Shown here: piece by piece, positions 1 through 64,000 of the stretch
How positions within the stretch are numbered: position 1 is the stretch's first letter
Layout of the letters: each line of letters begins with the position of its first letter
Origin: an uncultured Prevotellaceae bacterium
GTDB taxonomy: Bacteria > Bacteroidota > Bacteroidia > Bacteroidales > UBA932
Length of the DNA: 64,000 bases
Direction of reading: 5' to 3'
Assembly (NCBI GenBank): GCA_947166905.1
Contig: CAMVFZ010000009.1
Span: forward strand, 1 to 64,000
Made by a program: the position numbers and the translations under genes
The notes under the pieces: model-generated
Seen by the model: the letters and a program-made list of their open reading frames with translations, nothing else
Database searches by the model: none
What the model was told of the DNA's origin: nothing

Positions 1-110
1 GTTTTGTCTAACTTTTGGGGTGCACATCAACTTGTCCGGGGGTGGACAAGCCCCCTGGGGGCTATACCGCACTCCGGCACTCTTTTCCCCGTCCTGCCCG
101 ACGTTCCTTT

Positions 111-139
111 CCTGTCATTCCCGACCTGATCGGGCATCT
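111..139 (+). repeat. Dispersed palindromic repeat, CCTGTCATTCCCGA family
   Basis: The unit reads CCTGTCATTC followed by CCGACCTGATCGGGCATCT, with a CCCGA-cctga-TCGGG hairpin core. The same unit recurs at 45488-45515 and, in variant form, inside the superoxide dismutase gene at 46659-46680, which shows it is a dispersed element and not a local feature. Confidence 0.85.
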
Positions 140-199
140 AATTCCAGAGGCCAGCGAGAGGGGGCCTAGACCTGAACTGTCGCAGCTCACAACCCAAAA

Positions 200-336
200 C
201 GTCGCAGGTGTGATTTTTTTGCCCGAACTGCAACGGTTTTCGGCCACTCAGAGCGTACAGCGTCGCAGGTCAGCCATTTTTGTCACACCTGCGACGCTTT
301 GCCAGCACACCTGCGACGTTAATTGCTCACACCTGC
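200..336. repeat. Cluster of CACACCTGCGACG motifs in both orientations
   Basis: Five copies of one motif occur within 137 bases. Two read CGTCGCAGGT (200-213, the first extended by GTGA, and 261-270). Three read CACACCTGC (283-296 and 306-318, both extended by GACG, and 327-336). Opposed copies at 261-270 and 287-296 would form a hairpin around a T-rich loop. The function is unknown; it resembles the inverted-repeat cluster at 30334-30608 in style but not in sequence. Confidence 0.75.
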
Positions 337-341
337 CACAT

Positions 342-396
342 CCTGTCATTTCGACCGACCCCGTCCTTGTCATTTCGACCGGAGCGGAGAAATCCC
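342..396 (+). repeat. Two tandem TGTCATTTCGACCG repeat units
   Basis: CCTGTCATTTCGACCG (342-357) is followed by TGTCATTTCGACCGG and GCGGAGAAATCCC (368-396). The first half-unit is identical to the start of the insertion inside sod at 46629-46645, which ties intergenic and coding copies to the same family. Confidence 0.85.
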
Positions 397-402
397 ATCA
401 TT

Positions 403-474
403 GATTATCAATGAGTTAACCACTTTGCTTGTCGCAAAAACGTGACAAGCAAATCACGTAAGTGGCTGATAATC
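403..474. repeat. Long nested hairpin element
   Basis: Three sets of arms nest inside one another: GATTATCA (403-410) with TGATAATC (467-474), CCACT (420-424) with AGTGG (461-465), and a perfect 10-bp inner stem TTTGCTTGTC (424-433) with GACAAGCAAA (444-453). No T-tract follows, so a simple terminator is unlikely. It could be a mobile hairpin element or a structured RNA. Confidence 0.7.
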
Positions 475-550
475 AGAGCTAGGAAGGAAGCACTGCGTTC
501 TTCGGTTTTGGAAGCCCAAAGGGCTGACGCAGGGGGAAGCCGAAGGCTGG

Positions 551-570
551 CCGGGGGGTACGCCCCCCGG
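551..570. repeat. 8-bp GC hairpin downstream of the HhH gene
   Basis: CCGGGGGG-tacg-CCCCCCGG is a perfect 8-bp stem with a 4-base loop, about 22 bases past the stop of the minus-strand gene. Smaller hairpins (AAGCCC/GGGCT near 511-525, AGCC/GGCT near 538-548) follow in the direction of that gene's transcription. It may end or stabilise the transcript, though a U-tract is missing. Confidence 0.5.
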
Positions 571-592
571 TAGATGGATGATTGGCTGCGCC

Positions 593-1498
593 CTAGGGCG
601 AAGCCAGGGCGCAGCGGGTGAGTTTGGAGGCGAGGTCTGGGGGGAGGACGCCGGCGTGGGCGAGGGCGTCGACGGTTAGGGCTTCGGGCGGGTTGTTCTG
701 GCGGAAGAGTACGACGCCGTGAGCGCGGGATCGGATGTAGGGATGCTTCCGGAGGCTGTCTTCCGGGAGGGTCCAGAGCGGATATGGCTCCGGGGGCGAG
801 ACCTCGATGAGGTCTTTGAGGGCGTCAAATTTTTCCTGATCAAAGCGATAAATGTCCATTAACTGTTCGGGGTAAGAGTAGCCGTGGAGTTCTGCGCGAT
901 AGCTTACCATTTTGGCGGCGAACCAGGGACCGATGCCAGGCAGGGCGTCAAAGGCGGCGGAATCGGCCGTGTTGATATCGGTCTTGGGAATGTTGATGAA
1001 GGGTTCCAGTCGCTGGTAGACGGAATCGGCTACTACATAGGACTTTGCAAAGTCTTCTTTGCGGCGGAAGCGTCCGCCTTTTTGCCTATATCGGTCTATT
1101 GATTCCGCCTGCTTTTGGCTAAAGCCCAGCCTCATCAAGTCTTCTATGCTGGCAGTGTTGGGATCGAACGGAAAGCTCTCGTAGCTACGCGTTGCAGTGT
1201 TCTTGCGTACTGCCTCCGCCGTTGCCGTATGGTGCCCACGTTTGCGGGCAGGGGCCTGTGCCTGCCAAAGCCCATCGGCCATATTTTCTGGGCTTTGGTG
1301 GGCATTGGCCCTGCCAAAACCTGCCTCATTAGAATAGATAAACACCGTGTCGGGGGTATCCCGGCCGGCGGCGATGTGGACAACTGCTGCGCTATGAATA
1401 AAAAGTGCCGTCTGATAGCCAACGGCAAGAAACACCAGAGCTACAACCCCGGTTGCAAAGGAAGCAGAAACCTTCTTCCCCTCCTTATCTTTACCCAT
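593..1498 (-). CDS. ComEA-like helix-hairpin-helix protein
   Basis: The 301-aa product starts with a short basic tail and a single membrane segment (about residues 15-40), then a low-complexity linker, then helix-hairpin-helix units. One begins at FDPNTASIEDLMRLGF (about 110-150) and one at KTDINTADSAAFDALPGIG (about 175-215), the pattern of ComEA-type DNA-binding modules. By family knowledge such modules bind DNA backbone without sequence specificity, in natural competence or at the envelope. Here a membrane-anchored DNA-binding role is inferred; which side of the membrane it faces is not certain. It lies downstream of rsmI on the same strand, separated by about 35 bases. Confidence 0.8.
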   Translation of the reverse strand: MGKDKEGKKVSASFATGVVALVFLAVGYQTALFIHSAAVVHIAAGRDTPDTVFIYSNEAGFGRANAHQSPENMADGLWQAQAPARKRGHHTATAEAVRKNTATRSYESFPFDPNTASIEDLMRLGFSQKQAESIDRYRQKGGRFRRKEDFAKSYVVADSVYQRLEPFINIPKTDINTADSAAFDALPGIGPWFAAKMVSYRAELHGYSYPEQLMDIYRFDQEKFDALKDLIEVSPPEPYPLWTLPEDSLRKHPYIRSRAHGVVLFRQNNPPEALTVDALAHAGVLPPDLASKLTRCALASP

Positions 1499-1533
1499 TT
1501 CTCCTCAGGCTTTCCCCCTAAGGTTAAACAGAA

Positions 1534-2235
1534 TTACTCCTCCGAAGCCTTGCCCCGGACTGCAGGTTTCCCCGCAACAATTATTACGATTTCGCCCTTA
1601 GGCTCAGTCTTCTTAAAATGCTCCAGCACCTGGCCGATGCTGCCCCGGCGGTGCTCCTCAAACTTCTTGGAAATCTCCCTTGCAACGCTGCAGGGACGGT
1701 CTTCTCCGAAGTACTGCGCAAACTGTTCCAGCGTTTTTACAAGCCTGTAAGGAGACTCGTAAAAGACCATAGTACGCGGCTCCTCCGCCAAAGTCTGCAG
1801 CAGGGTCTGACGGCCCTTTTTCACCGGCAGGAAACCCTCAAAACAGAAGCGGTCGCACGGCAGGCCGGAAGACACCAAAGCCGGAATGCAAGCGGTGGCT
1901 CCGGGCAGGGTCTGGACCTCTATTCCCTCTGCAGCGCAAAGACGTGCCAGGAAGAAGCCAGGATCGGAAATTCCCGGCGTTCCGGCGTCACTAATCAGCG
2001 CGATATTCTTGCCTGCAAGCAGCTCATTTACAACCTCTTGCGAAGCCTTATGCTCGTTGAACTTGTGGTGAGAGCGCAACGGCTTGTGAATATCGTAATG
2101 CTTAAGCAAAACGGAACTGGTGCGGGTATCCTCTGCCAGGATAAGGTCTGCCTCCTTTAGCACGCGGACAGCCCTGAGCGTCATATCCTCAAGGTTGCCG
2201 ACGGGCGTAGGAACTATGTACAGTATGCCAGCCAT
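1534..2235 (-). CDS. rsmI: 16S rRNA (cytidine-1402-2'-O)-methyltransferase RsmI
   Basis: RsmI methylates the 2'-OH of C1402 in the decoding centre of 16S rRNA using SAM. The 233-aa product has the tetrapyrrole-methylase fold motifs: PTPVGNLEDMTLRA (about 9-22), the acidic AEDTRTS segment, SDAGTPGISDPG (about 82-93) and LPGATA. It is shorter than the E. coli enzyme (about 286 aa) and lacks most of the C-terminal extension, as is common in Bacteroidota. Its ATG shares one base with the stop of the upstream gene (TAATG), so the two are probably translationally coupled. Confidence 0.95.
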   Translation of the reverse strand: MAGILYIVPTPVGNLEDMTLRAVRVLKEADLILAEDTRTSSVLLKHYDIHKPLRSHHKFNEHKASQEVVNELLAGKNIALISDAGTPGISDPGFFLARLCAAEGIEVQTLPGATACIPALVSSGLPCDRFCFEGFLPVKKGRQTLLQTLAEEPRTMVFYESPYRLVKTLEQFAQYFGEDRPCSVAREISKKFEEHRRGSIGQVLEHFKKTEPKGEIVIIVAGKPAVRGKASEE

Positions 2236-2996
2236 TATTTGCGGATTTTACGGCGCACGGCCATCATGAAGCGGTAAACGTCATCGGACTCCAGATCCCA
2301 TTCCGGGAAGGTCTCGCTCAGGTAGCCGATGGCGGCCGACAGCGTCTGTGTATTATTCAATGTGTCGATGGTGCTCTGGTACAGGGAACTGTCTTTCCTG
2401 AACAGTCGGTTGATGAATACAACCTGGTCTCCCAGTGCGATTGCGCTGCGCAGGGAGCGTACTTCCGGGCCCGGCATATCGTTGCGCCATGCTGCTTTTG
2501 CTGCCATTGCGTCTACCACAGCCTTGGGTGCGGCTGAGGTCTGGTAAACAGCCCTGCCGGCCTTACGGCGGCCCTTTGCGGGATCTTCAATCGGCTCCGG
2601 AGCGTCACCAAAGAGGGATTCCGGCATATCCTCTGAAGCATCTGCTGGTTCCGGCTCAGCAACAGGTTCCGGCTTGGGTTCTGCCACCGGTTCTGGTTCT
2701 GCAACTGGCTCCTCTGCAACAATCGGCTCTTCTACAACCGGCTCGGGTTCAACGACCGGCTCTTCGGCAACCGGTTCTGCGGTTGCGGTTGGCTCCATCG
2801 GCTCGAAGTCATCGGGAGACAAATTTATATCTATCGGCTCTTCATCACCGGCGGCGGGCTCTGCAACAGGGGAGTCAGACTCCGTCTGCATGGCCCTAAG
2901 TTCTTCAATCTCAGCTCGCAAGGCCTCGACATCGGAAGAAAGCTTCTGCCACTTCTGAAAAAGATCCTCAAATTTTTCTGAAAAGTTAGTGTTCAT
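2235..2996 (-). CDS. Hypothetical acidic protein with Glu-Pro repeat linker
   Basis: I do not recognise a named family. From the ATG at 2996 the product is about 253 aa; a TTG three codons upstream is less likely. It has an N-terminal coiled-coil-like helix (FEDLFQKWQKLSSDVEALRAEIEEL, split by eye), then a long acidic stretch of E-P-V-A-E repeats (about 70-130), then a basic patch (KGRRKAGR) and a compact C-terminal domain ending in RFMMAVRRKIRK. The C-terminal part looks like the conserved fraction of similar Bacteroidota proteins found beside rsmI. The gene is divergent from tdk and overlaps rsmI by one base. Confidence 0.75.
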   Translation of the reverse strand: MNTNFSEKFEDLFQKWQKLSSDVEALRAEIEELRAMQTESDSPVAEPAAGDEEPIDINLSPDDFEPMEPTATAEPVAEEPVVEPEPVVEEPIVAEEPVAEPEPVAEPKPEPVAEPEPADASEDMPESLFGDAPEPIEDPAKGRRKAGRAVYQTSAAPKAVVDAMAAKAAWRNDMPGPEVRSLRSAIALGDQVVFINRLFRKDSSLYQSTIDTLNNTQTLSAAIGYLSETFPEWDLESDDVYRFMMAVRRKIRK

Positions 2997-3012
2997 AATG
3001 CGCAATATTGAC

Positions 3013-3020
3013 TATATTTG
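3013..3020 (+). promoter_or_regulatory. Probable -7 box of tdk
   Basis: TATATTTG matches the Bacteroidota -7 consensus TAnnTTTG and lies 40 bases before the tdk ATG. No clear TTG sits 19-21 bases upstream, so the -33 element is weak or absent. Confidence 0.5.
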
Positions 3021-3060
3021 CTAAGACTAAAGCATAGCAATACCTCACAAAAATACGAAT

Positions 3061-3633
3061 ATGTTTTCAGAAAACACAAAAAAATCCGGATGTATCGAAG
3101 TAATTTGCGGCTCGATGTTCTCCGGAAAGACCGAAGAGTTGATCAGGAGGCTTAAAAGAGCTCAGTTTGCAAAGCAGAAAATAGCAACTTTCAAGCCCAC
3201 AATCGATAAAAGGTACTCAGACCTTGACGTGGTTTCCCATGACTCTCACAGCATTTCCTGCACTCCTATCAAGACTCCTGCGCGCATGCTGCAGATAGAG
3301 CCGGATGTAGAAGTTGTAGGAATTGACGAGGCCCAGTTCTTTGACATGAGCCTTATCGATGTAGTTCAGGAGCTGGCAAACAAGGGCGTTCGCGTGATTG
3401 TTGCCGGTCTTGACACAGACTATCTGGGCAAGCCCTTCGGCCCCATCCCAGGCCTCATGGCCATTGCAGAAGATGTGCAGAAGGTTCATGCCATTTGCGT
3501 AAAATGCGGTAATCTGGCCAATCATTCGCATCGTCTGTCAGAGAGTAAGAAACTTGTTGTGCTGGGTGAGAAGGACGTTTACGAGCCCCTTTGCCGCGAG
3601 TGCTTCAACAAGGCTCTTTCAGAGGAACAATAG
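3061..3633 (+). CDS. tdk: Thymidine kinase
   Basis: The enzyme phosphorylates thymidine to dTMP in the salvage pathway. The 190-aa product carries the P-loop [14 protein letters not shown] (about 17-30), the Walker B-like segment GIDEAQFFD (about 91-99), and the lasso/zinc-ribbon cysteines CVKCGN and CREC near the end, the signature of the type II thymidine kinases. Length is normal. It overlaps the next gene at the stop codon (TAGTG), suggesting coupled translation of the recombinase. Confidence 0.96.
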
Positions 3634-4475
3634 TGCTTTCTGACCGGTTCCGATATTATCTAAAGTATGAACGCAAGATGTCGCCCAATACGGTGGCATC
3701 TTACGGGTCCGATGTAGACCTTTTTCTGCAGGAAACAAGCCTTGCCCCGGAGGGTGTAAAGGCCGATGATATCGTAGCCTACATCTCCGGCAAGAAGATG
3801 TCTGAGCGTAGCCAGGCACGGCTTCTTAGCGCGCTCCGGAGCTTTTTTAACTTCTTGATTCTTGAGAAGTTACGTAACGACAATCCTTGCGACAAAGTGG
3901 CTGCGCCCAAGCTGGGCCGGTACATCCCTTCAGTACTGTCGCTGGAGGAAGTCCTTGCTATAATCGAGTCCGTGGACACGGGCTCCTGGCGCGGTAAACG
4001 CGACCGCGCCATTCTTGAGGTCCTTTACGGCTGCGGTCTTCGGGTTTCAGAGGCCGCCAATTTGCGCATTGCCGATGTTTTTAAGGAGGAAGGCTTTGTG
4101 CGGGTCGTTGGTAAAGGCGACAAGCAGCGCCTTGTGCCGATAGGTGAGCCCGCTCTTGCGGCCATCGACGCCTATCTTGCCGACCGTCCTTTCAGCGGCG
4201 ACGTGCTCTTTCTGAACGCCCACGGAAAGCCCCTCAGCCGCATTTCTATCTTCAATCTCATAAAGACTCAAGCCATAGCCGCCGGCATCCAGAAGGAAAT
4301 CTCTCCCCACACCTTCCGGCACTCCTTTGCCACCCATCTTGTAGAAGCCGGCGCCGATCTTCGCGCCGTCCAAGAAATGCTCGGCCACGAGAGCATCCTC
4401 ACCACCGAAATCTACACTCACATCGACCGCGCTACCTGGCAGCGCTCCATCCTTGACCATCACCCCCGCGGTTGA
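3633..4475 (+). CDS. xerD: Tyrosine recombinase, XerD-like
   Basis: This is a site-specific recombinase of the XerC/XerD type, which resolves chromosome dimers at dif. I place the start at the GTG at 3633, which overlaps the tdk stop and gives 281 aa, the normal length; an upstream ATG at 3591 lies inside tdk and adds only tdk-coded residues. The N-terminal SAM-like core-binding domain (1-90) precedes the catalytic domain with Arg in GCGLRVSEAANL, Lys in VGKGDKQR, HTFRHSFATH, the GHESILTTEIYTH segment and its nucleophilic Tyr. Whether it is the XerD or XerC partner cannot be settled here. Confidence 0.9.
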   Translation: MLSDRFRYYLKYERKMSPNTVASYGSDVDLFLQETSLAPEGVKADDIVAYISGKKMSERSQARLLSALRSFFNFLILEKLRNDNPCDKVAAPKLGRYIPSVLSLEEVLAIIESVDTGSWRGKRDRAILEVLYGCGLRVSEAANLRIADVFKEEGFVRVVGKGDKQRLVPIGEPALAAIDAYLADRPFSGDVLFLNAHGKPLSRISIFNLIKTQAIAAGIQKEISPHTFRHSFATHLVEAGADLRAVQEMLGHESILTTEIYTHIDRATWQRSILDHHPRG

Positions 4476-4513
4476 AGATCTGCTTCCGGAGCGCTGCCAA
4501 TCATCCATCAACC

Positions 4514-7500
4514 CTATTTGGCGGGTTTGTAGCCTTTGATACAACCGGCGATGGAGGTGCTCCAGCGGCTTGGCTTTTCAGGCTTGGTGCCGTTACGGGT
4601 GCCGTCCTTGCGGTCGCCCCATTCCCAGCAGTAACACTCTCCTGCGCCTATTACCAGCTTGGAAGTTCCTTTTTCTTCGTTGATTTCTAGCCTTGATGAG
4701 ACTGTGCCTCTCTTGCGCTTGTCCAGAGGCGGGGCCTCGTAAATGATATTGTTCCACCAGGTAAGGGAAGTGGAAGTCCATCTGATTTTAACGGGGCCGA
4801 AGGTATGTTCACCATCATCCAAACCGACGGAAAGATTACCGTTCTTGGGATTTTTGTAATAACTCCTAACCTTTCCTTCTGCGTGAATCTCGGAGAAAGA
4901 GAACGTGTAGGTATGGTCGTTGTGTACTGCTTCTCCGGAATGCGCCGGAACGGTGATGGAATAGCGTCCGTCCTTTATTGAAATGTGACCGGTAACAGTG
5001 TGCGTCTCATAATAATCCTCCAGACTGTACAAGCTCAACGTGATACCCCTGACCATATAGAAATCACTATCGAATACCAGGTCTTCCTGCTCCGGCTCCT
5101 CTTTTTTCTCTTCCACAGCGACATCGGTCTTCTGGTCTTCGTTCTTCTTCTGATAAGCAACGGGATCGCTGGGGGGACTGACGTAAACATCGCCATTATC
5201 CTCGTTCTTGTAGAACCACATCGAGCGGATGGAAATATCTATGTCAGAGCGGCTTATACTTGCGAGGCCGTAAGGCAGGGTGACGGTTTTACCACATTCT
5301 TCCACGGGGAAATCTGCCGGGTACTCTTTCCCGGTTTTGCTGTTTTTAACCAGCAGACGCATTCCAGAAAGGTACTTGTACTTTACAAGTTTGTCGTTCG
5401 GCTGCTCCTGCAGGTTGATCAGCAGACCGTTCTTGTCTGAGTTTTCACCGGAGACGGAAGGTTTTTTCCGTGGCTGGTAAAGCGCTATGACATCGTAATA
5501 GAATTCACTGTCAATGACTTCGTCCTTAATGTCCGGCCTGTAGAACAGGGCGGCATATACCGATTCCCTGAGGGTATCGGCATCGGGCTTGAACTCCAGG
5601 TAAAACCGGTTCTTGGCCTGCGACATATCCCGGTCGTTCAGGAAGGTAAACTTCATTTTCTGGTCGTTGACCTTCTTGGATGGCATGGCAAACACGTTGT
5701 ATGGTATCTTGTTATCCTTTCCGGACCAGTACCTCATTATCTTGACGGCAAAGGGTTCTGCGGTTTCCTTGTTGTCTATTCCAAGGTTGGCAATTCGGTG
5801 AACCGGAAGGTCCGGGCTGTGCTTGAAGACTGGGATGATGTAGTTGGAATAGCCTTTGACCAGAACCGATCCCTGGCTTTCCACAATTTCCTTCATATAC
5901 TCCCAGCAGAATTTCTCGAACAGATTGCTGAATTCCTGATCCGATGCTATTCCGAAGATGTCCTTCATATCCTCGACAAAGGTCTTGTTGTAGGCATATC
6001 CGTTCATTATGTCGTCAAAGCTGACCTTCTTTTTATGGTCGTTCAGATACTGGATGAAATCGGCCAGCATATATCCGCCATATGTGTCCTGGTCGTTTAC
6101 GCCAAGAATGCCCTTTGGATAACTGAGGCCCATCGGCCAGCAAAGCAGCTTTTTGCAATCACGTTCCGCATATTGCAGGATGTCCGATACCTCCTTGGAT
6201 TCAGTATCGCCATAGTTGAAATAGCCTTTCTTATTCATCCAGACGGCAAACCAGTGTTCTGTAATCGACCCGATGGCCTCCATAAAACGCTTGTCAGAGA
6301 AGAAAATGGAGGTAACGTATTCGAACTCGTATGCGTGGCCAATCTCGTGGGCCATCGTAACGCAAAGCGCATCCAGAGACTTCTTGTCATAGACGGTCTT
6401 GCTCCCGTCTTTCTTAAGATAGCCATCGTAATTTACGTAGATGGTGCCGCCGACAACGGGATAGGGTTTGAAAAGCGCCTTTGTCGCAGAGCTGCCGATC
6501 TCGCTGGAAGGTATGATGTAAACGTAATAGTCGTAAGAAAGAGCATTCATTCCCAGACCTTCCTTGTCGCGGGCGAAGCGGTTGCCAAGCTTCGTGCCTT
6601 TAATTACGTCCTTTACGCTCTGCGGCAGTCTGATATCCGGGTCCTTGAGGATGTTTCTGGTCTTTGTGTCTTTCTTAAGCATTTCTGTGTATTCTACCAG
6701 AATGCCTGTTCTGCGCATCCTTTCTGCTTCTTCGCTTCCAAGCCAGGCGTTCTCGATTTTTGCGTGTTCGCTGTCGTACTTCCGTGTGGCCTTGTCTTCC
6801 AGTATCCTAAGCCGGCCCTTCAGCTCTGTTGTCTTTTCCAGATAAGTCTGCATACGGTCACCGTCTTCTGTCTTGCTGAAAAGGAAGAGCACGACAAAGT
6901 TGCCAAAGTCATCTGTCACAGGCACTTGGATAAGGTCGCTCTTCTCCCAGAAGCAGATAGGGTAGCCGGCATTTTTCCAGCCCTCGAAGTCCAGTCTTGT
7001 CTTTAACGGAATGCCGATGGCGCCGGTATGGAAAGCATAGCCCGCTACGCTCACCAGGACAAGGGAGCAGATTGTGGTAACCAGCACGCTGTTCTGGCAG
7101 GCCTCGTAACGCAAAACGCCGCCGTCAAGTCTGGTGTTAAGGCGGCGAAGCCCGCCTTTGTCATCCATACGCCACAGGCGGATGGCAGGCTGCAGAACTT
7201 CCGGAATGCCCAGTTCATTAAGGTTCACCTGAACAGAGAATTTGCCGGGGAGAACTTCATCCGATGCCAGTCCGGCATCCAGGTCGCAGGCCCACAGAAG
7301 CTGCTCGTCGGGCAGCTGGGACTCAATTTTCTTGTCCAGCCTTTGCATTTCTTCTCCGGACAGTTTGCTTACGCGGATGTCAGGATCAGAGGGAAATGCG
7401 CCGGCCGGGGCGCTAACCGTAATTTCCTTGATTGGCGTTGTCTTGAACGGCTGGCTTTCTCCGTGTCCGGGAGCAACCGGGGCGCCGGGTTTGAACTGCG

Positions 7501-7675
7501 CCAGATTCTCTTCCGTTACAAGGTCAAGGATGCAAGGTCTTCCTTTGACGGCGGTCTCTTTTCTGTCCTCCTGCTTGTTTGAATTACCGGGAATACAAAG
7601 CGGGATAAGAATAGCGCAAGCTATGATGGCAAGATAAATCAGGTAGATTACGAGCTTGTTTCTGCTGGATGACAT
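4514..7675 (-). CDS. Very large membrane-anchored HExxH protein, family unknown
   Basis: The product is 1053 aa from the ATG at 7675 (a further start nine codons upstream is possible). It begins with a basic stretch and one membrane segment (about 8-28). A second hydrophobic stretch lies near 205-235, followed by a coiled-coil-like charged region (about 290-330). HEIGHAYEFEY (near residue 440) is a zinc-peptidase type motif, followed 22 residues later by EAIGSITEHW, which could supply a third ligand. The last 400 residues look like beta-rich domains, ending in a Trp/Cys-rich tail. Most of the protein is presumably periplasmic. I cannot name the family; metallopeptidase activity is inferred only from the motif. 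No partner gene is evident: its neighbours face away or are housekeeping. Confidence 0.75.
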   Translation of the reverse strand: MSSSRNKLVIYLIYLAIIACAILIPLCIPGNSNKQEDRKETAVKGRPCILDLVTEENLAQFKPGAPVAPGHGESQPFKTTPIKEITVSAPAGAFPSDPDIRVSKLSGEEMQRLDKKIESQLPDEQLLWACDLDAGLASDEVLPGKFSVQVNLNELGIPEVLQPAIRLWRMDDKGGLRRLNTRLDGGVLRYEACQNSVLVTTICSLVLVSVAGYAFHTGAIGIPLKTRLDFEGWKNAGYPICFWEKSDLIQVPVTDDFGNFVVLFLFSKTEDGDRMQTYLEKTTELKGRLRILEDKATRKYDSEHAKIENAWLGSEEAERMRRTGILVEYTEMLKKDTKTRNILKDPDIRLPQSVKDVIKGTKLGNRFARDKEGLGMNALSYDYYVYIIPSSEIGSSATKALFKPYPVVGGTIYVNYDGYLKKDGSKTVYDKKSLDALCVTMAHEIGHAYEFEYVTSIFFSDKRFMEAIGSITEHWFAVWMNKKGYFNYGDTESKEVSDILQYAERDCKKLLCWPMGLSYPKGILGVNDQDTYGGYMLADFIQYLNDHKKKVSFDDIMNGYAYNKTFVEDMKDIFGIASDQEFSNLFEKFCWEYMKEIVESQGSVLVKGYSNYIIPVFKHSPDLPVHRIANLGIDNKETAEPFAVKIMRYWSGKDNKIPYNVFAMPSKKVNDQKMKFTFLNDRDMSQAKNRFYLEFKPDADTLRESVYAALFYRPDIKDEVIDSEFYYDVIALYQPRKKPSVSGENSDKNGLLINLQEQPNDKLVKYKYLSGMRLLVKNSKTGKEYPADFPVEECGKTVTLPYGLASISRSDIDISIRSMWFYKNEDNGDVYVSPPSDPVAYQKKNEDQKTDVAVEEKKEEPEQEDLVFDSDFYMVRGITLSLYSLEDYYETHTVTGHISIKDGRYSITVPAHSGEAVHNDHTYTFSFSEIHAEGKVRSYYKNPKNGNLSVGLDDGEHTFGPVKIRWTSTSLTWWNNIIYEAPPLDKRKRGTVSSRLEINEEKGTSKLVIGAGECYCWEWGDRKDGTRNGTKPEKPSRWSTSIAGCIKGYKPAK

Positions 7676-7696
7676 AGACGTTACAATAAGTGACAA

Positions 7697-7727
7697 TTGC
7701 AAATATATAAAAAATAGAGTATCTTTG
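7697..7727 (+). promoter_or_regulatory. Promoter of prfA
   Basis: TTG (7697-7699), 20 bases, then TATCTTTG (7720-7727) is an excellent match to the Bacteroidota housekeeping promoter. It lies 20 bases before the prfA ATG, so the leader is very short. It is also the only promoter seen before the prfA-queF-methyltransferase run. Confidence 0.85.
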
Positions 7728-7747
7728 CACGATTATAGAAATAGATT

Positions 7748-8845
7748 ATGGCAGACAACAATACACTACTTGAGAAAGTACTCAGTCTACAGGATAAGTA
7801 TCAGAAACTACAAGAGCAGCTGGCAGACCCCGAAGTCATGTCGGACATGAAAAAATACGTCCAACTCAACAAAGACTACAAAGAACTCCAGCCCATCATC
7901 AAAGCAGGCCTTGACTACAAAGCCATGCTAGAAGAAATGGCCACCGCAAAAGACATCCTCATGAACGAAAAGGATGAAGATCTGCGCGAAATGGCCCGCG
8001 AAGAAATCGCAGAAATAGAGCCCAAACTCCCCGAAATGGAGCAGAACATCAAACTCCTGCTCATCCCCGCAGACCCCGACGACGGCAAGAACGCCATCGT
8101 AGAGATTAGGGGCGGCGCCGGCGGCGACGAAGCCGCAATCTTTGCCGGCGACCTCTTCCGCATGTACAGCAAGTACGCTGAGCGCAAGGGCTGGAAACTG
8201 GAAGTAACCGACCAGGCCCCCGGAACCTCCGGCGGCTTCAAGCAGATAGTCTTCACACTGTCAAGCAATAACGACGGAGTATACGGCACAATGAAATATG
8301 AATCCGGCGTACACCGCGTACAGCGCGTACCCCAGACAGAAACCCAGGGCAGGCTGCAGACATCTGCAGCATCCGTCGCAGTATTCCCCGAAGCCGGCGA
8401 ATTCGATATCGAACTTAACATGAACGATATTCGCAAAGACCTGTTCTGTTCTTCAGGTCCCGGCGGACAGGGCGTAAACACCACTTACAGTGCAGTACGT
8501 CTTACCCACATCCCCTCAGGAATCGTAGTACAGTGCCAGGAAGAGCGCTCACAGCTCAAGAACCTTGACCGCGCAATGGCCGAGCTCCGTACCCGACTCT
8601 ACAACATGGAGCATCAGAAGTACCTTGACGGCATCGCAGCAAAACGCAAGACCATGGTATCCACCGGAGACCGCTCCGCAAAGATCCGCACATATAACTA
8701 TCCCCAGTCCCGCGTAACCGACCATCGCACAGGCTGGAGCATGTACAACCTTCCCGTCTTCATGGACGGTGACATCCAGGACTGCATCGACTCACTGGTC
8801 GTAGCAGAAAACGCAGAGCGCCTTAAAGAGGCAGGAGAAAATTAA
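7748..8845 (+). CDS. prfA: Peptide chain release factor 1
   Basis: RF1 reads UAA and UAG in the ribosomal A site and triggers peptide release. The 365-aa product has the coiled N-terminal domain, the GGAGGDEA segment (about 118-125), the codon-recognition region with RVPQTETQGRLQTS (the PxT-type motif, here PQT), and the catalytic SSGPGGQGVNT loop (about 236-246). The length fits RF1. It is the first of three closely spaced genes. Confidence 0.95.
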   Translation: MADNNTLLEKVLSLQDKYQKLQEQLADPEVMSDMKKYVQLNKDYKELQPIIKAGLDYKAMLEEMATAKDILMNEKDEDLREMAREEIAEIEPKLPEMEQNIKLLLIPADPDDGKNAIVEIRGGAGGDEAAIFAGDLFRMYSKYAERKGWKLEVTDQAPGTSGGFKQIVFTLSSNNDGVYGTMKYESGVHRVQRVPQTETQGRLQTSAASVAVFPEAGEFDIELNMNDIRKDLFCSSGPGGQGVNTTYSAVRLTHIPSGIVVQCQEERSQLKNLDRAMAELRTRLYNMEHQKYLDGIAAKRKTMVSTGDRSAKIRTYNYPQSRVTDHRTGWSMYNLPVFMDGDIQDCIDSLVVAENAERLKEAGEN

Positions 8846-8857
8846 TCGGACAGAACT

Positions 8858-9316
8858 ATGGCAAACAGAGATAATGAGGGCCTGAAAGCCCTGGGCCGCA
8901 AGGTCGTATACAACGACAACTACGCCCCCGAAGTCCTTGAATGCTTCGAAAACCTGCACAAAGGCAACGACTACTGGGTACGCTTCAACTGCCCCGAATT
9001 CACCACCCTCTGCCCGATTACCGGCCAGCCCGACTTCGGCGAAATCCGCATCGCCTACATCCCCGGTGACAAGATGGTAGAAAGCAAGAGCCTGAAGCTC
9101 TACCTCTACAGCTTCCGCAACCACGGAGACTTCCACGAAGACTGCGTTAACGTCATAATGAAGGACCTTATCAAGTTGCTGGATCCCAAGTACATAGAGG
9201 TAACCGGCTTCTTTTTACCCCGCGGCGGAATCTCTATCTACCCCTACGCCAACTACGGCCGCCCCGGCACCAAGTGGGAAGCCCTCGCCGCTAAGCGCCT
9301 GGAATCCCACGAATAA
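8858..9316 (+). CDS. queF: 7-cyano-7-deazaguanine (preQ0) reductase QueF
   Basis: QueF reduces the nitrile of preQ0 to preQ1 with NADPH, in queuosine biosynthesis. The 152-aa product is the short unimodular form. Cys52 in [11 protein letters not shown] is the expected thioimide-forming residue, Asp59 the proton donor, and [20 protein letters not shown] is the family's NADPH-binding signature. It starts 12 bases after prfA and its stop overlaps the next ATG by one base. Confidence 0.95.
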
Positions 9317-10023
9317 TGGAACTAACTGCTGCTAAGATTAAGGAAATCAGGGCGTTGCGGGAAAAGAAATTCCGCGACGCAAGCGGACTGTTTACCGTAG
9401 AAGGAGAAAAAATGGTAGCAGAAGCCCTGGCCTCCGGCCTTGAAGTAGTAGAAGTCTACCGCAAAGAAGAAATAGGGGAGAAAGCAATGGAACGCATCAG
9501 CGCCCTAACCACCCCATCCCCCGTCCTAGCCGTAGTAAAAATCCCACACCCCGCAAAACCCTCCGCCCACGGTCTCTGCCTGGCCCTTGACGGCATCCGC
9601 GACCCCGGCAACATGGGCACAATACTACGCATGGCCGACTGGTTTGGAATAGACACCGTATACGCCTCGCCCGACAGCGTCGAAGCCTTCAACCCTAAGG
9701 TCATCCAAGCCTCCATGGGCACAATCTTCCGCAAACAACCCGTCACCGCCGATATCCCCGAACTCTGTAAAGAATTCAAAGCCAAAGGCTTGCAAGTATT
9801 CGGCACCTTCCTTGGCGGAGAAAACATCTACACCGCGGACCTCCCCGCCGAAGGCCTCATCGTCATGGGCAACGAAGCCCACGGCATAAGCCCCCAGGTA
9901 GAAGCCCATGTAAGCGTAAAAATCACAATACCATCATTTGCAAAAGGGCCCACAGCAGAATCGCTCAACGTAGCCGTAGCCACAGCCCTTGCAATCTCTG
10001 AATTCAAGCGCAGGACCCTCTAG
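9316..10023 (+). CDS. TrmH/SpoU-family RNA 2'-O-ribose methyltransferase
   Basis: The 235-aa product has an N-terminal RNA-binding part (LREKKFRDASGLFTVEGEKMVAEAL) and a SPOUT knot domain with motif 1 ALDGIRDPGNMGTILRMADW, motif 2 VMGNEAHGIS and motif 3 ESLNVAVATALAISEF. Members methylate the 2'-OH of a tRNA or rRNA ribose using SAM; the exact target cannot be read from sequence. The gene is coupled to queF by a TAATG overlap and its stop shares bases with the stop of the convergent LytTR gene. Confidence 0.9.
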   Translation: MELTAAKIKEIRALREKKFRDASGLFTVEGEKMVAEALASGLEVVEVYRKEEIGEKAMERISALTTPSPVLAVVKIPHPAKPSAHGLCLALDGIRDPGNMGTILRMADWFGIDTVYASPDSVEAFNPKVIQASMGTIFRKQPVTADIPELCKEFKAKGLQVFGTFLGGENIYTADLPAEGLIVMGNEAHGISPQVEAHVSVKITIPSFAKGPTAESLNVAVATALAISEFKRRTL

Positions 10024-10901
10024 GCCCCAAAATCCTTGACAGCATTAAGAATCTGAGCCTCGTAAGTCTTGGTAACAGGAAGCACGGGCAAGCCCTCCTC
10101 GTCCAACTCAAGCTCGTAGCCCTGAGCGCCCTGACGCAGCACCTTCACACGGCCGATATTAACAACAAACCGGCGGTTGCAACGTACCAGAAGCGTATCC
10201 TTGAAATTATCCTCCAGATTCTTAAGACGAGTACGAACCATGAACTTGGCAAGCCTGCCATCGGCGCCATGGTACCAAACGATGACGTAATTGTCGTCCG
10301 ACTCAAAGTAATAAATACTGCCAAGCACCGCAGAAAACTTAAGCGTACCGCTAAGATCGTAAAGATTGATCTTCTTCTCCCAAGGCAGGGGCGCAGCAGG
10401 CTCCGCCACAGCCTTTCTGGTCTTTACAATAGTCTTGTTCTTATCCAGCAAAGCAAAGTACATTCCCGCGATAATATTGGGCACGATAAGGGAAGTAATG
10501 GCGTAAACCATCGCCTTTCCAAGCAACTCCAGGAACGAAGTCTCCTCTATGTCTATGATGCCGATCTCGTCCCCCTGGATAGTGAAAGCCGAGTATAAAA
10601 GGCAGATAATCACCGACTCCGCCACAATCCACATCACAAAGCCAAAGTAAGTCATACGCATCCTGCGCGTAGCGTACATAACGCGCCTGCTGATAATGAT
10701 AATGAGCAGGGCGATGGCAAAGAAAACGGCTGTGAAGGCGAAGGCCCTGGAAGGCTTAAGCTCGAACCAGGCATTATCGGAAAATGGAATACTCAGAAGC
10801 ATAAGCACCAGGGAGAAAAGCGCCGTGAAAGTAACGGTACCAATCATCTGGAATTTGCCCCGGAAATAACCCGGCAATGTATGCTTGTCATTAGTCGCCA
10901 T
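10020..10901 (-). CDS. Membrane-anchored LytTR-domain regulator
   Basis: The 293-aa product has four predicted membrane helices in its first 150 residues and a LytTR DNA-binding domain in its last 110 (VLGSIYYFESDDNYVIVWY, RTRLKNLEDNF, LLVRCNRRFVVNIGRVK). By family knowledge LytTR domains bind direct-repeat DNA sites. Here the domain is tethered to a membrane part in place of a receiver, so a membrane or envelope signal may be sensed directly; that is inference. It ends convergent with the RNA methyltransferase gene, and no partner histidine kinase is nearby. Confidence 0.85.
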   Translation of the reverse strand: MATNDKHTLPGYFRGKFQMIGTVTFTALFSLVLMLLSIPFSDNAWFELKPSRAFAFTAVFFAIALLIIIISRRVMYATRRMRMTYFGFVMWIVAESVIICLLYSAFTIQGDEIGIIDIEETSFLELLGKAMVYAITSLIVPNIIAGMYFALLDKNKTIVKTRKAVAEPAAPLPWEKKINLYDLSGTLKFSAVLGSIYYFESDDNYVIVWYHGADGRLAKFMVRTRLKNLEDNFKDTLLVRCNRRFVVNIGRVKVLRQGAQGYELELDEEGLPVLPVTKTYEAQILNAVKDFGA

Positions 10902-11041
10902 ATCCGCACAAAAGTAGTAAAAAATCCATTAATTTCACCACATATATTGCAATTTCGCCACTAAATTACTGATTTATAGCTATAAGTGGTCACTTTTACC
11001 ACAAACTCCCGTAAACTGTTCCGATTTATAAAACAAAGGTT

Positions 11042-11049
11042 TATTTTTG
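11042..11049 (+). promoter_or_regulatory. Probable -7 box of fabH
   Basis: TATTTTTG fits TAnnTTTG and sits 44 bases before the fabH ATG at 11094. The -33 position carries TTC and not TTG. Its position supports the internal fabH start over longer upstream frames. Confidence 0.5.
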
Positions 11050-11093
11050 CATCCGATAAATTATGCCAAGACGGCAGAAAACCTTTAAATAGC

Positions 11094-12041
11094 ATGAAAA
11101 TTTTAGGAACAGGAAGCGTACTTCCCAAGAAAATTGTCACCAACGATGACCTTTCAAAGTTTCTGGATACCAGCGACGAGTGGATCACCACACGAACCGG
11201 TATAAAGAAGCGTCACGTCATCTCCGACGAGAAGTTGGAAGACATGGCCGCAGAAGCTGCTTTGAAAGCCCTTGAAATGGCCGGCAAGAAGCCGGAGGAC
11301 ATGGACCTCTTCATTTGCTCCAACGTAGTCAACGAGTATGTAACTCCCTCACTGGCCTGTGTAGTGTCAGAGAAAATTGGAGTTAAATGCGGTTGCTACG
11401 ACATAAACTGCGCATGCCCCGGTTTCCTGTTTGCCCTTGACATGGCAGACAGCTACTACAAGGCAGGCAAAGCCAAAAACATACTTATCGTCTGCGCCGA
11501 CGAACCCTCCCGCATGTGCGACTGGACCGACCGTTCCACCTGCGTACTCTTCGGAGACGGCGCCGGTGCCGTAGTACTGGGCGAAGGCGACAACGTACTC
11601 GCAACAAAAATCAACTCCCAGCCCAACGTGGACAAACTCTGGGAAACCCGCATACTTGAAAGCACTCCCTACATCAACAAGATGGAGCTCAACATGCCTC
11701 TGCAGATGAAGGGCAAAGACGTATTCAAGTTTGCCGTAAGCGCCTCTACAACAGAGGTCGTAGCCCTTCTGGACAGCATCGGCATGAAGAAGGAAGACGT
11801 GGGCTATTATATTGTACACCAGGCAAATATGCGCATCATCGATGCCATCAAGAACTTCCTCGGAGAGCCTGAAGAGAAGTTCCCTACCAATATTGCAGAC
11901 CACGGCAATTCATCATCGGCATCCTGCCTCATCCTCCTGGACGAGTGCAATCGCAGAGGACTCTTCAAGAAGGACGACATCCTTGTGTTCAGCGCCTTCG
12001 GAGCAGGCCTTCTGTCAGCCGCCGCCATCGTCAGATGGTAA
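11094..12041 (+). CDS. fabH: Beta-ketoacyl-ACP synthase III
   Basis: FabH condenses acetyl-CoA (or another primer) with malonyl-ACP to start fatty acid synthesis. I choose the ATG at 11094 (MKILGTGSVLPKK, 315 aa) because homology begins there; the frame is open for 36 codons upstream, but those residues are not FabH-like and overlap the promoter. The catalytic Cys is in INCACPGF, His in HQANMRI, and Asn in DHGNSSSAS. It opens a fabH-fabF-fabZ set, separated from fabF by a gap with its own promoter box. Confidence 0.93.
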   Translation: MKILGTGSVLPKKIVTNDDLSKFLDTSDEWITTRTGIKKRHVISDEKLEDMAAEAALKALEMAGKKPEDMDLFICSNVVNEYVTPSLACVVSEKIGVKCGCYDINCACPGFLFALDMADSYYKAGKAKNILIVCADEPSRMCDWTDRSTCVLFGDGAGAVVLGEGDNVLATKINSQPNVDKLWETRILESTPYINKMELNMPLQMKGKDVFKFAVSASTTEVVALLDSIGMKKEDVGYYIVHQANMRIIDAIKNFLGEPEEKFPTNIADHGNSSSASCLILLDECNRRGLFKKDDILVFSAFGAGLLSAAAIVRW

Positions 12042-12042
12042 A

Positions 12043-12079
12043 ATGGTAATTTTGGCAACTTTAGAGGCACCATTACCAT
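12043..12079. repeat. Inverted repeat between fabH and fabF
   Basis: ATGGTAAT (12043-12050) and ATTACCAT (12072-12079) form perfect 8-bp arms around a 21-base loop, just after the fabH stop and 22 bases before the fabF -7 box. It could be a weak terminator or a regulator site. No T-tract follows. Confidence 0.4.
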
Positions 12080-12101
12080 AGGTAATTTGAAAAAAAAGTG
12101 T

Positions 12102-12109
12102 TACATTTG
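12102..12109 (+). promoter_or_regulatory. Probable -7 box of fabF
   Basis: TACATTTG fits TAnnTTTG, 28 bases before the fabF ATG. A TTTG at 12086-12089 is too close (12 bases) to act as a normal -33 element. Confidence 0.5.
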
Positions 12110-12137
12110 CAGTCCAAACGAAAATTAATATACAGTA

Positions 12138-13403
12138 ATGAATAACGAAAAACGAGTAGTCATCACCGGTATGGGCGTCATCTCCTCCGTAGGAAATGAC
12201 ATCCAGACTTACTGGAAGAACCTTAAAGACGGTGTTTGCGGCATTGAGGTAATTGACAATTTCCCCACGGACGACCTGCCCGTAAAGATTGCCGGCAAAA
12301 TCAAGGACTTTAATCCCGAGGCTTACGGAATGGACAAACCCTTCGTCCGCAAGCAGGATAGATTTACCCAGTACGGTGTTGCAGCCGCATATCAGGCAAT
12401 GCAGGATTCTGGTCTTGTATCAGAGGGCGAGGGTGCCAATATCGATCCCTTCCGCCTTGGTGTTTACGTAGGTTCCGGAATCGGTGGCTTCGAGGTTCAG
12501 TACCGCGAGACCGCAAAGATGATTGAAGACCCTTCAGGTCAGTGGATATCTCCGCTCTTCATTCCTACGATGATTTCCAACATCGCTGCCGGCCACATCG
12601 CAATCAAGAACCACGCTCAGGGCCCCTGCCTTGACATCGTAACCGCTTGCGCAACCTCTTCCCATTGTCTTGGTGAGGCCTTCCGCGCCATTAAGCATGG
12701 TTATGCCGATGCCATCATCGCCGGTGGCTGCGAGAACGCAACCATTCCGCTTGGTATCGTAGGCTTTGCAAACGCAAAGGCCCTTACAAGGGTAGAAGAT
12801 CCTAAATACGCATCCCTGCCTTTCAACAAGAACCGTCAGGGCTTCGTAATGGGCGACGGCGCTGGTATCCTCATTCTTGAGGAACTTGAGCACGCAAAGG
12901 CCCGTGGCGCCAAGATCTACGGAGAGATGGTAGGTTACGGCAACACCTGCGACGCATATCACGCAACCGCACCGCGTCCGGACGGCGTGACCCAGGCCAA
13001 GTGTATTTCCCTTGCCCTGGAAGAGGCTGGCTTCGACAAAGAGAAAGATAACCTTTACATCAACGCTCACGGTACAGGTACCCACCTGAACGACGTAGCA
13101 GAGACTATCGCATACAAGGCCGCCCTTGGTGACTTTGCATACAAGGCACACATCAGCTCTATCAAGTCAATGACAGGCCATATGTTCGGCGCAGCCGGTG
13201 CAGCAGAGGCCATCGCAACAGTCCTGGCACTTAAGGAAGGAATCATTCCTCCTACCATCAACCTGGATTGCCCGGATCCTGAATGCGACCTTGACTACAC
13301 ACCTAACGTGGCCCTCAAGAGCGACATCACCCTTGGTATTTCAGATTCACTCGGCTTCGGCGGTCACAATGCCTGCGTAGCCTTCCGTCAGTATAAAGAC
13401 TAA
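12138..13403 (+). CDS. fabF: Beta-ketoacyl-ACP synthase II
   Basis: FabF elongates acyl-ACP chains with malonyl-ACP. The 421-aa product shows the full thiolase-fold set: catalytic Cys in VTACATSSHCLGEAF (about 170), His in NAHGTGTHLND (about 310), and His in KSMTGHMFGAAGA (about 347). Length is normal. Tight spacing to fabZ (15 bases) indicates one transcript for elongation and dehydration steps. Confidence 0.95.
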   Translation: MNNEKRVVITGMGVISSVGNDIQTYWKNLKDGVCGIEVIDNFPTDDLPVKIAGKIKDFNPEAYGMDKPFVRKQDRFTQYGVAAAYQAMQDSGLVSEGEGANIDPFRLGVYVGSGIGGFEVQYRETAKMIEDPSGQWISPLFIPTMISNIAAGHIAIKNHAQGPCLDIVTACATSSHCLGEAFRAIKHGYADAIIAGGCENATIPLGIVGFANAKALTRVEDPKYASLPFNKNRQGFVMGDGAGILILEELEHAKARGAKIYGEMVGYGNTCDAYHATAPRPDGVTQAKCISLALEEAGFDKEKDNLYINAHGTGTHLNDVAETIAYKAALGDFAYKAHISSIKSMTGHMFGAAGAAEAIATVLALKEGIIPPTINLDCPDPECDLDYTPNVALKSDITLGISDSLGFGGHNACVAFRQYKD

Positions 13404-13418
13404 ACCCAATAACGTACT

Positions 13419-13850
13419 ATGACCGAACTTAATAAAGAAGACATCAAAGGTTTTCTCCCGCACAGGGAACCAATGCTCCTTATAGAGAAATCCTATATCG
13501 ACGAAGAGGGCAACGCCCACTCTGAGTACAAGATCAAAGAGGACGAGTTCTTCACACGCGGCCACTTCCCCGGCAACCCCGTAGTTCCCGGTGTAATCCA
13601 GTGTGAGATCATGGCCCAGAGCTGCGCAGTACTTGTAAAGGACGAAATCCCCGGACATATTACTCTTTATGCCGGCCTTAACAACGTGAAATTCAAGAAC
13701 GTAGTTAAGCCCGGAGACGTTTGCAAGGTCACCAGCAAGATGAACGAGCGCCGCGGTCAGCTTTTCTTCTGCAGCGCCAAACTGGAAGTTGACGGCAAGC
13801 TTTGCTGCAAGGGAGACCTTACTTTTGCTCTTGTTCCGATAGAGAAGTAA
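13419..13850 (+). CDS. fabZ: 3-hydroxyacyl-ACP dehydratase, FabZ family
   Basis: The enzyme removes water from 3-hydroxyacyl-ACP to give the trans-2-enoyl form. The 143-aa hot-dog protein carries FLPHREPMLLIEK, then the catalytic helix region FTRGHFPGNPVVPGVIQCEIMAQ with the expected His and Glu. It follows fabF directly. A second fabZ, fused to lpxC in many Bacteroidota, would lie elsewhere; this copy appears dedicated to the fab cluster. Confidence 0.92.
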   Translation: MTELNKEDIKGFLPHREPMLLIEKSYIDEEGNAHSEYKIKEDEFFTRGHFPGNPVVPGVIQCEIMAQSCAVLVKDEIPGHITLYAGLNNVKFKNVVKPGDVCKVTSKMNERRGQLFFCSAKLEVDGKLCCKGDLTFALVPIEK

Positions 13851-13870
13851 TAGAGCAGGAGGTCGCGGCA

Positions 13871-14914
13871 GTGGCAAGGAATCCTGCATATGTAGATACT
13901 GCTGCCCTGTGCGATAAGATAATCAGGGAAGCCGGGGCTGGAGTGTTCAGCCCCGTCTACCTTTTAATGGGGGAGGAACCCTATTATCCGGATAAGGCCT
14001 GCGAAGCCATCATCAATGCCGCCCTGGCCCCGGAAGAAAGGGACTTCAACCAGACAATATTCTACGGACTTGATACAGACGCCGGTACGGTTGCCTCGGA
14101 AGCCAGATGCTATCCGATGATGGCCGAGCGGCGTTTGGTGGTTTTAAAGGAAGCCCAGAGCATGAAAAGCCTGGAAGACCTGGCCACTTACTGTGAAGAT
14201 CCACTCGACTCCACAGTCCTTGTAATTCTGATGCGCGGGGCTAAGGCCGACAAACGCAAGGCCCTGTACAAGACCGTCTCCAAGGTGGGTACGGTGTTGG
14301 AATCGCAGCCCCTCCGGGACTACGAGATGGGCCGATGGATTAGCGATTACTACGCCTCCCGTGGCCTGGAAATAGACCCTGAGGCAGCCGCGCTGCTGGG
14401 AGAATCGGCCGGTACGGATCTGGGGAAAATCGCTCTGGAGACGGACAAAATGCTGAAAAACCTTCCTCAGGGTGCAAAAAAAGTTACCGCAGAAGACATA
14501 GAAAACAACATCGGCATTTCCAGGCAGTTCAATATATTTGAGCTTACAAAAGCTCTGTCTGCAAGAGATGCCCAAAGGGCCCTGTACATAGCTGCAAGGC
14601 TTGGCTCCGAGGCCAAGTTTGCACTGCCGATGGCTACCGCAGCCATCTTCGGGCACTTCTACAGGCTGCTCACCCTGACGGCAAGGCTGGCCAAAGGCCC
14701 GGTGTCGCCGCAGGAAAAGGCCGCCATACTTGGCGTAAACCCTTATTTTCTAAGGGAATACGACCAGGCTCTGGCCAACTACCCGATGCCCCGCCTAATG
14801 CGCGTACTTGCCGCAATAGAGGAATACGACTACAAGGGCAAGGGTGGCGCCGGACAAGATACTGAAGACAAAGAACTGCTTCTTGAACTTACGTCTAAAA
14901 TCTTAGCAGTATGA
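13871..14914 (+). CDS. holA: DNA polymerase III delta subunit
   Basis: HolA opens the sliding clamp as part of the clamp loader. I place the start at the GTG at 13871 because a strong AGGAGG lies 8 bases upstream (13857-13862), unusual in this phylum; a longer frame reaches back into fabZ from a TTG. The 347-aa product has VYLLMGEEPYYPDKACEAI (N-terminal AAA-like domain), a central ISRQFNIFELTKALSARDAQRAL segment typical of delta, and a C-terminal collar helix bundle. It overlaps the next ATG by four bases. Confidence 0.9.
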   Translation: MARNPAYVDTAALCDKIIREAGAGVFSPVYLLMGEEPYYPDKACEAIINAALAPEERDFNQTIFYGLDTDAGTVASEARCYPMMAERRLVVLKEAQSMKSLEDLATYCEDPLDSTVLVILMRGAKADKRKALYKTVSKVGTVLESQPLRDYEMGRWISDYYASRGLEIDPEAAALLGESAGTDLGKIALETDKMLKNLPQGAKKVTAEDIENNIGISRQFNIFELTKALSARDAQRALYIAARLGSEAKFALPMATAAIFGHFYRLLTLTARLAKGPVSPQEKAAILGVNPYFLREYDQALANYPMPRLMRVLAAIEEYDYKGKGGAGQDTEDKELLLELTSKILAV

Positions 14915-15819
14915 TTATAAAAACTATTGACATCTGTAAGAACTTCGGAGAAAAAGTGGCTCTGGATCACCTGAGCCTTGATATTCCGGAGGGACAGATC
15001 TTTGGCTTGCTGGGCCCTAACGGCGCCGGTAAGACCACACTTATCAGAATTATCAACAGAATAACCATTCCCAATTCCGGTCAGGTCCTCTTCAAAGACA
15101 AGCCCATTACCCAGGAAGACGTAATGTGCATCGGCTACCTTCCGGAAGAGCGCGGCCTTTACCGCAAGATGAAGGTAGGGGAGCAGGCCCTGTACCTGGC
15201 CCGCCTCAAGGGAATGAGCCGCACAGACGCTATGACAGCCCTCAAGGACTGGTTCGTACGTTTTGGTATCGAATCCTGGTGGAACAAGAAGGTAGAAGAA
15301 CTTTCAAAGGGTATGGCCCAGAAGGTTCAGTTCATTACCACCGTTGTCCACAAACCTTCACTGATGATTTTGGACGAGCCCTTCAGCGGCTTCGATCCCG
15401 TTAACGCAGAGGTTATCCGTCAGGAAATACTCCGTCTTAAAGAAGAAGGTGCAACCATAATCCTCTCTACCCACAACATGGAATCAGTAGAGGAACTTTG
15501 CGACAGCATAGCCCTGGTCAACCATTCCAAACTGGTTGTAACCGGTCCGACCGACCATATCCGTCGCTCTTACGGAGACAGCCGCGTAGAGTTGATTTAC
15601 ACTGCCGATGCCCCCTTGCAGAGCGCTCCAGGCGTGTTTGACGTAGATTCAGACACTGTCCAGGACGGTGTTCACACCGCCATGCTCCGCCTTGGCGCCG
15701 GTACCAACGAGGCCCTTGCCGCCATTCTTGGCGCGGGCATTACCGTACGCTCGTTCAGGGAACTCATCCCCAGAATGAACGATATTTTCATCAGACTTGT
15801 AACAGGGGAGGGCAAATAA
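14911..15819 (+). CDS. ABC transporter ATP-binding protein, ABC-2 exporter type
   Basis: The 302-aa product has Walker A GPNGAGKTT (about 35-43), the signature LSKGMAQKVQF, Walker B LMILDEPFSGFDP and the H-loop STHNM. A C-terminal domain of about 90 residues follows the nucleotide-binding domain, as in NatA/YhaQ-like exporters. Its ATG overlaps the holA stop and the permease follows with no gap, so the two form one transporter. The substrate is unknown; NatAB-like sodium or drug export is only an analogy. Confidence 0.9.
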   Translation: MIIKTIDICKNFGEKVALDHLSLDIPEGQIFGLLGPNGAGKTTLIRIINRITIPNSGQVLFKDKPITQEDVMCIGYLPEERGLYRKMKVGEQALYLARLKGMSRTDAMTALKDWFVRFGIESWWNKKVEELSKGMAQKVQFITTVVHKPSLMILDEPFSGFDPVNAEVIRQEILRLKEEGATIILSTHNMESVEELCDSIALVNHSKLVVTGPTDHIRRSYGDSRVELIYTADAPLQSAPGVFDVDSDTVQDGVHTAMLRLGAGTNEALAAILGAGITVRSFRELIPRMNDIFIRLVTGEGK

Positions 15820-17154
15820 ATGAACTTCAAGATCATAAACGCCGTAATTTCACGGGAATATACAACCAAGGTCAGGAAGAAATCCTTCCTTATCACCTCT
15901 CTTATAGTGCCGATCATCATTGGCGTCGCCTTCTTCATTATGATACAGTTGGCAACCAATATCGGCTCACGTGCCCAGAAGGTGGCCGTTATCGACCATA
16001 CCGACGGCATAGTAATGCCTTTCCTCAAGGACAACAAGGCCAATACATATACCGATTGTTCCACGGAGACTGAAGAGGAACTAAAGGCCCAGATGGAAGC
16101 CAGGAGCATCGATGTAATACTGGTAGTATCGGAACTGGACAGCCTTAACAGCGTAAGCCTGCAGGCCTATTCCCGCAAGCCTCTTAACGTAGAGTTCTCC
16201 GGAATGGTGAACCGCCAGGTAAACGAGGCCATCGAGGCATACAGGATTAGCACTTACAAGGATATTGAGAACCTTCGCCAGATTATAGACAGCGTACGCA
16301 GCGACGTCTCTATGACAGAGTTCCTGCTGGATGAGTCTGGTAATGAAAGTATTTCTGAATCAGGTGTTTACATGGGCGTATCCATGGTTATGGGTATCTT
16401 TATCTTCATGTTTATCACCATGTTCGGAGCCATGGTAATGTCCAGCGTAATCGAGGAAAAGAGCAGCCGCGTAGTTGAGGTCCTCATCTCTTCTGCAAAG
16501 GCTACCGAGCTTATGTTCGGAAAGATTATTGGCGTAGCACTTGTGGCCCTTACACAGTTTGTGCTGTGGATACTCCTCACCATCGGCGTGCTTACCGTAC
16601 TTGGATATCTTACCGGCGGCTTTGGCGGCGGAGATGCTTCTGCCATGATGGAAATGGCCGGTGCAGGTGACCTCCAGGGCCTTGCAGCCAAGGGTGGTGA
16701 CTCCGCTGTAATCTTCTCTACCCTTGTGAAGATTCCTTGGGGCACCATGATACTCTCCTTCATAGTTTACTTCATCCTTGGCTACCTGCTGTACTCCAGC
16801 ATGTTCGCAGCCATCGGTTCCGCAGTAGAGAACGAAGGCGACGCCCAGCAGCTCCAGCTGCCCCTTACCATTCCCCTTATGATTGGATACATGATTGTGT
16901 TCTTTGCCTTCAGGAACCCGGACAGCAGTACTGTAGTCATCGGCTCACTCATTCCTTTCACTTCTCCTATCGTAATGCTTGCCCGTATCCCTTACGGAGT
17001 GCCTGCAATAGAGCTTATCGCTTCTATACTGATACTCCTTGTCACCTTCATAGTGATGGCATGGGCATCGGCAAAAATCTACAGGGTAGGTATATTGATG
17101 TATGGCAAAAAGTCATCCTTCAAAGACCTGTGGAAGTGGCTCAGGCAGAGTTAA
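15820..17154 (+). CDS. ABC-2 type permease (NatB-like)
   Basis: The 444-aa protein has a first membrane helix (about 25-45), a large external loop of about 140 residues, then five or six helices from residue 185 on, with the conserved VIEEKSSRVVEVLISS motif after the second helix, as in ABC-2 permeases of the NatB/YhaP type. A Gly/Ala/Met-rich stretch (about 265-300) lies in an outer loop. It works with the preceding ATPase. Confidence 0.88.
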   Translation: MNFKIINAVISREYTTKVRKKSFLITSLIVPIIIGVAFFIMIQLATNIGSRAQKVAVIDHTDGIVMPFLKDNKANTYTDCSTETEEELKAQMEARSIDVILVVSELDSLNSVSLQAYSRKPLNVEFSGMVNRQVNEAIEAYRISTYKDIENLRQIIDSVRSDVSMTEFLLDESGNESISESGVYMGVSMVMGIFIFMFITMFGAMVMSSVIEEKSSRVVEVLISSAKATELMFGKIIGVALVALTQFVLWILLTIGVLTVLGYLTGGFGGGDASAMMEMAGAGDLQGLAAKGGDSAVIFSTLVKIPWGTMILSFIVYFILGYLLYSSMFAAIGSAVENEGDAQQLQLPLTIPLMIGYMIVFFAFRNPDSSTVVIGSLIPFTSPIVMLARIPYGVPAIELIASILILLVTFIVMAWASAKIYRVGILMYGKKSSFKDLWKWLRQS

Positions 17155-17184
17155 AATCTGCATAAATACTTAAAATACCAATAT

Positions 17185-18027
17185 ATGAAGCGTTTATTAT
17201 TTTTAGCGATTCCCGCCTTGTTGCTGGTATCCTGTGCAGGGGACCAGATCACCTGGACTCGCGCCTCTATCAGGGGCCAGCGTACAGGTGTCGTTGCCTG
17301 CAATGCTACCAATGTGGCAGAGACGGTAGGAACAATAAATGATTCCGTATACACGGCCCCCAACGGCCGTACCTTCGGCCCCCAGACCTCTACTTACAAG
17401 GTTGCAAAGGCTATGCTGGACGCCCAGCCCAAGATGGCAGACCTTAAGACTGTTATCGGCTATTCACCCCGCGAGATGATAAGGATGCGTCCTGAGAGCG
17501 AGATCAGCGACTGGTTCATTGACGAGCTTATGCGCGCTGCAGAGCGTAAATCCGGCAAAAAGATTGATGTGGGTATCACCAATTTTGGCGGCATCCGCGT
17601 TGATATGCCTGTTGGCGACGTGCTTAAGGACGATATCGTATCCATGTTCCCCTTCAAGAACAACCTTTGCTACGTAGAATTGGCCGGCAAGGAAGTACGT
17701 GCCCTTCTGGAGCAGTTCGCAGCTACTGGCTGGCAGGTTGTGGGCGGCGCACGCTGCGTCGTAAGGAACGGTAAGTTGGAGAGCGCAGAAATCGACGGCA
17801 AGCCCCTCGACGACAACCGCATTTACAGCGTTGCAACTATCTCCTTCCTTCTTAACGGTGGTGACGATATCTTTGTCGCCCGCAATGCAAAGAAGCTGGA
17901 AATCTACCCGGAGTACCTGATAGACATCATGCTCCCTTATGTTCTGCGCACTACCGCAGAGGGTAAGGCTATCGAGTATCAGACCGACGGCCGTATCCAG
18001 ATATTCAATACAGAAGACGAAAATTAG
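17185..18027 (+). CDS. Lipoprotein with 5'-nucleotidase C-terminal domain
   Basis: The 280-aa product starts with a lipoprotein signal (LLFLAIPALLLVSC, Cys at 17) and consists of the substrate-binding C-terminal domain of UshA-type 5'-nucleotidases (NFGGIRVDMPVGDVLKDDIVSMFPFKN, GDDIFVARNAKK). The catalytic metal domain is absent here but is encoded by the next gene, so together they equal one UshA-like enzyme. Family role: hydrolysis of nucleotides or sugar nucleotides in the periplasm. The two genes lie 12 bases apart. Confidence 0.88.
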   Translation: MKRLLFLAIPALLLVSCAGDQITWTRASIRGQRTGVVACNATNVAETVGTINDSVYTAPNGRTFGPQTSTYKVAKAMLDAQPKMADLKTVIGYSPREMIRMRPESEISDWFIDELMRAAERKSGKKIDVGITNFGGIRVDMPVGDVLKDDIVSMFPFKNNLCYVELAGKEVRALLEQFAATGWQVVGGARCVVRNGKLESAEIDGKPLDDNRIYSVATISFLLNGGDDIFVARNAKKLEIYPEYLIDIMLPYVLRTTAEGKAIEYQTDGRIQIFNTEDEN

Positions 18028-18039
18028 GAGGACCGGAAT

Positions 18040-18864
18040 ATGAAAAACGTAATAGTAAAAGCTATCTTAGTCATTTCTGCCTTCCTGCTTTTGGCCTGCG
18101 GCAGACAGGAGCTGGTTATCATTCATTTGAACGATACCCATTCGCACTTCGAGCCCATCCGTAGCGGCACCGATTCAATGCGTGGCGGCGTTATAGAGCG
18201 CTCTGTTTACATTGACAGCGTTCGCAACGCGGCTGGCAACGAGAACGTTCTCCTTGTTCATGCAGGAGACTTCAGCCAGGGTACATCCTACTTCTCACAG
18301 CTTAACGGAGACCTTGAAATAGAGGTTATGAACGCCCTCGGATATGACGTAGTAACCCTTGGCAACCACGAGTTTGACAATGGCCTTGAGGAACTTGCCC
18401 GCCGCCTTGCCAACCTTAATTGCCCCGTTGTCTGCGCCAACTACGACTTTTCTGTCTTTGAGGTAGGCAAGTATGTAAAGCCCTATGTTATCATCAACAG
18501 GGGAGGAAAGAAGATTGGAATATTCGGCATGCTTACCGATATCACCAAGGTTGTGGACAGAAACGTGGCCGACCGTCTTCCCAAGCTGGATGACGTAGAG
18601 GTTGCCAACAAGTGGGCCGATTATCTTAAACTTGAAGAGAAATGCGACCTTGTGATCGCCCTCAGCCATCTGGGCTTCAATATCCCGGAGTTTGACGATA
18701 TCAAATTGGTGAAGGCAACCCGCAACGTTGACCTTGTAATCGGTGGTCACACCCACACCTTCCTGGAGAAGATCGAATACGCCCAGAACCTTGACGGCAA
18801 GGATATTCCCATCGTTCAGGACGGATGCTGGGGCCTTAACATAGGCAAGCTTGAAATAAAATAA
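18040..18864 (+). CDS. Lipoprotein metallophosphoesterase, 5'-nucleotidase N-terminal domain
   Basis: The 274-aa product has a lipoprotein signal (AFLLLACGRQ) and the calcineurin-like metal motifs: HLNDTHSHFEP, HAGDFSQG, LGNHEFDNG, and GGHTHTFLE, in that order. It lacks the C-terminal substrate domain, supplied by the gene upstream. Product localisation is presumably the outer membrane or periplasm. The order C-domain gene first, catalytic gene second, is the reverse of the fused enzyme. Confidence 0.9.
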   Translation: MKNVIVKAILVISAFLLLACGRQELVIIHLNDTHSHFEPIRSGTDSMRGGVIERSVYIDSVRNAAGNENVLLVHAGDFSQGTSYFSQLNGDLEIEVMNALGYDVVTLGNHEFDNGLEELARRLANLNCPVVCANYDFSVFEVGKYVKPYVIINRGGKKIGIFGMLTDITKVVDRNVADRLPKLDDVEVANKWADYLKLEEKCDLVIALSHLGFNIPEFDDIKLVKATRNVDLVIGGHTHTFLEKIEYAQNLDGKDIPIVQDGCWGLNIGKLEIK

Positions 18865-18886
18865 GTTGGAGCTTAAAAGCGAATAC

Positions 18887-19669
18887 ATGATTGACCTGGA
18901 CAAGATCCTGAGGAAGAAATTCCCCAGGATCCCCGGGTTTCTTGTTCGCTGGATAAAAAAGCTCTTTCACATAGACTTCCTGAACGGCTTCATCGGCCAG
19001 GGATACCAGGGGGTGGAGTTTGCTCAGGAGTGTATTAAATACTTGAATATCAATCTTGTAGTTGAGGGATTGGAGAATATAAAGGCCGATGGTACCAGGT
19101 ACACCTTTGCCTGCAACCATCCGCTTGGCGGGGCCGATGCCATAGCCCTTGTAAAGGTTATGGGAGAGCTCTTCGGGGACAATTGCCGCTTCCCGGTAAA
19201 CGACTTCCTGATGAATATCAAGGGCCTTTCCGGTATGCTAATTCCCGTGAACAAAGTAGGCACCCAGTCCAGGGAACTGGCGCTTGGAATGGAGCGCGCC
19301 TTTGCCTCCGACGCCCAGATAGGCACTTTCCCGGCAGGGAAGTGCTCCCGCAAGATTGACGGAAAGATCCAGGACGTTGCCTGGGGCAAATCTTTCATTA
19401 CAAAAAGCGTCCAGAACAACCGTATGGTGGTTCCTTGCCGGTTCTTCGGCCAGAACTCAAAGCGGTTCTACAGACTGGACAAGATTGGAAAAATGCTGGG
19501 AATGAAGTTCCCGCTGGCAATGATACTGCTGCCGGACGAGCTTTATCGTGCGCAGGGCAGTACGCTCCGGCTGGTGATAGGAAAGCCTATCCCTCCGGAA
19601 CATTTTGACAACACAAAGACACCTCTCCAGTGGGCCGCTGCGGTAAGAGAGATGGTATACGGTATATAA
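18887..19669 (+). CDS. glsA: Lysophospholipid-type O-acyltransferase, GlsA-like
   Basis: The 260-aa product is a PlsC-family acyltransferase with the NHPLGGADAIAL block (the HX4D motif) near residue 80 and a later FPAGKCSRK block that fits the third conserved motif. I choose the ATG at 18887; a TTG at 18866 is possible. It is fused in operon with an OlsB-like N-acyltransferase by a TAATG overlap. By family knowledge of Bacteroides, this pair makes glycine lipids: GlsB N-acylates glycine with a 3-hydroxy fatty acid, and GlsA adds the second acyl chain. The assignment rests on the pair and its order, not on either gene alone. Confidence 0.8.
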   Translation: MIDLDKILRKKFPRIPGFLVRWIKKLFHIDFLNGFIGQGYQGVEFAQECIKYLNINLVVEGLENIKADGTRYTFACNHPLGGADAIALVKVMGELFGDNCRFPVNDFLMNIKGLSGMLIPVNKVGTQSRELALGMERAFASDAQIGTFPAGKCSRKIDGKIQDVAWGKSFITKSVQNNRMVVPCRFFGQNSKRFYRLDKIGKMLGMKFPLAMILLPDELYRAQGSTLRLVIGKPIPPEHFDNTKTPLQWAAAVREMVYGI

Positions 19670-20655
19670 TGAAGAAGATTATTGAACCTGTAGACAGGGC
19701 CTTGCTTAAGGCCGAGCTTAAACCGGAGTACCTGCTCCGCAACACCAATCGTGCGGGAAACGAGATCTATGTGGTAACCTGGCAGCAGGCACCCAACGTG
19801 CTCCGCGAGATTGGCCGCCTTAGAGAAGAAGCCTTCCGCGCCGGCGGCGGTGGAACAGGAGAAGAACTGGACCTGGACAAGTTTGACATGGATCCCGTCT
19901 ACGGTTACAAGCAGCTTGTACTGTGGAGCCCGGAAGAAGAGCAGATTATAGGCGGATACCGCTATGTACCGTGCTCAGAGGCTGTTTTCAATATCAGTGG
20001 CCAGCCCATCATCACCTCTTCCCACATGTTCACCTTCTCCAAGAAGTTCATCAAGCATTATCTTCCTTATTCAATAGAGCTGGGCCGTTCCTTCGTATCC
20101 CTGGATTATCAGAGCACACGTCTTGGAAGCAAGAGCATCTACGCCCTTGACAACCTTTTTGACGGACTTGGAGCCCTTACCCATATCTATCCGGATATCA
20201 AGTACTTCTTTGGCAAAATGACCATTTATCCGGACTACCCGCGAGAGGCCCTGGATATGATTATGGTCTTCCTTCGCAAGTATTTCCCGGACCATCAGAA
20301 ACTTGCCAGCGTTGGCATCCCCGTAAAACCGGAACATCCCCAGAAATATCGTCCCCTGTTCAGGGGTAAGACCTATAAAGAGGGCTACCGTATACTGAAT
20401 GCAGAGATTCGTGCCATGGGCCTTAATATCCCGCCCCTGGTTAACTCATACATGAATTTATCCCCGTCCATGAAGTATCTTGGAACAGGGATAAACGATG
20501 AGTTTGCCGATGTCTACGATTCCGGTATCCTGGTCACCTTCGACGACCTTTACCCGGAAAAGAAGCAGCGCTACATTGAATCTGTATTCAAGATAGGCTG
20601 GCAGAAGCTGAAGAAGAGCTTCCGTAAGCCTAAAGCTGAAGGTAAGAAGAAATAG
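19669..20655 (+). CDS. glsB: GNAT N-acyltransferase, GlsB-like (glycine lipid synthesis)
   Basis: The 328-aa product resembles the OlsB/GlsB hemolysin-like N-acyltransferases that transfer 3-hydroxyacyl chains from ACP to an amino acid. Visible markers are RLREEAFRAGGGGTGEELDLDKFD, the GGYRYVPC strand, and ELGRSFVSLDYQ. The ATG at 19669 overlaps the glsA stop. The expected first product is N-(3-hydroxyacyl)glycine (the commendamide type), a lipid and host-signalling precursor in gut Bacteroides. The 3' end overlaps the convergent oxidoreductase gene by 26 bases. Confidence 0.8.
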   Translation: MKKIIEPVDRALLKAELKPEYLLRNTNRAGNEIYVVTWQQAPNVLREIGRLREEAFRAGGGGTGEELDLDKFDMDPVYGYKQLVLWSPEEEQIIGGYRYVPCSEAVFNISGQPIITSSHMFTFSKKFIKHYLPYSIELGRSFVSLDYQSTRLGSKSIYALDNLFDGLGALTHIYPDIKYFFGKMTIYPDYPREALDMIMVFLRKYFPDHQKLASVGIPVKPEHPQKYRPLFRGKTYKEGYRILNAEIRAMGLNIPPLVNSYMNLSPSMKYLGTGINDEFADVYDSGILVTFDDLYPEKKQRYIESVFKIGWQKLKKSFRKPKAEGKKK

Positions 20656-21814
20656 CAGCGACCTGCTCACGTGCAGATTCTACGGCCTCGACTACGGTTT
20701 TGGGGCCGTAATTGTAATCTCCAGCGGTGAATACGCCCTCCAGTCCGTCCGGATAAGCGCCTTCCATAAGATCCTTGTCCACGCCCTCGCTAACTGCTAC
20801 GATCATGGTGTCGAAGTCCATCTCAGAATCAGTGCCGTCAAGAATGCGGGTTGCTAGTGAACCGTCTTCACGGGTGTAGTTCTCACACTTGCGGACGATG
20901 GCGTAAGTTCTTGAGCCTTCGGTCTTTACCTCTACCGGAACGGTGAATACATTGTATTTTACGCCTTCTTCCTGGGACTCTTTAACCTCCAGTTTGTTGG
21001 CGGGCATATTCTCGTAAGTCTTGCGGTATACTACAGTGGTGTCGCAGCCGCGGCGAACAGCCGTGCGGCAAGCGTCCATGGCCACGTTTCCGCCGCCGAT
21101 AACCAGCACCTTGTTGCCAAGGTCAAATTTCTCCGGCTCCTTAAGGAATTCCAGGGCGTGAATTACGTGGGGATTGTCTTCTCCGGGGATGCGCATTTCC
21201 TTGGCCACCCATGCGCCGGCAGCCATAAGAACAGCATCGTGGCTATCTTTCAAAGTCTTGACAGTCAGTTCTTTGCCGATGGTTACTCCACCGTGGAACT
21301 TAACGCCAATCTCATTGAGAATACGCTCGTAAGCGTCTACGTATTTCTTGTCCAGACGGAAGTCGGGAATGCCGTAGCGAAGCACTCCGCCTACGCGCGG
21401 GAAAACGTCGTAAAGGTCTACTGCTACGCCCTTCTGGCGCAGCCAGATGGCTGCTGCTATACCGGCGGGGCCGGCACCTACGATGGCAACGGATTTGCCG
21501 CAATCGGCAGCGGGAACCTCTACGTGGGCATCGCCCAATATATAAGGCATGGAAATCTCCTGTTCAATCTCATACCATCGGACGGGAGTCTGTTTGATTC
21601 CAAGTACGCAGTGGCCATAGCAGAAAAGGGCCCAGTCGCATACCTGGCAGGTAATTGCGCTGAACGGGTTGTTCTGGAAAAGGATCCTTGCTGCTTCGGC
21701 CGTGTTGCCCTCCCTATAAAGCTTCATGGCAACCGGAACATTGGTGTGTACAGGGCACGCATTCATGCAGCGTGCATTCTTGCAAAGTAAACAGCGGTTA
21801 GCTTCAGTGTTCAT
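20630..21814 (-). CDS. GltD-like NAD(P)/FAD oxidoreductase
   Basis: The 394-aa product has an N-terminal Cys-rich region (CLLCKNARCMNACP, then TCQVCDWALFCYGHC) that would bind iron-sulfur clusters, a first dinucleotide fold at VAIVGAGPAGIAAA (about 112), and a second at VLVIGGGNVAMDACR (about 242), with the closing FTAGDYNYGPKTVVEA. That is the architecture of the glutamate synthase small subunit and of PreT-like proteins. No large subunit is nearby, so it may serve another electron-transfer partner. The 3' ends of this gene and glsB overlap by 26 bases. Confidence 0.85.
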   Translation of the reverse strand: MNTEANRCLLCKNARCMNACPVHTNVPVAMKLYREGNTAEAARILFQNNPFSAITCQVCDWALFCYGHCVLGIKQTPVRWYEIEQEISMPYILGDAHVEVPAADCGKSVAIVGAGPAGIAAAIWLRQKGVAVDLYDVFPRVGGVLRYGIPDFRLDKKYVDAYERILNEIGVKFHGGVTIGKELTVKTLKDSHDAVLMAAGAWVAKEMRIPGEDNPHVIHALEFLKEPEKFDLGNKVLVIGGGNVAMDACRTAVRRGCDTTVVYRKTYENMPANKLEVKESQEEGVKYNVFTVPVEVKTEGSRTYAIVRKCENYTREDGSLATRILDGTDSEMDFDTMIVAVSEGVDKDLMEGAYPDGLEGVFTAGDYNYGPKTVVEAVESAREQVAAISSYLQL

Positions 21815-21871
21815 ATATTCTTAGGTTATGTGTCTTTTATCTAAAATCGGCCCGCAAATATAGTTAAATTT

Positions 21872-21902
21872 TTGTTTAAATCGATTCTAAAAGCTATATT
21901 TG
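21872..21902 (+). promoter_or_regulatory. Promoter of the BACON/peptidase/glycosidase operon
   Basis: TTG (21872-21874), 20 bases, TATATTTG (21895-21902), a full consensus match, 54 bases before the first ATG. A minus-strand TATATTTG (21855-21862) nearby may serve the divergent oxidoreductase gene, so the two promoters lie back to back. Confidence 0.8.
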
Positions 21903-21956
21903 CGTGGATATGTCGCCCGTAACGGCATACATAACGGTTAAACTTACTAAAACCTG

Positions 21957-23183
21957 ATGAATAAAATTAAGACCCTGGGCCTTGCCTGTCTTGCTCTGTT
22001 TGCCATCTCATGCGGTGGCGGCAAAGAGGAAGAAACTCCTAAGGTAAAAGAGCCTACTATTCTGACTACCAGCGTGGTGCAGACAACCTTCAGTCCGGAG
22101 GCCAATACTGCAAGTATCATCGTTACATGTGACGCGCCATGGACAATGACTTCAAGCGAGTCATGGCTTACCGTCAGCCCTTCATCCGGAAACGGCTCAG
22201 TTCCTGCCGTTACCGTCTCTGCTTCTATGAAGATTAACAAGAGCACATCTTCGCGTACAGCCACCCTTACCGTTAAATCCGGGACCAAGACTGCCGTGGT
22301 CAACATCACCCAGAAGGCTATTACAGAGATGCTGCCTGTGACCGAGGTCAACCTTGTAAAGGCAGAGGCTGCCAAGTTCAGGATAGTCACCGTACAGGAT
22401 TGGACCGCAACCATTCCGGCCGATGCCCAGGACTGGCTGAAGATGGATCCCAAGACAGGAAAGGGTGATATTTACGTTTATTTCCAGGCCGTTGACGAGA
22501 ACATCAACGTAGGCGACCGTAAAACCACGGTTACCATCAACATCGGCGGTGATTCTGTTGAAATTCCTGTTACCCAGAGGCAGAAGGACGTGATTCTCTT
22601 CGAATCCGGCAGCGTTGCCGTAGATTATCAGGCCCGCTGCTTTGAGGTAGCTACCAATACGAACGTCAACTTCACAGTAACCGTTGCAGAGGGTTCCGAC
22701 TGGCTCCATTATGTAGAGACCAAGGCCCTTAATACCATGAAGTCCACCTTCATGGTAGACCAGAACTCAGGCACCAGCCCCAGGTTCGCAAAGGTTAACT
22801 TCAGCTACGGCACAGAACTTACAGAGGTGCTGAACGTCGCTCAGGGCCCTATGAGCTCTGTTACCACCAAGACCCTTCCCGGTCTTTACCTGGTTGGCGG
22901 CACAGAGTACGCTTATGCCGCAGGAAAGGACCAGCTTTCCATCTTCAAGTCATCGGAGAAATTCGGCTTCAGGCTTCTTAGCCCCCTGGATATCAGGGTA
23001 GTGGAAATCGCCGGCTTACCTCTGGACGTAACGGAGAACATGGCTGTAGATGTTACCATCAAAGTCCTTGAGGGTAAAAACATCGTTCTCCAGAAGAATG
23101 ACACCGCCTATGTTGTCAAGGCCGATGACAACTATCTCTGGCTTGCCTTGTCCGACGGCTCAGGCGCAGTTGTAAAGAAGTAG
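21957..23183 (+). CDS. BACON-domain surface lipoprotein
   Basis: The 408-aa product has a lipoprotein signal (LACLALFAISCGGG). Three tandem modules of about 85-90 residues follow, each with the D/S-W-L marker (SSESWLTVSPSSG, DAQDWLKMDPKTG, GSDWLHYVE), and the first two end in the N-I/V-T-Q strand of BACON domains. A beta-rich C-terminal domain of about 110 residues is unassigned. BACON domains are thought to bind mucins or carbohydrate at the cell surface. The next gene starts five bases after the stop. Confidence 0.88.
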   Translation: MNKIKTLGLACLALFAISCGGGKEEETPKVKEPTILTTSVVQTTFSPEANTASIIVTCDAPWTMTSSESWLTVSPSSGNGSVPAVTVSASMKINKSTSSRTATLTVKSGTKTAVVNITQKAITEMLPVTEVNLVKAEAAKFRIVTVQDWTATIPADAQDWLKMDPKTGKGDIYVYFQAVDENINVGDRKTTVTINIGGDSVEIPVTQRQKDVILFESGSVAVDYQARCFEVATNTNVNFTVTVAEGSDWLHYVETKALNTMKSTFMVDQNSGTSPRFAKVNFSYGTELTEVLNVAQGPMSSVTTKTLPGLYLVGGTEYAYAAGKDQLSIFKSSEKFGFRLLSPLDIRVVEIAGLPLDVTENMAVDVTIKVLEGKNIVLQKNDTAYVVKADDNYLWLALSDGSGAVVKK

Positions 23184-23187
23184 TCGT

Positions 23188-24918
23188 ATGAAAAAGATAT
23201 TCTCAACTATTATATTGTCAGTGATGGCCACAGCATCCCTGTTCGCCATCAAGGCCCCGGAGACTCCTATCCAGTACAGGCAGCCGGACGGCAGTGTTGT
23301 TACCATTGTAAAACACGGAGACGAATTCCACCACTGGACCACAATGAATGGGGTAGTGGTAAAGATGAGCCCGGACGGTTACTGGCGTCCCGTTGCCAAC
23401 CAGTCCGCTTACAAGCAGGCATCGGCAGTGAGCATTGCAAAGCGTCGCGAGGCTTCTGAAAGGATAGAGGCTGCACGTTCTTCTGCCATCAACCAGGGTG
23501 AAAAACACTTCCTTGTAATCCTTATAGAGTTCAGTGACCTGTCCTTTACCGTTGAAAATGCCAACCAGGCCTTCTCCAATTTGCTCAACCAGAAGAACTA
23601 TTCTGCAAACGGCGGAACAGGTTCTGTAAAGGACTATTACGAAGAGAATTCAACTGACCAGTTCAAGCCTACTTACGACGTTTATGGCCCTGTAAAAGTG
23701 AGCAAATCGTACGCATATTATGGCAAGAACGACAGCAACGGTTACGACGAGCATCCGGAGGAGGCTCTCTACGAAGCCTGCGTCGCCCTTGACGACCAGA
23801 TTAATTTTGCCATTTACGATCACGACAACGATCATTACGTAGACAATATTTTCTTCTATTATGCCGGTCACAATGAGGCTGAGAATGCTTCTGAAAACAC
23901 CATTTGGCCCCATGCTTCCAGTGTCCCCTACAGCTACAACGCTGTCTTTGACGGAGTAAGGGTAAGCAGCTATGCATGTACTTCAGAGTACAGTGGCAAT
24001 GCCGGCAATAATATGTGCGGTATCGGTACATTCTGCCATGAGTTCGGCCATGTACTTGGACTGCCGGACTTCTATGATGTAAACTACGGCACAAACGGCC
24101 AGGCAGACCATATGGATAAATTCTCCCTGATGGCAGGTGGCAATTACAACAATTATGGCCGTACCCCTCCTTACCTGAATTCACTGGAGCGCAATATGCT
24201 TAACTGGATGAGCGGCTACAGCACCTTCCAGACCGGCGAATACAACGAGGCTGTTACCAACACCATCGACGCAGTAAAGAATAACATCGGCTTCAGGGTA
24301 AATGCCGATGTCGACAAAGAGTACTTTATCTTGGAGACTCGTGATGGCAGTGGCTGGGATGCTTATGTCGCCAAGGGTATGCTTGTGTATCATGTAGACC
24401 AGTCCAGCAACAAGGTATATGGTAACCTGACCGCCGGTTCACTTTGGTCTATCAACGATATCAACAGGTACTCCAACCACCCCTGTTGCGTCCCTGTGCC
24501 CTCATCCAACAAGAGTTACATGGACAGGACAGTGTTCCCTGGTGCCGCTAATGTGACCAATCTTACCCTTACAGCATGGAGTGGGGAAGATATGACCATC
24601 GTATTCAGTGATATCGCTTTTGCCGATTCAAAAATAACCCTTAAGGCAACCCAGCTCAATGATTCTTCTTTGGCAAAGATGGGCTTCAACAGCATCGCAG
24701 ACCCTAAGGGTGGTCAATACAAGGCCGGAGACTCCTTTGCATTTAACCTTGATACCGCAAAAGAAAACAAGCCTGCAAAGGTTGAGTGGTACTGGGACGG
24801 TGCAAAGCAGAGTGGCACCTCAGTGACTGTTACCGCAGGCAAGCACACCGTAATGGCAAAGCTTTTCTACTCCAGTGCAGACACAGAGGAAATTACACTT
24901 GAAATTACTGCAAACTAA
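23188..24918 (+). CDS. Secreted M6-family metallopeptidase
   Basis: The 576-aa product has a signal peptide (TIILSVMATASLFA) and the zinc motif CHEFGHVLGLPDFYD near residue 285, which is typical of M6 peptidases (immune inhibitor A type), with the downstream DKFSLMAGG Met-turn. The last 90 residues form an Ig-like domain (KPAKVEWYWDGAKQSG). Family members cut host or competitor proteins. It sits between a mucin-binding-type lipoprotein and two exoglycosidases, which suggests joint attack on glycoproteins. Confidence 0.9.
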   Translation: MKKIFSTIILSVMATASLFAIKAPETPIQYRQPDGSVVTIVKHGDEFHHWTTMNGVVVKMSPDGYWRPVANQSAYKQASAVSIAKRREASERIEAARSSAINQGEKHFLVILIEFSDLSFTVENANQAFSNLLNQKNYSANGGTGSVKDYYEENSTDQFKPTYDVYGPVKVSKSYAYYGKNDSNGYDEHPEEALYEACVALDDQINFAIYDHDNDHYVDNIFFYYAGHNEAENASENTIWPHASSVPYSYNAVFDGVRVSSYACTSEYSGNAGNNMCGIGTFCHEFGHVLGLPDFYDVNYGTNGQADHMDKFSLMAGGNYNNYGRTPPYLNSLERNMLNWMSGYSTFQTGEYNEAVTNTIDAVKNNIGFRVNADVDKEYFILETRDGSGWDAYVAKGMLVYHVDQSSNKVYGNLTAGSLWSINDINRYSNHPCCVPVPSSNKSYMDRTVFPGAANVTNLTLTAWSGEDMTIVFSDIAFADSKITLKATQLNDSSLAKMGFNSIADPKGGQYKAGDSFAFNLDTAKENKPAKVEWYWDGAKQSGTSVTVTAGKHTVMAKLFYSSADTEEITLEITAN

Positions 24919-24935
24919 ATAATTATCATTGCTTT

Positions 24936-26306
24936 ATGAGAAAGTCGATACTTACCCTTGCGGCCCTATTCATGGGTCTGGTTGTTTGTGCCCAGGAGAA
25001 TGATATTGTCAAGCAGGCCGATGGCTACGAATGGCCGACCGATCCCCAGGTCCTGGCAAAACTTTCTGATTGGCAAGACCTTAAATTCGGAGCGCTGATC
25101 CACTGGGGTCTCTATGCCGTGCCCGGTATAGTGGAATCCTGGTCTATCTGCAACGAAGACTGGGTTACCCGCCCCGCAGGCACTACCTACGAGGGTTACA
25201 AGCAGTGGTATTGGGATCTTTGCAAGGTATTCAATCCCTATGCTTTTGATCCTGTCCAGTGGGCCGATGCAGCCCAGGATGCCGGTATGAAGTATGTTAT
25301 CTTCACCACCAAGCATCACGACGGCTTCTGTATGTTCGATTCTGAGTACACGGACTTTTCCGTCGCCAAGGCCGGTCCTTTTGCTGGCAATCCTAAAAAG
25401 GATGTTGCAAAACATGTGTTCCAGGCCTTCAGGGACAAGGGTTTTATGATCGGCGCATATTACAGCAAGCCGGACTGGCATCATACCGGATTCTGGAATC
25501 CGTACTATGCCACCGCCAACCGCAGGCCCAATTACAAGATTGCTGACCATCCGGATTGGTGGCAGTCCTATGTTGACTATACCCAGAATCAGTTGAATGA
25601 GATTACCGGCGGCCGATATGGCCAGATTGATATTCTTTGGCTTGATGGCGGCTGGATAAAGGGCAGCCAGGTTGGCATCGAGAGCGTTCTTGAGAAGGCT
25701 CGTGCCCGTTATCCGGGTATGATTTGCGTAGACCGTACCATCAAGGGCCCTAACGAGAATTATCAGACCCCGGAAAGGCGGATACCTGAAAAGCAGGTGA
25801 ATCATCCCTGGGAGTCATGCCTTACCCATAGCAACGACTGGGGCTGGGTGCCCAATGCCCCTTACAAGAGTGCCAGGACGGTTATCGGCATACTTGCAGA
25901 GATAGTTGCAAAGGGTGGTTGCCTTGTACTTGGTGTTGGCCCGAATGCCCAGGGCCTGGTAGAGGAGAAGCAGATTTACATCCTCAAAGAGATAGGGGAG
26001 TGGCTTCGCAGATGCGGTGCTGCCATTTATGGCACTGTGACTACGGAGGCTTACAATCCTGCGGAGAAGCTTTGGGTTACTGCGTCCAAGGATGGCAAGA
26101 CCAACTATGCCATTTATGCCCTTGCCGATGGTGAAAAGGTCCCTGCAGAGCTTTCCTGGACGGGCCAGCTGCCCGTTGGCGGCAAGGTTACCCTGCTTAA
26201 TACCGGAGCAAAATTAACAGCTAAAATTAAAGATGGCAAGGTTACAGTCGCCCTGCCTAAAAACCTAAAAGAAGAACCTGTTGCAGTCAGCTTTATTGCA
26301 AAATAA
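24936..26306 (+). CDS. Alpha-L-fucosidase, GH29
   Basis: The 456-aa enzyme has a signal peptide (LAALFMGLVVCAQE) and GH29 landmarks: FGALIHWGLYAVPG, YVIFTTKHHDGFCMFDSEYTDF, and ILWLDGGW, whose Asp is the expected nucleophile of this retaining family. A C-terminal beta-sandwich follows (residues 370-456). It removes terminal fucose from host-type glycans. It lies in a five-gene operon. Confidence 0.93.
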   Translation: MRKSILTLAALFMGLVVCAQENDIVKQADGYEWPTDPQVLAKLSDWQDLKFGALIHWGLYAVPGIVESWSICNEDWVTRPAGTTYEGYKQWYWDLCKVFNPYAFDPVQWADAAQDAGMKYVIFTTKHHDGFCMFDSEYTDFSVAKAGPFAGNPKKDVAKHVFQAFRDKGFMIGAYYSKPDWHHTGFWNPYYATANRRPNYKIADHPDWWQSYVDYTQNQLNEITGGRYGQIDILWLDGGWIKGSQVGIESVLEKARARYPGMICVDRTIKGPNENYQTPERRIPEKQVNHPWESCLTHSNDWGWVPNAPYKSARTVIGILAEIVAKGGCLVLGVGPNAQGLVEEKQIYILKEIGEWLRRCGAAIYGTVTTEAYNPAEKLWVTASKDGKTNYAIYALADGEKVPAELSWTGQLPVGGKVTLLNTGAKLTAKIKDGKVTVALPKNLKEEPVAVSFIAK

Positions 26307-26309
26307 AAA

Positions 26310-28544
26310 ATGAAACACTTTCTAAGGCTTGTAGTAGCTGTTGTGGTCATTTCTGTGGCCGCAGTATTCTTAAGGGCAGAAAAATTCTCCGATGATTCAC
26401 AAATCGCATCTGTCCAGCAACTTGTAAAGCGAGTTACGGGGCAGTTCCCTTCCGGATTCGTGTTCCGGCTGGAGGACAGGGGTTTTGAAGACTTTGGTCA
26501 CGATGAGCCCGTCGTTGCGGATTGGTTCCGTCTGGAGAGCGAGAAAGGGAAGATTGTTATTACTGGTAACGATGCCAATTCCCTGGCTGTAGGCTTCAAT
26601 TACTACCTTAAATACTATTGCAACCTTAATGTGGGCTGGTTCAAGAACGAGAAGGTTACCCTGCCGGAGGTGCTTCCGGAGGTTCTGAGCCCTATAGAGG
26701 TTAATGCCCGCGTAGAGGACAGGTTCTTCCTTAATTATTGTACATACGGCTATACGATGCCCTGGTGGAAGTGGGAAGATTGGGAGCATTTCATTGACTG
26801 GATGGCCCTTAACGGCATCAATCTGCCGCTTGCTATTACCGGTCAGGAGGCTATCTGGTACCGCATTTGGACAGAGATGGGGCTTACGGACGAGCAGGTT
26901 CGCAGCTACTTTACCGGCCCTGCCCATCTGCCCTGGCACCGTATGCTTAACATAGACCATTGGGGCGGTCCTCTGCCCAAGTCCTGGCTGGACGGACAGG
27001 AGGCTCTTCAGAAGAAAATTGTTGCCCGTGAGCGTGAGTTCAATATGCGTCCTGTTCTGCCTGCTTTTGCAGGTCATGTTCCGGCAGCGCTCAAGGAGGT
27101 TGCTCCGGAGGCCCGCATAGAGCGTATGAGCGACTGGGCTGGCTTCGCGCTGGAGGATTATCCTTACTTCCTGGACCCGATGGATCCGCTTTTCCCTGTT
27201 ATCCAGAAGAAGTTCGTAGAGAAGGAGACGGAGCTTTACGGTACCGACCATATCTACGGTATCGATATTTTCAACGAGATGATTCCCCGCAGCTGGGAGC
27301 CTGATTATCTGGCTGGCGTAAGCAAGGGCGTGTACGAGTCCCTGGCTGCCGCCGATCCTGACGCCATTTGGCTCCAGATGACCTGGCTGTTCTATAACGA
27401 GCGTAAGTATTGGTTCGAGAACGATTCTGACGAGCGTGTAAAGGCCTTCCTTACTTCTTATCCTGCAGATAAATCCATCCTTCTGGATTATTACTGCGAG
27501 CGTATGGAGGTATGGCAGAAGACTCAGAGCTACTATGGTGTGCCTTTTATCTGGTGCTATCTGGGTAACTTCGGCGGTAATACCTATCTGGCTGGCAACA
27601 TAGAGGATGTGAATGCCAAGATTGAGAATGCTTTTGATAAGGCTGGATACAATTTCAAGGGTATCGGTTCTACGCTTGAGGGCTTCGATTGCAATCCTTT
27701 CATGTATCAGTATATTTTTGAGAAGGCTTGGGATTTTCCTCTGCACAGGAGCGTGAAGGATTATGCCCAGCGTCTTGCAGACCGTCGTCTTGGCAAGGAG
27801 GACGAGCTTGGCCGTCTTGCCTGGAACGAGCTTCTTGAGAAGATTTACATCGATAGGAGCGTGCCTGGCCACAGTCCGATCATTAACCTTAGGCCTTCGT
27901 TCGGCCGTTCAAGTTCTTATCATTCCAGTGTGCGTTTCACCTATCAGAACGACGTACTGATTGATGATATCAAGGCTTTGCTTGCTGCCGATGGTTCCGG
28001 GGCCGCTTATGAGTTTGACCTTGTGAACTTTACCCGTCAGTGGCTTAGCAATGGCTTCGAGGCTAAGTTTGCAGAGTATAAGAAGGCTTATGAGGCCAAG
28101 GATGAGCGTACTGTAAAGGCGCTTTCCAGGGAGCTTCTAAATACCTTTGACAAGTTGGAGACTTTGCTTCAGAGCCAGAGTTACTTCCTTCTTGGCAAGT
28201 GGATTGCCGATGCCCGTAGTTGGGGTGCCGATGAGGCCGAGGCGGATTACTTTGAGTCCAATGCCCGCAATCTTCTCACTACTTGGGGTGACCGTGGCAA
28301 CCTTCTTACGGATTATGCTGACCGTACCTGGGCCGGGCTTGTTAGCAGTTATTACAAGCCTCGTTGGGAGATGTTCTTTGCTGATGCAGAGGCTGCGCTT
28401 GCCGCTGGTGTGGAGTTTGATCAGAAGGCGTTCGATGAGAAGTGCAAGGATTTTGAGTATCGTTGGTGGGCCGAGCGTCAGGGTTCCTTTACGGCAGTGC
28501 CGGTTGGAAACAGCGTGGAGCTTGTAAAAGAGATAGTAAAATAA
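26310..28544 (+). CDS. Alpha-N-acetylglucosaminidase, GH89
   Basis: The 744-aa product matches NAGLU-type GH89 enzymes: N-terminal small domain, then the catalytic barrel with YCTYGYTMPWWKWEDWEHFIDWMALNGIN, GIDIFNEMIP (candidate acid/base Glu) and GIGSTLEGFDCNPFMYQ (candidate nucleophile Glu), then an all-helical C-terminal domain. An N-terminal hydrophobic segment directs export. The substrate is terminal alpha-linked GlcNAc, as on gastric-type mucin O-glycans. It starts three bases after the fucosidase. Confidence 0.93.
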   Translation: MKHFLRLVVAVVVISVAAVFLRAEKFSDDSQIASVQQLVKRVTGQFPSGFVFRLEDRGFEDFGHDEPVVADWFRLESEKGKIVITGNDANSLAVGFNYYLKYYCNLNVGWFKNEKVTLPEVLPEVLSPIEVNARVEDRFFLNYCTYGYTMPWWKWEDWEHFIDWMALNGINLPLAITGQEAIWYRIWTEMGLTDEQVRSYFTGPAHLPWHRMLNIDHWGGPLPKSWLDGQEALQKKIVAREREFNMRPVLPAFAGHVPAALKEVAPEARIERMSDWAGFALEDYPYFLDPMDPLFPVIQKKFVEKETELYGTDHIYGIDIFNEMIPRSWEPDYLAGVSKGVYESLAAADPDAIWLQMTWLFYNERKYWFENDSDERVKAFLTSYPADKSILLDYYCERMEVWQKTQSYYGVPFIWCYLGNFGGNTYLAGNIEDVNAKIENAFDKAGYNFKGIGSTLEGFDCNPFMYQYIFEKAWDFPLHRSVKDYAQRLADRRLGKEDELGRLAWNELLEKIYIDRSVPGHSPIINLRPSFGRSSSYHSSVRFTYQNDVLIDDIKALLAADGSGAAYEFDLVNFTRQWLSNGFEAKFAEYKKAYEAKDERTVKALSRELLNTFDKLETLLQSQSYFLLGKWIADARSWGADEAEADYFESNARNLLTTWGDRGNLLTDYADRTWAGLVSSYYKPRWEMFFADAEAALAAGVEFDQKAFDEKCKDFEYRWWAERQGSFTAVPVGNSVELVKEIVK

Positions 28545-28551
28545 ACAGTAT

Positions 28552-29988
28552 ATGTCTACTTTAGCAATTATTATTACGGTTCTGGGATACCTGGCACTGA
28601 TGTTTGCCGTATCCATTATTTCATCTAGGGGTAGTGACAACAGCACGTTCTTTAGCGGTGGCCGCAAGTCTAACTGGCTGCTTGTTGCTTTTGCAATGAT
28701 TGGTTCTACTATGTCTGGCGTGACGTTTGTGTCTGTGCCTGGTATGGTGGCTGCGAATGAGTTCGGTTACATGCAGATGTGTCTGGGCTTCATTGCTGGT
28801 TATCTTGTGATTGCGTTTGTGCTTACGCCTCTTTACTTCAGGATGAACGTTGTTTCTATCTATGAGTATCTGGATCAGCGTTTTGGTGTTACTACTCATA
28901 AGACAGGCGCGTGGGTGTTCTTTATTTCCAAGATTCTTGGTGCGGCTGTGCGTTTGTTCGTGGTTTGCTTGAGCCTTCAGCTTCTGGTGTTCGAGCCGCT
29001 TGGTCTGCCGTTTGCGCTTAATGTGCTGTTCTCGATTGCTATTGTTTACCTTTATACTTTCAAGGGTGGTGTTAAGTCTGTTATCTGGACCGATACTCTT
29101 AAGACTTTGTGCATGATTCTGGCAGTGGTGCTTTCCATTGTTTTTATTGCTAAGAGCTTGGGTATCAACATCTTTGATACTATCCGCGAGAGTTCTATGT
29201 CAAGGATTTTCCACTTCGAGGACAGCAACTCAACTAATTTCTTCTGGAAGCAGTTCCTGGGTGGTTTGTTCACTGTGATTGCTATGACTGGTCTTGACCA
29301 GGATATGATGCAGAGGACTCTTAGTTGCAAGAATGCGCGTGAGAGCCAGAAGAACTTGATTACCAGCGTCTTTATGCAGGTTGTGGTTATTTTCCTCTTC
29401 TTGTGCCTGGGTGTTCTTCTTTATGCTTTTGCTGGTGCTAATGGTATTACCGAGACTGGGGATAAGTTGTTCCCGGCTGTTGCTACCAGCGCCAGCGGTA
29501 AGCTGCCTGCTGTTGTGGGCGTGTTCTTTATCATCGGCCTTGTTGCGGCTGCTTATGGTGCCGGCGGTAGCGCCCTGACTTCACTTACTACTAGTTTCAC
29601 TGTAGATATTATCGGTACTAAGGATAAGTCTGAGGCTAAGGTTGCTAGTATTCGTGGCAAGGTTCATATTGTGATGGCTATTCTTATGGGCATCGTGATC
29701 ATTATTTTCAATGCTCTTAATTCGGATAGTGCTATTACTGCGGTTTACCGTATTGCTTCTTATACTTACGGTCCTCTTCTTGGTTTGTTTACTTTTGGTA
29801 TTCTTTGCAAGAAGACGGTTAATGACAAGTGGGTTCCGCTCGTGGCTATTCTTGCACCGGTTCTTTGCCTTGTTCTTGATCTTAACTCGCAGGAGTGGTT
29901 CAATGGCTATAAGATTGGTTTTGAGCTTCTTATCATCAACGCTGCCCTTACCATCGCCGGCCTCTGCTGCCTCATCCGCCGCAAATAG
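28552..29988 (+). CDS. Sodium:solute symporter (SSS family)
   Basis: The 478-aa protein has about 13 membrane helices and the SSS layout, with GGRKSNWLLVAFAMIGSTMSGVTF near the N-terminus and AAYGAGGSALTSLTTSF in the middle. Members import sugars, sialic acid or other solutes with sodium. Being last in a fucosidase/NAGLU operon, it may take up a released monosaccharide such as fucose or GlcNAc; that is inference. Codon use in its second half shifts to more T-ending codons than its upstream neighbours. Confidence 0.88.
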   Translation: MSTLAIIITVLGYLALMFAVSIISSRGSDNSTFFSGGRKSNWLLVAFAMIGSTMSGVTFVSVPGMVAANEFGYMQMCLGFIAGYLVIAFVLTPLYFRMNVVSIYEYLDQRFGVTTHKTGAWVFFISKILGAAVRLFVVCLSLQLLVFEPLGLPFALNVLFSIAIVYLYTFKGGVKSVIWTDTLKTLCMILAVVLSIVFIAKSLGINIFDTIRESSMSRIFHFEDSNSTNFFWKQFLGGLFTVIAMTGLDQDMMQRTLSCKNARESQKNLITSVFMQVVVIFLFLCLGVLLYAFAGANGITETGDKLFPAVATSASGKLPAVVGVFFIIGLVAAAYGAGGSALTSLTTSFTVDIIGTKDKSEAKVASIRGKVHIVMAILMGIVIIIFNALNSDSAITAVYRIASYTYGPLLGLFTFGILCKKTVNDKWVPLVAILAPVLCLVLDLNSQEWFNGYKIGFELLIINAALTIAGLCCLIRRK

Positions 29989-30009
29989 TACTTTACTAGC
30001 ATAACTCAA

Positions 30010-30039
30010 GGCTGGACCCTCCCCGGGCCCAGCCTTTTT
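30010..30039 (+). terminator. Intrinsic terminator of the glycosidase operon
   Basis: GGCTGG (30010-30015) pairs with CCAGCC (30029-30034), with additional CC/GG pairing inside, followed by TTTTT (30035-30039). It sits 22 bases after the symporter stop. Confidence 0.8.
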
Positions 30040-30333
30040 CCTTTTCCCCACGGCCAAAGGCAGGGAAGAGGGGGGACTAGACCTGCGAAAAAGAACGGGC
30101 CCAACCCGCTCGCTTGACCGTCCAACTCCTCCTTTTAGCCAGCCTGCGGCTGTCTAACGTCGTCAAACAACGTCCGTCATGCTCAGTCTCATCGTCTGCC
30201 TGTCTAATGCAAGCATTATTCAGGCATCCTCTTCGCCTGATCACCGCTCACTGCGCATGCCCTCGCACATCCCGGTTCTTTTTCTAAGGCCATAGCCCCC
30301 CTATCCCTGCCTCCGCCAGTATTCTGCCTTTCA

Positions 30334-30426
30334 GGTGCTCCCGGTCTGCAATTTTTGAACAGACCGGAAGCAGTTTTGCCGGGAAATCGCTCCCGGTCTG
30401 CGTTATTTCAGCAGACCAGGAGCACC
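30334..30426. repeat. 16-bp inverted repeat with a third internal copy
   Basis: GGTGCTCCCGGTCTGC (30334-30349) and GCAGACCAGGAGCACC (30411-30426) are complementary with one mismatch. An internal copy of CTCCCGGTCTGC lies at 30390-30401 and an opposed CAGACCGG at 30360-30367, so two alternative hairpins are possible. Confidence 0.75.
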
Positions 30427-30464
30427 TTCTTGTCAGTTTTTAGTCTGGCTATCTTACAGCAAAA

Positions 30465-30608
30465 GGATAACGCAGAAAATCGCTTATTTTTTTGCGCTAT
30501 CCTTCAAAATTGAGGGGGATAGAGCAAGTTTTCCTGGGTTTTTCTGCGTTATCCCCCTCTGAAAACAGGGAATGCGCAGATAATTACGTGAAAATATGCG
30601 TTATCCCC
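30465..30608. repeat. 15-bp perfect inverted repeat, GGATAACGCAGAAAA family
   Basis: GGATAACGCAGAAAA (30465-30479) is perfectly complementary to 30540-30554. Inside lies a second opposed pair, GCTATCC (30496-30502) with GGATAGAGC (30527-30535, bulged), and a further GCGTTATCCCC occurs at 30598-30608. Mutually exclusive pairings are possible. Confidence 0.7.
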
Positions 30609-30659
30609 TTCCTGCCTGAGCGTCCACTCCATTCTTTTAACAACTGAGCCGAGCCGTAG

Positions 30660-31352
30660 CTAGCGGGGCCACCAGGAGGGACGGGAGTAGGAGTAGGGGC
30701 GGCGGGAATCGGCCCAGGAGTCGGAGATGAAGAGGCTGTCGGAGCGGTCGGCGTAGACGATGCCTTCAAGATGATCGATTTCGTGCTGGAAGAGGCGGGC
30801 GGTGTAGCCGTGGATGGTGTCGCGGGAAGGAGTCATGGTCTCAGGGTTAATGAAGGAGACTATGACGGAGGAGTCGCGGACAACGTTGCCGCGGAGCGTA
30901 GGCAGCGAAAGGCAGCCCTCTGCGGCCACGATCTGCGGCCCAAACAGCGAATCGATATGCATATTAAGGTAGCAGCGCCACGGCTCGCCCTCCTGGTCCA
31001 GCCGCTGAAGCCAGATAATACGCTTGTTAATGCCCACCTGCGGAGCCGCAATGCCGATGCCATCCTGAGACGGATCCTGCACTGTGCGAAGCATCTTTGC
31101 CATAAGCTCGCGCAGCAGGGGAGAGGCAAGCTCCTCCGGAGTAAGATCCGCACTGGGAGTGCGCAGAATAGCACTATCCTCCGGCATAACCGTAACATAC
31201 ATCACCGAATCCGACCTGGTGATAATCTCACGTTCACGTCCCGGGAAAGGCTCCGGACCCTTCTTAGAAATAAGAGTAGTAAAAGCCGCAATGGCAAGTA
31301 CGCCCAGCAGTAACCACTGGTTCCTGGGCTGCGCAATAATTCCTGTCTTCAT
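30660..31352 (-). CDS. Membrane-anchored peptide deformylase-like protein
   Basis: From the ATG at 31352 the product is 230 aa. It has the three deformylase motifs intact: GIGIAAPQVG, EGCLSLP and QHEIDHLEG (Fe/Zn ligands Cys, His, His). Unlike the cytosolic enzyme, a membrane segment (LLLGVLAIAAFTTLI, about residues 15-30) precedes the domain, and the basic residues before it predict that the catalytic part faces the periplasm. Deformylation of nascent proteins would then be impossible, so a different role or topology must apply. A longer upstream frame crosses the promoter and is rejected. Confidence 0.85.
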   Translation of the reverse strand: MKTGIIAQPRNQWLLLGVLAIAAFTTLISKKGPEPFPGREREIITRSDSVMYVTVMPEDSAILRTPSADLTPEELASPLLRELMAKMLRTVQDPSQDGIGIAAPQVGINKRIIWLQRLDQEGEPWRCYLNMHIDSLFGPQIVAAEGCLSLPTLRGNVVRDSSVIVSFINPETMTPSRDTIHGYTARLFQHEIDHLEGIVYADRSDSLFISDSWADSRRPYSYSRPSWWPR

Positions 31353-31356
31353 GTTA

Positions 31357-31387
31357 CAAAAATAGACAAACCTAATTGCTTTTGCAA
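31357..31387 (-). promoter_or_regulatory. Promoter of the deformylase-like gene
   Basis: On the minus strand TTG (31387-31385), 20 bases, then TATTTTTG (31364-31357), a full consensus match five bases from the ATG, so the mRNA is almost leaderless. It overlaps the divergent trmO promoter. Confidence 0.8.
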
Positions 31388-31410
31388 ACCAGACTAATTG
31401 ACTATCTTTG
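31382..31410 (+). promoter_or_regulatory. Promoter of trmO
   Basis: TTG (31382-31384), 18 bases, TATCTTTG (31403-31410). The -7 box is a perfect match and the spacing is slightly short. It lies 21 bases before the ATG at 31432. Confidence 0.7.
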
Positions 31411-31431
31411 CACAAAGGCAAGAAAAACGCT

Positions 31432-32106
31432 ATGGAACTGGTCAAGATAGCAACCTATCACTCACCCCTAAAGGAAAAATTCGGCATCCCGCGCCAAGCA
31501 GGCCTAGCCCCCGCGCTGGAAGGCCGCATAATATTCGTCCCCAGCTTCCGCGACCCCAACGCCCTCCGCGGCATGGAAGGCTTCAGCCACCTCTGGCTAC
31601 TCTGGGGCTTCTCCGCCAACCGTGAAACCGGCAGCTGGTCACCCACCGTCAGACCGCCCAGGCTCGGTGGCAACGCATCCCTTGGCGTCTTCGCAACAAG
31701 GTCCCCGTACCGCCCCAACCCCATCGGCCTATCCGCCGTCAGCATCAAAAAAATAGAACTATCCACCCCTGACGGACCCGTAATCCACGTGGCAGGCGCA
31801 GACCTAATGGACGGCACACCCATCTACGACATCAAACCATATGTCGCCTATGCCGATGCCCACCCGGACGCCGTAAACGGCTTCGTTGACGCCAATCCAT
31901 GGCAGCCACTGACCGTAATAATCCCCGATGACATCCGCGCACAGATCCCGGACGCAGAAGCCCTGGAACAAGTTCTGTCTCAGGACCCTAGGCCCCAATA
32001 TCAGACCGGCGCAAAAGAGTACGGCCTAAGGTTCGGCACCCACAATATCCGATTTGTCGTTGAAGATCACACACTTACGGTGACTAAAATCGATAAATAT
32101 TCATAA
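31432..32106 (+). CDS. trmO: tRNA t6A37 N6-methyltransferase TrmO
   Basis: TrmO (YaeB/TsaA-like) adds a methyl group to t6A37 in threonine tRNAs. The 224-aa product begins at the ATG at 31432, after the promoter. Landmarks are FGIPRQAGLAP, the loop FRDPNALRGMEGFSHLWLLW, ATRSPYRPNPIGLSAV and GADLMDGTPIYDIKPY, all characteristic of this SAM-binding beta-barrel family. A small C-terminal domain of about 60 residues completes it. Length agrees with E. coli TrmO. Confidence 0.93.
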   Translation: MELVKIATYHSPLKEKFGIPRQAGLAPALEGRIIFVPSFRDPNALRGMEGFSHLWLLWGFSANRETGSWSPTVRPPRLGGNASLGVFATRSPYRPNPIGLSAVSIKKIELSTPDGPVIHVAGADLMDGTPIYDIKPYVAYADAHPDAVNGFVDANPWQPLTVIIPDDIRAQIPDAEALEQVLSQDPRPQYQTGAKEYGLRFGTHNIRFVVEDHTLTVTKIDKYS

Positions 32107-32111
32107 ATCCT

Positions 32112-32141
32112 TTGATATTGTTTACAAAGACCGTACATTTG
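32112..32141 (+). promoter_or_regulatory. Promoter of tRNA-Val
   Basis: TTG (32112-32114), 19 bases, TACATTTG (32134-32141). It is a consensus promoter 18 bases before the tRNA. Confidence 0.8.
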
Positions 32142-32159
32142 CAAACTGTATGAAATGAC

Positions 32160-32234
32160 AGGGGTGTAGCTCAGTCGGTTCAGAGCGCTTCAGTCACATT
32201 GAAGAGGTCATCGGTTCGAGCCCGATTATCCCTA
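32160..32234 (+). tRNA. tRNA-Val (CAC)
   Basis: The cloverleaf closes: acceptor AGGGGTG with TATCCCT (two G-U pairs), D stem GCTC/GAGC, anticodon stem CTTCA/TGAAG with loop GTCACAT giving anticodon CAC, and T stem ATCGG/CCGAT with loop TTCGAGC. CCA is not encoded. The G at position 32 is unusual. Confidence 0.85.
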
Positions 32235-32303
32235 CGAATCAGTCCGATGCACAAGCTGGTAGACTGTCAAGTACAACAAACTTATATTTTATGTGTTTTA
32301 AAA

Positions 32304-33338
32304 ATGAAGAAAATATTGGTTGTTTGCGCAGCACTGATGCTGCCCTGCTTGCTTGTGCACGCACAAGAGGCTGACAATACTACTAAAGAAGAAGGTATTG
32401 TACTCAACGTAATTCCCCGAATCGACCTTAACCCCGTTTTCTCTACCGCTAAAGGCGGAGACAACGACTTCAACTGGGGAAACACCGCATTCTACACACT
32501 CTTTGAAGGCAATCTTGCCGACAATCTCTCATTCAGTGTAGAAAACCACTGGTTCCGTGAGAAACCTAAGGGCCTTTACAAAAACATCGGCCATTCAGAC
32601 GACGTCAACTTCATTGACTGGGCATACCTTACCCTCACCCTTGGCAACTGGGAAATCTCTGCGGGTAAGCAGATGATCACCACCGGCGGCTTCGAGTTCG
32701 ACGACTACGACTTTGACGTTCACTCAGAGCTCCAGTCCGGTCTCTGGAATACCCTCGCTTGCTATCAGTGGGGCGCAAAAGTAGGCTGGAACGTATCTGA
32801 AACCACCTACTTCGGCGGTCAGATCACCACCTCTCCTCTCGCAGAGAAATTCTTCAAGGGCGGCCTCTTCACCTACAGCGGCGAGTGGCGCGGCACCTAC
32901 GGCAACTTCTCTACCATCAGCAGCATCACCTTCATCCAGGGCACCAAGCTTGGAGAAGGCACCAAATTCATGGACTGCTTCGCTAAGTTGCTCGCAGTAG
33001 GTCTTCGCTATGACGCAGAGCCCGTTGTACTTACCATGGACGTATTCAACAAGGTAGGCGCAAATGACGAGATGCTGGGTGGCTGGACAATCATGCCTTC
33101 TGCCGATTGGACTGTAAACGACAACCTTGGCCTCATCTTCAAGGCAAGCTTGGAGCGCACCAAGAACGACATTCCCGACGTTAAGAAGAATGCCATAACT
33201 GCCGGTGTAGCAGCTCATTGGTTCCCCCTCAAGGACAAGGGCCTCCGCCTGCACGCAACCTGCGCTTACAACAACAGATTCGAGACCATGACACTTTCTG
33301 CCGGAGTTCTCTACAACTTCAGCCTAAAGGTCAAGTAA
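32304..33338 (+). CDS. Outer-membrane porin-like beta-barrel
   Basis: From the ATG at 32304 the product is 344 aa with a clear signal peptide ([16 protein letters not shown]). The rest is a run of amphipathic beta strands with aromatic ends ([35 protein letters not shown]) and a C-terminal strand ending in YNFSLKVK, in the style of phosphate-selective porin O/P relatives. It sits directly before potA (two bases), so it may be the outer-membrane entry for polyamines; the substrate is inferred from context only. An upstream in-frame start lies inside the tRNA and is rejected. Confidence 0.8.
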
Positions 33339-33339
33339 A

Positions 33340-34737
33340 ATGACAGACACAATAATCGACATCAAGCACTTGAGCAAATCCTTCGGGGATAAACAAGTGC
33401 TTAACGATATTAATCTGTATATCAGACGCGGAGAGTTCGTAACCCTCCTAGGCCCCTCCGGCTGCGGAAAAACAACTCTCCTGCGAATGATCGCAGGCTT
33501 CCTGCAGCCTACAGAGGGCTCCATCCTCATGGACGGCAAGGAACTGGCCGGCATCCCGCCTCACCAGCGCCCCCTGAACACCGTCTTCCAAAGGTACGCC
33601 CTTTTCCCTCACCTGGATGTTTACGACAACGTAGCCTTCGGACTTAAGCTTAAAAAACTTCCGAAGGAAGAAATAGACAAGAAGGTACGCAGAGTGCTCA
33701 AACTGGTGGCCATGAGCGACTATGAAGACCGTGACGTGGAAACCCTTTCCGGCGGCCAGCAGCAGCGAATCGCAATCGCACGAGCCATTGTGAACCAGCC
33801 TAAAGTGCTGCTCCTTGACGAGCCCCTCGCAGCCCTTGACCTCAAGATGCGCAAGGACATGCAGACAGAGCTCAAGGAAATGCATAAGAAGCTGGGTATC
33901 ACCTTCGTATACGTAACCCACGACCAGGAAGAAGCCCTTACGCTTAGCGACACCATCGTCGTTATCAACCAGGGTAAGATCCAGCAGATTGGTACACCTA
34001 CCGATATTTACAACGAGCCCGTAAACTCCTTCGTGGCAGACTTCATCGGAGAGTCCAACATCCTGAACGGCACCATGTTACAGGACCGCAGGGTAAGCTT
34101 CATCGGCCATGACTTCGACTGCGTGGACGAGGGCTTCGGAGAGAACGTACCCGTAGACGTAGTGGTTCGGCCGGAGGACATCTACTTTACCAAGGACCCT
34201 GCAAAGACCCAGTTCACCGCCGTTGTCAAATCCTGCGTTTTCAAAGGCGTACACTACGAGATGTTCGTAGATACTGACACCGGCAACGAGCTAATGATCC
34301 AGGACTACGACCCGTACGGAGTAGGGGAGACCGTCCAGCTTTACATAGACCCGGACGATATCCAGGTTATGAAGAAGGAACGCGTCTGCAACACCCTGGA
34401 AGGCGTCTGGAACGGTGATTACATCGACTTTGAGAAGCCCGAATTCAGCCTTCCTACAGAAGGCCTGAAGCATGACTTCCCCAAGGGCACCAAGGTCAAG
34501 GTGGAGATCCCCTTCAGCAGCGTAGACCTCCTGGACGACATCGACGGAGGCCTTACCAACGGCGAGGTTCACTTCATCCTTTACAAGGGTGACCATTACC
34601 ACCTTACCATCCGCACCGAGGACCGCGGATACTTCTGGGTAGACACTCAGGATATCTGGGACAAGGGCGACCTGGTGGGTATCAACATCAAGAACAAAGG
34701 CCTTAAGATACAACCCATAGAGGATGAGAAAGCGTAG
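33340..34737 (+). CDS. potA: Spermidine/putrescine ABC transporter ATPase
   Basis: The ATPase has Walker [10 protein letters not shown] (about 37-45), signature LSGGQQQR, Walker [13 protein letters not shown] and H-loop THDQEEAL. At 465 aa it is about 90 residues longer than E. coli PotA. After the usual TOBE-type region there is an extra C-terminal part with two barrel-like repeats ([21 protein letters not shown]). It overlaps potB by 14 bases. Function: energises polyamine uptake across the inner membrane. Confidence 0.95.
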
Positions 34738-35491
34738 TAACTGGAGCCTTCCGTACCTCATCTTCCTGATTATCTTTGTTGTACTGCCGCTTATACTTAT
34801 CCTTGTATACGCAGTTCAGGACGGTCAGGGAGGGTTTACGCTGGGCAACATAACCAGATTCTTCACAGACAAGGACGCCCTGTCCACCTTTGCCGTATCC
34901 ATAGAAGTAGCATTGGAAACAACCATCCTGTGCATACTCATCGGCTACCCCGCCGCATGGATACTGTCCCGCAGGGAATATAACAAAAGCGCCGTCACCA
35001 TCATATTGTTTATCATGCCGATGTGGATCAACGCGCTGATGCGAACCCTTGCCACCGCCCAGTTGTTCACCATACTGGGAATGAACCTTGGCAAAGGCAC
35101 CCTGCTCTTTGGTATGGTGTACGACTTCCTGCCGTTTATGATATACCCGATATACAATGTGCTCGTCAAGATGGAAAAGAGCTACATCGATGCGGCCGTA
35201 GACCTTGGCGCAACCCCGTGGCGCGCCTTCTGGAAGGTCACCTTCCCGCTGTCGATGCCCGGCGTGGCCAGCGGCGTGCTGATGGTCTTCATGCCCACAG
35301 TGAGCACCTTTGCGATATCGGAGTTCCTGACCAACAACAAGATAAAACTCTTCGGTACCATCATCCAGGAGAACATCAACTCCAGCATGTGGAACTACGG
35401 TGCCGCACTCTCCCTTATCATGTTGATAATCATCGGTATAACATCATTGTTCTCCAAGGATAAGGAGCAGGCCGAAGGAGGGCTCGTATAG
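34724..35491 (+). CDS. potB: Polyamine ABC transporter permease PotB
   Basis: The 255-aa protein has six membrane helices and the cytoplasmic EAA-type loop [27 protein letters not shown] that docks on the ATPase. It pairs with PotC, two bases downstream. Confidence 0.95.
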
Positions 35492-35493
35492 CT

Positions 35494-36318
35494 ATGAGAA
35501 AGTTCGCCGCAAGAGCCTATATCTGGGTGCTGCTCATACTGATGTACGCCCCTCTGGTGTTCATCGCCATCTTCTCCTTCACGGAGAGCCGCGTGCTCGG
35601 TAGCTGGGACGGCTTCTCTACAAAGCTCTACCAGAACCTGCTAACAGGCAATATGCAGGGCAACGCCTCGCTGCTGTCGGCAGTGCAGAACACCCTGATA
35701 ATCGCACTGATAGCCGCGCTGGTATCGATGATGCTGGGAACCATAGCCGCCATCGGAATACACAACCTTAAGGGAAGGAAGAAACAGGCCATTACATTTT
35801 TGAACAATGTGCCGATGATAAACCCGGATATCATAACCGGTGTATCGCTCTTCCTGCTCTTTGTCTTCCTTGGGATAAGCCAGGGCTATCTTACTGTCAT
35901 TCTGGCACATATAACCTTCTGTACGCCTTACGTAGTGCTTAGCGTAATGCCCAAACTTCAGCGCATGGATTCCAATATCTACGAAGCCGCGCTGGACCTT
36001 GGCGCCACCCCCGCGCAGGCCTTCTGGAAGGTACTTGTACCGGAGCTTAAGCCCGGAATGATATCCGGCTTCATACTGGCCTTCACCATGAGTCTGGACG
36101 ACTTCGCCGTCACCTTCTTTACCCGTGGAACCATCGGCCTGGATACCCTGAGTACGTATATTTATGCCGATGCCCGCAAGGGTGGCCTTACCCCGGAGCT
36201 TCGCCCGCTGATGACACTTATTTTCCTTGTAGTGCTTATTTTGCTACTGGTCATCAACATACGTCAGGCAAGGATAGCCAAGAAGAATTACATTAAACAG
36301 AAACTTTACAAATACTAA
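35494..36318 (+). CDS. potC: Polyamine ABC transporter permease PotC
   Basis: The 274-aa protein has six membrane helices and the EAA loop NIYEAALDLGATPAQAFWKVLVPELKPG. The motif FTMSLDDFAVTFF is typical of PotC/PotI. It ends with a basic tail. It completes the channel with PotB. Confidence 0.95.
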   Translation: MRKFAARAYIWVLLILMYAPLVFIAIFSFTESRVLGSWDGFSTKLYQNLLTGNMQGNASLLSAVQNTLIIALIAALVSMMLGTIAAIGIHNLKGRKKQAITFLNNVPMINPDIITGVSLFLLFVFLGISQGYLTVILAHITFCTPYVVLSVMPKLQRMDSNIYEAALDLGATPAQAFWKVLVPELKPGMISGFILAFTMSLDDFAVTFFTRGTIGLDTLSTYIYADARKGGLTPELRPLMTLIFLVVLILLLVINIRQARIAKKNYIKQKLYKY

Positions 36319-36337
36319 CAACTCATAAGCATTAAGA

Positions 36338-37624
36338 ATGAAAAAAATATTTATGTTTTTGGCTGCTGCAGCCCTCTTTTGCAGCTGCTCACAGGACAGG
36401 ACAAGCCTGCTGAAGGTGTATAACTGGTCCGACTACATCGACGAGTCTGTAATCCCTGAGTTCGAACAGTGGTATCAGGAGCAGACAGGTGAATCAGTGA
36501 AGGTAATCTACCAGACCTTCGACATCAACGAGACCATGCTCTCCAAGATTGAGAAGGGCCACGAGGATTTCGACGTAGTTTGCCCTTCCGATTACATCAT
36601 CGAGCGCATGCTAAAAGAGGATATGCTCCTGCCCATTGACAGGGACTTCGGCGAGACTCCCAACTATATCGACGGCAACGTTTCTCCCTTCGTTAAGAAG
36701 AACTTCGAGGCCTTCCACACCGGCGGCAAAAATGCCAACGACTACTCTGTAGGCTATATGTGGGGCACCACCGGCATCCTTTACAATGCCGCTCACGTGT
36801 CCGACGAAGACGCCAATACCTGGGATGTAATCCGCAATCACAACTATGCTGGCCGCATCTTCATCAAAGACTCTGCCCGAGACGTATATTCACAGCTCAT
36901 CCTCAAGACCAAGGAAGAGGATCTGGCCGAGGGGCGCGTAACCGCCGACGAGCTCATGGAGTACTCAGGCGACGAGAACATCGCCCTTGTAGAGAAGTAT
37001 ATGTCCGATGTTAAGACCCTTGTAGCAGGCTGGGAGGCCGATTTCGGCAAGGATCAGATGGTTCAGGAAATTGGTTGGGTCAACCTTACCTGGAGCGGCG
37101 ACGCAGTATGGGCAATCGAAGAGGCCGACAGCCTTGGAGTAGAGCTCAAGTTCGCCCTTCCGCAGGAAGGCTTCACCGTTTGGTTTGACGGCTGGGTAAT
37201 CCCCAAGTATGCCCAGAACACCAAGGCCGCCAAGTATTGGATTAACTTCCTTAACCGCCCGGACATCGTAACCCGCAACTCCGACGCCACCGGCTACGTT
37301 GCCTGCAGCGGCGCCGCAGAGGTTATGGAAGCATTTGAAGATGAGGAGTATCCGGCTGTTGACCTCAGCTATTTCTTTGGCGAGGAAGCAGACTCCGTAC
37401 ATATCAATCCCGTTCTTTATCCCGACAAGGCCGATATCGACCGCAGTACTGTTGAGCACGACTGGGGAGCAGACACAGAGAAGCTCATCCAGATGTGGGG
37501 ACGTATCAAGGGAGATAACGCCAGCCCTATGACCGCAGTTGTCATTGGCGTATGCCTTGTTGCCCTGATCGTGGGTATGGTTATGTCAAAGAAAAAGAAG
37601 ACTTCCCATAGGAAGAGAAAATAA
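36338..37624 (+). CDS. potD: Polyamine-binding lipoprotein PotD, copy 1, with C-terminal membrane segment
   Basis: The 428-aa product has a lipoprotein signal (LAAAALFCSCSQD), the PotD/PotF fold start LLKVYNWSDYIDESVIPEFE and the pocket segment WFDGWVIPKYAQN. Unlike the free periplasmic PotD it adds a C-terminal hydrophobic helix (TAVVIGVCLVALIVGMVM) and a very basic tail, predicting inner-membrane anchoring next to PotBC. If the N-terminal lipid is also present, the protein would be held at both ends. A second copy follows after about 45 bases. Confidence 0.92.
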   Translation: MKKIFMFLAAAALFCSCSQDRTSLLKVYNWSDYIDESVIPEFEQWYQEQTGESVKVIYQTFDINETMLSKIEKGHEDFDVVCPSDYIIERMLKEDMLLPIDRDFGETPNYIDGNVSPFVKKNFEAFHTGGKNANDYSVGYMWGTTGILYNAAHVSDEDANTWDVIRNHNYAGRIFIKDSARDVYSQLILKTKEEDLAEGRVTADELMEYSGDENIALVEKYMSDVKTLVAGWEADFGKDQMVQEIGWVNLTWSGDAVWAIEEADSLGVELKFALPQEGFTVWFDGWVIPKYAQNTKAAKYWINFLNRPDIVTRNSDATGYVACSGAAEVMEAFEDEEYPAVDLSYFFGEEADSVHINPVLYPDKADIDRSTVEHDWGADTEKLIQMWGRIKGDNASPMTAVVIGVCLVALIVGMVMSKKKKTSHRKRK

Positions 37625-37630
37625 AATGTC

Positions 37631-37638
37631 TATATTTG
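37631..37638 (+). promoter_or_regulatory. Possible -7 box and hairpin before the second potD
   Basis: TATATTTG lies 32 bases before the second potD ATG, without a good -33 element. CTATATTT (37630-37637) is also complementary to AAATATAG (37654-37661), so a hairpin could form in the same place. Confidence 0.4.
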
Positions 37639-37670
37639 CGGAATTAGACCCGTAAATATAGCACATTTTT

Positions 37671-38942
37671 ATGCGTAAAATACTCCAATTGGCAGTGTTC
37701 GCACTGGCACTTGTATTGTTACCCGGCTGTGGTGGAAACCGCAGCCAGGTACTTAAAGTTTACAACTGGTATAACTACATCAACCCTGATGTAATCCCTG
37801 AATTCGAGGCCTGGTACAGGCAGCAGACGGGGGAGACCATCAAGGTGGAATACAAGGAGTTCGAGACCAACAACGAGCTTTGGAGTGCCCTGGAGGCCGG
37901 TGGAGACTATGATGTCATAGCACCATCGGACTATATGATTGAGCGAATGCTCAAATACGGGATGCTGCAGCCCATCAACAGGGACTTCGGCCATGCCCCC
38001 AATTATCTGACCGACGACAACGTGTCTCCCTTCATCAGGGAGCACTTTGCCATGCTGAGCGATACCCTGGATGCCAACCAGTATGCCGTGGGCAACAACT
38101 GGGGTACTACGGGTATTCTGTATAATGCAGAATATGTTACGGACAACGATGCCTACACCTGGAATATCCTCCGTAACTTCAAATACCGTGACAGGATCCT
38201 GATCAAGGATGCTGCCCGTGACGTGTATTCACAGGTTATCCTTGCCGTCAAGGGGAAGGAGATTGCCGAAGGAAAGGTTACTCCCGACGAACTGATGTAT
38301 TACACCGGCGAGGAAAACCTTGCAGAGGTGGAGCAGTTCCTTATGAACGTGCACGAGATTGTACACAGCTGGGATGCGGTAGAGGATAAGGAAAAGATGA
38401 TCCACGAAGAAGGTTATGTGAACCTTAACTGGAACGGAGAGGCTGTAATGGCCATCGAGGAGGCAGCACAGGCAGGTGTTACCCTGCGTTTTGCTCTGCC
38501 GGAAGAGGGTTACACAATCTGGTTCGACGGCTGGGCTATCCCTAAAAATGCCGTGAATCCCAAAGCTGCCAGCTATTTCATCAACTATATGCTTAAGCCG
38601 GACGTCGTTATACGTAATTCAGAGGTTACCGGCTACGTAGCCAGCTGCAGTTCGCTGGAGGTCCTGAATCACTTCATCGACGACAAGTATCCGGTATCTG
38701 ATCTGAGCTATTTCTTTGGCCCGGAGGCCGGTGCAGTGCGAGTTAATCCGGTGATGTTCCCGGACAAGAAAGACGTTGCCCGCAGCTACATAGAGCACGA
38801 CTGGGGCGAGAACACATACAAACTGGATGAAATGTGGGCCCGCGTTATCGCCAAGGAGGGTAGTTTCCCCTGGCTGCCGGTTCTGTTCAGCCTTGTCGCA
38901 ATAAGCGCATTTTTCTTTGTGCGTACGCGCAAAAAGATTTAA
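37671..38942 (+). CDS. potD: Polyamine-binding lipoprotein PotD, copy 2, with C-terminal membrane segment
   Basis: The 423-aa product is clearly paralogous to copy 1 along its full length (VLKVYNWYNYINPDVIPEFEAWY, WFDGWAIPKNAVN, DLSYFFGPEAG). It keeps the lipobox (VLLPGCGG) and a C-terminal helix (WLPVLFSLVAISAFFFV) with a basic tail. Two binding proteins for one transporter suggest different polyamine preferences. Copy 2 replaces the DINETMLS segment of copy 1 by ETNNELWS near the expected binding site. Confidence 0.92.
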   Translation: MRKILQLAVFALALVLLPGCGGNRSQVLKVYNWYNYINPDVIPEFEAWYRQQTGETIKVEYKEFETNNELWSALEAGGDYDVIAPSDYMIERMLKYGMLQPINRDFGHAPNYLTDDNVSPFIREHFAMLSDTLDANQYAVGNNWGTTGILYNAEYVTDNDAYTWNILRNFKYRDRILIKDAARDVYSQVILAVKGKEIAEGKVTPDELMYYTGEENLAEVEQFLMNVHEIVHSWDAVEDKEKMIHEEGYVNLNWNGEAVMAIEEAAQAGVTLRFALPEEGYTIWFDGWAIPKNAVNPKAASYFINYMLKPDVVIRNSEVTGYVASCSSLEVLNHFIDDKYPVSDLSYFFGPEAGAVRVNPVMFPDKKDVARSYIEHDWGENTYKLDEMWARVIAKEGSFPWLPVLFSLVAISAFFFVRTRKKI

Positions 38943-38947
38943 TTTAC

Positions 38948-38978
38948 TTGTAAATTAGTATATATTTTTTTAAATTTG
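38948..38978 (+). promoter_or_regulatory. Promoter of the capsule locus
   Basis: TTG (38948-38950), 20 bases, TAAATTTG (38971-38978), a full match. Transcription from here would give a leader of about 155 bases before the chosen upxY start. No inverted repeats flank it, so there is no sign of invertase-controlled phase variation. Confidence 0.8.
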
Positions 38979-38997
38979 TCCCAGCTTTAACCAAAAA

Positions 38998-39033
38998 TGA
39001 AGTCGGGGCCTGCGAATTCTGCTCTTGGATAGG
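38998..39033 (+). other. Short leader open reading frame before upxY
   Basis: ATG AAG TCG GGG and so on to a TAG encodes 11 residues (MKSGPANSALG) about 20 bases after the promoter. AGTCGGG within it (39001-39007) is complementary to CCCGACT (39123-39129), just before the likely upxY start, so leader translation could affect leader folding. This is a suggestion only. Confidence 0.35.
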
Positions 39034-39141
39034 AGTAAGGTCGTCGTGGTAGGAAAAATTACCGCCGGGGCCGTTTCTGTCCGGGGCAATAGCGCCTTAC
39101 ATACGGATAGGGGAGAATGCATCCCGACTCCAACCAAAACA

Positions 39142-39690
39142 GTGGAAGAGAATAATCAGAGCACACAGGAACTTCACTGGTACGCAGTAAGAGTTTTCAG
39201 GAATCGCATTAACGGCATCAAGGCGCAGATAGAAGCGTCCGGCCGCGAGACCTATCGCCCGATGAAGGTTGTAGATGCCGTAGAGGGCGGAGCGCTCCGC
39301 TACAAAGAGGTGGCGCTCATCCCTGCCCTGCTCTTCCTAAGATCGGATATTACTTACGTAAAAGAACTCAGATACAAAAACTTCGGCCAGATGATGGTAT
39401 ACACAAGCGCTGCCAGTACAGAGCCCGCGCCTATACCTGATTCGCAGATGGAAGCCTTCAAGAAGGCGACATCGGCCTACGGGAACAAGGATGTTGAGGT
39501 GATGGATGATGTTGAGGGAATGAAACTCTTCCGTGCTGGCGAGCCCGTGCGTGTGATCAACGGCATCTACAAAGGTGCCACCGGCGTTGTCAAGCGTATC
39601 CGCCACGACCGCAAGCTCCTGGTCGCCATCGAAGGCGTCACCGTCATCGCCATCTCGAAAATCCCCATGGAGTTTTTGGAGAAAATCTAA
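39142..39690 (+). CDS. upxY: UpxY-type NusG-like antiterminator
   Basis: The product is a specialised NusG paralogue that lets RNA polymerase read through the long capsule operon. The N-terminal NGN domain (HWYAVRVFRNRINGIKAQIE, ALLFLRSD) and C-terminal KOW motif (AGEPVRVINGIYKGATGVVKRI) are both present. No ATG is in frame near the homology start; I choose GTG at 39142 (182 aa), while a TTG at 39025 would add 39 unrelated residues. As in Bacteroides capsule loci it is the first gene, but no upxZ follows. Confidence 0.85.
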   Translation: MEENNQSTQELHWYAVRVFRNRINGIKAQIEASGRETYRPMKVVDAVEGGALRYKEVALIPALLFLRSDITYVKELRYKNFGQMMVYTSAASTEPAPIPDSQMEAFKKATSAYGNKDVEVMDDVEGMKLFRAGEPVRVINGIYKGATGVVKRIRHDRKLLVAIEGVTVIAISKIPMEFLEKI

Positions 39691-39701
39691 ACACTAATAC
39701 C

Positions 39702-40829
39702 ATGGGTAAAACCATTATTATCACCGGCGGAGCCGGCTTCATTGGCAGCCACGTAGTGCGTCTGTTTGTTAACAAGTATCCGGAATACAAGATTATCAAC
39801 CTTGATAAGCTTACCTACGCCGGCAACCTCGCTAACCTCAAAGACATTGAGGACAAACCCAACTATCGCTTTGTCAAGATGGATATCTGCGATTTTGAAG
39901 GTGTTCTTAAGCTGATGCAGGAAGAGCACGTGGATGGTATCATCCACCTTGCCGCAGAGTCCCACGTAGACCGTTCCATCAAGGATCCCTTCACCTTTGC
40001 TCAGACCAATGTAATGGGTACCCTTTCGCTTCTTCAGGCTGCAAAGATTGCCTGGGACGGCAATTGGGAGGGCAAGCGCTTCTACCATATCTCTACCGAC
40101 GAGGTTTATGGCGCCCTGCAGATGACCCACCCGGAGGGCATTGAGCCTCCGTTTACCACAAAGGCTTCTTCTGGCGAGCATCATCTGGCTTATGGTGAAA
40201 AGTTCTTTACAGAGGACTTGAAGTACCAGCCGCATAGCCCGTACAGCGCTGCCAAGGCTAGCAGCGACCACTTTGTAAGGGCGTTCCACGATACCTACGG
40301 CATGCCGACGGTGGTGACCAACTGTTCTAACAACTACGGTCCTTACCAGTTCCCGGAGAAGCTTATTCCGCTGTTTATCAACAATATCCGCCATCGCAAG
40401 CCATTGCCGGTCTATGGCAAAGGCGAGAATGTCCGCGACTGGCTGTACGTAGAAGACCATGCCCGCGCCATCGACCTAATCTTCCATCAGGGAAAAGTGG
40501 GTGAGACCTACAACATCGGCGGCTTCAACGAGTGGAAGAACATCGATATCATCAAGGTCCTTATTAACACCGTGGACAGGTTGCTGGGCCGTCCGGAGGG
40601 TGCCGATATGGATCTGATAACCTACGTGACAGACCGTGCAGGCCATGACCTGCGCTACGCAATAGACTCTTCCAAACTTCAGCGTGAACTTGGTTGGGAG
40701 CCTTCACTTCAGTTTGAAGAAGGCATAGAGAAAACCGTCCGCTGGTACCTGGATAACCAGGACTGGATGGATAACGTAACTTCCGGTGACTACCAGAAGT
40801 ACTACGAAGACATGTACAAAGGGAGATAA
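39702..40829 (+). CDS. rmlB: dTDP-glucose 4,6-dehydratase
   Basis: RmlB makes dTDP-4-keto-6-deoxyglucose, the branch point to rhamnose and other deoxysugars. The 375-aa SDR has GGAGFIGSHVVRLF at the N-terminus, AESHVDRSI, the ISTDEVYG strand and the YSAAKASSDHF catalytic Tyr/Lys. rmlA lies 2.4 kb downstream; rmlC and rmlD are not in the window, so the final sugar is uncertain. Confidence 0.94.
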   Translation: MGKTIIITGGAGFIGSHVVRLFVNKYPEYKIINLDKLTYAGNLANLKDIEDKPNYRFVKMDICDFEGVLKLMQEEHVDGIIHLAAESHVDRSIKDPFTFAQTNVMGTLSLLQAAKIAWDGNWEGKRFYHISTDEVYGALQMTHPEGIEPPFTTKASSGEHHLAYGEKFFTEDLKYQPHSPYSAAKASSDHFVRAFHDTYGMPTVVTNCSNNYGPYQFPEKLIPLFINNIRHRKPLPVYGKGENVRDWLYVEDHARAIDLIFHQGKVGETYNIGGFNEWKNIDIIKVLINTVDRLLGRPEGADMDLITYVTDRAGHDLRYAIDSSKLQRELGWEPSLQFEEGIEKTVRWYLDNQDWMDNVTSGDYQKYYEDMYKGR

Positions 40830-40832
40830 CAT

Positions 40833-42188
40833 ATGAAAGTAGCAATCGCCGGAACAGGCTATGTGGGACTTAGCATCGCAGTCTTGTTGGCTCAGCACAA
40901 CAAGGTGGTAGCGGTAGATGTTATCCCCGAGAAGGTGGATAAGATCAACCGTCGCGTGTCGCCTATTGCAGATGCCGAGATTGAAGAGTACCTTTCTACT
41001 AAGCCTCTGGATCTGGTTGCTACGCTTGACGGCCGTAAGGCTTATGCCGATGCGGACTTTGTGGTGATTGCGGCTCCTACCAACTACGATGCTGTAAAGA
41101 ATTTCTTTGATACGAGTCACGTAGAAGAGGTTGTGGAGCTTGTTATGGAGGTTAATCCGCAGGCGGTGATGGTTATCAAGAGTACGGTTCCGGTGGGTTA
41201 TACTAAGAGTTTGCAGGCGAAGTATCCGGGTGGGAAGTTCTTGTTTAGTCCGGAGTTCCTGCGTGAGAGCAAGGCGTTGTACGACAATCTGTATCCTAGC
41301 AGAATAATTGTGGGATTTGACGAAAGTGTAGAGGGTACTACCTCCGGTAGCCTTCCGCTTCGCTTCATCCCTCCCACGCCTAACGGCGCGGGCCCCTCCC
41401 ATTCATGTGGCCATGGGCGGCCACAGGCCCCGGAGGCAGTACCCTCTACGCCTCTTGAAGAATCAGCTCATACTTTTGCAAGTCTGCTGAAAGAGGGTGC
41501 GATTAAGGAGGATATACCGGTGCTGTTTATGGGAACGACGGAGGCAGAGGCGGTGAAGCTGTTTGCTAATACATACCTGGCGTTGCGCGTTTCTTACTTC
41601 AATGAGCTGGATACTTATGCCGAGATGAAGGGCCTGGATACTAGGGCCATCATCGAGGGCGTTTGTCTGGATCCGCGCATCGGCACGCATTATAATAATC
41701 CGTCATTTGGATACGGCGGATATTGCTTGCCAAAGGATACTAAGCAGTTGCTGGCCAATTTTAATGATGTCCCTGAGAACCTGATTAAGGCTATCGTGGA
41801 TTCTAACAGGACCAGAAAAGACTTTATTGCAGACCGAGTGCTAAATCACGCCGGTTATTACAGTTATACGGATGCTAACGCCTACGATACTGCCAAGGAG
41901 AAGGAGGTAGTCGTGGGCGTTTATCGTCTTACTATGAAGGCGGGCAGCGACAACTTCCGTCAATCGGCCATTCAGGGCATTATGAAGCGCATCAAGGCCA
42001 AGGGTGCCAAGGTCATCGTGTACGAGCCCTCTCTGGAAGATGGCTCTACCTTCTTTGGCTCCCCGGTGGTCAACGACCTTGCCTCCTTCAAGGCCCAGAG
42101 CAACGCAATAATTGCAAACAGGTACGACCCGGCCCTGGACGACGTCCAGAGCAAGGTCTATACAAGAGATATTTTCAAGAGAGACTAG
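40833..42188 (+). CDS. ugd: UDP-glucose 6-dehydrogenase with an inserted palindromic element
   Basis: Ugd oxidises UDP-glucose to UDP-glucuronate with NAD. The 451-aa product has [34 protein letters not shown], and [16 protein letters not shown] with the catalytic Cys. Between RIIVGFDES and [10 protein letters not shown] it has about 38 extra residues (about 167-206) rich in Pro, Ser and Gly and unlike the family; they are encoded by the hairpin element at 41328-41449. The frame stays open through it and the rest of the enzyme is intact, so it may still work. The 3' end overlaps the convergent fimbrillin gene by four bases. Confidence 0.92.
41328..41449. repeat. Long hairpin element inside ugd
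   Basis: The 20-base arms 41328-41347 (starting GTAGAGGGTACTACC) and 41430-41449 (ending GTACCCTCTAC) are complementary with one mismatch around 82 bases. A smaller GTGGCC/GGCCAC hairpin lies inside (41407-41424). The whole element is read in frame as part of Ugd. Confidence 0.85.
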
Positions 42189-43060
42189 AAGTTAACGCTG
42201 TTAATGTCGTCAGAGTAAGAGTTATTTACCTGAAATGAGCCCGCAGACGCATCCGCGCTGTACATTGCACCGGTTAGACGGGTAATGTGATTACGCTGGA
42301 ATGGGACATTTTCCACCACTTTGCTGAACAAAGTGTTTCCGCCGGAATCCAGGGTCTCAATAGTGACATTCATCGTTTGCTCATCTGTGTTGAGGAGGAC
42401 GTAGCTGACAGAACTGGTTGTTTGACCAACAGAGCTGCTGACTCCTACAGTGTTGGAGAAGCCGGACGTTGCAGTTGCGAGTCCGCTTGTTGGGTTAAAA
42501 ACCTTTCCGCCTGAGGCGAAGGTCATACGGATGTTCTGAACATTTGCAGCAACACCGTCGGTGGATACAAGGTTGAGTTTTGCAACGATACGGTCAAGAG
42601 TGGCAGTGAGGTCAAGTGCCTCTGTGGTGGTAACATTAACAGCCTGTGTGGCAGCGAAGGTTTCCCATACTCGCCCGGATGTATATTCGGCAACCGTGGG
42701 GCTTGTAAGAGAAAGATTGTCTCCGACATCGTGACCATAACCAAGAATTACTAATGTGTAGGAGCCGATCGGCAGGGAGCAGGAGAATTCACCGAAAGTA
42801 GTATAAGTGCTGGTGTCATCCTTGATTTGAGTGGTTTTGTACTGTTCTACTCCTGCCGATGTGTAAAAGCCCAGCGTGATGGCTTTAACACTGGTGGTGC
42901 TGCCGATTGCGGTAGCTTTGGAGGCAGGGTAATCCTCTTTAGTGATGGTGAAATCGTTCACGTGAACCGATACATCTGCACAGCCGTTTTGAACTTGTTT
43001 CTCGCAGCCGGCGGCTAACAAAACAAAGGCTGCAAACGTAAATAGGAAAGAAGTTTTCAT
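42185..43060 (-). CDS. Fimbrillin-like surface lipoprotein
   Basis: The 291-aa product has a lipoprotein signal ([14 protein letters not shown]) and the strand pattern of FimA/Mfa-type fimbrial proteins of Bacteroidales: [12 protein letters not shown], then [14 protein letters not shown], and [19 protein letters not shown], a marker of this fold. It may be a minor fimbrial subunit or anchor. It is transcribed against the capsule genes and interrupts their run. The subfamily is uncertain. Confidence 0.7.
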
Positions 43061-43112
43061 ATTATAATATTTAGTTTAAACAAAAGAGCCACCCGGACGT
43101 GGGCGGCAATAG

Positions 43113-43142
43113 CAAACCTAGGGAATAGGGCCGTAAAAACAA
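43113..43142 (-). promoter_or_regulatory. Promoter of the fimbrillin-like gene
   Basis: On the minus strand TTG (43142-43140), 19 bases, TAGGTTTG (43120-43113), 52 bases before the ATG at 43060. Confidence 0.65.
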
Positions 43143-43242
43143 AATCGTGACGAAAAGTTTTTACAAATCTTTATAAAATTTTTACAAATTTTAATATTCG
43201 TCAAAAAAAGCAATAATCTTTTGCCCTTTTAAGAGAAATCCG

Positions 43243-44121
43243 ATGAAAGGAATTGTCCTGGCCGGGGGATCCGGAACCCGTCTTTACCCAATTACCAAGG
43301 GAGTAAGTAAGCAGCTTCTGCCTGTTTATGACAAGCCGATGGTGTACTACCCGATAAGCGCTCTTATGCTTGCGGGCATTCAGGACATTTTGATTATATC
43401 TACGCCTCAGGACCTGCCGGCTTTCCGCAGGCTTCTTGGGGATGGCTCTGACTACGGAGTACATTTCCAGTATGCAGAGCAGCCTTCGCCCGACGGCCTT
43501 GCTCAGGCCTTCCTGATTGGCGAAGAGTTTATTGGCGATGACAGCGTTTGCCTTGTGCTGGGAGACAATATCTTCCATGGCAACGGCTTCGTCGAGCTGC
43601 TGCGGAATGCTGTCGCGGACGCGGAGGCTGGCAAGGCCACCGTCTTTGGCTACTGGGTGTCAGACCCGCAGCGCTACGGAGTAGCGGAGTTCGACCGCGA
43701 AGGCAATTGCCTGAGCATAGAGGAGAAGCCGGCCAAGCCCAAGAGTAACTATGCCGTTGTGGGCCTCTACTTCTACCCCAACAAGGTGGTGGATATCGCC
43801 AAGAGCATCAAGCCATCGGCTCGTGGCGAGCTTGAGATTACATCCGTGAATCAGGCATTTCTGGCCGATGGTGAATTGAAGGTCCAGACGCTGGGCCGCG
43901 GCTTCGCCTGGCTGGATACCGGTACGCATGACTCTTTGGCAGAGGCATCAATTTTTGTTGAGGTGATAGAAAAGCGCCAGGGGCTTAAGATTGCGTGTTT
44001 GGAGGACATTGCCTTCCGCAACGGCTGGATATCGGCCGATAAGCTTCGCGAGCTGGCCGCCCCCATGGCTAAGAACCAATATGGCCAGTACCTTTTAAGA
44101 CTTGCAGACGAGAAACTTTAA
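43243..44121 (+). CDS. rmlA: Glucose-1-phosphate thymidylyltransferase
   Basis: RmlA makes dTDP-glucose, the substrate of RmlB. The 292-aa product is complete, with [55 protein letters not shown] and [15 protein letters not shown]. The upstream 100 bases are very AT-rich and carry a direct repeat of TTTTTACAAAT, but no consensus promoter. A broken second copy lies at 45151. Confidence 0.95.
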
Positions 44122-44132
44122 ATGATAAAATT

Positions 44133-44669
44133 ATGAACCTCAAAGGATCCAAGACCGAGCAGAATCTGCTTGAAGCATTCGCCGGCGAATCAATGGCACG
44201 CAACAAATACACTTTCTTTGCTTCCAAGGCCAAGAAAGACGGCTACGTACAGATCTCCAAGATCTTTGAAGAAACTGCAGCAAACGAGAAAGAACATGCC
44301 GAAATCTGGTACAAGTACCTGCATAACGGCGTAGCCTCTACTCCGGAGAACCTTAAGGCAGCCGCCGAGGGCGAGAACTTCGAGTGGACCGACATGTACG
44401 ACCGCATGGCAAAAGAGGCTCGTGAAGAAGGCTTCTTTGAGATTGCAGAAAAGTTTGAGATGGTAGGCGCCATCGAGCGTGAGCACGAGAATCGCTACAA
44501 GAAGTTCCTCGCCAACATCGAGGGCGGCCTTGTCTTCTCCCGCGAGGGCGACATGGTATGGCAGTGCTCCAACTGCGGCCACATCGTCATTGGTAAGAAG
44601 GCCCCTGAGGTTTGCCCCGTTTGCGACCACCCTCAGTCCTACTTCCAACTGAAGCCGGAGAATTACTAG
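44133..44669 (+). CDS. Rubrerythrin
   Basis: Rubrerythrin reduces hydrogen peroxide in anaerobes. The 178-aa product has the diiron four-helix domain (LLEAFAGESMARNKYTFF, ETAANEKEHAEIW, MVGAIEREHENRY) and the C-terminal rubredoxin domain with two CxxC pairs (CSNCGH, CPVCDH). It starts 11 bases after rmlA, so it may be co-transcribed with capsule genes. Confidence 0.96.
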   Translation: MNLKGSKTEQNLLEAFAGESMARNKYTFFASKAKKDGYVQISKIFEETAANEKEHAEIWYKYLHNGVASTPENLKAAAEGENFEWTDMYDRMAKEAREEGFFEIAEKFEMVGAIEREHENRYKKFLANIEGGLVFSREGDMVWQCSNCGHIVIGKKAPEVCPVCDHPQSYFQLKPENY

Positions 44670-44727
44670 GCCGTTGGGCTTTCCAGTTCCGATGTGCAAC
44701 GTAATAGTGACTTTAAAAAAGTAAACC

Positions 44728-45135
44728 ATGAAATACTTTAAAACTGCTTTATTCATTGTTCTGATTTGCCTTACTTTCACGGTAAGAGCTCAAGTCAACA
44801 GTAAAACAAACGATAAGAAAGAGTCTTCTCGCGCCCGTATTGAGATTGTGAAGGGACAGAATGCTCTCGTCTTAAAAACAGGTAGGAAGGAGATCCCATC
44901 TAATTGGGGAGCATCGTATTCTAATAACATTGTTATAGCATATGACGACGATACTAAGAAGATTCTCGACAGTCTTATAGTTGCTCCGTGGGGGACTGTC
45001 GTTATAATGAAAGACCTTGATGGCTATAAAGTAGATGTTGCTAAAGCTAAGGTTGACTCCAAAGTCGGTTTGATGTTTACTTCGGGCTCAAAATGCGTAG
45101 TCTTGAAAAAGGAAGAATTAGACGCTCTGAAGTAA
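44728..45135 (+). CDS. Hypothetical secreted protein
   Basis: I do not recognise a family. The 135-aa product has a signal peptide (FIVLICLTFTVRAQ), a Lys/Ser-rich linker, then a small alternating-strand domain (ARIEIVKGQNALVLKTG, NNIVIAYDDDTKKILDSL, GTVVIMKDLDGYKVDVAKA, KCVVLKKEEL). It is probably periplasmic. Codon use is more AT-rich than in rubrerythrin. Confidence 0.65.
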   Translation: MKYFKTALFIVLICLTFTVRAQVNSKTNDKKESSRARIEIVKGQNALVLKTGRKEIPSNWGASYSNNIVIAYDDDTKKILDSLIVAPWGTVVIMKDLDGYKVDVAKAKVDSKVGLMFTSGSKCVVLKKEELDALK

Positions 45136-45150
45136 AGGTTATTGATTAGT

Positions 45151-45438
45151 ATGAAAGGAATCGTCCTGGCCGGGGGATCCGGTACCCGTCTTTACCCGAT
45201 TACCAAGGGAGTAAGTAAGCAGCTTCTGCCTATTTACGACAAGCCGATGGTGTACTATCCCATCAGCGCGCTGATGCTTGCGGGCATTCAGGACATTTTC
45301 GCCCGACGGCCTGGCACAGGCCTTCCTTATTGGTGAAGAGTTTATCGGCAATGACAGCGTTTGCCTTGTGCTTGGAGACAACATCTTCCACGGCAACGGC
45401 TTTGTGCCGCTGCTGCAGAAGGCGGTGGCAGATGCATC
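45151..45438 (+). pseudogene. rmlA: Truncated, frameshifted second rmlA
   Basis: Bases 45151-45301 match the first 150 bases of rmlA with scattered third-position changes. Then about 95 bases present in the intact gene (43392-43486) are missing, which breaks the frame, and homology resumes at CGCCCGACGG and runs to about 45438, where a TGTCATTCTGAGC repeat cuts it. The product could only be about 50 correct residues. It is a remnant of another dTDP-sugar locus or of a duplication. Confidence 0.9.
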
Positions 45439-45439
45439 T

Positions 45440-45515
45440 TGTCATTCTGAGCATGCCTGTCATTCTGAGCGAAGCTAAGAATCAGTTCCTGTCATTCCCG
45501 ACCTGATCGGGAATC
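45440..45515 (+). repeat. Three dispersed TGTCATT repeat units
   Basis: TGTCATTCTGAGC (45440-45452), a longer unit ending GAAGCTAAGAATC (45458-45483), and CCTGTCATTCCCGA plus its hairpin partner (45488-45515). They directly abut the rmlA remnant and precede the epimerase start by seven bases, marking the recombination joint. Confidence 0.85.
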
Positions 45516-45522
45516 TCGTCCA

Positions 45523-46374
45523 ATGATAGAATACAAAGTATCAACCCACGGGGCCGAGCTGCAGAGTTTGCAGTGTGACGGCCGCGAATACCTCTGGCAC
45601 GGAGACCCCAAGTACTGGGGCCGCAGGTCGCCGATCCTGTTCCCGATGGTGGGAAAGGTGTATGGCGGTTCCTTCCGCGTGGACGGCAAGGAATACCCCA
45701 TGGGGCAGCATGGGTTTGCGAGGGATTCGGAGTTTGCCTTTGACGGAGAGCGGTATGTGTTGGCTGGTTGTTCGCTGGAGAAGTATCCGTATAATTTTGA
45801 GCTTTCGGTGAAGTATCGTGTTGATGGGCGGAGGTTTGTTGCCGAGTGGGAGGTACTGAATATCGATTCCCGCGATATTCACTTCCAGCTTGGCGCGCAT
45901 CCGGCTCTGATGTTGCCGGATTACCACGAGGAGGATCCGGTTCACGGCTACCTGCAGTGCTTCGACGCTTCCGGTAGAATAGTGAAACAGCCTATGCTCA
46001 GCCATGGCCTTGATGGCGGGTACCTCACCGAGCTTGATGCTCCCGTGCCCATGCCGGTAGATGAAGACGGTCTGCTGACCATCACTGGTGATACCTTCGC
46101 CATCGATACATTCATGCTGGAGAACGGTTCCGTGAAGAGTGTCACGCTTCTGGACAAGAACAGGAAGCCATACATTACCGTCGGCAGTGACCAGACCGAA
46201 GCCTACGGCATTTGGGCGCCTCATAAGTCTGGTTGCCCGTTCGTCTGCCTCGAACCTTGGTGCGGCATTACAGACATCGTCGGCTTCGACGGAGATATAT
46301 CGGAGCGATACCTTAACCATCGGCTCGCACCCGGTAAAAAGTTTGAATTTACTTACTGGATAGAAATCGCATAA
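45523..46374 (+). CDS. Aldose 1-epimerase family protein (LacX-like)
   Basis: The 283-aa product belongs to the galactose mutarotase fold: EYKVSTHGAELQSL at the start, the LWHGDPKYWGRRSPILFPMVG segment typical of the LacX-type subgroup, QHGFARDSEF with the family His, and GAHPALMLP with the second. Members interconvert anomers of sugars or sugar phosphates. The specific substrate is unknown. It lies between repeat-rich joints and two bases before sod. Confidence 0.88.
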   Translation: MIEYKVSTHGAELQSLQCDGREYLWHGDPKYWGRRSPILFPMVGKVYGGSFRVDGKEYPMGQHGFARDSEFAFDGERYVLAGCSLEKYPYNFELSVKYRVDGRRFVAEWEVLNIDSRDIHFQLGAHPALMLPDYHEEDPVHGYLQCFDASGRIVKQPMLSHGLDGGYLTELDAPVPMPVDEDGLLTITGDTFAIDTFMLENGSVKSVTLLDKNRKPYITVGSDQTEAYGIWAPHKSGCPFVCLEPWCGITDIVGFDGDISERYLNHRLAPGKKFEFTYWIEIA

Positions 46375-46376
46375 TT

Positions 46377-46985
46377 ATGTTTACATTAATTACTTTACCA
46401 TACGCACTCGATGCACTGGAGCCTGTTATCTCAAAGCAGACTTTGGAATTCCACCACGGCAAACACCTTCAGGCTTACGTAGATAACCTGAACAAGTTGA
46501 TTGCAGGTACCGAGCTTGAAGGCAAGAGCCTTGAGGAGATTGTGAAGGCTTCGACGGGTGGGGTGTTCAATAATGCCGGCCAGATTCTCAATCACGAATT
46601 GTACTTTAGTCAATTCAAAGCAGCCTCTCCTGTCATTTCGACCGGCTCTACCCCCGTTATGCCCGACCTGATCGGGCATCTCAAATCCCAGATCGAAAAA
46701 CAGTGGGGTAGTGTGGACGCCTTCAAGGCGGAGTTCGAAGCCAAGGGAACGGGTCTCTTCGGGAGTGGCTGGGTCTGGCTCCAGGCCAACGCCGAAGGCG
46801 AGCTGTCCATCGCCCAGTACGCTAATGCGGACAATCCGGTGGCGCACGGCTTCAAGCCGCTCCTGACCTTCGACGTCTGGGAACACGCGTACTACCTGGA
46901 CTACCAGAACCGCCGGGCTGCGCATCTGCAGTCGCTGTGGGGGATAGTGGACTGGAGCGAAATCGAGAATCGGTACACGAAATAA
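46377..46985 (+). CDS. sodB: Fe/Mn superoxide dismutase with an inserted repeat peptide
   Basis: The 202-aa product has the metal ligands expected of Fe/Mn SOD: His26 (FHHGKHLQAYV), His73 (ILNHELYF), and Asp and His in TFDVWEHAYYLDYQNRR. Right after the second ligand region it has about 20 foreign residues (84-104, including VISTG and MPDLIGHL) encoded by a dispersed palindromic repeat in frame. In related SODs this loop is short (KGGGEPTG type). All ligands survive, so activity is possible. Confidence 0.93.
   Translation: MFTLITLPYALDALEPVISKQTLEFHHGKHLQAYVDNLNKLIAGTELEGKSLEEIVKASTGGVFNNAGQILNHELYFSQFKAASPVISTGSTPVMPDLIGHLKSQIEKQWGSVDAFKAEFEAKGTGLFGSGWVWLQANAEGELSIAQYANADNPVAHGFKPLLTFDVWEHAYYLDYQNRRAAHLQSLWGIVDWSEIENRYTK
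46629..46684 (+). repeat. Palindromic repeat inserted in frame in sodB
   Basis: CCTGTCATTTCGACCGG (46629-46645) and a perfect ATGCCCGA-cctga-TCGGGCAT hairpin (46659-46679) are the same units seen between genes at 111-139, 342-396 and 45488-45515. The reading frame is unbroken. Confidence 0.9.
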
Positions 46986-47238
46986 ACAAAACATTATATG
47001 AAGCAATTCGCAAACAACGGAAAATTAAAGTTACTGATCATTGTGGGGACGCGGCCGGAGATTATAAGATTGGCGGCGGTCATCGGCAAGTGCCGCACGT
47101 ACTTTGACTGCCTGCTGGCGCATACGGGCCAGAACTACGACTACAACCTCAACGGGGTGTTCTTCAAGGACCTCAAGCTGGCCGATCCGGACATCTACCT
47201 GGAGGCCGTGGGCAGTGACCTGGGCGAGACCATGGGAC

Positions 47239-47312
47239 AACCGACGCCAAGCCGAGAGGCATCAAGCTCGCTTGAATGCCCGAGGCGCGAAGGAGGAAAA
47301 CCGAAGGTTAAC
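47239..47312 (+). repeat. AACCGACGC hairpin element, insertion 1
   Basis: The element starts AACCGACGC and ends AAC. Its inner stem is GGCAT (47258-47262) with ATGCC (47276-47280), extended by CAAGC/GCTTG. The net gain over copy 2 is 72 bases. It shares the AAGGAGGAAA tail with two other copies. Confidence 0.85.
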
Positions 47313-47516
47313 ATCATTGCCAAGAGCTACCAGCTGATGGTGGCCACGGGGCCCGATGCCGTGCTGGTGCTGGGCGACACCAACAGCTGCCTGAGCGTCA
47401 TCGGGGCCAAGCGCCTGCACATCCCCATCTTCCATATGGAGGCCGGCAACCGGTGCAAGGACGAGTGCCTGCCCGAGGAGACCAACCGCCGCATTGTGGA
47501 CATCATCTCCGACGTG

Positions 47517-47594
47517 AACCGACGCACGAGCGAGCGCAATGCCTTGATTTTCAATAGCATTGCCGAGCGAGAAGGAGGAAACGCGAAGCGTAAC
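47517..47594 (+). repeat. AACCGACGC hairpin element, insertion 2
   Basis: It is flanked by AAC on both sides and adds 75 bases relative to copy 2. The stem is GCAATGC (47536-47542) with GCATTGC (47557-47563), then GAGCGAGAAGGAGGAAA. The stem differs from element 1 yet remains paired. Confidence 0.85.
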
Positions 47595-47633
47595 ATGGCC
47601 TACAGCGCGGCCGCTTAGGCCGATAGGACCGCG

Positions 47634-47686
47634 GAGGCCGATAGGCCGAGCACGAGCCCGGAAGGGCGAGAACAAGAGAGCGAAGT
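47634..47686 (+). repeat. GAGGCCGATAGGCCGAG block, copy 1
   Basis: A GC- and purine-rich block (GAGGCCGATAGGCCGAG, then GAGCCCGGAAGGGCGAGAA) directly follows the truncated epimerase. A near-identical block lies at 50504-50550, after the second epimerase fragment. Confidence 0.85.
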
Positions 47687-47718
47687 AGTCATTATAATAA
47701 GGAAATATAAACACGATA

Positions 47719-47729
47719 GAGGGAATAAA
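47719..47729 (+). repeat. Left 11-bp direct repeat of the ATPase module
   Basis: GAGGGAATAAA occurs here and at 49725-49735, exactly framing the two-gene module. An adjacent AGGGAATAATTAATCCCT (47732-47749) can form a hairpin. Confidence 0.7.
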
Positions 47730-47789
47730 TAAGGGAATAATTAATCCCTCAACCTCTCAGAAATAGATCTCTCAGACGAGATAAAATAG

Positions 47790-47797
47790 TATTTTTG
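47790..47797 (+). promoter_or_regulatory. Probable -7 box of the ATPase module
   Basis: TATTTTTG fits TAnnTTTG, 21 bases before the ATPase ATG. No TTG is at the -33 position. The module has its own promoter, which fits an independent cassette. Confidence 0.5.
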
Positions 47798-47818
47798 CAG
47801 ATAATAAAAGAATAAAGT

Positions 47819-49054
47819 ATGAGACATCTTATCATACGCAATATTGGGCCAGTCAAGTTTGCTGAGTTTGAGTTGAAAAGGTTCAACTTCATCATTGGCC
47901 CTCAGAGCAGTGGTAAAAGTACCATTGCCAAGATATTGAGTACCTGCAGTTGGGTGGAGAAGGAGGTGGCTACCACTATGGATGAGCATGCAGTTGCTGA
48001 TGCGGCTGCATTCCGTGCCCTGATGGTTGATTTTCATAAGATGACGGATTACTTTGTCGAGGACTCTGAAATTCAGTTTGAAACGGATGTTATCAAGATT
48101 TCACTAAAGGGTGAATCTTTCAACGTCCAACTCAAGAACCAGGAACTTTATCGCAGAGAGAAGATTTGCTATATTCCTTCGGAACGTAATTCTGTAACCC
48201 TTCCGGAGCTTCAAGGCTATGAGTTCGGTCCAACAAACCTTCGCAGCTTCTTGTTTGACTGGTTTAATGCCAGAGAGTATTACGGGAAAGATAATAAAAC
48301 AGATATTCTGGATTTGGGTGTCCGTTATTTCTACGATCCTAATGAGAAGAAATTTAAGGACCGTATTGAACACGTAAACGGAAAAACATATCAGATTCCT
48401 CTTGGTAGTGCATCGAGTGGTTTGCAGTCGGTTATTCCTCTGCAAATAATGATTCAGTATTATTCAAGCCAATACTTTAAGACATTTGCTGATAAGACTT
48501 CATATGACTCAGATGTCAAAACCAGGACGATTCAGGCGCGAGTTATCGACAAGTACGTTTTGAGTGTGGCTTATCCTGGATTCAACCCCCTTGAACGTAA
48601 TGATTTGATTAAAAAGCAGAATAATCTTATCCATGAGGGGAATCCTGAAGCGAGAGAGCTGCTAAAGAAGTATAGAGAGGAGTTGGAACGTTTGACAGTT
48701 CCTGTACGTACAGCTTATATCGTAGAAGAACCTGAGCAGAACCTCTATCCCTCTACCCAGCGTGATCTGCTGAACTTCATTGTGGCTTCTTGTAATTGGG
48801 AGAGTGCGCATGCCCTCACCATTACTACTCATAGTCCGTATATTATCAACCAACTCAACTTGTTGCTCAAGGCTGCAGATAGGAACGAGCAGGTAAATGG
48901 AGCGGCAATTAATTTCGATGAAATAAACGTATTCTCCGTGCAAGAAGGTGAGATTCGGGACTTGAAGGTGCAGAATGATGGCATACACCTGATTGATACG
49001 GCAAAATTGTCGGAAGATATTACGGATATCTATGAGCAGTACGAGGCACTATGA
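47819..49054 (+). CDS. ABC-type AAA ATPase (OLD/RecF-like), candidate defence gene
   Basis: The 411-aa protein starts with MRHLIIRNIGPVKFAEFELKR and Walker A GPQSSGKST (about 29-37). It has an ABC-like signature SSGLQSVIPLQ (about 200), Walker B AYIVEEPEQNLYP (about 302-314) and the switch THSPYIINQLN. This is the OLD/RecF-like ATPase set found in many anti-phage systems, but it has no TOPRIM nuclease domain; any effector must be the next gene, whose ATG overlaps its stop by four bases. The reading frame is intact and codon use differs from the GC-rich epimerase fragments on both sides. Confidence 0.85.
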   Translation: MRHLIIRNIGPVKFAEFELKRFNFIIGPQSSGKSTIAKILSTCSWVEKEVATTMDEHAVADAAAFRALMVDFHKMTDYFVEDSEIQFETDVIKISLKGESFNVQLKNQELYRREKICYIPSERNSVTLPELQGYEFGPTNLRSFLFDWFNAREYYGKDNKTDILDLGVRYFYDPNEKKFKDRIEHVNGKTYQIPLGSASSGLQSVIPLQIMIQYYSSQYFKTFADKTSYDSDVKTRTIQARVIDKYVLSVAYPGFNPLERNDLIKKQNNLIHEGNPEARELLKKYREELERLTVPVRTAYIVEEPEQNLYPSTQRDLLNFIVASCNWESAHALTITTHSPYIINQLNLLLKAADRNEQVNGAAINFDEINVFSVQEGEIRDLKVQNDGIHLIDTAKLSEDITDIYEQYEAL

Positions 49055-49716
49055 TTAAGCAACTGATAGATAATCATTTTGCTAGCCATTACAAGCTGGG
49101 GCGTGTGGTAACGATTGATGAGAATCACACGACTGATAGCCGTTTTGACTTGAATGAGAACAGCGGTACGGCTATCGTTGCGTTTGGCAGTGGCTCTGCT
49201 TCATTTGAGAATGATGCTCAGCGTGATATCACAGTGCTGGACTATGAGGGGTATATTGACAAGTATTCTGGAACGCAATTCCATGCGGGGCGTATGAAAT
49301 GCGACTGCATTCTGGAGTCGGAAACAGGATCCACTGTCATCTTGGATGAAATAACAAGTTCTGTAAGTGGTATAGAGAATCTTCAAAAGCCCATCACGGG
49401 TAAAAAGGAGTATCCGGGTGGCAAGTTTGAGAAGGTTGAACAGCAATTGCTGATGTCATTGCAAACTTTGCATGATGTACCAGAGATTGCGCATCATCTT
49501 GATTCTCAGTTAAAGCGTGTTTGCCTGTGTTCGTATAAGCTTTACACTTCGGATACGATGGCTCTCATCGGTGACCCTGTCACAGCCTTCACTCGGGGAA
49601 TGACAGAAGCAGAACGCCAAAGTGGAGAAAATGGCGTAAAGATATCTTGCCCGCAGATTGAGGCACTGGGATTTGAATACCGCCGAATATCACACGCATT
49701 TGCGTATAGCATTTAA
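49051..49716 (+). CDS. Unknown 221-aa partner of the AAA ATPase
   Basis: I do not recognise the family. The protein has no signal peptide or membrane helix. A central stretch, KCDCILESETGSTVILDEITSS (split: Asp near 91, Glu near 106), followed by a helix KFEKVEQQLLMSLQTL, has the spacing D-x14-E-x-T of degenerate PD-(D/E)XK nuclease cores, with Thr in place of Lys. That is a weak, by-eye likeness. Translational coupling to the ATPase shows that the two work together. Confidence 0.75.
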   Translation: MIKQLIDNHFASHYKLGRVVTIDENHTTDSRFDLNENSGTAIVAFGSGSASFENDAQRDITVLDYEGYIDKYSGTQFHAGRMKCDCILESETGSTVILDEITSSVSGIENLQKPITGKKEYPGGKFEKVEQQLLMSLQTLHDVPEIAHHLDSQLKRVCLCSYKLYTSDTMALIGDPVTAFTRGMTEAERQSGENGVKISCPQIEALGFEYRRISHAFAYSI

Positions 49717-49724
49717 TCCCACAT

Positions 49725-49735
49725 GAGGGAATAAA
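49725..49735 (+). repeat. Right 11-bp direct repeat of the ATPase module
   Basis: GAGGGAATAAA, identical to 47719-47729 and nine bases after the partner's stop. The span between the repeats is almost exactly the two genes and their promoter. Confidence 0.7.
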
Positions 49736-49740
49736 AGTAA

Positions 49741-49830
49741 CCCCAGCCTGACCGGCGGAGCCGGTAGGGCGCGAGGCGAGGGGCGAAGCCCCGAGACGAG
49801 AAAGAGAAAGCAACGCGAGAATAGCAAGTA
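49741..49830 (+). repeat. GC-rich GCGAG-type repeat block
   Basis: The block includes GGCGGAGCCGGTAGGGC and GGGGCGAAGCCCC hairpins and a GAGACGAGAAAGAGAAAG tail. It is similar in style to the blocks at 47634 and 50504 but not identical. It separates the module from the second epimerase fragment. Confidence 0.7.
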
Positions 49831-49851
49831 ACGATAACAATTAAACAACAT

Positions 49852-50436
49852 ATGGAAATGTCACATTTCGCAAACAACGGCAAACTCAAGCTCCTCATCA
49901 TTGTGGGGACGCGGCCGGAGATTATAAGGTTGGCGGCGGTCATCGGCAAGTGCCGCACGTACTTTGACTGCCTGCTGGCGCATACGGGCCAGAACTACGA
50001 CTACAACCTCAATGGGGTGTTCTTCAAGGACCTCAAGCTGGCCGATCCGGACGTGTACCTGGAGGCCGTGGGCAGTGACCTGGGCGAGACCATGGGCAAT
50101 ATCATTGCCAAGAGCTACCAGCTGATGGTGGCCACGGGGCCCGATGCCGTGCTGGTGCTGGGCGACACCAACAGCTGCCTGAGCGTCATCGGGGCCAAGC
50201 GCCTGCACATCCCCATCTTCCATATGGAGGCCGGCAACCGGTGCAAGGACGAGTGCCTGCCCGAGGAGACCAACCGCCGCATTGTGGACATCATCTCCGA
50301 CGTCAATATGGCCTACAGCGAGCACGCCCGCCGCTACCTGGCCGACACCGGCCTCCCCAAGGAGCGCACCTACGTCACCGGCAGCCCCATGGCCGAACCG
50401 ACGCACGAGCGAGTGCAATACCAAGCCTGCGCTTGA
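49852..50436 (+). pseudogene. FnlC/WbjD-type UDP-GlcNAc 2-epimerase fragment, copy 2
   Basis: The frame carries the epimerase N-terminus without the two insertions of copy 1, and reads further, to GLPKERTYVTGSPMAE (about residue 183). There an AACCGACGC element enters and adds a short false tail. From about base 49896 on, the DNA is nearly identical to copy 1, but the first 30 bases differ at many third positions, suggesting gene conversion with a boundary there. The C-terminal half of the enzyme is not found in the window. Confidence 0.88.
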
Positions 50437-50470
50437 GTATTGCCGAGCGAGCAGGAGGAAAAGCGTAGCG
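50396..50470 (+). repeat. AACCGACGC hairpin element, insertion 3
   Basis: AACCGACGCACGAGCGAG, then stem GCAATAC (50415-50421) with GTATTGC (50437-50443), extended by CAAGC/GCTTG, and the CAGGAGGAAA tail. It ends the second epimerase frame. The stem sequence again differs while pairing is kept. Confidence 0.8.
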
Positions 50471-50503
50471 AAGCGGAGCTTAGCTGCTCCACGCCAACCT
50501 GCC

Positions 50504-50550
50504 GAGGCCGATAGGCCGAGACCCGAGCCCGGAGGGCGAGAAGAGAGGGG
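50504..50550 (+). repeat. GAGGCCGATAGGCCGAG block, copy 2
   Basis: GAGGCCGATAGGCCGAG, then CGAGCCCGGAGGGCGAGAAGAGAG, matches 47634-47686 closely. The remaining bases to 50691 hold only further GA-rich sequence with a GGCTCG/CGAGCC pair and no gene. Confidence 0.8.
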
Positions 50551-50691
50551 GAAGGCTCGGAGATGGTTCGAAGATGGCTCGTAGATGAGACGGCGATGAA
50601 CGGCGAGCCGAAGGCGAGAACATAATAGGCAAAACTGATGAGAATCGTGGTGCTATTGTAAGTGTTTAAGAGTAATCATTAAGAGTATTAT

Positions 50692-50874
50692 ATGGGAAAA
50701 GAATCGAAGAAAAAGAAAAGGATAGTTTCTTTATTAACAATCATTATCTCTTTGCCTCTGTCAATATTGGGCGCTGCTTCGCAGAATATTGTTTTAGGTG
50801 TAGTATTTGGTTTTTTGCTAGCTATTGGAATAGATAGTTTTATTTCAACATTCAGCAAAACAAAGTTAGTATAG
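50692..50874 (+). CDS. Small membrane protein
   Basis: The 60-aa product has a Lys-rich start (GKESKKKKR) and two membrane helices (SLLTIIISLPLSILGAA and IVLGVVFGFLLAIGIDSFI). I do not recognise it. It is AT-rich, starts the AT-rich part of the capsule locus, and precedes the beta-helix gene by 14 bases, so it is probably in the same transcript. Confidence 0.55.
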   Translation: MGKESKKKKRIVSLLTIIISLPLSILGAASQNIVLGVVFGFLLAIGIDSFISTFSKTKLV

Positions 50875-50888
50875 TTTTATATTAGGGG

Positions 50889-52457
50889 ATGATTAGAATC
50901 TTGTCGATACTCAGTATTATTCTTTCGATGCTTTTGGCACCGAAGAAAGTATTTTTGTCTGACGATAGCATACCTATAGCTGAGCAGATAAAAGAAGAAA
51001 ATACTAAGTATTACGTCTTAAATGATTTTGATCTTCAAGGGCAGACAGTTGAAATACCAAAGGGTTCTACACTCATATTCAAAAAGGGTGGAAAATTAAG
51101 AAACGGGATACTGTGCGGAAATGAGACTTTAATCCGTTCACCCAAACTAGATAATATACATTTCGCTGGGTCATTCGTTAACAATAGAATTAGCATTTCG
51201 GAAACAGCCTTTGGTAATGAAATAGATTTTTGGGGCATACTCCAGTCTTTTCAAAATGCAACTGTTAAACTTGACTGTGATATAACTCCATCATCATTTA
51301 ATAGTCAAAATATTGAACTATCAAGATTGTGCATAGAGGGCAAGGGACACACAATCAATGTATCTAATTGCTTTCCAATCATCTATTGCCCGGTTGTGGA
51401 ATTAAGCAATATTAGCTTTAATTGTTCATATGCTGACACTCGAGTTTTATATATTATTGGCTCAGGTGAACGTTTTTTTGTTGACAATTGCTCTTTTACA
51501 AATATACCAGAAGTAGATTATCTATTATGCTCTCGTCTTTTTTCAAATGTAGAGATTAGTAATTGTAGCTTTGAGGGAACACTTCTTGACAATCCTCGTG
51601 CAAAACAGGCTACTTCTTGCATTATGCTTTACGAATGCAATGGTCATATCTCTGTTTGTAATAATTCAATCAACAATTGTTTTGGAATTGGAATTTGCGG
51701 ACTAGGCTTCAAGAGAGATAAGAATTCAAAAATTATTATAGAAAGGAATTGTATAAATACTGTTTCAAATGGAGGAATAGCTTTTTCAGGTGGTGAAGTT
51801 GAGAATGTTATTATACGAAAGAATATTATTACTAATACGCATATCAGAGAAAAGCAGTTAGAAGGTGAAGGAACATGGGGAGAAAACAGTGCTATTAATT
51901 TCCATGGTTTTCATAATGTCATTGTTGAAAAAAACACTATTGTAGATTGTGACAATTCATCTTGTTTTGATTTTGACGGCTCGCAATCAGGAGTAAACGA
52001 TGTCGTCAAAGGTGATGGTTTGGTTATTCAAAAAAATAAGTGTAATAATACAGGTGGAATCGCTCTGTTTGTTGTTAATGATGTCCTCTTTGAGAATAAT
52101 ATAATAAATGCGAAGGATCTAGATTATTTACTGGCAATATCTGGTTCTAGAGATATAATTATTAGAAAGAACGAGATTTTCTTTAATTCATTAAAAATGA
52201 AGGAATATCCTTTTTTTCTTCAGAATATTGGTCAAATTCATTCTGGTAATGTGTTAATTGACAATAATCGAGTCGCCTCAAATGGATGCTTTTTTGCCTG
52301 TATTGACAAATCATTTTCAGGGGTTTATACAATAACTGAAAGCAACCAAATTGTTTCGTCTAGCAATGACGATGGTTTTTTATTAGTAGAGGATCATACA
52401 AATAGTAATTCAAAAGAGTGGAAAAAAGCAAAATTGAAAATAAAGAGTAATGATTGA
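50889..52457 (+). CDS. Secreted right-handed beta-helix protein
   Basis: The 522-aa product has an N-terminal export signal (RILSILSIILSMLLAPKKV). Its body is a series of about 22-residue turns rich in Asn and Ile/Val (IIIERNCINTVSNGGIAFSGG, VIIRKNIITNTHI, VIVEKNTIVDCDNSS, LVIQKNKCNNTGGIALF, each a separate coil), which is the parallel beta-helix pattern of polysaccharide lyases and surface adhesins. No catalytic motif can be assigned. In a capsule locus it might trim or modify the polymer. Codon use is strongly AT-rich. Confidence 0.75.
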   Translation: MIRILSILSIILSMLLAPKKVFLSDDSIPIAEQIKEENTKYYVLNDFDLQGQTVEIPKGSTLIFKKGGKLRNGILCGNETLIRSPKLDNIHFAGSFVNNRISISETAFGNEIDFWGILQSFQNATVKLDCDITPSSFNSQNIELSRLCIEGKGHTINVSNCFPIIYCPVVELSNISFNCSYADTRVLYIIGSGERFFVDNCSFTNIPEVDYLLCSRLFSNVEISNCSFEGTLLDNPRAKQATSCIMLYECNGHISVCNNSINNCFGIGICGLGFKRDKNSKIIIERNCINTVSNGGIAFSGGEVENVIIRKNIITNTHIREKQLEGEGTWGENSAINFHGFHNVIVEKNTIVDCDNSSCFDFDGSQSGVNDVVKGDGLVIQKNKCNNTGGIALFVVNDVLFENNIINAKDLDYLLAISGSRDIIIRKNEIFFNSLKMKEYPFFLQNIGQIHSGNVLIDNNRVASNGCFFACIDKSFSGVYTITESNQIVSSSNDDGFLLVEDHTNSNSKEWKKAKLKIKSND

Positions 52458-52513
52458 ATTACTCATGACATGCTCTCACGTTATTTCAAGTATAATTTGT
52501 TATAATAAAGATA

Positions 52514-53245
52514 ATGAAAGCAGTTATTTTAGCAGCAGGATTAGGTACGCGTTTGCGTCCTATCACAAACGAGGTACCTAAATGTATGGTGCCAGTAAAT
52601 GGTATAAGGATTATTGACAAGCAGATAGATAACCTGCTGTCAAATGGTGTTGATGAAATCTATGTGGTGGATGGTTATAAGGCTGAGGTTCTAGCAGAGC
52701 ACTTGAAAGCAAACTATCCCCAGGTACATATTGTATCTAACCCTCGTTATGCAGAGACGAATAACATGTATTCGCTTTACCTGACATCAAAGTATGTAAA
52801 GGGAGAAGAGTTTTTGCTGATGAATGCAGACGTTTATTTTGATTCCTGCATTATCAAGGGTATTATGGATGGTGAAGGCAGCCGCATTGCATGTGATATT
52901 TCCCAATATCTTGAGGAATCCATGAAAATAACCGTCTTTGGGGATATCATTAAGCATATCAGTAAGAAAATCAGTGAAGAAGAGTACTATGCTGTTTCTA
53001 TAGATGTATATCGTATATCCGCCGAGTCTTCCAAGGTCTTATTCAAAGAAGTCGAAGATACTATTATTGGTCGTAAAGACGAAAACTCTTGGACTGAAGT
53101 AGCTCTTGATAATATCTTCCATTTGACTACATTCAAACCCTATATCATCAATTATGCGAAAGGCCGTTGGTTTGAGATTGATAACCATGACGACCTTCAC
53201 AAGGCAGAAGAAATCTTCAAAGGCGACAAATTATGCAAGATTTAA
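52514..53245 (+). CDS. Nucleotidyltransferase, probable glycerol-2-phosphate cytidylyltransferase (Gtp2-like)
   Basis: The 243-aa product has the sugar-nucleotidyltransferase start AVILAAGLGTRLRPITNEVPKCMVPV and the NPRYAETNNMYSLYL and LLMNADVYFD segments typical of LicC-like CTP transferases. With the HAD and Fe-type dehydrogenase that follow, it reproduces the pneumococcal Gtp set that makes CDP-2-glycerol. Choline-phosphate or another small alcohol phosphate is the main alternative. It overlaps the HAD gene by 13 bases. Confidence 0.8.
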   Translation: MKAVILAAGLGTRLRPITNEVPKCMVPVNGIRIIDKQIDNLLSNGVDEIYVVDGYKAEVLAEHLKANYPQVHIVSNPRYAETNNMYSLYLTSKYVKGEEFLLMNADVYFDSCIIKGIMDGEGSRIACDISQYLEESMKITVFGDIIKHISKKISEEEYYAVSIDVYRISAESSKVLFKEVEDTIIGRKDENSWTEVALDNIFHLTTFKPYIINYAKGRWFEIDNHDDLHKAEEIFKGDKLCKI

Positions 53246-54033
53246 AGTCCATCCAGCTCTATATGCTGGACATGGATGGAACCATTTACAACGAGGATAC
53301 GCTGATTCCAGGTGCATTGGAGTTCTTTAAGTTACTCCAAGCACAGGGGAAACAGTATGTCTTTATGACGAATAATTCGTCAAAAGGCAAAATCTCGTAT
53401 GTGGAGAAGTTAAGGAGGCTTGGAATAGACGCTACTGAGAAGCATATAGCTTCGTCCGTCAATGCAACAGTGATGTATTTGAAGGAACGCAAGCCTGGAG
53501 CAAAGCTGTTTCTTGTTGGAACAGAGTCTTTGAAGAGAGAGTTGCTCGACGAAGGCTTTGAGGTGGTTCCTTTGGGTTATCGTGGTGATGATATTGACTA
53601 TGTGCTCCTTGGCTTTGATACAGAGTTGAATTACGAGAAGGTGAGAGGAGCCTGCTTTTATGTAAGTAGGGGCTATCCCTATATTGCCACCAATTGTGAT
53701 TTGAAATGCCCTGTATTGGATAACAAATTCATTCCCGACTGTGGTGCAATTGCCAAAATGATAGAATTGGCAACTGACAGAATGCCACAGTTCCTTGGTA
53801 AGCCTGAGCGCACCATGGTTGATGCGGTATCAGCTGAATGGAATGTGCCTATTGACAAGATTGCATGTGTTGGTGACCGTCTCTATACGGATATAGCTGT
53901 AGGTATTAATGCCGGAGCGACATCTATCTGTGTTCTAACCGGTGAAGCAACACCCGAAGAGATTGATGGTTCTGACCAGAAACCTGATTATTGTTTTGAT
54001 TCTATCAAAGAATTATACGAAGCATTGCTCTAG
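53233..54033 (+). CDS. HAD-IIA (NagD-like) phosphatase or phosphotransferase, Gtp3-like
   Basis: The 266-aa protein has all HAD motifs: YMLDMDGTIYNED (nucleophile Asp), FMTNNSSKGK, Lys in LGKPER, and CVGDRLYTDIAVG. The C2B cap puts it with NagD and phosphoglycolate/glycerol-phosphate phosphatases. In the pneumococcal system the related Gtp3 makes glycerol-2-phosphate. It is three bases from the reductase gene. Confidence 0.85.
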   Translation: MQDLKSIQLYMLDMDGTIYNEDTLIPGALEFFKLLQAQGKQYVFMTNNSSKGKISYVEKLRRLGIDATEKHIASSVNATVMYLKERKPGAKLFLVGTESLKRELLDEGFEVVPLGYRGDDIDYVLLGFDTELNYEKVRGACFYVSRGYPYIATNCDLKCPVLDNKFIPDCGAIAKMIELATDRMPQFLGKPERTMVDAVSAEWNVPIDKIACVGDRLYTDIAVGINAGATSICVLTGEATPEEIDGSDQKPDYCFDSIKELYEALL

Positions 54034-54036
54034 ACT

Positions 54037-55020
54037 ATGTATTACAACTTAATCAAGACACCTGCCTTTATGAAGACAGGAAAGGGAATCTTAAAGAGTA
54101 TTGACCAGATACTTGAAGATGCCCACCTTATATATAGAAAGAAAATTCTTGTTACTCAAGATAATCTCTATAAGGAGTACGAGCAGGATTTGGCAAATGT
54201 AAGGTTTGATAAGGTCGTGATTGTGAAAGGTGGAAATGTGGATGAGGTTCCGACCGTAAAAGAACAGTGCAAGGAAACTGATGCTCTCATTGTTGCATTT
54301 GGTGGTGGCAGTGTGCTTGATTTGGTTAAGTATTCAGCTAGTCAGTTAGATATGCCATATATCAATGTCCCTTCCGCATTGTCTAATGATGCAGTATATT
54401 CTTGTGTGGCGCGTCTGACAAAGAACGGTAAGAAGTTTAGCTTTGGTGTTCAGCCACCTATAGGAATAGTTGTTGATATCAATATCATCAATAAGTCACC
54501 AGAAATCCTCCTGTATGCTGGAGTGGCAGATATTGTTTCTAATCTTTCTGCGATCCAAGACTGGTTGTTGGCGCATAATGAAATTGGTGAGCCTATTAAT
54601 GAACTTTCTTATATGTTGGCTAAAGAAGCTGCATTGCCTCTTCTACGATATAAGAAAGAAGACTTGCATTCCGATGGTCTTATCTTGGATTTGGTAAATG
54701 GAATTGTAACATCCGGTTTGGCTATGATAGTCTCTGGAAATACTCGTGGTACCAGTGGTGCAGAGCACTTGATTAGTCATGCCATTGACGAGTTCTTCCC
54801 CGAGAAATCCACAATACATGGAATTCAGGTTGGCTGGGCTCAAGGAATTATTGCTAAACGGTATAGGAATGATCCATATAAGATAAATGAGTTTTATCAG
54901 CAAATAGGGTTAGCCGAGATATATGAAAAAATGGTGCCTTGGAAAGAGGATGAGTTCGACTCTTTGATTCCTTATGCAAAACAAATAAGAAATAGATTTA
55001 CTTGCTTTAATTTATTGTAA
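54037..55020 (+). CDS. Iron-type polyol dehydrogenase (Gtp1 / glycerol-1-phosphate dehydrogenase family)
   Basis: The 327-aa product has AFGGGSVLDLVKYSASQLDMPYINVPSALSNDAV (as separate blocks), GVADIVSNLSAIQDW with the first Asp ligand, GAEHLISHAID and HGIQVGWAQG with the two metal-binding His, as in glycerol-1-phosphate and glycerol dehydrogenases. By context it would reduce dihydroxyacetone or its phosphate, to give the glycerol unit of CDP-glycerol. The stereochemistry (sn-1, sn-3 or 2-phosphate) cannot be read from sequence. Confidence 0.82.
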   Translation: MYYNLIKTPAFMKTGKGILKSIDQILEDAHLIYRKKILVTQDNLYKEYEQDLANVRFDKVVIVKGGNVDEVPTVKEQCKETDALIVAFGGGSVLDLVKYSASQLDMPYINVPSALSNDAVYSCVARLTKNGKKFSFGVQPPIGIVVDINIINKSPEILLYAGVADIVSNLSAIQDWLLAHNEIGEPINELSYMLAKEAALPLLRYKKEDLHSDGLILDLVNGIVTSGLAMIVSGNTRGTSGAEHLISHAIDEFFPEKSTIHGIQVGWAQGIIAKRYRNDPYKINEFYQQIGLAEIYEKMVPWKEDEFDSLIPYAKQIRNRFTCFNLL

Positions 55021-55038
55021 TTTGGATTAACGTTTTTT

Positions 55039-56217
55039 ATGATTCCATTATTAAAGTCTATTCGTCACATTGGGATTTGTGTAGTTAGATGGATATTATC
55101 TATTCTTATCCCAATAAAGAATGATAAAATCCTATTTCAAAGTATACCTGACTATTCTGATAACTGTAGGGCATTTTCCGATTTTTTAATTGAGAATACA
55201 ACCTATCATATTTATTGGTCGGTGAAAGAGGCATGTAATTATCAGAGTAATGATCGGATAACTTTTATTGAAACTGATGGGGGGCGTTATTTGATTGATA
55301 AAATTCGCTTTATTTACCATACAGTCTCTGCTAAATTTTTATTTAGTACTCATGAAGCGTTCCTTTTTGCTAATACGCACAGGCAGAAATATATTTGCCT
55401 ATGGCACGGAACGCCTTTAAAAAAAATAGCGGTTTTACAAAATCCCAATAATAAGAATTATTTAAGTAATGCTTCTTTCATTTTGTGCTCATCCAAATAC
55501 TATGTTCCAATTATGGCACGTTGCTTTGGGAGGAGAGAAGATATCATATTACCATTAGGCTATCCAAGGAATGACTGGCTTTTTGAAGAGTCATCTATTC
55601 TCTCGGACCTTGGTATTAGTGTTGGAAAAGATGAAAAGCTGGTAACATATCTACCGACATTTCGCCGGACAAGTGCAGAATCTGAAGGCGATTCAAAAAA
55701 GGATGTCTTTTCATCCGGTTTATTCGACTTCTATGACAAGTCCAATTTGATGAAGCTTAATGATTATTTAAAAAAAATTGGTGTTGTCTTAGTCGTAAAG
55801 CCCCACCCGGCTGACGTAAATCAATTAGAATATAACGTGTTAAGTAATGTGGCAATTTTACCACAGTCATATCTTTCAGAGAAAGATCTACAGTTATATC
55901 ACTTATTACACTATTCTGATGCCTTATTGACGGATTTCTCTAGCGTTTATGCCGATTATTTGAATTTGGATAGGCCCATTGGCTTTTTATTGTCTGATAT
56001 TTCCGATTACTCAAGTAATAGGGGCTTTATTTTCGATAATCCATTAGATTATCTACCAGGTGTTAAATTATTTAATGAAGCGGACTTAATAGCATTTTTG
56101 GAAGACGTATCTAATAATGTTGACGTTACTAAGCATGAGAGAGATAATCAATCATATATTTATAACGATTACCGAGCCGGTAATAGCAAAAGGTTGTTTG
56201 ATTATTTAGGTCTTTGA
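55039..56217 (+). CDS. CDP-glycerol glycerophosphotransferase (TagB/TagF-like)
   Basis: The 392-aa product has the motifs of teichoic-acid polymerases: FSTHEAFLFANTHRQKYICLWHGTPLKKIAVL (in parts), PLGYPRNDWLF, VVKPHPADVNQ with the catalytic His, and LLTDFSSVYADYLNLDRP. These enzymes move glycerol-phosphate from CDP-glycerol to a glycan or to a growing chain. An N-terminal hydrophobic stretch suggests membrane association. With the three genes before it, it forms a complete glycerol-phosphate decoration cassette. Confidence 0.88.
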   Translation: MIPLLKSIRHIGICVVRWILSILIPIKNDKILFQSIPDYSDNCRAFSDFLIENTTYHIYWSVKEACNYQSNDRITFIETDGGRYLIDKIRFIYHTVSAKFLFSTHEAFLFANTHRQKYICLWHGTPLKKIAVLQNPNNKNYLSNASFILCSSKYYVPIMARCFGRREDIILPLGYPRNDWLFEESSILSDLGISVGKDEKLVTYLPTFRRTSAESEGDSKKDVFSSGLFDFYDKSNLMKLNDYLKKIGVVLVVKPHPADVNQLEYNVLSNVAILPQSYLSEKDLQLYHLLHYSDALLTDFSSVYADYLNLDRPIGFLLSDISDYSSNRGFIFDNPLDYLPGVKLFNEADLIAFLEDVSNNVDVTKHERDNQSYIYNDYRAGNSKRLFDYLGL

Positions 56218-56241
56218 TGCTTCTTTGCATATTATTTATAA

Positions 56242-57459
56242 ATGAATCTGTTCCGGAGATTGTTAGATTATTTCCATTTGGGAAAGGTTGGTTTTCCTGA
56301 ATTGGTAATAGCAATGTATCCTATTCTTATCGGATACATATATGGTTTTTTTTATGTTGGTTTACTTGCTATAGCTTTAGTGGATGTGTATGTGTTATCA
56401 AAACAACACGTAAAATTCATTAATAATCGTGCTTTTTATTTGATATCTGGATATGTTATTCTACATGAGTTTGTATTGTGGTTTATACTTGGCTTTGAAC
56501 CTATGTATATGCTTTATGCAACTATCCAACTTTCTTTTATCATAGTATCTATTGCAATTATTAGCTCAAGTATCAATTATGAGAAATTAATCAATTCTTT
56601 TTATTGGGTAGCTGTATTTTGTATTGGTGGCTTGATATATCAGTATATGATAATTGCCGCCGGTGGTACAGTATCTCCTATAAGATTGCCGTTTTTTTCT
56701 CCATTAGAAGCCGGCTCTAGATTTGATGAGATAGTTATTAGGCCAACATCATTCTTTTTTGAGCCAAGTCAATTTGCCACATATTTGATTATTCCTCTTT
56801 TTATTGCATTAAAAGAGAAAAAGCTGTTGCTCTCGACTTTTATTACTATAATGATGTTTTTATCTACATCAACAAATGGTATTTTCTTTTCTTTGGGGCT
56901 AGTTTTTGTCTATGCCATTAGCAGCAAGGGCGTTAAGCTTTGGTATAAATTATTAATGATTGTAGTTGGTGTTGGACTTGTTTATTTCCTTGTTAATTCA
57001 GAATTCTTTGAACAGGGTATTACTAAAATTGAAAACACTGATATTACTGAGAATTCAAGAACGGCTAACGGTATTAAATACGTCAAAAGTCTTTCTCCTA
57101 GCACACTGATACTGGGTATTAATGATGCTAATGCTTCTGATTATTATGCACACCATACAAGCCTTTTTTCTGGAGCAAGTTTGGAAGTACGAGATGGGGA
57201 TGTATATATTACGACATTTTGGCTTGTATTAATAAAGTATGGGGTAATAGGATTGCTTCTTTATTTAAACATGTATTATTATTTCTTTAAAAAGGACAAG
57301 TCTCTTTTCCCATATATGGCTATTATCGTAGTCTCTTTATTTACACAGTCTTTGTTTTTTGATATTGTTCAGATCGTCTTCCTAGTTTCATATACAAGGT
57401 ATAATACAAATATTGGTAGAATTAATAATCGTATGAATAATAATAAACAATTTGCATAA
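56242..57459 (+). CDS. Wzy-like polysaccharide polymerase
   Basis: The 405-aa protein has about ten membrane helices and a large periplasmic loop between helices near residues 260-330 (NSRTANGIKYVKSLSPSTLILGINDANASD), as in O-antigen and capsule polymerases. Primary sequence is poorly conserved in this group, so the call rests on topology and locus. It follows the glycerophosphotransferase after 24 bases and overlaps the next gene by one base. Confidence 0.75.
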   Translation: MNLFRRLLDYFHLGKVGFPELVIAMYPILIGYIYGFFYVGLLAIALVDVYVLSKQHVKFINNRAFYLISGYVILHEFVLWFILGFEPMYMLYATIQLSFIIVSIAIISSSINYEKLINSFYWVAVFCIGGLIYQYMIIAAGGTVSPIRLPFFSPLEAGSRFDEIVIRPTSFFFEPSQFATYLIIPLFIALKEKKLLLSTFITIMMFLSTSTNGIFFSLGLVFVYAISSKGVKLWYKLLMIVVGVGLVYFLVNSEFFEQGITKIENTDITENSRTANGIKYVKSLSPSTLILGINDANASDYYAHHTSLFSGASLEVRDGDVYITTFWLVLIKYGVIGLLLYLNMYYYFFKKDKSLFPYMAIIVVSLFTQSLFFDIVQIVFLVSYTRYNTNIGRINNRMNNNKQFA

Positions 57460-58529
57460 TGAGTGTTTTTAAAGACAAAGTCCTGTTGATTACAGGTGGA
57501 ACGGGTTCATTTGGTAATGCCGTTCTTCGTAGGTTCCTTACGAGTGATATTAAGGAGATTCGTATTTTCTCGCGTGATGAAAAAAAGCAGGACGAGATGC
57601 GTCATCGTCTTCAGGCACAGCATCCAAAGGAGGCATCAAAGGTGCACTTCATCATTGGTAACGTGCGTGATTTGGATGCCATTGATGCTGCAATGCATGG
57701 TGTAGACTATGTTTTCAGTGCTGCTGCTCTGAAACAGGTGCCTGCTTGTGAATTCTATCCTATGCAAGCTGTACGCACTAATATTTTTGGTTCCGAGAAT
57801 GTGCTGGAAGCAGCTGTACGTAACAAAGTGTCTCGTGTTGTGGTGCTTTCTACCGATAAGGCCGCTTATCCTATCAATACAATGGGTATGACCAAAGCTT
57901 TGATGGAAAAGCTTGCTATCAACAAGAGCCGTGACCCTCGCACGCGAGAGAGCGGAACGGTGATATGCGCAACCCGCTATGGTAACGTGATGTGTAGCCG
58001 TGGCTCTATCATTCCTTTGTTCATTGAGCAGATTAAGACGGGTAAGCCTATGACAGTAACAGTCCCTGAGATGACTCGTTTTATGATGTCTCTTGATGAG
58101 GCTGTCGATCTTGTAATCTTTGCATTTACCCATGCCAACCCGGGCGACCTGTTTGTTCAGAAGGCACCTGCTGCTACTATTGAGGTGTTGGCTCAAGCCG
58201 TGAAGGAGATTTTCAAGGCAGATAATCCTATTCAGGTTATTGGAGCCCGCCACGGTGAAAAGATGTATGAGACACTTTGCACCAGTGAGGAAATGGCAAA
58301 GGCAGAGGATATGGGTGATTTCTACCGTGTTCCCGCTGATATGCGTGACCTCAACTATGACCAGTACATTGACAACTTTGGCCATCGTGTTGATTTTGAC
58401 CAGTATAATTCAGATAATACCCGCCGCCTTGATCTTGAAGGTATGAAGGAGATGCTGCTTAAATTGGACTATGTACAGGAACAGCTGAAGGAGTGGGAGG
58501 CTGAAAAGGCAAAAAAGGCCAACAAGTAA
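57459..58529 (+). CDS. UDP-GlcNAc 4,6-dehydratase/5-epimerase, FnlA/CapE-like
   Basis: The 356-aa SDR has the nucleotide motif TGGTGSFGNAVLRRF, FSAAALKQVPACEFYP, and the STDKAAYPINTMGMTKALMEKL block, in which Met replaces the usual Tyr of the catalytic triad. The C-terminal SDNTRRLDLEGMKEMLLKL is diagnostic of FnlA/CapE/WbjB, the first enzyme of UDP-L-FucNAc synthesis. FnlB is absent and only FnlC remnants (46998, 49852) exist in the window, so the product may instead go to the aminotransferase next door. Confidence 0.88.
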   Translation: MSVFKDKVLLITGGTGSFGNAVLRRFLTSDIKEIRIFSRDEKKQDEMRHRLQAQHPKEASKVHFIIGNVRDLDAIDAAMHGVDYVFSAAALKQVPACEFYPMQAVRTNIFGSENVLEAAVRNKVSRVVVLSTDKAAYPINTMGMTKALMEKLAINKSRDPRTRESGTVICATRYGNVMCSRGSIIPLFIEQIKTGKPMTVTVPEMTRFMMSLDEAVDLVIFAFTHANPGDLFVQKAPAATIEVLAQAVKEIFKADNPIQVIGARHGEKMYETLCTSEEMAKAEDMGDFYRVPADMRDLNYDQYIDNFGHRVDFDQYNSDNTRRLDLEGMKEMLLKLDYVQEQLKEWEAEKAKKANK

Positions 58530-58541
58530 AAGCATAAGCGT

Positions 58542-59630
58542 ATGATACCTCTCGTTAAACCATATTTTCCTCCACGTGAGGAATTGATGCCCGCCCTTGA
58601 GGAGATTCTCTATAGTGGCTATGTGGCAACAGGTCAGCCCGTCTTCGATTTTGAAGACGAGTTCAAGAAGTATATTGGCAATGATAATATCATTTCTGTT
58701 CATTCTGGAACAGATGCCTTACACCTTGCATATATCCTTGCTGGTGTGAAGCCCGGAGATGAGATTATCAGTACTCCTATGACTGCAGAGCCTACCAACA
58801 CATCCATTGCTATGGTTGGTGCTAAGGTAGTTTGGGGTGATGTGGACCCCAAGAACGGTCTTCTTGATCCTAAAAGTGTTCGCAAGCTGATTACCGAAAA
58901 GACTAAAGCCATAGTGATGGTTCACTATGCCGGTATGGTTTGCGATATGGATGAGTTCACCAAGATCTCTAAAGATTTTAACATTCCTATCATTGAAGAT
59001 GCCGCTCACGCTATGGGAAGCAAATACAATGGTAAGATGACTGGCTGCAACTCTGCCTATACCATCTACTCTCTTCAGGCCATCAAACACATGACAACCG
59101 TTGATGGTGGTTTCTTGGCCATGCGTGATGGAAGCCAGATGGATAGAGCAAGACGCTTACGTTGGTTTGGTCTTTCCAAGGACAAAAGCCGCTTGGATAA
59201 TGATATCACTGAAGTGGGCTACAAGTACGCCATGAACAATGTGAATGCTACCATTGGTCTTTGCCAAATGAAGCATCTCAATGATGTGATAGGTACTTAC
59301 ATCTCCAATGGTAAGTATTACGATGAGGCTCTGAAGGGTGTCCCTGGCGTTGAGTTGGTGAAGTATAACAATAACACGGAGCCTTCCTATTGGCTCTACA
59401 CTATGCGCGTAGAACGTCGAGATGATTTCTGCAAAATGATGGAAGCTAATGGCATCATGGCTTCCCAGCTTCACCACCGTAGTGATACTCATAGTATCTT
59501 CAAGGAGTCGAAGAGAGAGCTTCCAAATATGGAAGACTGGTATTCTCACTTTGTGCATATCCCTTGTGGATGGTGGGTTGATGAAGAAACAAGAACTAAG
59601 ATTGTAGAAACTATAAAGAAAGGCTGGTAA
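58542..59630 (+). CDS. DegT/DnrJ/EryC1/StrS sugar aminotransferase
   Basis: The 362-aa PLP enzyme has the family landmarks: SGYVATGQPVFDFEDEF, HSGTDALHLAYILAG, IIEDAAHAMGSKYNGK (Asp that contacts the PLP ring nitrogen) and YSLQAIKHMTTVDGG with Lys182 for the Schiff base. It transfers an amino group to a keto-sugar nucleotide, probably the product of the dehydratase upstream, giving a 4-amino-4,6-dideoxy sugar. Confidence 0.9.
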   Translation: MIPLVKPYFPPREELMPALEEILYSGYVATGQPVFDFEDEFKKYIGNDNIISVHSGTDALHLAYILAGVKPGDEIISTPMTAEPTNTSIAMVGAKVVWGDVDPKNGLLDPKSVRKLITEKTKAIVMVHYAGMVCDMDEFTKISKDFNIPIIEDAAHAMGSKYNGKMTGCNSAYTIYSLQAIKHMTTVDGGFLAMRDGSQMDRARRLRWFGLSKDKSRLDNDITEVGYKYAMNNVNATIGLCQMKHLNDVIGTYISNGKYYDEALKGVPGVELVKYNNNTEPSYWLYTMRVERRDDFCKMMEANGIMASQLHHRSDTHSIFKESKRELPNMEDWYSHFVHIPCGWWVDEETRTKIVETIKKGW

Positions 59631-59635
59631 AAAAA

Positions 59636-60688
59636 ATGTCAACCCGTAATCTCACAGCCGTCGAGGGTTTGAGATTCCTCCTCTTCCTTGGAATACTTGT
59701 ATTTCATTGTGTAAGTAATTGGTTGCCAATTGGATGGGGGGGGGTAGAAGCATTCCTCGTCATTACATCATACTTTCTTACAACCAAGTTTTTAAAGAAT
59801 GAATCTTGCAATAATATCCGTATTGGAGGTGCTTTTGTCCATAGAATCAAGCGACTGTATCCAGTCTATATAACGGTTATAGCTTTTGCGGTTTTATTAT
59901 CATTAACTACTAGAGTTGGTAATGCCTCAGATTCAGTATGGTATATTTTTGTCTCACAGAATTTTAGATGCATATTTAGTGGTGATTGGGCTAGTTTAGA
60001 TTTCTTACTTGGTCATTTCTGGTATATTGCGCTTGATGTTTGGCTGTTTTTAGTATGGATAGTTGTACTTAAGTATGTCCCAAGAAAATTATATCGTTAT
60101 GCTTTTATCACCTCTCTAATAATTGGGTTGTGTTGGCGAACTTGTTTTCTTTTATTAATACCAGACAATATATCCATATCGTATGTCATTCCATTAGGTA
60201 TGTTGGATAGCTTCGCACTAGGAGGGCTGGTTGCATTGAATACGAAAGAAAGAGTAGGGAAAGACATTCTTATGTGGTCAGAGATAATTGTCGGAGCGGT
60301 GGGTGTTGGGTTGCTTACCATTTACAATGCTTATCTTCATAACTGTAGTTTTGGCGATTCTTATCAATTATACCAAAGTGCAGGCGGTTATATGCACAAT
60401 CCCTTAACGGGTAACACATATTTTTTTGTTGCATTGTTCTTTGCCGGGGTTTTGCGTTATTGCGTTGATACCGAGAAGAAGCATCCATTGTTGTCATGGA
60501 CTCCACTTGTGGTGTTAGGTGGATTAACTTATGAGTTGTATTGTTTCCATTTTCCAATTCGAACATTAGCTCAACATTTTATATCGAACGAACTGATAAT
60601 GCTATTGGTTACGTTATTGCTAACTGTTTTGGTAGCTATTCTATGGAAAAAGTGGGCTGCTCCAATAGTCGAACGGATCATTCATTAG
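59636..60688 (+). CDS. Acyltransferase 3 family O-acetyltransferase
   Basis: The 350-aa protein has about ten membrane helices and the start TAVEGLRFLLFLGILVFHCVSNW with the family's R/K and His, followed by RIKRLYPVY, as in OafA-type acetyltransferases. It probably O-acetylates a capsule sugar. A run of nine G residues (59739-59747) lies in its 5' region, a possible slippage site. Confidence 0.88.
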   Translation: MSTRNLTAVEGLRFLLFLGILVFHCVSNWLPIGWGGVEAFLVITSYFLTTKFLKNESCNNIRIGGAFVHRIKRLYPVYITVIAFAVLLSLTTRVGNASDSVWYIFVSQNFRCIFSGDWASLDFLLGHFWYIALDVWLFLVWIVVLKYVPRKLYRYAFITSLIIGLCWRTCFLLLIPDNISISYVIPLGMLDSFALGGLVALNTKERVGKDILMWSEIIVGAVGVGLLTIYNAYLHNCSFGDSYQLYQSAGGYMHNPLTGNTYFFVALFFAGVLRYCVDTEKKHPLLSWTPLVVLGGLTYELYCFHFPIRTLAQHFISNELIMLLVTLLLTVLVAILWKKWAAPIVERIIH

Positions 60689-60730
60689 AGGATGGTAAGT
60701 CGTTATTGTATTTTGAACAAATAATATAAT

Positions 60731-61651
60731 ATGAAATATAATGTTCTTGTTGCAGGTTCTGGCAATGTTACAGGTCTTAATGTTATAAGGTCTCTTGCCA
60801 AACATGAAGATGTTCATATCGTGGGCTGTGATTTTGATGAAGAAAACCCGTCAAGGCTATTTTGCAAGAATTTCAAAGTGCCCAAATGTGCAGAGCCGGG
60901 ATATCCTGATGCTATATTATCAATTATTAATAGCGAGCATATTACTCATATCATTGCATCAAATGACCATGACGTACGTGCATTGAGTTTACTTGCCGCA
61001 TCAGATGGAAGATTCCCTAATTTAAATTGTTTCTGCAGCAATACGGTAAAGTGCTTGGATAAAAGAGCGACAGAACGGCTATTTATAGGCGCAGGCGTTC
61101 TGACTCCAACTATTTTAACGGACAGAAATGATTACCCTTATGTTCTTAGGATAGAGAATATGGGTAAAAGAAAGAAGTTCGTTCATATCGTTAAAGGACC
61201 TGATGATAGGGAACAAATTGCAGAAGAAGATTATTCTGCAGGTTTGATGTCGAGGTATGTTGAAGGTGTAGAGTATACCGTAGATGTTATATGTGATCAG
61301 AATTCAAATTTGATTTCAGCAGTTCCTCGTGAAAGAATCAGTGTTGTAGGTGGCATGGTTCATCATGCAAGAATAGTTAAAGATGACATGCTTATATCAC
61401 AATGTGGTCAAGTATGCCATTCAGTTGGTCTGGTTGGTATGAGTTGCATCCAGTGTATTAAGACAAAAGAAGGGAAGTATTACTTTATTGAGATAAATCC
61501 TAGACCTGGTAGCGGGATAGACTTGTCCATCAATGCAGGAGTTGATATGCCATATCTTTGGTTGAGGAATTCTACGGGTGAAACAGTTGATTACGTTGAG
61601 CCTCAGTGGGGATTGCAAATGAAGCGGTACTATTGTGGGTATTATTATTAG
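60731..61651 (+). CDS. ATP-grasp ligase of unknown substrate
   Basis: The 306-aa protein has a Rossmann-like N-terminus (NVLVAGSGNVTGLNVIRSL), the ATP-grasp central domain (LDKRATERLFIGAGVLTPT, SRYVEGVEYTVDVIC) and the metal-binding end FIEINPRPGSGIDLS. Such enzymes join a carboxylate to an amine via an acyl phosphate. The C-terminal part is short for the family. It heads a trio with a HAD phosphatase and a DegT-like protein, in the order seen in some capsule modification loci; the substrate is unknown. Confidence 0.8.
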   Translation: MKYNVLVAGSGNVTGLNVIRSLAKHEDVHIVGCDFDEENPSRLFCKNFKVPKCAEPGYPDAILSIINSEHITHIIASNDHDVRALSLLAASDGRFPNLNCFCSNTVKCLDKRATERLFIGAGVLTPTILTDRNDYPYVLRIENMGKRKKFVHIVKGPDDREQIAEEDYSAGLMSRYVEGVEYTVDVICDQNSNLISAVPRERISVVGGMVHHARIVKDDMLISQCGQVCHSVGLVGMSCIQCIKTKEGKYYFIEINPRPGSGIDLSINAGVDMPYLWLRNSTGETVDYVEPQWGLQMKRYYCGYYY

Positions 61652-61660
61652 TGGCAGAAG

Positions 61661-62266
61661 ATGAAGACTATCGCCTTTGACTTAGATGGTACCTTGGTGG
61701 ATGTCTCCGAAAGAGATTATCGTATTTATTGTGATATCCTCCAGAAACTTGGTTATAAGCCAGTCTCTAAAGAAGTGTATTGGCCACTAAGACGAGATGT
61801 AACCGACATACATAATATTTTGGCATTATCTAACCTTGTATCGTCTGAAGATGTTGATACATTCCTTGAACAGAGGAAAGCTCTAATGGAGGAGTGGGAT
61901 TATTTAAGCATTGACAAATTATTTGAGGATGTGGTTGACACCCTTTCTTATCTAAAAAAGAAATATCGACTCCTAATATTGACTAAGAGATATAAAACAA
62001 AGGAGACTGAGAAACAAATAACTGAACTTGGTCTTAGACAGTATGCAGACGTTAAGATTGTTACTGGCAACAAAGAAGAGGCTATGAACGATATCAAAGG
62101 CCTTTTTGCAATGGTCGGTGATACAGAGAACGACATTATTCCAGCTAATAAAATCGGTGTTAAAAGCATAGCTGTAACAACTGGTATTCGTAATACGGAA
62201 AAGTTGAAAACGTATTGCCCTTCTGTTATTGTTAATTCTTTAAGAGAAGTAATTCAATATTTATAA
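61661..62266 (+). CDS. HAD-superfamily hydrolase
   Basis: The 201-aa product has IAFDLDGTLVDVSERDY (nucleophile Asp), the threonine motif LLILTKRYKT, and MVGDTENDIIPANKIG. The helical cap after motif I is of the phosphoglycolate-phosphatase type. It starts ten bases after the ATP-grasp gene and ends one base before the next ATG, so the trio is one unit. Confidence 0.85.
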   Translation: MKTIAFDLDGTLVDVSERDYRIYCDILQKLGYKPVSKEVYWPLRRDVTDIHNILALSNLVSSEDVDTFLEQRKALMEEWDYLSIDKLFEDVVDTLSYLKKKYRLLILTKRYKTKETEKQITELGLRQYADVKIVTGNKEEAMNDIKGLFAMVGDTENDIIPANKIGVKSIAVTTGIRNTEKLKTYCPSVIVNSLREVIQYL

Positions 62267-62267
62267 G

Positions 62268-63320
62268 ATGATTCCATTATATAAGCCTTATATGCCGGCA
62301 GATTTGCCGGAGTTGGGGAATATCCTGCATTCTGGAGCATTAGCTTACGGAAAGTGGGCTAGAGAGTTTGAAAGGAAGTTGGCTGACTACATTGGCGTAA
62401 AGCAAGTCCTATACACCAATACCTATGGCCTTGCTTGGCAAGTATTGATTAGAACACTTGATCTTAAGCCAGGAGATGAGGTTATAGCCACTCCAATGTC
62501 GTGCCTTCAATCCACTATGCCTTTTGCACAGGCAGGGCTGAAGGTGGTTTGGGCTGATATTGACCCTCGCTATGGTATACTTGATCCCGAAAGCGTAAAG
62601 AGTAAAATTACTTCCAGAACGAAACTCGTTTCCAACTACCATTTCTGTGGCTACCCTGGCTATATAGATGAGATTAATGCGATTGCTAAGGAAAACGGAA
62701 TCTTTGTGATTGATGATTGTATAGAAGCTTTTGGCGCTAAGTATAAAGGAAAACGCTTAGGGAATGTTGGCACTACTATGTCTATCTTCAATTTCCAGAC
62801 AGTACGTATGCCCAATACAATTGAGGGTGGCGCACTCGTCTTTGAAGATGACGAGCTTTTCAAAAGAGCGTCAATCATCCGAGACCTTGGTATAGATAGA
62901 AGCATATTCCGCGATAAGAATGGAGAAATATCAGCTGCCTGTGACATAAGCATTCCAAGCGTAAACGCGACACCCAGCGATGTTAACGGCTATATTGGAT
63001 GCTGCCAGATGGGGGTTATCGATGACCTTCTGGAGAAGCAAGCAATAAATGCTAAGCTATGGGAGAATAGGCTGTTTGATATGCCGTCATTCTTGGGATT
63101 TATAGATAGAAAGGATGCAACACCCAACTATTGGATATGTGGTATATTATCTAGCAACAAAGAGGAGGATATGAAGATGTTCAAAGAGCAGGGCTATGCT
63201 TGTTCTGCAGTTCACCTCCCCAATTCCTATTATTCGGCATTTGGAAAACAAGAAATGCCTAAAGGTGTAGACGAGTTTTATAATAAGTTTATTGCACTGC
63301 CTAGCGGGTGGTGGATGTAA
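62268..63320 (+). CDS. DegT-family protein with Arg in place of the PLP lysine
   Basis: The 350-aa product aligns with the aminotransferase at 58542 (MIPLYKPYMP, IATPMSCLQSTMPFAQAGLKVVWADIDPRYGILDP in parts, VIDDCIEAFGAKYKGK). At the Schiff-base site it reads FNFQTVRMPNTIEGG: Arg180 (CGT, 62805-62807) stands where Lys182 stands in the other. It therefore cannot form the normal internal aldimine. It may be a non-PLP or structural homologue, or a PLP-dependent dehydratase-like enzyme of the ColD kind (which has His here). Everything else looks intact. Confidence 0.85.
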   Translation: MIPLYKPYMPADLPELGNILHSGALAYGKWAREFERKLADYIGVKQVLYTNTYGLAWQVLIRTLDLKPGDEVIATPMSCLQSTMPFAQAGLKVVWADIDPRYGILDPESVKSKITSRTKLVSNYHFCGYPGYIDEINAIAKENGIFVIDDCIEAFGAKYKGKRLGNVGTTMSIFNFQTVRMPNTIEGGALVFEDDELFKRASIIRDLGIDRSIFRDKNGEISAACDISIPSVNATPSDVNGYIGCCQMGVIDDLLEKQAINAKLWENRLFDMPSFLGFIDRKDATPNYWICGILSSNKEEDMKMFKEQGYACSAVHLPNSYYSAFGKQEMPKGVDEFYNKFIALPSGWWM

Positions 63321-63331
63321 GGATATATCTT

Positions 63332-64000
63332 ATGATTGAAAATAAAAAGATACCAATTGTTAGCGTTGTGGTGCCTACTTATAATAGGTATCAGTATTTG
63401 TATGATTGTGTTAGGTCACTTCATGATTTACAATCGGAAGAGATAGAGTTTGTCATACAGGATAATACTCCAGATAACAAGGATTTCTCCACTTTCATAG
63501 ATACCTTGAATGATAGTAGAATTAAATACTATCACCAAATGGAACATGTAAGTGTATCCGAGAACTGTGATTTAGGTGTCGCTCATGCAACAGGAGACTT
63601 TGTATGTATGATCGGTGATGATGATACAGTCTGCAGTAGTATAGTTAAAGCGGCCCATTTCATGAAAGATAATAATATTGAGGCGTGTTGTTTCAATTTC
63701 CCAGGCTTTAATTGGCCAGATATGACATTTGAAAATGGCATGACCCAAGAGTCAAATATGTTTTTTAAAACAAAAGCTGATGGGAAGGCTTATATCGTTG
63801 ACGTTTATCAAGAATTCGAAACTAATGTATGTAAAGGCGATTTAACTACTACTGTTCCTCGAGTCTATCATGGATTGGTTTCACGAGATTGTTTATTGCG
63901 CATATACTCAAGAATAGGCACTTATTTCCCTGGCCCGTCTCCTGATATCGCAAATGCGGTAGCCACATGCCTCACAGTTGGGAAAGCTGTCTATTTAAAT
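63332..64000 (+). CDS. Family 2 glycosyltransferase, 3' end outside the window
   Basis: The frame is open from the ATG at 63332 to the window end (223 codons). It has the GT-A start PIVSVVVPTYNRYQYLYDCVRSL, the nucleotide-binding Asp in VIQDNTPDN, and the metal-binding GDDDT (DxD type) near residue 97. It transfers a sugar from a nucleotide donor to the capsule repeat unit; the sugar cannot be told. It begins 11 bases after the DegT-like gene. Confidence 0.88.
   Translation, partial: MIENKKIPIVSVVVPTYNRYQYLYDCVRSLHDLQSEEIEFVIQDNTPDNKDFSTFIDTLNDSRIKYYHQMEHVSVSENCDLGVAHATGDFVCMIGDDDTVCSSIVKAAHFMKDNNIEACCFNFPGFNWPDMTFENGMTQESNMFFKTKADGKAYIVDVYQEFETNVCKGDLTTTVPRVYHGLVSRDCLLRIYSRIGTYFPGPSPDIANAVATCLTVGKAVYLN

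Follow-up and report, generated by a model that had tools for sequence, protein, structure and literature searches.

A three-gene module in a Bacteroidales polysaccharide locus that probably activates glycerol phosphate, with CDP-2-glycerol as the likeliest product

What do four adjacent genes in a polysaccharide locus of a gut-type Gram-negative bacterium make, and where does their product go? The window, the whole 64,000-nucleotide stretch of DNA that we analyzed, belongs to a Bacteroidales MAG and contains a low-GC Wzx/Wzy-type polysaccharide locus in which the ORFs of the four-gene stretch are all intact (Table 1). The first-pass annotation had read these genes as a complete cassette, contiguous and overlapping, for decorating a polysaccharide with glycerol phosphate. 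Positions and families were borne out, all four families being matched far beyond curated cut-offs or chance in a Pfam profile search; overlap, by contrast, was limited to the first pair (13 bp between the cytidylyltransferase and HAD genes), followed by gaps of 3 bp and 18 bp.

Table 1. Genes of the four-gene stretch and its neighbors, in window coordinates
Feature	Position	Strand	Basis
Right-handed beta-helix protein, directly upstream of cytidylyltransferase	50889..52457	+	PF13229
NTP_transferase, putative CTP:glycerol-phosphate cytidylyltransferase, Gtp2-like	52514..53245	+	PF00483/PF12804, phmmer, Foldseek, tree
HAD-IIA (NagD-type) phosphatase/phosphotransferase, Gtp3-like	53233..54033	+	PF13344, PF13242, TIGR01460
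Iron-type (metal-dependent) polyol(-phosphate) dehydrogenase, G1PDH branch, Gtp1-like	54037..55020	+	PF13685, NF002022, Foldseek
TagB/TagF-type CDP-alcohol phosphotransferase, exchangeable partner, 392 aa	55039..56217	+	single PF04464 domain
Candidate Wzy-type polymerase, multi-helix membrane protein	56242..57459	+	sequence reading; no Pfam match
NAD-dependent sugar-nucleotide dehydratase/epimerase, PseB/CapD-like, same locus	57459..58529	+	ORF, sequence reading
DegT-type aminotransferase, same locus	58542..59630	+	ORF, sequence reading
Acyltransferase 3, same locus	59636..60688	+	PF01757

Comparison with related loci defined the extent of the unit. In blastn alignments of the window with seven such loci, matches started at 52493-52513 and ended at 54842-55021 (the end for L019 being the end of its contig), and never reached the transferase gene. 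Three genes, 52514-55020, make up the conserved unit, and the transferase lies outside it; the proposed cassette of four is thus a conserved trio with an exchangeable partner. The trio is present in nine loci, eight from Bacteroidales and one from Lachnospiraceae, and its genes are adjacent in every one of the nine loci with an uninterrupted trio-type cytidylyltransferase gene and flanks. Because NG86 dS values were mostly undefined (saturated), we quote codon-position identities in their place: across related loci these were 0.32-0.51 at third positions and 0.80-0.94 at second positions. The trio is under purifying selection.

The trio is also rare. Its type of cytidylyltransferase was found in the window genome only among the 399 genomes of the family sample, as was a related dehydrogenase among the 395 genomes of the phylum sample. 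Viral contigs yielded no relative of the trio cytidylyltransferase; no close copy of gtp1-3 was found among plasmids (tblastn), phages (tblastn, blastn) or E. coli (blastn), and a genome-contig scan for gtp loci returned no Streptococcus locus. The trio is a compact, horizontally shared module, and believably represents a known pathway in a new host, not a new kind of system.

The cytidylyltransferase matched PF00483 (7e-16) as well as PF12804, and its top 23 Foldseek matches were all CTP enzymes (PntC/IPCT/LicC). Its best match in the PDB was LicC (1jyk, E 2.5e-20, phmmer), as would be expected of a phosphocholine or phosphoethanolamine cytidylyltransferase with incidental neighbors, a reading that the presence of LicD in one trio locus also favors. 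In the tree, however, the window enzyme fell with NTases linked to a HAD protein and a dehydrogenase, apart from LicC, from LicD-adjacent LicC-like NTases of Prevotella and the window family, and from PntC-like fused enzymes, with moderate support (89/86, or 80/76 with L022). This separation, and the ninefold linkage of the cytidylyltransferase to HAD and dehydrogenase genes, render the choline or ethanolamine reading highly improbable; the grouping that the first-pass annotation had named as fatal to its proposal was not seen. On this moderately supported tree we also reject a choline or phosphonate identity for the cytidylyltransferase.

This GT-A-type NTP_transferase is the only cytidylyltransferase of the cassette, in which no Rossmann-type CTP_transf_like (TagD-type) enzyme was found. 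CDP-3-glycerol made by GCT is the usual teichoic-type donor, and together with the TagF-like partner this would suit an ordinary sn-glycerol-3-phosphate donor formed by a non-TagD enzyme. The window genome encodes GpsA, and a dedicated dehydrogenase would be superfluous for sn-glycerol-3-phosphate; with GpsA supplying this substrate, the dehydrogenase and the HAD protein would be left without a function, and we find this reading hardly credible.

The HAD protein matched PF13344 (1e-28) and PF13242 (5e-18), and scored above the cut-off of TIGR01460. Its catalytic motifs, DxDGT and GDRLYTD, are conserved across the nine loci, the gene is strictly retained in all nine trios, and no homologue was found elsewhere in the window genome. 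Because its closest annotated relatives are phosphatases, a phosphate-moving step is something that we infer for it.

The dehydrogenase matched PF13685 (5e-22) and scored 195 bits with the NF002022 G1P dehydrogenase model, versus 50 bits with a glycerol dehydrogenase model; both scores are below cut-off, that of the NF002022 equivalog being 413. Foldseek ranked 3ce9, M. jannaschii G1PDH with DHAP, and AraM, in that order. The single best structural match, 3ce9, is a structural-genomics entry named 'glycerol dehydrogenase', an untested label. D165, H248 and H261, the Asp/His/His metal set, are invariant in the alignments. By sequence and fold, the enzyme is in the G1PDH branch, nearer to G1PDH than to glycerol dehydrogenase, and its lineage differs from those of the Lachnospiraceae and SKW298 loci.

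The nearest dehydrogenase outside the trio, a sister enzyme in L011, adjoins a PF04464 gene and a TagD-type cytidylyltransferase gene (best model TIGR01518, scoring below its cut-off), with neither a HAD gene nor a trio-type NTase gene within 18 kb; no further L011-like locus was found in 24 other genomes of the same family. A Streptomyces locus, L028, likewise pairs a similar NTase with a dehydrogenase and has no HAD gene. A single lineage of all HAD-linked dehydrogenases was rejected when L011 was left out (AU p 6e-5), and not rejected when it was included (AU p 0.15).

The G1PDH-branch placement, the two HAD-free sets and the rejected exclusive clade all favor CDP-1-glycerol as the product: DHAP would be converted to sn-glycerol-1-phosphate and activated directly, the HAD protein would serve as a side phosphatase or in pool control, and the polysaccharide would carry sn-glycerol-1-phosphate. 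Against this stand the retention of the HAD gene in every trio, as a phosphatase acting on an intermediate would be wasteful, and the judgment that CDP-1-glycerol is likely absent from bacteria (PMC8262930). On balance we consider it rather unlikely for the trio. The first-pass annotation had held that a dehydrogenase grouping with sn-glycerol-1-phosphate enzymes would count against glycerol-2-phosphate; the grouping was found in part, but placement in this branch does not by itself refute glycerol-2-phosphate, and leaves sn-glycerol-1-phosphate as a possible product. More generally, and tentatively, bacteria may make and use CDP-1-glycerol after all: in Bacteroidales, a G1PDH-type enzyme, a cytidylyltransferase (of TagD type in L011 and perhaps of trio type in the window) and a TagF-like enzyme might put the archaeal enantiomer on polysaccharides, with the trio HAD protein possibly acting as a mutase toward the 2-isomer.

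Another polyol phosphate, such as that of a tetritol or pentitol, might instead be activated, or CDP-dihydroxyacetone might be formed first and then reduced (compare CDP-6-fructose of Campylobacter HS:5). Several CDP-alditols are served by PF04464 and LicD enzymes. The nucleotide-first order is proven for CDP-6-glucitol (PMC10918830), although reduction there is the work of a short-chain enzyme and a HAD protein does not take part. The closeness of the window dehydrogenase to triose(-phosphate) enzymes in Foldseek also speaks against another polyol, and we regard these variants as distinctly unlikely.

The transferase matched PF04464 (1.5e-57), and its H123 and H256 align with TagF H444 and H584 and are invariant in nine transferases; with the domain and both catalytic histidines present, its sequence supports assignment as a putative TagB/TagF-type enzyme. 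It is the sole gene of its type in the window genome, and in the genus background only 17 of 151 genomes have PF04464 above cut-off anywhere. A CDP-alcohol phosphotransferase is encoded nearby in all nine trio loci (PF04464 in eight, LicD in one), the PF04464 partners being highly divergent among the eight.

The earlier interpretation holds in part: that this Gram-negative polysaccharide locus has genes for activating glycerol phosphate is well supported by the families, the catalytic residues, the nine-locus linkage and the phosphotransferase partner. We propose, with a probability of roughly 0.5, that the trio is a mobile module for linking glycerol phosphate to CDP, with CDP-2-glycerol the most likely product, and that the PF04464 protein attaches glycerol phosphate to the Wzx/Wzy repeat unit. 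The dehydrogenase would reduce either dihydroxyacetone phosphate to sn-glycerol-1-phosphate or dihydroxyacetone to glycerol; the HAD protein, via a phospho-aspartate, would place phosphate on the central carbon; the cytidylyltransferase would join the resulting glycerol-2-phosphate to CTP; and the TagF-like enzyme would pass glycerol phosphate to a sugar of the lipid-linked repeat unit. What we observed are the families, the integrity of the catalytic residues, the conservation of the module, purifying selection on it and its link to a CDP-alcohol phosphotransferase; all substrates and products, and the 2-position especially, we infer. Of the two side groups predicted earlier, we favor glycerol-2-phosphate as the more probable product, though an unproven one, since retention of the HAD protein would otherwise lack an explanation; such a protein would be required only where phosphate is moved or placed on another carbon, and the related sets of L011 and L028 do without it. 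Against CDP-2-glycerol, a G1PDH-branch dehydrogenase whose nearest outside relative serves a TagD-type enzyme fits an sn-glycerol-1-phosphate product.

If the proposal is true, Bacteroidales polysaccharides would bear a negatively charged, teichoic-acid-like group that can move between loci as a three-gene module. A term search of a review from 2025 on the surface glycans of gut bacteria did not find glycerol phosphate among Bacteroides polysaccharides. Phocaeicola sartorii (L018), of which the cultured type strain has the trio, makes the chemistry accessible to direct study, and bacterial use of CDP-activated sn-glycerol-1-phosphate, judged likely absent (PMC8262930), becomes testable.

Known systems resemble the window in parts. 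The dehydrogenase has sequence, fold and metal ligands in common with the G1PDH family (AraM, archaeal EgsA), but its C terminus is shorter and its context is a surface polysaccharide, not lipid. Cps3D and Cps7D of A. pleuropneumoniae are PF04464-type transferases using CDP-glycerol, as proposed here, and work with a TagD-type GCT; Cps3D is a multidomain polymerase of 1149 aa, whereas the window transferase is a single domain in a cassette lacking such a GCT, and the window donor is probably a different glycerol-phosphate isomer. Glycerol phosphate on Gram-negative polysaccharides, comparable to the proposed product, is reported for the glycerol-1-phosphate O-antigens of E. coli O28ab/O37/O100 and Hafnia alvei PCM1220, although the latter cluster uses tagD and the HAD-NTase-dehydrogenase trio is not described there.

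For S. pneumoniae, Wang et al. (2010) reportedly assigned Gtp1 as a reductase, Gtp3 as a glycerol-2-phosphotransferase and Gtp2 as a cytidylyltransferase. The 23F set runs wchX-gtp1(dehydrogenase)-gtp2(nucleotidyltransferase)-gtp3(phosphotransferase) (PMC3493582), and the claim that the first three window genes match it holds for enzyme classes, as judged from Pfam families. In the Wzx/Wzy locus of the 23F/15A CDP-2-glycerol pathway, genes of the same three classes lie next to one for a glycerol phosphotransferase, a likeness of class. The hosts differ, Gram-negative Bacteroidales as against S. pneumoniae, and so does gene order: NTase-HAD-dehydrogenase in the window, whereas the 23F-like order, dehydrogenase-NTase-HAD, occurs in two related loci.

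All four open reading frames that the first-pass annotation had placed in a glycerol-phosphate cassette were recovered on the + strand at the coordinates tabulated below, and Pfam and NCBIfam bore out the families it had named: NTP_transferase, HAD-IIA, Fe-ADH_2/G1PDH-like and Glyphos_transf (PF04464). The genes had been described as contiguous and overlapping; the cytidylyltransferase (NTase) and HAD genes do overlap, by 13 bp, but at the next two junctions 3 and 18 bp separate the genes. The draft genome totals 2.1 Mb in 29 contigs.

Coordinates and context of the cassette, related loci and neighbouring features
Locus	Coordinates	Feature	Context
Window	52514-53245	NTase	trio
Window	53233-54033	HAD-IIA	trio
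Window	54037-55020	dehydrogenase	trio
Window	55039-56217	PF04464 transferase	
Window	46998-47618, 49852-50436	truncated UDP-GlcNAc 2-epimerase copies (5' half)	95-99% similar
Window	47819-49054	AAA_21 ATPase (PADLOC PDC-M29A, 1e-57)	between epimerase fragments
Window	49051-49716	uncharacterised 221-aa partner	between epimerase fragments
Window	50889-52457	right-handed beta-helix protein	immediately 5' of trio
L013, L014, L015, L016		trio kept	Prevotellaceae/Bacteroidales
L017		trio kept	Bacteroides
L018		trio kept	Phocaeicola sartorii
L021 = L012		trio kept	Bacteroidales bacterium SKW298
L020		trio kept	Lachnospiraceae
L015	9580-10362	LicD-family gene	adjoins trio
L011	7297-10131	TagD-type cytidylyltransferase, G1PDH-like dehydrogenase, PF04464 transferase, in that order	Bacteroidales polysaccharide locus
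L026; L030	5952-8550; 452-3111	HisC-like aminotransferase, LicC-like cytidylyltransferase, LicD-like gene in a row	Bacteroidales
L028	6246-8804	phosphocholine-type cytidylyltransferase, G1PDH-like dehydrogenase, CDP-alcohol phosphatidyltransferase; without HAD	Streptomyces fungicidicus replicon

Scanning an NTase alignment against 84,980 species genomes returned 13 loci, in eight of which the NTase, HAD and dehydrogenase genes are adjacent, as in the window; of the others, L019 is cut off within the gene, and L022-L025 are either remote or incomplete. When the window was compared with L013-L019 by blastn, this trio was the sole part of the cassette to align: alignments started at most 21 bases from its first gene and ended no later than the first base after the dehydrogenase, with further matches at window 39-45 kb, outside the cassette. 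Trio proteins are 81-91% identical to those of L013 and L016 while about half of third codon positions are identical, which indicates that selection preserves the proteins. The trio is a real, rare pathway module built from ordinary parts. The cassette had been called complete; the trio is indeed conserved as a unit, but the transferase lies outside the aligned block and the partner varies.

PF04464 proteins of other trio loci are 21-32% identical to the window's, and their genes lie on either side of the trio, depending on the locus. No PF04464 gene was found in the 14.7 kb of L015, where a LicD-family gene takes its place. Enzymes of either family use CDP donors to transfer phosphate-alcohols. 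Within the genus, 17 of 151 genomes carry PF04464 above cut-off anywhere, so its linkage to the trio is not chance.

The window NTase groups with every other trio NTase (support 89/86; 80/76 once L022 was added), and its top 23 Foldseek structures are all CTP-specific enzymes. With moderate support, the tree separates trio NTases from PntC-like fused enzymes, from LicC-like enzymes adjoining LicD (L026, L030) and from LicC itself; grouping with choline-type enzymes was what the first-pass annotation had said would refute its reading. The gene row at L026 and L030 is perhaps an aminoalcohol-phosphate decoration set; at L031, the same aminotransferase and cytidylyltransferase types precede a weak PF04464-like gene.

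The dehydrogenase scored 195 bits with the sn-glycerol-1-phosphate dehydrogenase (G1PDH) model versus 50 bits with the glycerol dehydrogenase model, both under cut-off. The structure nearest to its predicted fold (pLDDT 89) is 3ce9, which comes from structural genomics and is named glycerol dehydrogenase; M. jannaschii G1PDH with DHAP and AraM follow. In the tree, the window enzyme, six Bacteroidales trio enzymes and that of L011 form a clade (100/99); those of the L012 and L020 trios fall elsewhere (91/91). One clade of HAD-linked dehydrogenases without L011 was rejected (p 6e-5); with L011 included, it was not (p 0.15). The ~450-aa G1PDH-like proteins of L005 and L006, from two other Bacteroidales genomes, are distant from the polysaccharide type in this tree. 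Neither HAD-IIA nor a trio-type NTase was found across the 18 kb of L011, and 24 other genomes of its family held no second such locus. Housekeeping GpsA, present in the window's genome, makes sn-glycerol-3-phosphate; if the genome of L011 has it too, the private dehydrogenase there would suggest, from one locus, the other enantiomer as product, and we predict a CDP-1-glycerol pathway at L011. That the trio too makes CDP-1-glycerol is a serious rival to CDP-2-glycerol synthesis, as which it is best read. The HAD enzyme is kept in 9/9 trios, has no homologue elsewhere in the window's genome, and counts the NagD-type glycerol-phosphate phosphatases 7po7 and 4i9f among its matches. Gtp3 of the Streptococcus pneumoniae 23F CDP-2-glycerol pathway was reportedly assigned a glycerol-2-phosphotransferase role by Wang et al. 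in 2010. As a phospho-aspartate enzyme, HAD could move phosphate onto glycerol's central hydroxyl; a first enzyme of G1PDH-like type would then be compatible with that role.

At the thresholds used, a trio-type NTase occurs in 1 of 399 family genomes, the window's own; the other 17 matches there show 30-35% identity and are mostly fused PntC-like proteins. Window-type dehydrogenases occur in 1/395 phylum genomes (E <= 1e-30) and 5/295 order genomes (E <= 1e-20). GC falls from ~0.51 across the upstream 48 kb to 0.37-0.39 in the final 12 kb of the window; together, rarity and low GC suggest that the trio was horizontally acquired. Past the window, the sequence encodes a Wzx flippase (PF13440), glycosyltransferases, sugar-nucleotide enzymes and a Bac_transf initiating transferase (several assigned by sequence reading only), which places the cassette in a Wzx/Wzy-type surface polysaccharide locus, of which a capsule, as first annotated, is a possible product. 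Upstream, the ATPase and its 221-aa partner may form a defence pair that sits next to an epimerase gene both duplicated and broken.

Glycerol phosphate is already known on Gram-negative polysaccharides; when a 2025 review of surface polysaccharides in the gut was searched for the term, Lactobacillaceae and R. gnavus were the only bearers returned. The proposed match to Gtp1-3 is one of gene content: the trio and the genes around it parallel wchX-gtp1-gtp2-gtp3 of S. pneumoniae 23F. The functional likeness to the Gtp pathway is good.
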